Shown here piece by piece: positions 1-32,943 of a DNA stretch of 32,943 nucleotides (position 1 is its first letter; each line of letters opens with the position of its first letter). A program made the position numbers and the translations under genes. The stretch is from Thermincola carboxydiphila. GTDB taxonomy: Bacteria > Bacillota > Thermincolia > Thermincolales > UBA2595. Below the pieces are notes generated by a model, which saw only the letters and a list, made by a program, of their open reading frames with translations, did no database searches and was not told the DNA's origin. The stretch lies in NCBI GenBank assembly GCA_016841325.1, contig JAENZJ010000032.1, forward strand, positions 1 through 32,943, written 5' to 3'.

Positions 1-59
1 CTCGAACCCGCAACCTGCTGATTACAAGTCAGCTGCTCTACCAATTGAGCTACGTCGGC
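1..59 (-). tRNA. tRNA-Thr (anticodon TGT), 3' end cut off by the window edge
   Basis: On the minus strand a 7-nt acceptor 5' arm (GCCGACG) is followed by a GCTC...GAGC D arm, a GCTGA-CTTGTAA-TCAGC anticodon arm with anticodon TGT, and a T arm beginning GCGGGTTCGA. The 5' end is at position 59. The acceptor 3' strand lies outside the window. A sigma-A-type promoter directly precedes it. Confidence 0.93.
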
Positions 60-73
60 GACTGACAAAAACC

Positions 74-102
74 ATTATACAATGTTTCAAAGTTAAGGTC
101 AA
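74..102 (-). promoter_or_regulatory. Sigma-A-type promoter of tRNA-Thr
   Basis: Minus strand: TTGACC, 17-nt spacer, TATAAT. The -10 ends 15 bases before the tRNA 5' end, which fits a promoter serving the tRNA and whatever follows beyond the window edge. Confidence 0.75.
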
Positions 103-138
103 CTGTTTTTTTATGCCATAATAACGTGGTTTTCCCCG

Positions 139-783
139 TTAGTTTTCCCTTTTTTCCAGATATCTTTCAAGTTTCCTTTTTACTCTCTGCAGCGCATTGT
201 CAATGGACTTGACATGCCTTTTTAAGTCTACTGCAATTTCCTGGTATGACTTGCCTTCAAGGTAAGACATGAGAACCTTCCATTCAAGTGAACTAAGAAT
301 CTCACCCATCTTTTCCTCGATATCGTCAAACTCCTCCCTGCTGATAATCAGTTCCTCAGGGTCCGTAATCTTAGAACCTGAAATCACATCCAGCAGGGTA
401 CGGTCAGAATCTTCATCATAGATAGGTTTGTTAAGTGACACATATGAATTAAGCGGAATATGCTTTTGGCGGGTTGCTGTTTTAATAGCGGTTATAATCT
501 GCCGGGTTATGCAAAGCTCAGCGAAAGCCCTGAATGATGAGAGCTTGTCCGACTTAAAATCGCGGATGGCTTTGTAGAGGCCAATCATTCCTTCCTGAAT
601 AATATCCTCTCTGTCAGCCCCGATTAAAAAGTAAGATCGAGCTTTAGCACGCACAAAGTTCTTATACTTGTTAATAAGGTACTCTAGAGCACTATCATCA
701 CCATCTTTGGCGAACTCCACGATATCCTCGTCCAACATCACATCATAGGTGTCAAGGACTTCCCTTTGTGCACTAAGACTCAT
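139..783 (-). CDS. sigH: RNA polymerase sporulation sigma factor SigH (Spo0H)
   Basis: Sigma-70-family factor of 214 aa. In the family, SigH directs early-stationary and sporulation-onset transcription. Region 2 is visible at about residues 20-100 (ALEYLINKYKNFVRAKA, then DREDIIQEGMIGLYKAIRDF). Region 4 with its helix-turn-helix is at about residues 165-205 (SYQEIAVDLKRHVKSIDNAL). Length and the acidic N-terminus match SigH. The start has a good ribosome site (GGAGG, 10 nt upstream). The gene sits downstream of rae1 and upstream of tRNA-Thr, the usual Firmicutes order before rpmG-secE-nusG. It has its own promoter at 984-1012, leaving a 5' leader of roughly 200 nt. Confidence 0.96.
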   Translation of the reverse strand: MSLSAQREVLDTYDVMLDEDIVEFAKDGDDSALEYLINKYKNFVRAKARSYFLIGADREDIIQEGMIGLYKAIRDFKSDKLSSFRAFAELCITRQIITAIKTATRQKHIPLNSYVSLNKPIYDEDSDRTLLDVISGSKITDPEELIISREEFDDIEEKMGEILSSLEWKVLMSYLEGKSYQEIAVDLKRHVKSIDNALQRVKRKLERYLEKREN

Positions 784-983
784 TAAAAAATCGCCTCCGC
801 TCTACTTTAAATAACAGTACCCGAAACGTTTTCCCTAAATAGGGGGCAATCGTGAAACAGATATTAAGTTATAACACCTTATTAAAAACAACAGCCGTAC
901 AAAATAAAATGTCCCGCAATCATATCAGCCAGAACACTGTCAGAGAGATTATGGAGACAACCACTTCCTAATTTACATAACCT

Positions 984-1012
984 ATTATACATAATGGGTT
1001 ACCTTCCGTCAA
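984..1012 (-). promoter_or_regulatory. Sigma-A-type promoter of sigH
   Basis: Minus strand: TTGACG, 17-nt spacer, TATAAT. It lies between rae1 and sigH and about 200 nt upstream of the sigH start codon. No clear terminator separates it from rae1, so sigH may also receive read-through. Confidence 0.72.
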
Positions 1013-1069
1013 GAAGCGAATACAAAAAACAGGGTGAAAATCCCGGTTTAAAGCCAAATTCGCAATATT

Positions 1070-1576
1070 CTATTTTTGTCGACGCAGTCTTTCAAAAAAC
1101 TCCCTGGCCTTGTCATCAAGATATCCGCCAAGCTCCCTCCGAGTACCTGGCATCTCCAGATATGGCTCATGCAGTTTGCGATGTGCCTTGACTTCCTCTT
1201 CAAGTTCCCTGGCAGACAGACGGACAGCCCCTTTGCCAAAAACTATCCTCTGCTGGGCCCAGTCAGAAGTGGCTACAGTCACCCGGTTCCCTTCCCCAAC
1301 CTGCCCGGCAAGCTTCTCAATAACCATATCCGCCGTTTCACCTTCGGCGGTATAAATTACTTTAACCCCATGGACGGTCTCTCTTGAGCCGGTCCCCTTC
1401 TTTACATGATGGGCATCAAACACGACAACCACTTTTACCCCGCTTACCGCCTGATAATCACCCATAATATCCAAAAACCGTACCCTGGCATGTTCCAGGT
1501 CTTTATCAGTCATCTCCTTCAGACCGGGCCATGAATGCAGAATGTTATAACCATCCACCAAAAGATATTCAGCCAT
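1070..1576 (-). CDS. rae1: NYN-domain endoribonuclease Rae1 (YacP)
   Basis: A 168-aa NYN/PIN-like nuclease. The N-terminal LLVDGYNILHSW carries the first acidic active-site residue, VVVVFDAHHV the second, and a TADMVIEKL segment plus VTVATSDWAQQ the remaining acidic/polar positions. In Bacillus, Rae1 cuts mRNA in the ribosomal A site. The start codon overlaps the rlmB stop by one base (TAATG), implying translational coupling. The neighbourhood rlmB-rae1-sigH is standard for Firmicutes. Function is inferred from family membership and position. Confidence 0.9.
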   Translation of the reverse strand: MAEYLLVDGYNILHSWPGLKEMTDKDLEHARVRFLDIMGDYQAVSGVKVVVVFDAHHVKKGTGSRETVHGVKVIYTAEGETADMVIEKLAGQVGEGNRVTVATSDWAQQRIVFGKGAVRLSARELEEEVKAHRKLHEPYLEMPGTRRELGGYLDDKAREFFERLRRQK

Positions 1577-2319
1577 TACATCTTTACCTTTTCCTGTTGT
1601 CTCAGTATCTCATAACAGAGAACTGCAGCCGCTACTGAGGCATTCAGGGAATTCACATGCCCCTTCATGGGAATACGGACAATATAGTCACACTTTTCCC
1701 TGATGAGCCGGGATATCCCCCTGCCTTCACCGCCAATCACACATGCCAGCGCTCCTGACAGTCCCTTACAATGCCAGATTACCTCTCCATCAGTATCGGC
1801 GCCGACAACCCACAGGCCTTCCTTTTTTAGCATTTCCAGAGTACGCGCAAGGTTCACCACCCTGGCCACAGGGATATATGCCACAGCTCCTGCAGAGGCC
1901 TTGGCTACAGTTCCGGTGAGACCTACTGCCCTGCGTTTGGGAATAATAACACCATGAACCCCGGCAGCATCTGCAGTCCGAAGTATTGCTCCCAGATTAT
2001 GGGGGTCCTCAATCTCATCCAGCACTAATACAAAAGGGGGTTCCCCTTTTTTGCGGGCAGCTTCCAGAATATCCTCAACCTGTACATATTCCATGGCAGG
2101 GACAAGGGCCACCACACCCTGGTGGTTTTGGCCTCCAGTCATCTTGTCCAGGGCATTCCTCTCTACCTCCTGGACAGGAACCCTTGCATTTCGGGCCCTG
2201 GATATTATTTCAACAACAGAACCTTTACCGGAGCCTTTGGCTACCAGAATTCTGTGGACCTGTCTGCCGCTTTTCAGGGCTTCCAAAACCGGGTTGCGGC
2301 CCAATATATAATCAGACAT
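1576..2319 (-). CDS. rlmB: 23S rRNA (guanosine-2'-O-)-methyltransferase RlmB, SpoU family
   Basis: A SpoU-family 2'-O-methyltransferase with a trefoil-knot SAM site. The substrate-binding N-terminal domain begins SDYILGRNPVLEALKSG. Three SpoU motifs follow: GAILRTADAAGVHGVIIP, CVIGGEGRGISRLI with RIPM, and NSLNASVAAAVLCYE near the C-terminus. RlmB methylates G2251 (E. coli numbering) in the peptidyl-transferase P loop. I start it at the ATG at 2319 because family members begin with this SDYILGRN-type segment. An upstream in-frame TTG at 2343 overlapping the thyX stop would add eight residues but has no clear ribosome site. The AGGAG before the ATG is rather far away (14 nt), so the exact start is uncertain. 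Confidence 0.93.
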   Translation of the reverse strand: MSDYILGRNPVLEALKSGRQVHRILVAKGSGKGSVVEIISRARNARVPVQEVERNALDKMTGGQNHQGVVALVPAMEYVQVEDILEAARKKGEPPFVLVLDEIEDPHNLGAILRTADAAGVHGVIIPKRRAVGLTGTVAKASAGAVAYIPVARVVNLARTLEMLKKEGLWVVGADTDGEVIWHCKGLSGALACVIGGEGRGISRLIREKCDYIVRIPMKGHVNSLNASVAAAVLCYEILRQQEKVKM

Positions 2320-2339
2320 TATAATCAATCCATCTCCTG

Positions 2340-3014
2340 TCAAACCTTTTTCAGTTTATCTATTTTGCCACAGGACATCGCGCCTTCGGGACAAAATCCC
2401 CTGGCAATACACGGCGGACCCGCCTTGGCAAATAGCCCCGGGGCCACTTTTTTGACCTCGGACAGCATCAGGGCAGCGAGCTTCCGGATTTCCCACTGAG
2501 CCCGTTCACAACACCTGTGTTCAAAAAAATTGTACAGGGAACGGCAGTTAAATGTCAGGACAATCTTTGTTTCACAGGCGTTTGGCAATACATACCTGGC
2601 GTCCTCATGATGTACCATTGAGGCTAACTGCTTATATGCTAAACCTATTTCCTTCATTATATTACTAAATAACTCAGCCGCCTCCGGGTTACTCTCAACA
2701 GAGGGAGGAATAATGTACGCAAAATCATCAAGCCTGACATACCGTTGTGACTGCTGTGAATAGGAAGCAATCCTGTGCCTGACCAGCTGATGGGTCAGGA
2801 CCCTGCTGACACCTTCTGCGGCAAACGTAAAAGAGACATGTTCAGTTGGCGACCAATGCCCAAGCTCAACCAGCATTTTAAGAAAACGGCCGGTCTCTGC
2901 ATCATCAAGGTCATCCAGGACTTTATCCGCTCCCGACGGGGAATAGCAAAGCTTCGCAGCTGCAGCCACAGTTCTGTCCGGGTCGGGAGTATGGTTAATC
3001 AATTGTACTTTCAA
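2340..3014 (-). CDS. thyX: FAD-dependent thymidylate synthase ThyX
   Basis: Makes dTMP from dUMP using methylene-tetrahydrofolate, FAD and NADPH. The diagnostic ThyX motif RHR-x7-S is present (RHR at residues 79-81, with SYSQQSQRY following). [15 protein letters not shown] and a C-terminal [22 protein letters not shown] segment complete the family pattern. Length is normal at 224 aa. It starts with TTG overlapping the mrnC stop (TTGA), with a purine-rich AGAGGGGGA ribosome site upstream. Its place between mrnC and rlmB is common in clostridial relatives and suggests housekeeping use instead of ThyA. Confidence 0.96.
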
Positions 3015-3433
3015 TGGTTATTGTCCCCCTCTGCCGAAGAAAATACGATTTCACACGCAGTACCAAATATTTCATTAATACGGTCTTCACGCCCACAGAA
3101 GAAAAGGTAGCCTATCAGGGTTTCAAAAGCAGTACCGTGCCTGTAGTCAGATACAGACATGTTTTTGGGCACTGAACCCGATTTGGCATTTCGACCTCTC
3201 CTGACCACCGCCGCCTCCTCTTCTGACAGGTCATCACTGATAGCATGCAGGACTCTGGCCTGTGTTGCTGCATTAACAAAGGCAACCGCCTTTTTATGCA
3301 GGGAATCAACCTTGGTATAACCACACGATACCAGGTATCTCCTTACATATAATTCATATACCGCATCACCAAGGTATGCGAGAACAAGGGCCGGTATACC
3401 TGCGGGGTTTACCTGCCCGGGAATATTTTTCAT
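3011..3433 (-). CDS. mrnC: Mini-ribonuclease 3 (Mini-III)
   Basis: A 140-aa RNase III-like protein lacking the double-stranded RNA-binding domain. In Bacillus it matures 23S rRNA. The catalytic helix is seen in [18 protein letters not shown], and the second acidic segment in [21 protein letters not shown]. It lies directly downstream of cysS, as in most Firmicutes, and overlaps thyX by four bases. Confidence 0.94.
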
Positions 3434-3454
3434 GGGTCAGCCAGCTCCTGTATG

Positions 3455-4921
3455 CTATTTCATTTTCCAGCGCACTCCCTGGGGAGTATCTTCCAATATA
3501 ATACCGGTTTCCTTCAGCTTGTCACGGATAGCATCAGCAGTCGCCCAGTCCTTGCGGGAACGGGCTTCCTGCCTGATCTCTATAATCAGGTCCATCAGCT
3601 TGTCTGCCAGTTCGGGTTCATTACTGCTTCCTGAAGCGCCTTTTTCAAACAGCCCAAGTACCTGTCCCAGCCTGATAAAGGCATCCCTGACCTTTTCCAG
3701 GACTTCTTTCACCTCAAGGGGAAGTTTCCGGCCTGCATAGGTATCCAGTCTCTTACCAAAGGCATTAGACTCCCTTGCCAGGTCGAACAGGCTGGCAACT
3801 GCCAGGGCTGTATTGAAGTCATCATTCATGGCTTCCCGGAAATCCTGTTCCGCCCTGTCAATAACATCATTGAAAGCGCTGATTTCAGCATCAGGATAGA
3901 TGTCAGATTCCCCAAAACTGATACTGTTCAGTAGTGCTGTAATATTGTCCAGCGCATTGTGCAACCTGGAGAGACTCTTTTTGTTCATCTCCAGTTTGGT
4001 ATCATCAAAGTCCAGCGGACTCCTGTAGTGGGTGGAAATCATATAAAACCTGACCACTTCGGGATCAAATCTTTCTAAAATTTCACGTACGGTAAAAAAG
4101 TTGCCAAGGGATTTGGACATCTTTTCTTCATTTACTGTAATAAAGCCATTATGCATCCAATACCTGGCAAAAGGGCCGCACCCGGCAAAGGCCTCAGCCT
4201 GGGCAATTTCATTCTCATGGTGAGGAAAAATCAGGTCAAAACCGCCGCCATGGATATCAAAGCCCATACCCAGGTACTTATTGGCCATGGCAGAACACTC
4301 TATATGCCATCCAGGGCGTCCCTTGCCCCACGGGCTGTCCCACCAGGGTTCTCCTGGCTTGGCAGCTTTCCAGAGGGCAAAATCCATCGGGTGCCTCTTT
4401 CTTTCGTCAACATCAATCCGGGCGCCTGCCTGCATATCTTCCAGTTTCCGTCCTGACAGTTTTCCGTAGCCGGTAAATGTACCGACTGAGAAGTATACAT
4501 CCCCGTCTGTTTCATAACCATATTCGTTATCAATGATCTTTTGTATCATTTCGATAATCTCCGGCATATGGTCACTGACTTTGGGGTGAATATCCGCAGG
4601 CCTGACTCCCAGTGCCCCGGCATCTTTATAATATTCCTTAATGTATTTTTCCGCCAGAGCCAGGGCATCCATGTCCTCCTCAGCAGCCCTGCTGATAATT
4701 TTATCATCTATATCGGTAAAGTTCTGAACGTATTTAACTTCAAAACCAAGGTACTCAAAATACCGCCTGACGGTGTCAAAAACAATTAACGGCCTGGCAT
4801 TGCCCAGATGTATCAGGTTATAAGTTGTCGGTCCACAGACATACATCTCGACTTTTCCAGGATTGCGCGGCACAAATTCCTCTTTACGGTTTGTCAAAGT
4901 ATTATAAATTCTAACCGTCAT
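3455..4921 (-). CDS. cysS: Cysteine--tRNA ligase
   Basis: A 488-aa class I aminoacyl-tRNA synthetase. The HIGH signature is HLGN (residues 38-41) after Cys29, a zinc ligand. Other zinc-site residues appear in HIECSAM and in the PHHENE segment. KMSKS is present in [11 protein letters not shown]. The C-terminal helical anticodon-binding region ends at a normal length. It overlaps the 3' end of cysE by 11 bases, as in the classic gltX-cysE-cysS operon linking cysteine synthesis to cysteinyl-tRNA charging. I saw no T-box leader before it. Confidence 0.97.
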
Positions 4922-5582
4922 TTCCGGGCCCCCCTGTTTCCTCTATTCTTCTTTCCAGCCGCCCTACCTTGCGCTGCAGGCACAGTATCATCTCAGCGAC
5001 CGGGTCAGGCAGATTCTCGTGATGGAGGTCAATAATATCCTCTACATCCATATCGGCAATATTAATTCCGTCCCTGATGACCACTTTCCCGGGAATACCC
5101 ACAACTGTGGTATTTGGGGGGACGTCTTTAAGCACCACCGACCCTGCGCCAATCCTGGTATTATCACCTATTTTAATATTTCCCAGAACTTTGGCCCCGG
5201 TGCTGATAACCACGTTATTTCCTACCGTGGGATGTCGTTTCCCCTTTTCTTTTCCGGTACCGCCAAGGGTAACTCCCTGGTAAATGGTGACATTATTGCC
5301 CACCTCAGCAGTTTCACCAATGACCACACCTGTACCATGGTCAATAAACAGGCCTTCTCCGATCCGGGCCCCGGGGTGGATTTCGATACCGGTCAGGAAC
5401 CGCGAAAACTGTGATATGAGTCTTGGCAGAAGTATCAGTCCTTTTTTGTACAGGTAATGGGCTACCCGGTGGAACAGAAGGGCATGCAGCCCGGGATAGG
5501 CCAGCAGGACCTCCAAAAAGCTCCTGGCCGCCGGGTCGCGCTCAAAAATAACCCCGATGTCTTTTTTAATTCTGCTAAACAA
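4911..5582 (-). CDS. cysE: Serine O-acetyltransferase
   Basis: Catalyses acetyl-CoA + L-serine to O-acetylserine, the first step of cysteine synthesis. The N-terminal helical part (residues 1-60) is followed by left-handed beta-helix hexapeptide repeats ([52 protein letters not shown]). The active-site His is in DHGTGVVIG. The 223-aa length matches the short Firmicutes form. The start is TTG with a GGAGGGGG ribosome site. It lies 27 bp after gltX. Confidence 0.95.
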
Positions 5583-5609
5583 TTTGAACCCCCCCTCCGC
5601 AGGATGCTG

Positions 5610-7073
5610 TCAGTCTTTCAAACCTACAGTCTGTGCCAACCTGACCAGAACTCTGTCCCTGCCCAGGACGGGAATAAGATAAAACAGCTCCGGACCATGA
5701 GTCTGCCCTGTCAGGGCCACCCTCAGAGGCATATATACCTTTTTACCACCCAGTTTGAGCTCTTTTGTAAGTGCCTTGAGAATTTTCCTGGCGCTTTCCG
5801 GAGTCAGTTCTTCAGCCTCTGTAATTTTTTGCCTGAAGACGCGCATTACTTCACCAACTTCAGGTTCTTCCAGGACAGCGGCAGCTGCTTCATTTTCCAT
5901 TTTTACATGGTCTTCAAAATATACCCTGACATGGTCCGTTATCTGAGCAACATACTCCAGCTTTTCCTGGACAGAGGCAACCATCATTTTCAGCCACTCA
6001 TACCTGTCAGGAGTAATCTCCCCGGTTACATAGCCGGCTTCACGTAGGAACGGGATAGCCAGATCGGTAATTCTACCCACATCACTCTTCCTTATGTAGG
6101 CCCCATTCAGCCAATTAAGCTTGTCTATATCAAAAACCGCCGGATTTTTGGCAACCCGGTCCAGGGAAAACTGGTCAACCAGCTCATCAAGGGTGAGTAT
6201 CTCCTCCTCACCGGCAGGAGACCATCCCAGCAGAGCCAGGAAATTAACCAGGGCTTCAGGAAGATATCCCTGACTCCGGTATGCTTCTATCGACGTAGAC
6301 CCGTGTCTTTTACTCATTTTACTGCGATCCTTACCCAAAATCAGGGAGACATGGGCAAATTGCGGGGCCCTGAGACCAAGTGCATCATAAAGCAACAACT
6401 GGCGCGGGGTGTTGGACAGGTGTTCTTCACCCCTGATGACATGAGTAACCCCCATCAGGGCGTCATCCAGGACAACAGCAAAATTGTAAGTGGGGATCCC
6501 GTCTGATTTAACAATAACATAATCCCCGATTCCATTACTCTCAAAGACAACATTACCCCTTACCAGGTCCCGGACAACTACATTCTCATTTTCCGGCACC
6601 CGGAACCTGACAACCTTTTTCCGGCCTTCAGCCTCCAGCCTGCTCCTTTCTTCCTCAGACAGGCTGCGACATTTACCCAGGTACCGTGGCAGCTCTCCTT
6701 TTTCCATACAGGCCTGACGCTGGGCTGCCAGCTCTTCTTCTGTACAGTAACAATAGTAAGCCTGTCCTGTTTCCAAAAGCTTCGCGGCAGCTTCATTATA
6801 GGTATTTAACCTCTCGGTCTGCCTGTACGGGCCATGATCACCACCCTTTCTGATGCCTTCATCCCAATCGAGGCCAAGCCACAACAATGAGTTCAGGATG
6901 TTTTCCTCAGACTCGGTACTGGATCTCTCCAGGTCGGTATCTTCAATCCTTACTATCATCCGGCCTCCATGTTTTCTTGCCAGGAGCCAGTTAAAAAGCG
7001 CCGAACGGGCGCCGCCAATATGTAAAGGGCCCGTAGGGCTGGGCGCAAATCTTACTACAACAGAATTGTCCAT
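5610..7073 (-). CDS. gltX: Glutamate--tRNA ligase
   Basis: A 487-aa class I synthetase. The ATP-binding [11 protein letters not shown] lies at residues 11-21 and KMSKRHG is in [12 protein letters not shown]. Cysteines in [16 protein letters not shown] form a partial zinc-binding region. In Firmicutes lacking GlnRS this enzyme also makes Glu-tRNA(Gln) for the amidotransferase; that is family knowledge, not visible here. A promoter precedes it at 7106-7135 and a GGAGG lies 11 nt before the ATG. First gene of the gltX-cysE-cysS-mrnC-thyX-rlmB-rae1 run. Confidence 0.97.
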
Positions 7074-7105
7074 AAATCATGAGACCTCCTTAAAAACTCT
7101 AACAC

Positions 7106-7135
7106 ATTATAACATTTTATCCTTCCCTTAATCAA
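7106..7135 (-). promoter_or_regulatory. Sigma-A-type promoter of gltX
   Basis: Minus strand: TTGATT, 18-nt spacer, TATAAT. It lies between the DUF1002 terminator and the gltX ribosome site (AAGGAGG). Confidence 0.72.
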
Positions 7136-7153
7136 CAGAAAAACCTGCTGAAG

Positions 7154-7189
7154 AAAAAGCCCTTATTTCTTTCTGAAATAAAGGCCTTT
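7154..7189 (-). terminator. Rho-independent terminator after the DUF1002 gene
   Basis: Minus strand: the arm AAAGGCCTTTATTTC pairs, with a small bulge, with GAAATAAGGGCTTT, and the 3' arm ends in five T. It starts a few bases after the DUF1002 stop and separates that unit from gltX. Confidence 0.8.
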
Positions 7190-7194
7190 TTCTA

Positions 7195-8142
7195 TCATCC
7201 CCCCAGTATGGCTGCTCTAATCTGCTGGATGATGCGGTTTAAAATATCCAGGACCCTCTGGATCCAGCTTTTCACTTCTTCCTGTTTCACGGCATAGGCT
7301 TCCAGTTTATCCCGGTATGATTGCAGCTGACCTGACAAATCTTCCGGCCTTAGGTTGAGTCCGCGAATTTCCTGCATCAGGCTGATTACCTCCTCAACCT
7401 GCCGGTTATTGAGATTTATGTTGAGGTCTCCAGCCACATTGATAACTATCTGCCGGATCCTCTCAGGGTCAGCCGTCCGCTCTGCAAGCACCTGCTGTTT
7501 CACCAGCAGTATAAATTGCACTGCCTTTTCACGACCTATTTCCTCGCCAAGGTTGCCTGTCTCGACAAGCTCCCTGCTGGCTGCCTTTTTGGGCCTGTCA
7601 CCAAGTGATTGCCCTGTGGCCACCTCAACTGCCTTAAAAATACCTGTCAGGGCTGCAGTACCTGAAACCGGGAAGGGTGCAGCCACAATTACCCTGGCAT
7701 CCCTCACGCCCGCAGTGACCAGGGCATTGGCATACATGTCATCCGTCACCCAGGTCACATTTCGTGAGTCCACCCGGATTCCCTGACCCTCAGGCAGTAA
7801 TTCCACCATTGCCGAGGAAATAGCCCTGGTACCCAGTGTCTCCTCCGGTACCAGCCCCGACAGGTACTGCCTTTCTTCAGAATTGGTGATATCCGTTACG
7901 GGAACATCAGTTCGGGCTAGGTTTACTCCGAATTCTGATGCCAGCATGCTCCTCTGGGCTGAGGTCAGGTCGGCACCAAAGGTGATCACCTGAGAATAAG
8001 CGGCAACAACCGCTCGGGGAAACATGGTTCCCAATATCAGAAACATGCCCGTAATAAACAGGACCATACACATGACCGCAAAGGTGCTTCTAAAGATTCG
8101 CCACACACCTAAAACTACCGGGGCTCTCTGGTTGGATTTCAA
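7195..8142 (-). CDS. DUF1002 family exported/membrane-anchored protein (YpuA-like)
   Basis: A 315-aa protein with one strongly hydrophobic N-terminal segment (about residues 18-50) that serves as signal peptide or anchor; the rest is predicted extracytoplasmic. The body fits the DUF1002 pattern: VVAAYSQVITFGADLTSAQRS after the hydrophobic segment, then a small-residue-rich middle (VTAGVRDARVIVAAPFPVSGTAALTGI), then amphipathic helices to the C-terminus. No enzymatic motif was recognised and the molecular function is unknown. Start is TTG with an AGGAGGTGG ribosome site. It follows ispF by 80 bp and has its own terminator, so it probably ends the yacL-ispD-ispF unit. It is not normally part of the core gltX-ispF neighbourhood. 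Confidence 0.82.
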   Translation of the reverse strand: MKSNQRAPVVLGVWRIFRSTFAVMCMVLFITGMFLILGTMFPRAVVAAYSQVITFGADLTSAQRSMLASEFGVNLARTDVPVTDITNSEERQYLSGLVPEETLGTRAISSAMVELLPEGQGIRVDSRNVTWVTDDMYANALVTAGVRDARVIVAAPFPVSGTAALTGIFKAVEVATGQSLGDRPKKAASRELVETGNLGEEIGREKAVQFILLVKQQVLAERTADPERIRQIVINVAGDLNINLNNRQVEEVISLMQEIRGLNLRPEDLSGQLQSYRDKLEAYAVKQEEVKSWIQRVLDILNRIIQQIRAAILGG

Positions 8143-8222
8143 CTGACCACCTCCTCTTTTCCTGTGGTACTATTATTTGTTGAAATCCCCCCGGTAATTC
8201 CCCGGCGCCTGATATAATTATC

Positions 8223-8714
8223 CTACTGTCCTGTGCCTTCCGGCACCTTCTTTATTCCGGCAACGGCATAAGCAGCAATCCCCTCCCCGCTGCCGGCAAA
8301 ACCCAGCCCCTCAGTAGTGGTGGCTTTCACATTAACAGCGGTAACCGGAACGCGCATGGCTTCAGCCAGGTTTTTTGCCATCCGGGTTATGTATGGGGCC
8401 AGCTTTGGCCTCTGAGCGACAACAACACAGTCAACATTGCTTACCTGATAACCGTCTGCACCGAGGATTTCCATCACCCGTTCCAAAAGTGCCAGGCTGG
8501 ATATGCCTTTATATCTGGCATCGGTATCAGGAAAATGCCTGCCGATATCTCCCTGTCCGGCTGCTCCTAACAAGGCATCCATAATTGCGTGTGCCAATAC
8601 ATCAGCATCCGAATGTCCGTCAAGTCCCTTTTCAAACGGGACTGATACCCCTCCCAGGATCAGCTCCCTTCCTTTTACCAGCCTGTGGACATCATACCCA
8701 ATGCCAAATCTCAA
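8223..8714 (-). CDS. ispF: 2-C-methyl-D-erythritol 2,4-cyclodiphosphate synthase
   Basis: MEP pathway enzyme that forms the cyclodiphosphate ring with release of CMP. The metal-binding DVHRL (Asp and His) is at residues 8-12, [18 protein letters not shown] gives the third ligand, and [11 protein letters not shown] and [20 protein letters not shown] are the other family blocks. Length of 163 aa is normal. The start is TTG overlapping the ispD stop (TTGA), with AGGAGGGG upstream. Confidence 0.96.
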
Positions 8715-9409
8715 CCACGACCCCTCCTCTTTAGAATAGCTTCAGCAACCACAATGTCTTCAGGAGTGGTGATCTTAATATTTTCGTATGACCCCGGAAT
8801 CACCTTGACGGGCACTCCCAGCCTTTCAACCAGGGCAGCATCATCTGTTCCCAAAAACTCAGCAGCCTTTGCCTGTTCATGGGCCTGCTTTATCAGGTCA
8901 AGGCGAAAAACCTGCGGGGTCTGGATACTCCACAGCTTCTCCCTTGTTAATGTATCTGTGATAATCCCCCCGGCATCGGTCCTTTTAATGGTGTCCTTTA
9001 CGGGAACACCGGCCACAACTGCCCCGGTCACCTTGACTTCTTCAGCAAGCCTGTTTATCAGGTCAGCAGTCAGGAGGGGCCTGGCCCCGTCATGAATCAT
9101 GACGAAGTCGCTGGATTCATTTATTGCCTTCAGACCACAGTAAACCGAATCCTGTCTTTCACTGCCCCCGGCAACGACAACAGTCGGTTTCAATATTTCG
9201 TAATTAAGGAGTATTTCCTGACGGTAATACTCCTCTTCACCGGAAGCACAGACCAGCACTATATCACTGATGACTCCGGCGTCCTGAAAGACTCTTAGGG
9301 TATGCACTATAATAGGCATACCCTTAAGAAGTATGAACTGCTTATTAAGATAACTCTTCATCCTTCTGCCCTGACCGGCAGCAGGTATAAGTGCGGTAAA
9401 CTTATCCAA
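8711..9409 (-). CDS. ispD: 2-C-methyl-D-erythritol 4-phosphate cytidylyltransferase
   Basis: MEP pathway enzyme joining CTP to methylerythritol phosphate. The nucleotide-binding loop is [12 protein letters not shown] near the N-terminus; the metal/phosphate segment is [11 protein letters not shown], followed by the [17 protein letters not shown] block. Length of 232 aa is normal. It begins with TTG and overlaps the 3' end of yacL by 8 bases. Together with ispF it shows that isoprenoids are made by the MEP route. Confidence 0.96.
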
Positions 9410-10550
9410 TCAGATTCACCTCACTGTAGGAGGATGGCGGGTCGTGGTCAACACTCTTTTTATCAGCCGACTTGGGTTTGGCAAAAATCATTCTGCCTGC
9501 TGCTGTCTGCAGTACACTGGTAACAACAACTCCTATCGTCTGACCAATGAACCTCTTACCGCCGTCAACTACGATCATTGTCCCATCATCAAGGTAAGCA
9601 ACACCCTGTCCCATTTCCTTGCCGTCTTTGATAACCTGTACCAGCATCTCCTCGCCTGGCAGCACAACCGGTTTTACCGCATTTGCCAGTTCATTAATAT
9701 TGAGGACCTTAACCCCATGCAGTTCAGCAACTTTATTCAGGTTAAAATCATTAGTGACCACTTTGGCATTTAAGACCTGGGCGAGTTTGACCAGCTTACT
9801 GTCAACCTCAGCAATTTCTTCAAAGTCCTGTTCATATATCTGGACCATGACATCAAGTTCTTTCCTGATTTTGTTCAGGATATCAAGGCCCCGGCGTCCC
9901 CTGTTTCTTTTCAGTAAGTCGGATGAATCAGCAATGTGCCTGAGTTCTTCGAGAATGAAGCCGGGAATAATAAGGGTACCCTCAATAAACCCGCTTTTAC
10001 AGATATCTGCTATCCTTCCGTCAATAATTACGCTGGTATCAAGTATCTTGCAGGACTGGGGAGACTTAATGTCTGTTTTGGTATGTTTATCCTTACTAAA
10101 ACGTGGCAGGAAACCAAGCAGTTCTTCCTTTCTTTTCATACCCACACTCATACCCAGGTACCCAAGTAATAAGGTAACAATAATCCGCAATACTCCGCCA
10201 ACCCACCAGGGAAGCCATGAAATAGCCGCCCCTAATAAAGTAGCTATTATAAGTCCGATTATTAAACCAATGGCACCGCCAACCATTTCCTGAATCGACA
10301 TCCTGATCAGCCTTTGTTCCAGCCAGGAAGTCACCCGAACTGTCTGTTCGATAATACCCGGTGCCAGGAGTATTCCCAAAAACCCGCATAAAGAGGTAAT
10401 GATACCAATTATCCCGTAATGCATAGTCGGTTTTGTAATATCAAATCCAGCAATACTGCCAGGCAGATAATAATAGCTTAACCCAAACCCCAGGCCTGTG
10501 AAAAGAACTATTACTATGATTCTTAAAGCCCTGCGAAACAATTTATTCAC
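9402..10550 (-). CDS. yacL: YacL-family integral membrane PIN/TRAM-domain protein
   Basis: A 382-aa protein with four hydrophobic segments at the N-terminus (about residues 8-140). A PIN-like nuclease domain follows ([46 protein letters not shown]), then a C-terminal TRAM RNA-binding domain ([18 protein letters not shown] to [11 protein letters not shown]). Acidic residues of the PIN site are present. The substrate is unknown; membrane-tethered RNA cleavage is inference from the domains. The start could be GTG at 10550 or TTG at 10541; the GGGGGTGA sequence suits the latter better. Own promoter at 10591-10620. Conserved neighbour of ispD in Firmicutes. Confidence 0.92.
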
Positions 10551-10590
10551 CCCCCTCTTTTCGCTTATAGCTTATGATTTTATTATTACC

Positions 10591-10620
10591 ATTATACGCC
10601 AACTAATAACGTAGTATCAA
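10591..10620 (-). promoter_or_regulatory. Sigma-A-type promoter of yacL-ispD-ispF
   Basis: Minus strand: TTGATA, 18-nt spacer, TATAAT. It lies downstream of the carD terminator and about 40 nt before the yacL start. Confidence 0.72.
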
Positions 10621-10667
10621 GAAAAAAGGTTGTCACAGCAGAAACTTCAACTGAGGTAAGCCACCAG

Positions 10668-10699
10668 GAAAAATAAATACGCCAGAGCTCTGACGTATT
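10668..10699 (-). terminator. Rho-independent terminator of carD
   Basis: Minus strand: AATACG.CAGA and TCTG.CGTATT arms form a near-perfect stem around a GC centre, followed by TATTTTT. It overlaps the carD stop codon. Confidence 0.8.
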
Positions 10700-11174
10700 A
10701 AGCAAAGACAGCATCTAACATAAGTTCAATTTTCTCTTCCTCTGTACCACGGGCCAGCACAAGTTCACTGATAAGAATTTGTCTAGCATTTTCCAGCATT
10801 TTACGTTCCCCGGTGGATAAACCCTTTTCCTGTTCCCGCAGAATCAGGTTCCTGACAACTTCTGCCACCTCGTAGATGTTCCCGCTTTTAATTTTCTCGA
10901 GATTGTTCCTGTACCGGTGGTTCCAGTTCTGAGACATAGTGTTCTTTCTGTCATGCAGTATATCTAGAACCTTCTGCACACCTTCTTCATTGATTACCTG
11001 ACGTAATCCAATTTCACTGACATTGTTTATCGGAATCATCACTTTCATGTCACCAATGGGCATTCTCATGATATAATACTGCCTTTTTTCACCAAGGACT
11101 TCCTGTTCTTCGATGGCCTCAATGACACCGGCTCCATGCATTGGATAAACTACTTTATCTCCTACATTAAACAT
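10698..11174 (-). CDS. CarD/CdnL-family RNA polymerase-binding transcription regulator
   Basis: A 158-aa protein. The N-terminal RNA-polymerase-interacting domain (FNVGDKVVYPMHGAGVIEAI, then QYYIMRMPIGDMKVMIPI) is followed by an all-helical C-terminal part (EKGLSTGERKMLENARQIL) typical of CarD-like factors. CarD proteins stabilise open promoter complexes, often at rRNA promoters; that role is family knowledge. The start is the second of two adjacent ATGs, six bases after AGGAGG. A longer in-frame reading from 11237 would run through the promoters and is not used. The two tandem strong promoters upstream and the terminator downstream make it a monocistronic unit between yacL and disA. Confidence 0.9.
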   Translation of the reverse strand: MFNVGDKVVYPMHGAGVIEAIEEQEVLGEKRQYYIMRMPIGDMKVMIPINNVSEIGLRQVINEEGVQKVLDILHDRKNTMSQNWNHRYRNNLEKIKSGNIYEVAEVVRNLILREQEKGLSTGERKMLENARQILISELVLARGTEEEKIELMLDAVFA

Positions 11175-11207
11175 CATAGACCTCCTATTAAAACGGGTTT
11201 CTATAAT

Positions 11208-11237
11208 AGTATAGCACAAACGGTCTGGCAATGTCAA
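11208..11237 (-). promoter_or_regulatory. Proximal sigma-A promoter of carD
   Basis: Minus strand: TTGACA, 18-nt spacer, TATACT, about 30 nt before the carD start. Confidence 0.75.
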
Positions 11238-11247
11238 ATAAAAATGT

Positions 11248-11277
11248 ATTATATCACATTCATTTCCAATATGTCAA
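11248..11277 (-). promoter_or_regulatory. Distal sigma-A promoter of carD
   Basis: Minus strand: perfect TTGACA, 18-nt spacer, perfect TATAAT, 40 nt upstream of the proximal promoter. Two tandem consensus promoters imply high expression. Confidence 0.78.
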
Positions 11278-11301
11278 TAAAAATTTTTGGCTTCTATCAC
11301 A

Positions 11302-11331
11302 TTGACAGGTAAAGAGCAATGTAAGTATAAT
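11302..11331 (+). promoter_or_regulatory. Sigma-A promoter of the plus-strand gene at 11372
   Basis: Plus strand: perfect TTGACA, 18-nt spacer, perfect TATAAT. It is divergent from the carD promoters, with its -35 only 24 bp from the distal carD -35. Confidence 0.8.
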
Positions 11332-11371
11332 TAAGCCAGAGAGAATTCTAAAACATAACAGGGGGGACATC

Positions 11372-11767
11372 ATGAAAGATCTATTATGCGACGAGTTTCA
11401 AAATACAGTCTCCGAACTGTTAATACGTCACCAAAGTGTACTTGATGTATTAAGTAAGCTCCAGGAAGCTTCTGCCCGCATCAACCGCGCTGTAACAAAA
11501 TCTGTTACCAGCTGTGGATGTATAGAAGTGACGGCAAAAAAAAGAGACATTCCCGATAACATCTCCATACTGGAATTAAAGCAATATACCGATTCCCACC
11601 TTAACGGGGAACTATGCCCCAAGTGCCAGGAAATCATCGAAGCCGAAATCGGCCGGACCCTCTTTTACCTGGCGGCTTTATGCAATCACATGGATATTAA
11701 TCTTTATGATGTGTTTATAAAAGAACACAAGAAACTTTCCACACTGAGGTATTTTAATTTTACATAA
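11372..11767 (+). CDS. Conserved hypothetical protein, helical, with MazG-like C-terminal segment
   Basis: A 131-aa cytoplasmic protein that I recognise as conserved in Peptococcaceae-like genomes, though no function is known to me; such proteins may carry a DUF1573 label in databases, which I cannot verify. Visible features are an N-terminal helix (LCDEFQNTVSELLIRHQSVL), a Cys-rich centre (SCGC, then CPKC) that could bind metal, and a C-terminal stretch EIGRTLFYLAALCNHMDINL reminiscent of helices in MazG-type nucleotide pyrophosphohydrolases. The full set of MazG catalytic acids is not evident, so an enzymatic role is not claimed. Ribosome site is GGGGGG, six bases before the ATG. It is the only plus-strand gene inside the minus-strand housekeeping block, with its own consensus promoter and a terminator shared with disA. 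Confidence 0.8.
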   Translation: MKDLLCDEFQNTVSELLIRHQSVLDVLSKLQEASARINRAVTKSVTSCGCIEVTAKKRDIPDNISILELKQYTDSHLNGELCPKCQEIIEAEIGRTLFYLAALCNHMDINLYDVFIKEHKKLSTLRYFNFT

Positions 11768-11832
11768 ATGTATTCACCCGGCATAGTTGACCCGACTGTC
11801 TGCGAGCGGTGTGCCTGCCTGTCATACAAAAG

Positions 11833-11876
11833 AGCTTAAACCCTGTTCCACAGGGGGTTTGAGCCTTTCTTTTTTT
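11833..11876 (+). terminator. Terminator between the convergent 11372 gene and disA
   Basis: Arms GCTTAAACCCTG and CAGGGGGTTTGAGC pair with one bulge and a GT pair. On the plus strand an uninterrupted-to-near T tract follows; on the minus strand a short TTTT follows, so it may also serve disA. Confidence 0.75.
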
Positions 11877-11958
11877 CTCTGACCGTTGCGCCGGCTGCTA
11901 TTCCTGTTGTTCTGCCGGCAGCCCGTCAGGTTTATTCAGAGGTTGGTGTTCTTCCCGC

Positions 11959-13038
11959 CTACCAGTGGTGTCTGTCCAGAAGGACCTGATCCCTGTATCG
12001 CTTCAGCCCTTCCTTAATCGCCCTGGCCCTGACTTCACCGATTCCCTCCACATCATCAAGTTCTTCAATGGAGGCATTAAGTATCCTCTGCAGTGAAGAG
12101 AAGGTATCTACCAGGTTCTTTATAACCGGCCAGGGCAGCCTGGGGATTTTGTACAGGATCCGGTAACCCCTTGGGGAAACAGACTGGTCCAGGATACCGG
12201 CACCTCCCGCATAACCCAGGGCCCGGCAAATCAGGGATAAATCCAATAAGTCTTCGGCATCCCACTGACCTATAGTCTGCAGTACTTCTTCCGGATTCTT
12301 GTCTTCATGCAGGTAATAATCCTCCACAATGAGCAGTCCGTCATCCTCAACATTTGCAATCAGCTCATCCATCTGCATACTGACAAGGCGTCCTTCACTG
12401 CCTAATTCACCAATATATGTTTCGATCTCTTTAACTACCCTGACAACCATCTCTGTGCGCTGCAGCGCCTTGGCAACATCATAAAGGGTAACCAAGTCTT
12501 GAAACTCCAGGGTACTGAGGGTTGCCAGCGCTTTATCCAGCACTGCTTTATATTTTTCCAGGGTCTGTACCGCCTGATTGGCCTTGGTAAGGATTACTCC
12601 GATGTCCCTGAGCACGTACTTGCCGGCCCCCTTATAAATTGTAATCAAATTTCTCCTCTGTGAAATAGAGATTACCATCGCTCCCGTCTGGCGGGCCACT
12701 CTTTCCGCGGTCCGGTGGCGGATGCCGGTTTCCGCCGAAGGAATAATGGAATCAGGTATCAGCTGGGTATTGGCAAACAGTATTTTTTTGGCCTCATTAT
12801 TTAAAATTATGGCCCCATCCATTTTGGCCAGCTCATATATGCCTGCCGGTGTCAAGTCAGCATTGATTTCAAAACCAGCGTCAATTATTTCCATAACCTG
12901 GGGGCTGTCGCCGATGACTATCAGAGCCCCGGTCCTGGCGCTGAGGATGTTTTCCAGCCCCTCCCTGAGGGGTGTACCCGGGGCCAGTATTCTAATGGCC
13001 TTCAGAAATTCGCCGTCAAGTAAATGCTCGTCTTTCAA
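11959..13038 (-). CDS. disA: DNA integrity scanning diadenylate cyclase DisA
   Basis: Makes cyclic di-AMP from two ATP. The N-terminal DAC domain (residues 1-145) shows MDGAIILNN and the ATP-binding GIRHRTAERVAR. A helical linker follows, then a C-terminal RuvA-like helix-hairpin-helix domain (SLQRILNASIEELDDVEGIGEVRARAI) that binds branched DNA. 359 aa is the normal length. The start is TTG, overlapping the radA stop (TTGA), with GGGGGTGA just upstream. Coupling with radA is the common Firmicutes arrangement; RadA is known to interact with DisA in Bacillus. Confidence 0.96.
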   Translation of the reverse strand: MKDEHLLDGEFLKAIRILAPGTPLREGLENILSARTGALIVIGDSPQVMEIIDAGFEINADLTPAGIYELAKMDGAIILNNEAKKILFANTQLIPDSIIPSAETGIRHRTAERVARQTGAMVISISQRRNLITIYKGAGKYVLRDIGVILTKANQAVQTLEKYKAVLDKALATLSTLEFQDLVTLYDVAKALQRTEMVVRVVKEIETYIGELGSEGRLVSMQMDELIANVEDDGLLIVEDYYLHEDKNPEEVLQTIGQWDAEDLLDLSLICRALGYAGGAGILDQSVSPRGYRILYKIPRLPWPVIKNLVDTFSSLQRILNASIEELDDVEGIGEVRARAIKEGLKRYRDQVLLDRHHW

Positions 13039-14399
13039 CTCTTCACCCCCAAAGCTGTCTCAAATGCGTCATCAACTGTTTTCACACCTAATATGTTAAT
13101 TCCCGGGATATCCTTACCATGAACACAGTTGGCCGCCGGAATGATAAAATTACGGAACCCCAGTTTGGTCCCCTCATGAATCCTCTTGGCAGCCTGGCTG
13201 ATTGCCCTCACTTCCCCTGTAAGGCCTATTTCCCCCAATACTATTGTGGACGGGTCGACAGGGATCTCTTTGAAACTGGATGCCACAGCAACTGCAATGC
13301 CAAGGTCAACCGCAGGCTCGTCAAGCCTGACACCTCCTGCAGCATTAACATAAGCATCCTGGGTACCCAGGTGCAGGCCTACTCTCTTTTCCAAAACCGC
13401 CAGAATCAGGTTTAACCTGTTGTAATCAACCCCGCTCGTCATTCTCCTGGGATTGCCGAAACTGCTGGCACTTACCAGGGCCTGTATCTCTACCAGCACA
13501 GGCCTGGTTCCCTCAATACCGGCTATGACAACAGACCCCGAAACACCCATGGGCCGCTCGGCAAGGAATATTTGGGAAGGGTTAGCCACCTCTGCCAGGC
13601 CATGTTCACCCATCTCAAAAACGCCGATTTCATTGGTTGAGCCAAACCGGTTTTTAACTGCTCTCAAAATCCGGAAACTGTGATTGCGTTCCCCTTCAAA
13701 ATACAGTACGGCATCCACGATGTGTTCCAGGACCCTGGGCCCGGCTATAGACCCTTCTTTAGTTACATGGCCGACAATAAAGACAGGAATATTCCGCTCT
13801 TTGGCCTCCTGCATAAGGGCATAGGTGCATTCCCTGACCTGGACAACACTCCCGGGAGCGGATGGAATCTCCTCCCGGAAAATGGTCTGAATAGAATCAA
13901 TGATAACCAGCTTCGGCGACAGTCGTTCCATATGGACCAAGATCCGCTCCAGTGAGGTTTCGGCTACAGCGTACAGATTTTCGTCAACCACTCCAAGCCT
14001 GGCTGCCCTCATCCTGGTCTGCCTGACAGATTCTTCAGCAGTGACATACAGGGCAATACCCTGAGTCTTTGCTATAACCGAAGCAGCCTGGATAGCAATG
14101 GTCGATTTCCCGATTCCCGGGTCTCCCCCGATAAGGACAAGAGAACCGGGTACAATGCCGCCCCCCAGGACCCTGTCCAGTTCTGTGATCCCGGTAAACA
14201 TCCGTTCTTCGGCAGCACCGGAAACCCGGGTAATGGGCACCGGCTGCGTAGCAGCCTGTCTGGTGCCGCCTTTGGTTTTCTTTATATTTATTTCCTCAGA
14301 AAGGGAATTCCATGTGCCGCAGCCGGGACACCGTCCATACCACTTAGGCTCCTGATGGCCGCATTCCATGCAAATGAACCCGGTCTTTATTTTTGCCAC
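13035..14399 (-). CDS. radA: DNA repair protein RadA
   Basis: A RecA-like helicase acting in recombination intermediates. An N-terminal C4 zinc finger (CMECG...CPGC), Walker A GGDPGIGKST, the RadA-specific KNRFG motif, and a C-terminal Lon-protease-like domain with GGVRLDEPAVDLGIAVAVAS are all visible. I start it at the GTG at 14399 (giving an AKIKTGF N-terminus, as is usual) because GAGG lies six bases upstream. A GTG at 14411 has no ribosome site. Length is then 454 aa. Own promoter at 14432-14460. Confidence 0.95.
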   Translation of the reverse strand: MAKIKTGFICMECGHQEPKWYGRCPGCGTWNSLSEEINIKKTKGGTRQAATQPVPITRVSGAAEERMFTGITELDRVLGGGIVPGSLVLIGGDPGIGKSTIAIQAASVIAKTQGIALYVTAEESVRQTRMRAARLGVVDENLYAVAETSLERILVHMERLSPKLVIIDSIQTIFREEIPSAPGSVVQVRECTYALMQEAKERNIPVFIVGHVTKEGSIAGPRVLEHIVDAVLYFEGERNHSFRILRAVKNRFGSTNEIGVFEMGEHGLAEVANPSQIFLAERPMGVSGSVVIAGIEGTRPVLVEIQALVSASSFGNPRRMTSGVDYNRLNLILAVLEKRVGLHLGTQDAYVNAAGGVRLDEPAVDLGIAVAVASSFKEIPVDPSTIVLGEIGLTGEVRAISQAAKRIHEGTKLGFRNFIIPAANCVHGKDIPGINILGVKTVDDAFETALGVKS

Positions 14400-14431
14400 A
14401 GTATACCTCACAACTCAAATTCTAACTCTTA

Positions 14432-14460
14432 ATTATACCATGGAAAAACTGGGTTCACAA
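14432..14460 (-). promoter_or_regulatory. Sigma-A-type promoter of radA-disA
   Basis: Minus strand: TTGTGA, 17-nt spacer, TATAAT, downstream of the clpC terminator and about 35 nt before the radA start. Confidence 0.65.
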
Positions 14461-14480
14461 GATTGCTTTGGCAGGTCAGA

Positions 14481-14515
14481 GCAAATAAACAGACCGGCCA
14501 AAATTGGCCGGTCTG
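14481..14515 (-). terminator. Terminator of the ctsR-clpC operon
   Basis: Arms CAGACCGGCC and GGCCGGTCTG form a perfect 10-bp GC-rich stem (extendable by AA/TT), followed on the minus strand by TTTATTTG. It lies 73 bp after the clpC stop. Confidence 0.78.
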
Positions 14516-14588
14516 CTCCATAATCCAAATCAATTTACCCTGCTGCTTACTGCAAAACTTTGTTATTTACAGGTCAGGACAGCCGTTT

Positions 14589-17030
14589 TCAGGCTCCTGC
14601 GCCCACCGTATCCCGGGCCACAACAATTCCGTTGTCATCAGCATCGATAAGGAGTTTATCCCCTTTTTTGAAGGTCCCTGTGAGGATCTCCTCAGAGAGC
14701 CGGTCTTCCACGTATTTCTGGATGGCCCGGCGCAGCGGCCTGGCCCCGTACATCTGGTCAAAGCCTTCCCTGGCCAGGAACTCTTTGGCCTTATCGGTCA
14801 CCTCAATGATAAGGTCACTGTCCCTGAGCCTGGCGGCCACCTGATTAACCATAAGCTCAACTATTTGCTTAATATGGCTTTCATCCAGGGAATGGAAGAC
14901 AATTATTTCATCAATCCGGTTCAGGAATTCCGGCCTGAAGGTACGGCGCAGTTCATTAGTTACTTTATCCTTCATATCTTCATAACTCTTTTCCCTGCCT
15001 GCAGGTCTGAACCCAAGCGTTGTCTCTTTTTTCAGCATCTCAGCGCCGACATTTGACGTCATTATCAGTACCGTATTACGGAAGTCAACAGTACGTCCCT
15101 TGGCATCAGTCAACCTGCCATCCTCCAGCACCTGGAGCAGAATATTAAATACCTCCGGGTGTGCCTTCTCAATCTCGTCAAGAAGAATTACACTATAGGG
15201 TTTTCGCCTTACTGATTCAGTCAGCTGGCCCCCTTCATCGTAACCCACATATCCGGGAGGAGCCCCCACAAGCCTGGATACAGCGTGTTTCTCCATATAT
15301 TCCGACATGTCAATCCTGACCAGAGCATCCTCATCACCAAACAAAGCCTCTGCCAGAGCCCTGGCCAGCTCAGTCTTGCCAACACCTGTCGGTCCCAGGA
15401 AGATGAATGACCCTATAGGACGCTTGGGGTCCTTGAGTCCGGCCCTGGCCCGGCGAACAGCCCTGGACACTGCCTTAACCGCTTCATCCTGTCCGATAAC
15501 CCGCTGATGCAGGACCTCCTCCATCTTCAGCAGTCTGGCGCTTTCCTCTTCAGCCAGTTTGCTCACCGGAACCCCGGTCCAACTGGATACAATATGGGCA
15601 ACATCTTCCTCTTCGACAGTCTGCTTGGCAAGTCCTTTCTGCTTTTCCCAGTCTTTTTTGATGTTCTCCAGTTCTTCACGGAATTTTTGTTCAGTATCCC
15701 TTAAGCTGGCGGCCTTCTCAAATTCCTGGGCTGAAATGGCCGCTTCTTTTTCCTGGCGAATTTTCTCCAGTTCCTGTTCTTTGTCCTTAATCCCCGGAGG
15801 GGCCACATAAGTCTGCAGCCGTACTCTTGATGCAGCTTCGTCAATCAGGTCAATTGCCTTATCAGGCAAAAACCTGTCGGTAATATACCTGTCAGATAGC
15901 CTCACCGCAGCTTCGATCGCTGCATCAGAAATCTTGACCCTGTGATGCGCCTCATAGCGGTCCCTTAACCCGCGGAGAATTTCCAGGGCTTCTTCGACAC
16001 CGGGTTCTTCCACCATAATCGGCTGGAATCTCCGTTCCAGGGCAGGGTCTTTTTCAATATGCTTCCTGTATTCGTCAAGAGTAGTGGCCCCAATACACTG
16101 GAGTTCTCCTCGGGCCAAAGCCGGTTTCAGAATATTTGCCGCATCAATGGCACCCTCTGCAGCTCCAGCGCCAATCAGGGTATGCAGTTCATCAATAAAC
16201 AGGATGATGTTTCCGGCATTCCTGATTTCTTCCATGACTTTCTTTAGCCGTTCCTCGAATTCACCACGGAATTTGGTCCCGGCAACCACTGATGCCAGGT
16301 CCAGGGTAACCACCCTCTTCGACAGCAGGGTCTCAGGCACATTGCCCTGGTCAATTCTCTGAGCCAGGCCCTCAGCAATGGCAGTTTTGCCTACCCCGGG
16401 CTCACCTATCAGGACCGGGTTATTTTTGGTTCTCCTGCTTAACACCTGAATTACCCGTTCAATCTCTTTCCCCCTGCCTACTACAGGGTCCAGTTTACCT
16501 TCTTTGCCCAGGACAGTCAGGTCCCGGCCAAACTCATCAAGATTGGGGGTGGCAGTCGCGCCGTCACCGGGTTTTGCTTTTCCACCGGCCGGCTGGGCTC
16601 CGTTTAACATCCCCAGGACTCCCTGGCGGACAGACTTCAAATCCGCCCCGAGGTTCTGCAGAACAGTTGCCGCTACTCCCTCGCCTTCTCTGATCAACCC
16701 AAGCAAAATATGCTCAGTCCCAATATAATTATGGCCAAGGGTCCTGGCCTCATCAAAGGAGAGCTCCAAAACCCTTTTGGACCTGGGCGTAAATCCAATG
16801 TCCCCGATGGCTGTTCCGCCACCCTTACCGATAATCTTTTCTACTTCCTGCCTGACCCTTTCAGACTTAATGCCCAAAGAACGCAAAACCTTTGCGGCAA
16901 TGCCGCCGCCTTCTCCGATCAAACCCAACAGCAGGTGTTCGGTACCAACATAAGGGTAATTTGACCGCCTGGCTTCTTCCTGGGCCAGCATCAAAACCTT
17001 TTGAGCCCTTTCTGTAAATCTTCCAAACAT
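14589..17030 (-). CDS. clpC: ATP-dependent Clp protease ATP-binding subunit ClpC
   Basis: AAA+ unfoldase that feeds ClpP. Two N-terminal Clp repeats (residues 1-145: [18 protein letters not shown], then [21 protein letters not shown]), first Walker A GEPGVGKT, a short UvrB/C-type middle segment ([18 protein letters not shown]) typical of ClpC rather than ClpB, and second Walker [10 protein letters not shown] loop suited to ClpP docking is expected but not examined in detail. Start at the ATG at 17030, eight bases after GAGAGG; an upstream GTG at 17039 overlaps the mcsB stop and would add three residues. Length 813 aa. McsA and McsB are its adaptor/tagging partners, encoded just upstream. Confidence 0.96.
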
Positions 17031-17035
17031 AAGTT

Positions 17036-18106
17036 TCACCTCTCAATTGTAGTCATTTTTTCCCTGATAATTTCTGCCCGCAACAGGTCGCGTTCTTCGG
17101 CATTTAAGTCCCTTCCTGCCTTCTTGATGAGGAAGGCCGGTCTGGTAAGTATGATTAATTCATTGATCTGGGCAAAATTTAAGTTTTTGAGTACTCCCAG
17201 TTCCACTCCCAGCCTTAGGTTGGATATGTTTTTCAGCGCTTCCTGGGAAGTCATTACCCTGGAATGGCTCATTACACCAAAAGAGCGGAAAATCCTGTCT
17301 TCAAGCACATGTTTGTTATCTTTATAAATCTTTTCCCTGGTAGCCCGTTCCTGAGCAGCAAGCTGTCTGGTCACTGTAAAAAGGTTCTTTACAATTTCTT
17401 CCTCGGTATGTCCCATAGTGACCTGATTGGATACCTGAAAAATATTGCCATAGGCTTCGGTCCCCTCACCGTAATAACCCCTTACAGCAAGGCCAAGCTG
17501 GGCTATTGCGGCAACAACCTTCCCCACCTGTTTTGTCATTACCATGCAAGGCAGGTGCAGCATCACCGAAGCCCGCAGCCCTGTACCGACATTGGTGGGA
17601 CATGAGGTCAGGTACCCCTTCTTTTCACAAAAACTATAATCCAGCGTATTTTCCAGGATATCATCAGTCTCATTGGCCAGGTTCCAGGCCTCCTCCAGCT
17701 GCAGCCCCGGGAGGAGACACTGAATTCTCAGGTGGTCCTCCTCATTGATCATGATGCTGACAGATTCGTCTGCTGCCAGGACCACGGCACGGTTCTCCGG
17801 GTTTTCGATGTGATGAGGGCTTATCAGGTGCTTTTCCACTAATATTTGCCTTTCGGTGGTGGTTAATTCAGAGAGTAAGATAAACTCCGGCATACCTATT
17901 TTCTCCACAGCCTCAGTTTGCATGGCAGCAGTCCTGACTCCGTGCAGAATTTGTTCAGCCTGTTCTGCCGACATAAAATGCGGAAAAGGGTAATCCTTTA
18001 AATTTCTGGCCAGCCTGATCCTGGAGCTGATAACCACATCAATATCAGGCCCCGTACCCTCGGCCCATTTACTTTTGGCACTGGTCACAGTATCCTTTAT
18101 CGACAT
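17036..18106 (-). CDS. mcsB: Protein arginine kinase McsB
   Basis: Phosphorylates arginines on proteins, marking them for ClpC-ClpP and inactivating CtsR. It has the phosphagen-kinase fold: nucleotide-contacting [16 protein letters not shown] near residue 28, [11 protein letters not shown] for the catalytic acid and phosphate ligands, and the signature [13 protein letters not shown]. Length of 356 aa is normal. The AGGGGGTG ribosome site overlaps the end of mcsA; the genes are 11 bp apart. Confidence 0.96.
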
Positions 18107-18117
18107 CAGGGCACCCC

Positions 18118-18627
18118 CTAACCAAGTTTCTTTTCCAGGCCGCGAATCTTATCCCTTATTTCTGCAGCCCTTTCATATTCCTCGCGGCCAACGGCAGCCT
18201 TCAGTTCAAGTTTTAGTTCTTCGATCTCCTTACGTAATCCGATAGTACCTCCGGTCCTTTTGGGTATCTTGCCGGTATGCCCCGGATTACCATGGATCCG
18301 CCTCAGTACAGGTTCAAGTTTGTTCTCAAAAACCTCATAGCATTTGGGGCAGCCCAATTTACCCACCTGTGCAAACTGGGCATCTGTGAAACCACAGTGC
18401 TCACAGCGGACCGTCTCCTCCCTTTTTTCCGGCAGTGCATGACTGCCCGGTACAGGCTGGTTAAAGAGGTCGGCAAAGATGCTGTGCAGCATCCATTTGG
18501 GTTCACCGAAACCGGCATTTTCTTCATGAGCACATATGTCACAAAGGTTTGTTTCGGTCTTTTTTCCGTTGATAATTCTAGTCACATGGACTGTGGCCGG
18601 CCTTTTCTGACACTTCTCACATATCAT
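18118..18627 (-). CDS. mcsA: McsA, zinc-finger activator of McsB
   Basis: A 169-aa protein with four CxxC pairs (CEKC, CDIC, CEHC, CPKC) forming two zinc fingers, and a C-terminal UVR domain (EELKLELKAAVGREEYERAAEIRDKI) that contacts ClpC-type proteins. McsA activates McsB and helps modulate CtsR. I start at the ATG at 18627, nine bases after GGAGG. Here it follows clpB rather than ctsR directly. Confidence 0.94.
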   Translation of the reverse strand: MICEKCQKRPATVHVTRIINGKKTETNLCDICAHEENAGFGEPKWMLHSIFADLFNQPVPGSHALPEKREETVRCEHCGFTDAQFAQVGKLGCPKCYEVFENKLEPVLRRIHGNPGHTGKIPKRTGGTIGLRKEIEELKLELKAAVGREEYERAAEIRDKIRGLEKKLG

Positions 18628-18705
18628 CCCGGGATCCCTCCTTCTTTGATTATAGATCACTCAGAAATTGAATTTCCTTATGCACCCCCGGTCATTTCCG
18701 GGAGC

Positions 18706-21300
18706 CTATGCCTTGTCAATGATCAACCCCGTGTCACTGCCTCTCAGGACAGCAGTATCCCCCGGAAGGAGATCTCCCCTGATAACCCGCCGGATAAAGG
18801 GGGACTCCTCTTCCTGCCCGACCAGCCTTTTTAAGGGGCGGGCGCCGTATGCTGCCTCATACCCTCTTGATGCCAGGTAGTCAAGGGTACTATCCTTATA
18901 GTGTAACCTGATTCCCACAGAGGCTTCCACATGCTGGGCCAGCCTTTCCAGCAGGAGTCCGGCGATTTTCCGGACATGCTCCGGTTCAAGGGCATGGAAG
19001 ACTACAATCTCATCAACCCGGTTGAGAAACTCAGGTCTGAAGTGCTGCTTCATGATGTTCAGGACGTTGTTCTTCATCAGGTTAAAATCCCCGCCGCGTT
19101 CCTGGTGTGCCAGTATCTCCTGGCTGCCCAGGTTTGAAGTCATAATCACAACTGTATTCCTGAAGTCAACAGTACGCCCGTGCCCGTCTGTAAGCCTGCC
19201 GTCATCCAGTAATTGCAGCAGCACATTAAAGACATCGTGATGTGCCTTTTCAATCTCATCCAGTAGTATAACCGAATAAGGCTTTCGCCTTACAGCTTCT
19301 GTCAACTGACCGCCCTCCTCGTAGCCGACATACCCGGGAGGAGCCCCGATCAGCCTGGAGACCGTATGTTTCTCCATGTATTCAGACATATCCAGCCGGA
19401 TCATATTGCGTTCATCATCAAAGAGGGCCTGTGCCAGGGCCCTGGCCAGTTCAGTCTTGCCAACACCGGTCGGTCCCAGGAAAATAAAAGAACCAACAGG
19501 CCGGTTGGGGTCCTTAATCCCGGCCCTCGCCCGGAGTACGGCATCAGCAACAGCACGTACGGCTTCATCCTGCCCGATAACACGCTTGTGAAGTTCCTCA
19601 TCAAGGTGCAGCAGTTTTTCCTTTTCACCTTCCAACAGCTTGCTGACCGGTACCCCTGTCCAGCGGCTGACTACCCTGGCAATATCCTCAGCATCTACCT
19701 CTTCTTTTAAAAGCATCCCGTTTTTCTGTTTTCCAGCCAGGTACTCTTCCTCTGCTTTTAACTGTCTTTCAAGGTTATCAAGGCGGCTGTATTTTAACTC
19801 TGCCAACCGGTCCAGGTCATACTCGCGCTCAGCCCTCTCCATTTCCTGCCTGGTCCTTTCAATTTCTTTCTTTAAGCTGCGCACCCTGGAAATCGCCTCT
19901 TTTTCCACCTGCCACTGGGCCTTCATGCCGTCAGCCTCACTACGCAGTTCAGCCAGCTGTCCCCTGATCTTTTTCAGGCGCTCTCCGGAGGCCTGATCCT
20001 TTTCTTTGCTCAGGGCCGCTTCTTCGATTTCCAGCTGCATTATCCTGCGTGTGATTTCATCGAGCTCAGTCGGCATACTGTCAATCTCAGTACGCAGTTT
20101 GGCTGCCGCTTCATCCATCAGGTCAATAGCCTTATCAGGCAGAAAACGGTCTGATATATAGCGGTCCGAGAGTGTTGCCGCCGCCACAATGGCACTGTCC
20201 TGAATCCGCACCCCGTGGTGTACTTCATAGCGCTCCTTCAGTCCTCTTAAAATGGAAATGGTATCCTCAACTGAGGGAGAGTTAACCAAAACCGGTTGGA
20301 AGCGACGTTCCAGAGCAGCATCTTTCTCTACATATTTCCTGTATTCATTTAAAGTAGTAGCTCCGATTGTACGCAGTTCACCCCTGGCCAGCATGGGCTT
20401 TAGGAGGTTCCCCGCATCAACGGAACCTTCGGCAGCGCCGGCGCCAACCACTGTATGCAGCTCATCAATAAACAGGATTATTTTCCCTTCTGACTGCTGG
20501 ACCTCTTTAAGTACCGCCTTCAGCCTTTCCTCAAATTCCCCGCGGTACTTGGCGCCTGCTACCAGTGCTCCCATGTCCAGACTGATGAGACGTTTATCCT
20601 TTAATCCTTCAGGGACGTCGCCGGCAACAATCCGCCGTGCCAGTCCTTCAACAACGGCAGTCTTCCCAACCCCCGGTTCTCCGATAAGTACCGGGTTGTT
20701 TTTGGTCCTCCGGGAAAGAATTTCGATAATCCTGCGGATTTCATCATCACGACCGATAACCGGGTCCAGTTTTCCTTCACGGGCCAGTTTGGTAAGGTCT
20801 CTGCCGTATCGTTCCAGGGCCTCATAGGTTTCTTCAGGGTTTTCTCCGGTGACCCTTTGGTTTCCCCTTACCTCTCTCAGTGATTTGAGCAGGTTTTCCC
20901 GGGTAAGCCCGGCCTGTGCCATCGCTTCCCTGGTCTCAGGCTCCCCTTCTTCAAGGAGGGCCAGCAACAAATGTTCCACACTGACATAATCATCTTTCAT
21001 GTCCCGGGCTTCCTTCTCAGCCCTGGCCAGGACACGTGCCAGACCGCTTCCCATTAAGAGAGAACCTTCGTAGCCGGTGACAACCGGGATTCTGTCCAGG
21101 AGCTGGGAGACCCTGGCAGCAAACATATCAGGATTCACTCCGGCATGTTCCAGAAACCGGGGCGTCATTCCTCCTTCCTGATCCATCAGGGCAGCCAGCA
21201 GGTGTTTTCCGGTAAGTTCCTGGTGATGCCGTTCCGCAGCCAGCTGCTGAGCAGCAGAAATGGCCTCCCTTGATTTTTGGGTAAAACGGTTAAAATCCAT
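18706..21300 (-). CDS. clpB: ATP-dependent disaggregase ClpB
   Basis: An 864-aa Hsp100 chaperone that works with DnaK to solubilise aggregates. Clp N-domain (residues 1-145), first AAA+ with GEPGVGKT, a long coiled-coil middle domain (about residues 400-525, rich in E/K/R) that separates ClpB from ClpC, and second AAA+ with GPTGVGKT. Start ATG with a GGGGGCG ribosome site, 19 bp after ctsR. In Bacillus-type genomes ctsR is followed directly by mcsA; here clpB is inserted between them and so should share CtsR control. Confidence 0.96.
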
Positions 21301-21318
21301 ATTTACGCCCCCTTTCCT

Positions 21319-21786
21319 TTATTTTTTGTGCCTCAGTAATACCATTAACATTGACTTCAAAAGCACCGCCCTGTTCCTGCGGGCCTCGGGATGGCCATGG
21401 TCAGGTGCGGCCACCTCGATTACGGTTTCCATGAGGTGGGCTTCCCGCCTGGTAATAATATCTTCTTCAAAGAGATGGCGAATCAGGCCAATGGCTTCAT
21501 TCATGCCAATCTGGTCACCTATCTTTTCATAGACAAGATCAAGCAGGTCTTCAGATTCCTCCAGGGGAATCCTGATAATACGGATGAAACCGCCACCACC
21601 CCTCCTCGTCTCGACAATATACCCCCTGTTTGAAGAAAACCTGGTACTCAGGACATAATTAATCTGAGAGGGTACACAGCTGAATTTTTCGGCCAGCTCA
21701 CTGCGGCGGAAAACAATCGCCCCACTGTTACTCCTGCCCAGTCTTGCCTTTATGTATTGTTCAATGATGTCACTGATATTTGCCAT
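21319..21786 (-). CDS. ctsR: Transcriptional repressor CtsR
   Basis: Class III heat-shock repressor. The N-terminal winged helix-turn-helix (NISDIIEQYIKARLGRSN to RSELAEKFSCVPSQINYVL) is followed by the beta-wing glycine-rich RRGGGGFIRI that reads the DNA minor groove, and a helical C-terminal dimerisation domain. I use the ATG at 21786, six bases after AGGGGG; an ATG at 21792 sits directly on the ribosome site. CtsR boxes overlap its own promoter, so autoregulation is expected. Confidence 0.96.
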   Translation of the reverse strand: MANISDIIEQYIKARLGRSNSGAIVFRRSELAEKFSCVPSQINYVLSTRFSSNRGYIVETRRGGGGFIRIIRIPLEESEDLLDLVYEKIGDQIGMNEAIGLIRHLFEEDIITRREAHLMETVIEVAAPDHGHPEARRNRAVLLKSMLMVLLRHKK

Positions 21787-21811
21787 ATGCATCCCCCTGC
21801 CATACTCTTAG

Positions 21812-21828
21812 TTTGACCTTTATTGACC
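21812..21828 (-). promoter_or_regulatory. CtsR operator
   Basis: Minus strand: GGTCAAT-AAA-GGTCAAA. This matches the CtsR heptad repeat RGTCAAA-NAN-RGTCAAA with one mismatch and lies between the -10 element and the ctsR start. Confidence 0.88.
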
Positions 21829-21836
21829 TTTACTAT

Positions 21837-21867
21837 ATTATATACCTCTTTTGACCAAAATATTCAA
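21837..21867 (-). promoter_or_regulatory. ctsR operon promoter with a second CtsR heptad
   Basis: Minus strand: TTGAAT, 19-nt spacer, TATAAT. The spacer (21850-21856) holds a perfect GGTCAAA heptad followed at the correct 3-nt spacing by a degenerate GGTATAT, so a repressor would cover the core promoter. Confidence 0.7.
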
Positions 21868-22009
21868 GTGCTGTAATAACGCAACTATTGGCATTATGGT
21901 TGTAATTTAGGTGATTATTCACTATTATTTAACGGTTCCGCCCAGTATATCGTTGTTGCACCATTATGCGTCTTATTCCATTTGTATTTACGATATATAT
22001 TTGTTATTT

Positions 22010-22058
22010 GGTCAGAAATTAGACGTGAATCATTCTGACCTTTGGACCTTTTCTGACC
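22010..22058. promoter_or_regulatory. CtsR-like heptad array in the ctsR/radical-SAM intergenic region
   Basis: On the minus strand GGTCAGA-AAA-GGTCCAA (22042-22058) has the exact 7-3-7 spacing of a CtsR box with one mismatch in each heptad, and another GGTCAGA follows one base later (22034-22040). A further GGTCAGAA occurs in the opposite orientation at 22010-22017, giving an 8-bp inverted repeat with 22033-22040. It lies about 200 bp from both flanking genes. The 21868-22234 intergenic region is AT-rich and otherwise holds only the terminator at 22124 and no convincing gene. Confidence 0.4.
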
Positions 22059-22123
22059 TTATCGACATACTGGAAGAAAAATTCTCTTCTAAACACAGAC
22101 CTAATGTGGTAAAATGTAGATGG

Positions 22124-22146
22124 CTCGCCTCAGGCTGAGTTTTTTT
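22124..22146 (+). terminator. Orphan terminator-like hairpin upstream of the radical SAM genes
   Basis: Plus strand: CTCGCC-TCA-GGCTGAG forms a 6-bp stem with one bulged T, followed by seven T. It is about 90 nt before the first radical SAM gene, so it either ends a short transcript or acts as an attenuator. Confidence 0.5.
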
Positions 22147-22234
22147 ATAAAAATATTGCCTGTTGGTTATTTTTTTTGTTTATTTGTTTATATTACTTCC
22201 ACAAGACGTGTTAAAAGAAAGAGGGGACTAATCA

Positions 22235-24031
22235 ATGCTAAAACTATTTAAAAAGGACCTGGTCTTTCTCCACGCTCCAAGTGTCTACGATTTCAGAAAA
22301 GATACCATTATGTTTGGACCGATAAGTGATGTTGTTCCTTCATCTCCCACCTTTGAGATGTATCCCGTGGGAATAACCAGTATCGCTGAGACCCTTGAGC
22401 ACAATGGCTTCAATGTACAGATTGTAAACGTTGCCTACCAGATGCTGAGAAATCCTGACTATGATGCCGAAAAGGTCATCGCCGCCATGGACCCGGTCGC
22501 CTTTGGCATTGACCTGCACTGGCTGCCTCATGTCCATGGAAGTATTGAACTTGCCAAAATCTGTAAGAAGCATCACCCCGATACTCCGGTAATTTTCGGG
22601 GGTTTATCTTCCTCCTATTATCATGAGGAACTGATTTCTTACCCATTTGTGGATTTCGTTGTCAGGGGCGACAGCACCGAAGAACCAATGCTCCAGTTAA
22701 TGAGGGCCTTAAGATACGGGCTGCCCTTTGACAAGATTCCAAACCTGACCTGGAAAAAGACTGACGGTACCCCTGTGGTTAACCCGTTGACACATGTGCC
22801 CGAAAACATTGATTATATTTCGGTGCCCTGTTACAGTTATGTGGTACGTTCAGTGTTTAAATATGCAAATCTGCATAATACCGTGCCTTATCTTGACTGG
22901 TTAAAATATCCGATTACTGCCCTGCTGACAGCACGGGGATGTACCCAGAACTGCTCAATATGCGGCGGATCTGAATTCGCCTATAAAAGGGTCTGCAACA
23001 GGGACAAGCCGGCATACCGGTCACCCCAGTCTCTGATTGAGGATATCAGGCTGATCCAGAAGCTTGGCCAGGCCCCGATTTTTGTGCTTCATGACCTGCG
23101 CCAGGCAGGCCCCGAATATGTGGACGAATTCTTCAGCCTGCTAAAAAAAGAGAAGGTAAAAAATGAGCTGATTATAGAATTATTTTGGGAAGCCGATGAT
23201 GAATATTTTGCCAAAATTGCGGATGCAGTGCCAAAATTCAGCCTGGAAATGACTCTGGAAACCCATATCGAGTCTATCCGCAGGATGAACGGAAAATTTG
23301 CCTGTTCCAATGAACAGGTGGAAAGCACCATTGCTTCAGCCTTTAAATACGGCTGTCGTAAAATTGACATCTTTTTCATGACCGGTATCCCCAAGCAGAC
23401 CTATGAACAGGCCATGGACTCAATTAATTACTGCCGTCACCTGCTGAAAAAATTCGATGGTGATAAAAGACTGGCCCTTTTTGTTGCACCATTGGCCCCA
23501 TTTCTGGATCCGGGATGCCTGGCCTTTGAGTTTCCGGAAAAATACGGTTACAAAAAGTTTTGCCACACCCTTGAAGACCATTATCACGCCCTCACCAAAC
23601 CGAGCTGGAAACACATCCTCAGCTATGAAACCGACAGTATGACCCGTGATGAAATTGTACGCTCCACCTATGAGGCTGCCCTAAAGCTTAATGCCCTGAA
23701 ACGCGAATACAACCTCATCGATGAGGATGTTTTCAGGCAGATAGAATTCAGAATAAGCAGCGCCCAGGCTGTAATGGATGAGATCGACCGGATTATGGAG
23801 ATTGAGGACGAAAGCCGGAAACAGGAAGCAATGAAAGAACTGAAAACCAAAGTTGAACAAATCAACAGGCATACAATCTGCGGCAAAGATGAACTGAAGT
23901 GGCCTATCACACAGAGATTTGGCAATATCGTTTCCCTGGCTTCAGTGTTCACCAGGCTCTTTTTCACTGAAATGAAGCTTTTCTATAACAGGGCCCGGCT
24001 TTTGTTAGGTCAGAAAATGCGTCCGATGTAG
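22235..24031 (+). CDS. Cobalamin-binding-domain/radical SAM protein, paralogue 1
   Basis: A 598-aa cytoplasmic protein. Residues about 10-190 form a Rossmann-like B12-binding domain (YPVGITSIAETLEHNGF, DLHWLPHVHGSIELA, PDTPVIFGGLSSSYY, VDFVVRGDSTEEP). A radical SAM core follows with the 4Fe-4S motif CTQNCSIC (Cys236, Cys240, Cys243), and a long helical C-terminal extension contains TICGKDELKWP. The DLHWLPH segment differs from the canonical cobalamin DxHxxG motif, so bound B12 cannot be assumed. It resembles the B12/radical-SAM family that I recall as Ta0216-like, whose reaction is unknown; that assignment is tentative. Ribosome site GAGGGG. It pairs with a close paralogue 122 bp downstream, and the pair sits on the strand opposite to the ctsR operon. 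Confidence 0.85.
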   Translation: MLKLFKKDLVFLHAPSVYDFRKDTIMFGPISDVVPSSPTFEMYPVGITSIAETLEHNGFNVQIVNVAYQMLRNPDYDAEKVIAAMDPVAFGIDLHWLPHVHGSIELAKICKKHHPDTPVIFGGLSSSYYHEELISYPFVDFVVRGDSTEEPMLQLMRALRYGLPFDKIPNLTWKKTDGTPVVNPLTHVPENIDYISVPCYSYVVRSVFKYANLHNTVPYLDWLKYPITALLTARGCTQNCSICGGSEFAYKRVCNRDKPAYRSPQSLIEDIRLIQKLGQAPIFVLHDLRQAGPEYVDEFFSLLKKEKVKNELIIELFWEADDEYFAKIADAVPKFSLEMTLETHIESIRRMNGKFACSNEQVESTIASAFKYGCRKIDIFFMTGIPKQTYEQAMDSINYCRHLLKKFDGDKRLALFVAPLAPFLDPGCLAFEFPEKYGYKKFCHTLEDHYHALTKPSWKHILSYETDSMTRDEIVRSTYEAALKLNALKREYNLIDEDVFRQIEFRISSAQAVMDEIDRIMEIEDESRKQEAMKELKTKVEQINRHTICGKDELKWPITQRFGNIVSLASVFTRLFFTEMKLFYNRARLLLGQKMRPM

Positions 24032-24153
24032 AATATATCTATTTACGCCTCATCAGAGTTTGTGATAGAATTAATTTACAGTGTTTGACCTTCTTGTTTT
24101 TTTGTGATCGGTTGTGAAATGTGTTGCAAACTCTGGAATGGGGGGAGATACCA

Positions 24154-25947
24154 ATGTTTCGTAAAGATTTAGTTTTCTTGCACGCCCCAAGTGTTTATGA
24201 TTTTCGCAAAGATACCATTATGTTTGGGCCAATCAGTGATGTTGTTCCTTCTTCACCAACCTTTGAAATGTATCCCGTTGGAATTACCAGTATCGCTGAT
24301 ACCCTGGAACAAAACGGTTTTAATGTACAGTTGATTAACCTTGCTTACCAGATGCTGCGGAATCCTGATTATGACGTCGAAAAGGTAATTGCCGGGCTTA
24401 ATCCCAGGGTATTTGCCTTTGACCTGCACTGGCTGCCACATGCCCATGGCAGTATCGAAGTCGCCAAAATAGTAAAAAAATATCACCCCGATACACCAGT
24501 CGTATTTGGCGGCCTTTCAGCATCTTATTACCATGAAGAACTGGTTTCATACCCCTGTGTGGATTATGTTGTCAGGGGGGACTCCACAGAGGAGATTGTG
24601 AAACAACTCGTTATCGCAATCAGGCAGGGGGCACCTGTAGATAAAATCCCCAACCTGACATGGAAGAATGCGGACGGTGAAGTCGTTGTTAACCCCCTCA
24701 CCCACGTTCCGGATGATATGGACTATGCCTCCATTCCAAGTTACAAATATGTCGTCCGCTCTGTTTTCAAATATGCCAGTCTGCATAACACCGTTCCCTA
24801 TGCAGACTGGTTAAGGTATCCCGTGACAGCGCTGCTGACTTCCCGCGGCTGTACCCAAAACTGTTCCATCTGCGGGGGGTCTGCATCGGCATATGAAAAA
24901 ATCTGCAACAGGTCAAAACCGGCCTTCAGGTCTCCCAAAGTCTTGCTTGAAGACATCCTTTTTCTGCAGAACCTGGGGCAGGCACCGATTTTTATCTTAA
25001 ACGATTTCCGCATGGCAGGTCCCGAGTTTACCGAAGAATTCCTGACACTGCTGGAAAATTCCAATATAAAGAATGAACTGGTCTTTGAGCTGTTTTTCCC
25101 GGCCGGTGACGAGTTTTTCGGAAGACTGGACAAAGCCCTGCCCAAATACAGTATAGAGATTACCCTGGAATCACATATTGAACGAATTCGTAAGTTCAAC
25201 GGCAAACTCCCGGTTAGCAATGAAAAAATTGAAGCGACCCTGGAATCAGCCCTGAGAAATAACTGTGGTAAAATAGACATCTTCTTTATGACAGGCATTC
25301 CCAAACAGTCTTATGAAGATGCCGTTTCTTCAGTAGATTACTGTGCTTATCTTCTCGATAAATTCCATGGTGATAAGCGACTGAGTTTCTTTGTGGCCCC
25401 GCTGGCACCCTTCCTTGACCCGGGATGCCGTGCCTTTGAAGAGCCGGAAAAGTTCGGTTACAGGCAGTTTTATCGTACTCTTGAAGAACACCGCCAGGCA
25501 CTTACCATGCCCAGTTGGAAATACATCCTCAGTTATGAGACTGACTCCATGACCCGGGATGAGATCGTTGAAGCAACTTATGAAGCTGCCCTGAGGTTAA
25601 ATAAGGTGAAAAAAGAATACGGCCTGATTGACGAAGCACTTTACACTGATATAGATTACCGCATCAGAATGGCCCGCGATATAATCAGGGAAATTGATAA
25701 TATAGTTAAACTTTCCAAAGATCAACAAAAAGCGATGCTGCAGCAGATGCGCAAAAAAGTTGAAGCAGTTAATAAAGCTACCATTTGTGGCAAAGATGAA
25801 CTCAAGTGGCCCTTTAAAGAAAGGCTGTCCAATGGTTTCACACTTTTTAGGGTCCTGGTAGGTCTGTTTTTTAAAGAATGGGCTCTCCTGTTCAACAGGA
25901 TCAGGCTTACATTAACAGATGATAATTTCCGGATAGTCAGCAAGTAA
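24154..25947 (+). CDS. Cobalamin-binding-domain/radical SAM protein, paralogue 2
   Basis: A 597-aa protein, very similar over its entire length to the preceding gene (most residues identical in the first 60 positions and in the C-terminal extension), with the same domain order. The cluster motif is CTQNCSIC (Cys233, Cys237, Cys240). DLHWLPHAHGS, RGDSTEE and TICGKDELKWP are shared; the C-terminal 30 residues and several core loops differ. I start at the ATG at 24154 because GGGGGGAG lies seven bases upstream and the N-terminus then aligns with paralogue 1; an upstream GTG at 24121 lacks support. A strong terminator follows. Substrate unknown. Tandem retention of two intact copies suggests specialised or partnered roles. 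Confidence 0.85.
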   Translation: MFRKDLVFLHAPSVYDFRKDTIMFGPISDVVPSSPTFEMYPVGITSIADTLEQNGFNVQLINLAYQMLRNPDYDVEKVIAGLNPRVFAFDLHWLPHAHGSIEVAKIVKKYHPDTPVVFGGLSASYYHEELVSYPCVDYVVRGDSTEEIVKQLVIAIRQGAPVDKIPNLTWKNADGEVVVNPLTHVPDDMDYASIPSYKYVVRSVFKYASLHNTVPYADWLRYPVTALLTSRGCTQNCSICGGSASAYEKICNRSKPAFRSPKVLLEDILFLQNLGQAPIFILNDFRMAGPEFTEEFLTLLENSNIKNELVFELFFPAGDEFFGRLDKALPKYSIEITLESHIERIRKFNGKLPVSNEKIEATLESALRNNCGKIDIFFMTGIPKQSYEDAVSSVDYCAYLLDKFHGDKRLSFFVAPLAPFLDPGCRAFEEPEKFGYRQFYRTLEEHRQALTMPSWKYILSYETDSMTRDEIVEATYEAALRLNKVKKEYGLIDEALYTDIDYRIRMARDIIREIDNIVKLSKDQQKAMLQQMRKKVEAVNKATICGKDELKWPFKERLSNGFTLFRVLVGLFFKEWALLFNRIRLTLTDDNFRIVSK

Positions 25948-25976
25948 TGGGAACATCCTCTTTCTATAATTATAAA

Positions 25977-26016
25977 GGGAACGCACATCAGGTTGTGATG
26001 TGCGTTCCCTTATATT
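25977..26016 (+). terminator. Terminator of the radical SAM pair
   Basis: Perfect 14-bp stem (GGGAACGCACATCA / TGATGTGCGTTCCC) with a 5-nt loop, followed by TTATATTCTT. It starts 30 bp after the second gene. Confidence 0.88.
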
Positions 26017-26084
26017 CTTCAGGAGCCTTTGCCTATTATCAGGCCTGCCCTCACTTCAGGAATTTAGCCCGGCAAAAGCCAGAT

Positions 26085-26114
26085 TAGAAAAAAAGACAGG
26101 TTTTCACCTGTCTT
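26085..26114 (-). terminator. Terminator of tRNA-Asn
   Basis: Minus strand: AAGACAGGT-GAAA-ACCTGTCTT followed by a T tract, a textbook intrinsic terminator 10 bp after the tRNA 3' end. Confidence 0.9.
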
Positions 26115-26124
26115 GTAGTCTTTA

Positions 26125-26199
26125 TGGCTCCCCGGGTAGGATTCGAACCTACAACCTACCGGTTAACAGCCGGTTGCTCTACCATTGAGCTACCGAGGA
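26125..26199 (-). tRNA. tRNA-Asn (anticodon GTT)
   Basis: Minus strand cloverleaf of 75 nt: acceptor TCCTCGG/CCGGGGA with one GT pair, D arm GCTC...GAGC, anticodon arm ACCGG-CTGTTAA-CCGGT with anticodon GTT, T arm GTAGG-TTCGAAT-CCTAC, discriminator G and an encoded CCA. Confidence 0.96.
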
Positions 26200-26213
26200 A
26201 TATCTCAACGAAT

Positions 26214-26245
26214 ATTATATTAACATACTTTTAAATCTATTTCAA
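26214..26245 (-). promoter_or_regulatory. Probable promoter of tRNA-Asn
   Basis: Minus strand: TTGAAA followed by either TAATAT at 17-nt spacing or TATAAT at 20-nt spacing, ending about 15 bases before the tRNA. No convincing terminator lies between amt1 and this promoter. Confidence 0.5.
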
Positions 26246-26309
26246 GAGTAATTCATTGCTATTATGTTAGTATCAGGAATCGTCAGCCAAACCAAATGAC
26301 TTTAGTTTT

Positions 26310-27701
26310 TTACAGCCGCGCTGCCTGTTTCTCCGGTGACCCAGGCGCCCCGTTATAATTGGTAGCTTTCAGGGCACCGGTGGGGCACATGACAAAGTCC
26401 CCATAAGCCGACATACCATGCTCACCGATGTCAAGCCCTTCGATTTCCTCTTCCGGCTTAACCCTGAGCCCGACAACAGCCTTAATGGTTTTGAAGAGTA
26501 TTGAGGCTGTGACCACAGTCCAGGCAAATACCGCGACCACACCGGTCAACTGGGTCACCAGGAGTCCGGTGCCGCCTCCATAAAGCAGTCCGCCGTCAAC
26601 GGCAAAGAAACCGACCATGATTGTTCCGAAGGCACCACATACACCGTGAACTGAAATTGCTCCCACAGGGTCATCAATCTTAACTACCCGGTCAAAAAAC
26701 TCAACTGAAAATACCACCAGGATACCGGCCATGGCCCCAATCAGGGCCGCTCCCACAGGGCTGACAGCGGCCGTACCTGCTGTAATACCAACCAAACCGG
26801 CTAGGGCTCCGTTAAGGGTCATACTGACATCAGGCTTTTTATACCTGAGCCAGGTTACGATCATGGTTAAAATCGCCCCGGAAGCGGCTGCCAGGTTCGT
26901 AGTAACGGCAATAGTAGCAATATCAGGAGTTGTTCCCGATACAGTGCTTCCCGGGTTAAATCCAAACCAGCCAAACCAGAGAATAAATACCCCCAAGGCA
27001 CCCAGGGTAATATTATGCCCCGGAATAGCGTTTACTTTACCGTCTTTGCTGTACTTGCCAATGCGCGGTCCCAGGACCAGGGCGCCAATCATGGCAGCCC
27101 AGCCGCCCACCGAGTGGACTACCGTTGAACCGGCGAAATCTATCATTCCTCTCTCAGCAAGCCAGCCGCCGCCCCAGATCCAGTGGCCGACCACCGGATA
27201 GATTACAGCACTGATAATAACACTGTAAATCAGGTATGAAGAAAACTTGGTACGTTCCGCCATGGCACCGGAAACAATAGTTGCCGCAGTAGCACAAAAG
27301 ACAGTCTGGAATATCAGGAAGGCCGGCAGCGGAATCGAGAGGCCCAGGTGTTCAAAAGTCCCTGTGGTCCCGAAACCAGTACTCCCAATAAGGCCTGCCT
27401 TATCGACTCCAAACATGAGGGCAAATCCCAGGAGCCAAAAAACTATTGAACCGGCGGCAAAATCCATCAGGTTTTTCATGATAATATTTCCTGCATTCTT
27501 GGCCCTGGTAAACCCGGTTTCAACCATGGCAAACCCGGCCTGCATGAAAAACACCAGGAATGCTGCGACAAGGGTCCAGACAGTGTCTATGGCCACAGCA
27601 TTGGACTCGGCAGTAGGACCGTCGGCTGCCCAGACAACTCCGGTACTCAATAATAATAGTAATATAGTTATTAATGAAACACGCAAAAACGTTTTAAACA
27701 T
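26310..27701 (-). CDS. Ammonium transporter (Amt family), copy 1
   Basis: A 463-aa Amt/MEP channel conducting ammonium across the membrane. The N-terminal signal peptide ends near VVWAADG, followed by about 11 hydrophobic helices. Family marks include FFMQAGFAMVETGFTRAKNAGNI, the first pore histidine in TVVHSVGGW, the second in ISVHGVCGAFGT, and FGWFGFNPGS. A cytoplasmic C-terminal tail of about 55 residues follows, ending in an unusual hydrophilic stretch after CPTGALKATNY. Ribosome site AAGGAGGAG. It follows glnB on the same strand after a leader with two hexaloop-hairpin modules, so it is probably co-transcribed with amt2-glnB but separately attenuated. P-II proteins block Amt channels by binding on the cytoplasmic side. 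Confidence 0.95.
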   Translation of the reverse strand: MFKTFLRVSLITILLLLLSTGVVWAADGPTAESNAVAIDTVWTLVAAFLVFFMQAGFAMVETGFTRAKNAGNIIMKNLMDFAAGSIVFWLLGFALMFGVDKAGLIGSTGFGTTGTFEHLGLSIPLPAFLIFQTVFCATAATIVSGAMAERTKFSSYLIYSVIISAVIYPVVGHWIWGGGWLAERGMIDFAGSTVVHSVGGWAAMIGALVLGPRIGKYSKDGKVNAIPGHNITLGALGVFILWFGWFGFNPGSTVSGTTPDIATIAVTTNLAAASGAILTMIVTWLRYKKPDVSMTLNGALAGLVGITAGTAAVSPVGAALIGAMAGILVVFSVEFFDRVVKIDDPVGAISVHGVCGAFGTIMVGFFAVDGGLLYGGGTGLLVTQLTGVVAVFAWTVVTASILFKTIKAVVGLRVKPEEEIEGLDIGEHGMSAYGDFVMCPTGALKATNYNGAPGSPEKQAARL

Positions 27702-27749
27702 TACTGTCTCCTCCTTAATGTAATGTGATATAATTTTATTTATAGGTAA

Positions 27750-27834
27750 GCAGAAATCGCTCTCTGACAGGAAGACGCCGAATTCCCACCAAGAGAGCGA
27801 CTCTGCTCTACCAACGCAAGGTACAACTTTATAC
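27750..27834 (-). promoter_or_regulatory. amt1 leader module 2: tandem hexaloop hairpins overlapping a long hairpin
   Basis: RNA-sense minus strand. P1 is GTAT-AAAGTT-GTAC (27821-27834, one GU pair) and P2 is AGAGC-AGAGTC-GCTCT (27794-27809). Both have 6-nt loops with A at position 1 and G at position 4, the hallmark of ANTAR-protein binding sites. P2 overlaps the 5' arm of a long hairpin (GCAGA and CGCTCTCT arms, 27750-27806), so the two folds exclude each other. The long hairpin lacks a clear U tract, so whether it terminates is uncertain. Its apical part contains GGGAATTCGGCG, which is shared with the amt2 leader. Confidence 0.6.
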
Positions 27835-27846
27835 TTTACGGGGTAC

Positions 27847-27914
27847 TAAAAAAGACGCTTAAAGGGTTTTTTGAATTCCCTAAAAGCGTCTTTGCTCTTG
27901 ATACATCTTAGTAT
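27847..27914 (-). promoter_or_regulatory. amt1 leader module 1: hexaloop hairpins and intrinsic terminator
   Basis: RNA-sense minus strand. P1 is ATAC-TAAGAT-GTAT (27901-27914), P2 is AAGAGC-AAAGAC-GCTTTT (27882-27899). P2 overlaps the 5' arm of a terminator, GACGCTT..AGGG / CCCT..AAGCGTC followed by six T (27847-27890). P2 and the terminator are mutually exclusive, the arrangement of ANTAR-controlled antitermination. P1 has G at loop position 4 but T rather than A at position 1. It lies 34 bp after glnB with no visible promoter in between. Confidence 0.68.
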
Positions 27915-27947
27915 GCATATTCAGTTACCCAACCCAGGACCGCTTTC

Positions 27948-29706
<1,759 letters not shown>

Positions 29707-29742
29707 CGGCGTCACCTCAAACAAAAAAATTATATGCTTAAA

Positions 29743-29800
29743 CAAAAAAATACTCTCCTTGGGGAACCGGCGCCAATTCCCGACAGAGAGCATCTTTGCT
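29743..29800 (-). promoter_or_regulatory. amt2 leader module 2: hexaloop hairpin overlapping a terminator-like hairpin
   Basis: RNA-sense minus strand. A P2-type hairpin AGC-AAAGAT-GCT (29789-29800; loop A1 and G4) overlaps the 5' arm of a hairpin with CTCTC/GAGAG outer and GGGAA/TTCCC inner stems, followed by TATTTTTTT (29743-29790). No convincing P1 partner was found upstream. The apical GGGAATTGGCG is shared with the amt1 leader. Confidence 0.5.
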
Positions 29801-29860
29801 TAACCCATGAGAACCACAGTGAACTTAAGGGCATGAAAAACTGCTGAGGATATGCAGACT

Positions 29861-29926
29861 AAAAATAAAAAGCGCTTTTCGAAAACTTCCGAAAAGCGCC
29901 ATTGCCAGCAGATACGTCAATGTATC
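29861..29926 (-). promoter_or_regulatory. amt2 leader module 1: hexaloop hairpins and intrinsic terminator
   Basis: RNA-sense minus strand. P1 is GATAC-ATTGAC-GTATC (29911-29926; perfect 5-bp stem, loop A1 and G4). P2 is GGC-AATGGC-GCT (29895-29906; short stem, loop A1 and G4). P2 overlaps the 5' arm of a strong terminator, GCGCTTTTCG/CGAAAAGCGC followed by TTTTTATTTTT (29861-29899). It lies about 20-80 nt after the predicted transcription start. Confidence 0.7.
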
Positions 29927-29945
29927 AAATATTTAATTCAGACTC

Positions 29946-29974
29946 ATTTTAGCATGGTCCGCTTTGGCTGTCAA
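29946..29974 (-). promoter_or_regulatory. Sigma-A promoter of amt2-glnB
   Basis: Minus strand: perfect TTGACA, 17-nt spacer, TAAAAT. It sits upstream of the attenuator modules, leaving a leader of about 235 nt. A 13-bp palindrome ACACAAATTGTGT (29984-29996) abuts the -35 on its upstream side and could be an operator. Confidence 0.78.
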
Positions 29975-30034
29975 TGCTTTTTTACACAAATTGTGTTCTC
30001 ACAGTTTTGAAGTATTTCAACTTAAGTATAGCAA

Positions 30035-30973
30035 TTATGCCAGGAACAGGGCCGATGCCAGTTGGTATAATTCTGCCGCATAATCCTCTATCAGCTGTCT
30101 GTTAAAAATTTTATTCCGCCACTCATCCGGAATACCCTGCAAACCGTAATATGCTCCTGCCAGCTGCCCGTATACAGCACCGGTTGTATCTGCATCATCA
30201 CCCAAATTCACGGCTGCCAGCGCCCCGTCCCGAAACGACTCTGTCCTGTAGAATGCCCAAAGTGCAGCCTCAAGGGAACGCACTACATAACCGCTGCCCT
30301 GAATCGCCGGAGGGTCATTTCTTTTAAAAGAACCGGAGGCCACTTCCGCTATGGCCGGATGAAGGGGACTGCTTTCCCAGGCGCCCTCTGCAGGTGAAAA
30401 CAGCTCAGATAAAAGTTCATCTTTGGAAAAACCTATTACTGCCCCCACAATGAGGCCCCCCAAATACCGGCAGGCATCTACTGCTGTTATAGCCGCATGT
30501 GTAGTCCGGGAGCTTTCACCCGATTTCTCCAGGGCCTCTGCAGGATTTTTCGCATAAAACAGGGGAACCGGAGCCAGACGCATTATTGACCCGTTTCCGG
30601 CACTCAGGGGGTCACTGGAACCACAGTATGGTTCCCCTGTACGTTGGAAGCGATGCAGGGCTGCCTGAACCGTATTCCCGATATCAAAACACCTTCCGGT
30701 ACTGCTCAGGTAACCCTCCTGGTACCACCTCAGGTATCTTCTCAATTGGTCAATGGCATCAAAACCTCTGCATTTTAGCAGGCTCTCAGCCAGGCATAGT
30801 GCCATTGAGGTATCATCTGTCCAATGACCCGGGGCAAGGTTGAACGCCCCCCCGCCTATCATGCCTTCTAAAGGTACAAAAGTCCCCGGTTCCCGAAATT
30901 CCAAAGGCATGCCTAAGGCATCACCAACAGCCAGCCCCATAAGACTTCCCCGATATCGTTCAATTATCTCCAT
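30035..30973 (-). CDS. ADP-ribosylglycohydrolase family protein (DraG-like)
   Basis: A 312-aa binuclear-metal hydrolase that removes ADP-ribose from protein or small-molecule substrates. The N-terminal [19 protein letters not shown], metal ligands WTDDTSMAL (residues 51-59), [14 protein letters not shown], and the C-terminal [22 protein letters not shown] are the family motifs; all metal ligands appear intact. DraG is the member that reactivates ADP-ribosylated nitrogenase iron protein. The neighbourhood of two amt genes and glnB, together with a shared leader type, points to a nitrogen-related role, but the substrate is not shown by sequence. I use the third of three adjacent ATGs, six bases after GGAGG. 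Expressed from a promoter at 31306-31334 through a leader of about 325 nt. Confidence 0.88.
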
Positions 30974-31092
30974 CATCATCCTCCATGTTTGCTACCCCAG
31001 TATTACTATTCGAACATGGTTTAAAAATCATCAATCAAATGATTAAATGATCATTAAATATAGCGCCTTTGCCAAAGCTGTCATCATAGAAG

Positions 31093-31176
31093 GCAAAAGG
31101 CCTTTCAGCAGGCTGTCCGTTTCCAACCTCAAACTCTGCCAAAAGGCCCCTGTGCCCGATGTGTACACCCAAGTAC
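31093..31176 (-). promoter_or_regulatory. DraG-like gene leader module 2: tandem hexaloop hairpins overlapping a hairpin
   Basis: RNA-sense minus strand. P1 is GTAC-TTGGGT-GTAC (31163-31176; G at loop position 4, T at 1). P2 is GGGC-ACAGGG-GCCT (31144-31157; loop A1 and G4). P2 overlaps the 5' arm of a hairpin with GGCCTTT/AAAGGCC arms (31099-31148), followed by only four T. The remaining leader (30980-31092) is AT-rich with an ATGATCAT palindrome near 31050 and no gene. Confidence 0.55.
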
Positions 31177-31212
31177 TGTTACAACTGCTGTGTTAAAAAA
31201 ACTACTGTGTTA

Positions 31213-31280
31213 AAAAAACAAATCGCTTCCCGATTGAATCGGAAAGCGCCAATGCTTCAAGGATGATATAACTGAGTATC
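31213..31280 (-). promoter_or_regulatory. DraG-like gene leader module 1: hexaloop hairpins and intrinsic terminator
   Basis: RNA-sense minus strand. P1 is GATA-CTCAGTTA-TATC (31265-31280; a 6-nt loop TCAGTT results if the inner CA mismatch is counted as closing). P2 is GAAGC-ATTGGC-GCTTT (31243-31258; loop A1 and G4). P2 overlaps the 5' arm of a terminator CGCTT.CCGAT/ATCGG.AAGCG, followed by ATTTGTTTTTTT (31213-31248). Confidence 0.65.
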
Positions 31281-31305
31281 GGCTTCTGTTGTTTGGTATG
31301 TTGAT

Positions 31306-31334
31306 AGTTTAACCCATACCGTAGTATATGTCAA
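31306..31334 (-). promoter_or_regulatory. Sigma-A promoter of the DraG-like gene
   Basis: Minus strand: perfect TTGACA, 17-nt spacer, TAAACT, 40 bp downstream of the preceding flavin-protein gene and immediately before the attenuator modules. Confidence 0.75.
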
Positions 31335-31374
31335 TAAATTCATAACGTACAAACTGCCTGTCTGGTGTACCTGT

Positions 31375-31761
31375 TTACTGGGCAGCAGGGTCAGGGTAGA
31401 TCTCAGTAATTTTTGTTTTAATCACATATTGCGGCTTGGGGAGATTTAAGTTCATCGCTTCCACAGCAGTACATACCTGGTCATAGAGTTCTCCCTCATT
31501 CAATAGTTCCGCTTCCCCTTTAAATTGATAACTGACCATTTTTTTGTGGTCCCCCACAATGATACATATTTTATTGTTTTCCATTAAGTTTTTCCGTGTT
31601 TTGGCAGAGAAAATGTCTGCAAAAATCAGGTGTTCATCATCCAGCACCTGTAGGGACCCTTTAAAGGAAGCGTTGGGCATCCCGTTTTTATCTGCAGTAG
31701 CAGCAACACATAATCTTACTTGCTGAATAAAGTTCTTTATTTCTGGTGTTAACTTTGCCAT
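31375..31761 (-). CDS. Pyridoxamine 5'-phosphate oxidase family protein (FMN-binding split barrel)
   Basis: A 128-aa protein with the split-barrel fold of small FMN-binding proteins: VRLCVAATADKNGMPNASFKG, LIFADIFSAKTRKNLMEN and ICIIVGDHKKMVSYQFKGEAEL are the typical strands, with a phosphate-contacting T-R-K-N segment. It is much shorter than true PdxH, so vitamin B6 synthesis is unlikely; an FMN- or F420-type redox role, or a binding role, is inferred. Start at the ATG at 31761, six bases after GGGGGTG; a GTG at 31770 is less likely. It follows the Crp/Fnr gene on the same strand after 250 bp. Confidence 0.85.
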   Translation of the reverse strand: MAKLTPEIKNFIQQVRLCVAATADKNGMPNASFKGSLQVLDDEHLIFADIFSAKTRKNLMENNKICIIVGDHKKMVSYQFKGEAELLNEGELYDQVCTAVEAMNLNLPKPQYVIKTKITEIYPDPAAQ

Positions 31762-31872
31762 ACTCGGCACCCCCGTTTGGTTTTTTTGTTTGTTCAGGCC
31801 GTTCGAGTTTTACGAATAAATTAATTTGTCACCTCCCTGTCTCTAATTTTACCTGCCTTGTCTTTATAATTC

Positions 31873-31888
31873 TGTAAATTTATTTACA
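31873..31888. promoter_or_regulatory. Palindromic Crp/Fnr-type operator candidate
   Basis: TGTAAAT-TT-ATTTACA (plus strand), a perfect 7-2-7 inverted repeat of the size and shape bound by Crp/Fnr dimers. It lies upstream of the flavin-protein gene, next to a TATAAA -10 candidate at 31863-31868 on the minus strand, and the adjacent upstream gene encodes a Crp/Fnr protein. The binding partner is inference. Confidence 0.45.
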
Positions 31889-31904
31889 TTTTTTAAATAA
31901 ATTT

Positions 31905-32021
31905 TTAATGACCAAAACGGCCCTCATAACTTGTTATTAGTAATCGGCTAATTTCCACAGCCAACAGGCAGGCAAAAACAAAAAGTCCAAGACCACCGGT
32001 CCCGAACTTAGCTTTAAACAT
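31905..32021 (-). CDS. Possible 38-residue membrane peptide
   Basis: A short reading frame whose ATG overlaps the last codons of the Crp/Fnr gene in another frame. It encodes a basic N-terminus, one hydrophobic segment (GGLGLFVFACLLAVEI) and a charged tail. No good ribosome site precedes it, and part of the same DNA could instead be a weak terminator for the upstream gene. I do not recognise it and regard it as unproven. Confidence 0.2.
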   Translation of the reverse strand: MFKAKFGTGGLGLFVFACLLAVEISRLLITSYEGRFGH

Positions 32022-32697
32022 CAGCATTTTTTGCACAAAAATCAGTTTTTAGTATATAGTATTTCCCATTATAATCCAGAATGCCTGCCGCCTTTAATTC
32101 CCGTAATACCTGAGAAACCTTCACTCTTGAAGCCCCAATCATATTACCCATTTCCTGCTGCGTAAGCTTTAATTCGATAACTGTCATCTCAGGTGTTGTT
32201 TTTCCATATTCATTTGCCAGCCTCAGCAGCAGCCGGAGCAACTTCTCTTTCACAGAAGCACCTGAGGTTTCACCGACTTGTCGCATGGTTGCATTTAATT
32301 TGCGGGCCAAATGACTGATGATCTTGACTGCAAATTCAGGGTTCCTCTGGATAACCGTTTCCAAATCGCCCCTGTTCATGGCACATAATCTTACATCTTC
32401 TATGGCAACTGCACTGAATGTCAATTCCTGTTCCTGAAATAATGCTGTTTCTCCCAACACTTCCCCGGGCCCAATAATATTAATGATTATTTCCCTGCCT
32501 TCCTCAGTATTTTGAATCAATTTCAACTTCCCTGATTTTATCAGGTATACAGCATGGTCATGTTCGCCCTGGTGAAATAAATACTGTCCTTTAAGTAATG
32601 TTTTATTAATTGTTCCGGGGCAGATGCTGTAAAAATCATTTTTGTCCAAACCATCAAATAACAGTAACTCCTTTAAACATAGCAACTCCCGCTGCAT
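32014..32697 (-). CDS. Crp/Fnr family transcriptional regulator
   Basis: A 227-aa regulator. The N-terminal cyclic-nucleotide-binding-like barrel spans about residues 10-130 (GQYLFHQGEHDHAVYLIKSGKLKL, GPGEVLGETALF), followed by the long dimer helix and a C-terminal winged helix (LTQQEMGNMIGASRVKVSQVLREL, recognition helix SRVKVSQVLREL). There is no N-terminal cysteine cluster like that of Fnr, so iron-sulfur oxygen sensing is not supported; the effector is unknown. Ribosome site GGTGAG, five bases before the ATG. It probably acts locally on the palindrome at 31873-31888. Confidence 0.92.
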   Translation of the reverse strand: MQRELLCLKELLLFDGLDKNDFYSICPGTINKTLLKGQYLFHQGEHDHAVYLIKSGKLKLIQNTEEGREIIINIIGPGEVLGETALFQEQELTFSAVAIEDVRLCAMNRGDLETVIQRNPEFAVKIISHLARKLNATMRQVGETSGASVKEKLLRLLLRLANEYGKTTPEMTVIELKLTQQEMGNMIGASRVKVSQVLRELKAAGILDYNGKYYILKTDFCAKNADV

Positions 32698-32810
32698 TAA
32701 AACTCACCAACTCTTACATATTGCTTCTTTGACTTAACCTGTTAAATCATAATTCGATATAGATAACAATCTTCCTTCATGAACTTCGCGGTCAAATACA
32801 CTTATTCAAA

Positions 32811-32890
32811 CCTTGCGGTGCCGTCGCAAGTCTGAAGCTGGGGTCGCGCTGATGGTACCTGGACTTCTACTGTTGGGGCTTTCACCCTAC
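32811..32890. other. GC-rich structured noncoding segment, unidentified
   Basis: An approximately 80-bp GC-rich block in AT-rich surroundings. It contains a perfect CTTGCG/CGCAAG 6-bp hairpin (32812-32830), a GGG/CCC mini-hairpin near its right end and scattered short complementary segments. No reading frame of note crosses it. A strong hairpin follows on the plus strand, so it may be a plus-strand structured RNA or the end of a mobile element. I could not match it to a known family. It lies in the 32698-32943 stretch upstream of the Crp/Fnr gene. Confidence 0.35.
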
Positions 32891-32893
32891 AAA

Positions 32894-32930
32894 GAAAAGC
32901 ACTTGGTTTTCACCAAGTGCTTTTCATATT
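32894..32930 (+). terminator. Strong hairpin, probable terminator at the right edge
   Basis: Perfect 14-bp stem GAAAAGCACTTGGT/ACCAAGTGCTTTTC with a 4-nt loop. T-rich sequence flanks it on both strands (TTTTCATATT on plus, TTTTCTTTG on minus), so it may work in either direction. Confidence 0.6.
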
Positions 32931-32943
32931 AAATCCGGCAACG

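Follow-up and report, generated by a model that had tools for sequence, protein, structure and literature searches.

What would a bacterium do with two intact copies, kept side by side, of a radical SAM gene whose family has no function assigned? This question is raised by a pair of genes of Thermincola carboxydiphila, found in a contig stretch of 32,943 nucleotides that is called here the window. Both genes, copy A and copy B, are full length, adjacent and on the forward strand, and both read CTQNCSIC at an intact CxxxCxxC motif. As had been proposed from the sequence, a single terminator serves the pair: there is a hairpin of 16 bp after B, and no terminator-like site was found in the intergenic stretch between A and B. 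The mechanical ORF of B opens with a GTG at 24121, homology favouring the ATG at 24154 as the start. The features are as follows.

22235..24031, + strand: copy A, TIGR04190 B12-binding/radical SAM protein, 598 aa, 737 bits against a cut-off of 500
22511..22531, + strand: DLHWLPH of A (residues 93-99), predicted to form the loop that follows cobalamin-domain strand 3, with the invariant His95
22940..22963, + strand: CxxxCxxC [4Fe-4S]/SAM motif of A (C236, C240 and C243)
23051..23269, + strand: part of the radical SAM barrel (A residues 273-345) in which the fixed differences between A and B cluster
23927..24010, + strand: long C-terminal helix of A in the structure model, residues 565-592
24154..25947, + strand: copy B, TIGR04190 paralogue, 597 aa from the ATG at 24154, 765 bits, sister clade of A
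24421..24441, + strand: DLHWLPH of B (residues 90-96)
24850..24873, + strand: CxxxCxxC motif of B
25975..26011, + strand: intrinsic-terminator-like hairpin of 16 pairs, 3' of B

The genes flanking the pair are CtsR/Clp/McsB/RadA-like on one side and ammonium transporters on the other, and a pathway could not be drawn from them. The original prediction had said that nothing in the flanks names a pathway, which holds for the window but not for the relatives, whose neighbours are quinone genes. A search with Rfam, covering the window and 17 further family loci, detected no cobalamin riboswitch, which counts against the B12-dependent methylase proposed below.

Both proteins belong to the NCBIfam family TIGR04190 (B12_SAM_Ta0216), with 737.3 bits for A and 765.3 bits for B over 565-575 residues (cut-off 500), and this was the only NCBIfam family found above its own cut-off for either of them. 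They also match the radical SAM model PF04055 (48.8 and 37.8 bits, cut-off 29.5), which together with the CTQNCSIC of both identifies them as radical SAM proteins, and the B12-binding model PF02310 of Pfam is above its cut-off. The name of TIGR04190 is silent on function, literature searches under TIGR04190 or Ta0216 found nothing, and no characterised member came to light to which A or B could be clearly orthologous. The view of an uncharacterised B12/radical SAM family with two intact paralogues, both retained, was borne out, and what we add to TIGR04190 is the presence of two copies and a quinone context. Of 101 relatives of the window, 14 carry a gene of the family, as do 55 of 121 genomes in a single Bacillaceae family and 42 of 198 Actinomycetota.

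The motifs DLHWLPH and TICGKDELKWP had been considered common to the pair. Both are indeed present in the two copies, but they are not specific to the pair and run through TIGR04190. In our alignment A1 (89 of the 98 rows of the tree described below, excluding two split-gene rows, rows that carry long extensions, and some of the near-duplicates), H95 was invariant in the 89 rows, W96 and H99 were conserved in at least 90%, and ICGKxELKWP was the majority consensus throughout. Judged from this alignment, DLHWLPH is a hallmark of the family. When columns that agree in 95% or more of the 77 remaining rows are counted as family-conserved, all six A copies examined kept 71 of 71 and all six B copies 70.

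DLHWLPH had originally been interpreted as a replacement of the DxHxxG cobalamin signature, and this did not survive the structure model (pLDDT 91.6). The model has five Rossmann strands (9-13, 61-65, 89-93, 119-122 and 141-143), a hairpin after strand 5 (171-174/180-182) and a helical C-terminal part. DLHWLPH comes directly after strand 3 and not after strand 1, and for this topological reason it is ruled out as a variant of DxHxxG. No DxHxxG was found in residues 14-44, the loop after strand 1, so that the proteins do not qualify as base-off/His-on (MetH-type). Class 1 cobalamin-dependent radical SAM enzymes are defined by a Rossmann cobalamin domain of five strands at the N-terminus, with a hairpin following the fifth, then a radical SAM barrel and a C-terminal helical part (PMC13331322), and this architecture, that of OxsB, TsrM and TokK, is the one seen in our confident model. 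In these three enzymes the strand-3 loop places a residue beneath the cobalt, which is Arg in TsrM, Trp in TokK and Asn in OxsB (PMC13331322), whereas TIGR04190 has there its His-Trp, with the invariant His. The likeness to TsrM, TokK, CysS, OxsB and MgmA extends over the whole chain (Z 17.7-21.3; TsrM 21.3, CysS 21.0, AprD4 20.9, MgmA 20.3) and includes the Rossmann domain, the hairpin and the C-terminal helical part. However, identity to those five in the aligned parts was 10-16%, and a sequence/profile search of the PDB gave no profile match at E<=0.01 and, at E<=10, weak alignments to TsrM and TokK only. Taken together, the Pfam B12-binding match, the modelled Rossmann fold and the strand-3 loop favour the predicted use of B12 by A and B.

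To see how old the duplication is, a tree was built with 98 of the 119 family proteins, left after removal of near-duplicates, and three outgroup rows (the fragments of the split genes L187 and L190 were omitted and their longer parts included). The A copies and the B copies were sister clades. The duplication is old, and a recent one is rejected because of this topology and because A and B, 66% identical as proteins, have synonymous sites near saturation. Among 10 genomes from the window's own family and the sister family, 8 have the pair, and the two that lack it are 61-63% complete. All eight pairs are intact, and the dN/dS of both copies against two close relatives was 0.03-0.04 (dS being unsaturated only for the orthologue pairs L037 and L079, with two B-gene rows of L078 excluded), which indicates purifying selection and rules out the decay of one copy, a possibility that the original prediction had raised against itself. 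Comparing six of the eight pairs, copy A had the ancestral residue at 15 of the 24 fixed A/B differences, and 11 of the 24 fell within residues 273-345 of the barrel, which hold 40 of the 292 fixed columns, although this region was picked after the list had been seen. With that limit, the differences give some support to the earlier suggestion of two related substrates.

The pathway is probably isoprenoid quinone biosynthesis, named here from the operons of the relatives. We searched with tblastn stretches of 7-20 kb per locus, and the whole length of the window. At 24 of 111 family loci there was a gene for MenG/UbiE, a polyprenyl diphosphate synthase or a MenA-like protein within 200 bp and on the same strand: 22 of 42 loci in Actinomycetota, one of three in Spirochaetota (L173), and L072, with a MenA-like gene at 16 bp. 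UbiE, detected by HMM, was directly downstream of the family gene in 10 Actinomycetota genomes, G103 among them. No quinone gene was found beside the family gene at the 8 loci of the window's lineage or the 50 of Bacillaceae. The Thermincola genome itself has a futalosine menaquinone operon and codes for MqnC and MqnE (above cut-off), an MqnP-like prenyltransferase and MenG. The A/B pair is located outside that operon, which speaks against a quinone role.

Since the genes of relatives are found in operons for respiratory quinones, A and B probably methylate the electron-carrying quinone of the cell. Specifically, we propose for TIGR04190 a role in making isoprenoid quinones, as a class 1 cobalamin-dependent radical SAM enzyme that most likely C-methylates the menaquinone ring and that has here been duplicated into two; we give this proposal an even chance. 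Cob(I)alamin would be methylated by one SAM. Cleavage of another SAM at the CxxxCxxC cluster would yield a 5'-deoxyadenosyl radical to activate the quinone, or a precursor of it, and methylcobalamin would hand its methyl to the carbon. One gene was duplicated in the ancestor of the two families, A staying nearer to the ancestral form and B changing mainly in the barrel segment, and therefore B would probably work at another ring position or on the product of A. A survey reports that Thermincolia and Coriobacteriia make MMK/diMMK, methylated menaquinones, that methylation of the ring adjusts the redox potential of the quinone, and that detection of the known genes for methylated menaquinones is unreliable (PMC13386864). 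In the coriobacterial genera Anaerosoma and Parvivirga quinones were undetectable (PMC9686372), which would count against the proposal if they carry a family gene. Literature searches found no Thermincolia species named with a quinone, no quinone data for Neobacillus or Mesobacillus, and, among the papers listed, no title or abstract opening in which quinone methylation is linked with B12 radical SAM enzymes. If the proposal is true, a second, B12-dependent route would account for methylated quinones both in metal reducers of the Thermincola type and in further lineages, TIGR04190 would gain a function and a gene-to-quinone prediction would follow; the redox potential of the quinone determines which respirations are open to an anaerobe.

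The substrate of the family might instead be a different prenyl lipid or some other molecule of the membrane. In that case the Actinomycetota operons would have no more than the supply of polyprenyl in common, and A and B of Thermincola would play no part in quinone metabolism. We consider this unlikely, if the least unlikely of the alternatives. It would suit 13 Actinomycetota carriers of one clade, in which MenG/UbiE, MqnC and MenD were found in none and a UbiA-type prenyltransferase in all, and also the window's lineage and Bacillaceae with their lack of adjacent quinone genes. Counting against the quinone methylase, UbiE was rarer in carriers in Actinomycetota overall (28/43 against 128/155 in the others, p 0.02); in Spirochaetota the difference was not significant (2/3 against 49/146). 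Against the prenyl-lipid reading, what lies directly downstream in the 10 Actinomycetota genomes is MenG/UbiE itself, beyond prenyl synthases. Besides, among the 101 relatives of the window MenG/UbiE was present in 13 of 14 carriers and in 32 of 87 non-carriers (Fisher p 8e-5, a value that ignores shared descent, 8 of the 14 carriers being one lineage), and the only carrier without it, G025 (82% complete), has MqnC.

Somewhat less likely still is that TIGR04190 serves the quinone pathway as a cobalamin radical SAM enzyme without being a methylase: it would oxidise, cyclise or rearrange the quinone or the isoprenoid tail, much as BchE, OxsB or AprD4 treat their own substrates. AprD4, which is not a methylase, fits the fold as well as the methylases do, tied with TsrM and CysS, and the operon evidence (24/111 loci) is equally compatible. 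The models of HpnR, BchE and HpnJ were among the top non-family NCBIfam matches (39-60 bits), although A and B are far under their cut-offs (481-650 bits). What points to a methyl transfer is the overmethylated menaquinones that PMC13386864 describes in Thermincolia and Coriobacteriia. The heteromer suggested earlier, taken here as one active subunit with the other structural or regulatory, would agree with adjacent genes retained jointly before one terminator, but is improbable, given that A has retained every family-conserved column and B all but one, with the cysteines and His95 intact in each, and that relatives of the same phylum (G013, G025, G047, G059, G075 and G097) have a single copy.

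The MMK of Thermincolia could come from the class C enzymes MqnK/MenK instead. Class C enzymes have a HemN-like architecture and are not known to carry a cobalamin domain. TIGR04190 differs from them by its cobalamin domain (PF02310) and its position in another radical SAM branch, and does not fall within class C. What it would share with MqnK/MenK/MenK2 (PMC13386864) is the proposed product, methyl- and dimethyl-menaquinone. A bolder version of the methylase proposal, which we regard as doubtful, is that A and B act in turn, from menaquinone to methyl- and dimethyl-menaquinone, independently of class C MqnK/MenK, and that the invariant His95 lies under the cobalt or ligates it, in a His-on geometry provided by a loop other than the His loop of MetH. 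The long C-terminal helix modelled in A (565-592) may possibly contact the membrane or a partner.

By its name the TIGR04190 family is an ordinary one and its function is unnamed, and it is the gene context that yields a specific, testable proposal. We read 111 family loci, seeking UbiE, polyprenyl diphosphate synthase and MenA-like genes among the neighbours by tblastn, and in 24 of them one of these genes lay on the same strand at 200 bp or less (L072, L074, L133-L149, L154, L155, L157, L160 and L173). At two more loci the quinone gene was farther off (473 bp at L166, 2.5 kb at L167). Actinomycetota contributed 22 of 42 loci with this arrangement (the 42 represent 41 of 43 carrier genomes, all except G466 and G506) and Spirochaetota one of three (L070, L172 and L173), with L072 as another positive; the same tblastn search placed no same-strand quinone gene at 200 bp or less in the lineage of the window (0/8), the Bacillaceae (0/50) or the remaining loci (0/7). 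With HMMs, the neighbour UbiE scored 262 bits against TIGR01934 (cut-off 158), the polyprenyl synthetase 225 bits against PF00348 and the UbiA 118 bits against PF01040. A HepS-like gene is often found upstream. Compared by hhalign, its profile aligned with the N-terminal portion of the HepS-MenG fusion of Thermincola at a probability of 96 (E 2e-9), and another family of upstream genes, cluster 6, gave a weak match to this fusion (69.6). Near 10 loci there is an amidohydrolase resembling 5'-deoxyadenosine deaminase, scoring under the cut-off of that model; an enzyme of this type could reuse the by-product formed when SAM is cleaved. The UbiE adjoining the family gene at L136:6787-7494 had as best model the methyl-plastoquinone enzyme MpqE (279 bits, below the cut-off of 335). 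In several lineages multihaem cytochromes c were seen by eye next to the family gene or in its vicinity (L070, L081, L083, L137).

The menaquinone genes of the window's own genome are located on another contig (C23), away from the gene pair. MqnC and MqnE score above their cut-offs, and the set further includes an MqnP-like UbiA, a MenG with a fused HepS-like domain (L193:8636-10207) and, by eye, UbiX-like and MqnA-like genes. A second, free MenG stands alone on contig C44 (L194:8236-8964). Among the window's relatives UbiE was present in 13 of 14 carriers of the family versus 32 of 87 other genomes, and the sole carrier without it (G025) has MqnC. The figures for Spirochaetota were 2/3 versus 49/146. 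In Actinomycetota the association was negative (28/43 carriers, one of them, G517, below cut-off, versus 128/155 others) because of a single clade of 13 genomes (G388, G417, G429, G441, G452, G463, G474, G485, G495, G517, G528, G549 and G560). UbiE, MqnC and MenD were searched for in these 13 carriers and found in none; all 13 have a UbiA-type gene, which by eye looks MenA-like in G441 and G560. Nothing else weighs as heavily as this clade against a menaquinone role throughout the family; either the family accepts a wider range of substrates, or these genomes obtain the quinone ring in another way. In G102, G293 and G075 (L225, L226) we found UbiE and a UbiA-type gene and neither MqnC nor MenD, possibly reflecting an unrecognised route to the quinone head group or assembly gaps.

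Thermoplasma, the source of the name Ta0216 in the family's label, makes a methylated menaquinone (thermoplasmaquinone). In PMC9686372, MK-6 and MMK-6 are given for Eggerthella lenta, and quinones are entered as 'not detected' for Anaerosoma and Parvivirga. The classes Thermincolia and Coriobacteriia are reported in PMC13386864 to produce MMK/diMMK. We consider the chances evenly balanced that the family carries out B12-dependent methylation of the respiratory quinone ring; for the lineages with operon linkage, a part of some kind in quinone biosynthesis is a somewhat safer proposition, and a different radical change on the respiratory quinone, in place of methylation, is less likely. Thermincola has two diverged copies, A and B, of the family gene.

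The AlphaFold2 model (pLDDT 91.6, pTM 0.92) had its best solved structural matches in TsrM, CysS, AprD4, MgmA, OxsB and TokK (Z 17.7-21.3); the Z scores of TsrM, CysS and AprD4 differ by no more than 1. The DLHWLPH segment (residues 93-99), in which His95 is invariant and Trp96 near-invariant across the family, comes after strand 3 (89-93). As described in PMC13331322, the His that binds cobalt in MetH belongs to the loop following strand 1. The residue below the cobalt is supplied in OxsB and TsrM by the loop that follows strand 3; in TokK the same place is taken by a Trp of the strand 1/3 loops. The position of DLHWLPH thus differs from that of the MetH His and is equivalent to the strand-3 lower-face loop of OxsB and TsrM, so the segment is not a lost DxHxxG, the replacement assumed in the original prediction, and corresponds to the class 1 lower-face loop. 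Profile alignments to TokK and TsrM were weak and agreed with this register only roughly.

The two full-length genes first noticed in the window are real, each scoring over the cut-offs of TIGR04190 and of the Pfam B12-binding and Radical_SAM models:

22235-24031, same strand as B, gene A
24154-25947, same strand as A, gene B

Gene A is 95% identical to the A copy of T. ferriacetica record JAENYP010000012.1; we take Thermincola, by its name, to belong to class Thermincolia. The pair was present in 8 of 10 genomes of the window's family and its sister family (G000-G006, G009) and was not found in G007 and G008, both 61-63% complete. The question of its age, raised along with the original prediction, is answered by a tree of 98 family proteins (quick method, SH-aLRT support) in favour of an old duplication. 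The A rows (n=6, support 99) and B rows (n=6, support 100) are sister clades (support 94), nested in a 15-row clade (support 97) with single-copy rows L042, L080 and L081, and from this topology the duplication predates the split of the two families. Against two close relatives, dN/dS was 0.035 and 0.031 for A and 0.039 and 0.039 for B. Of the 71 columns conserved in 95% or more of the remaining 77 alignment rows, A retains all 71 and B 70. The copies differ at 24 of the 292 columns fixed within each, and the outgroup residue is that of A at 15, that of B at five and undecided at four. Residues 273-345 hold 11 of the 24 differences in 40 fixed columns (p 1e-4, for a region picked post hoc from the list) and residues 1-222 only three in 121, a distribution that suggests a substrate site altered in B and a cobalamin domain left unaltered.

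The Bacillaceae have their own separate pair of TIGR04190 clades in the same tree, at separate loci (L098, L099, L174-L190, with copies L187 and L190 split between frames), and the gene occurs in 55 of the 121 genomes of that Bacillaceae family, many with two copies. The window also contains a CtsR operon (14589-21792: CtsR, a Clp ATPase of 864 aa, a 180-aa ORF, a McsB-like kinase and a ClpC-like ATPase), with a second large Clp ATPase sitting between CtsR and the McsB-ClpC part, and two tandem ammonium transporters that adjoin an ADP-ribosylglycohydrolase gene (26310-30979).
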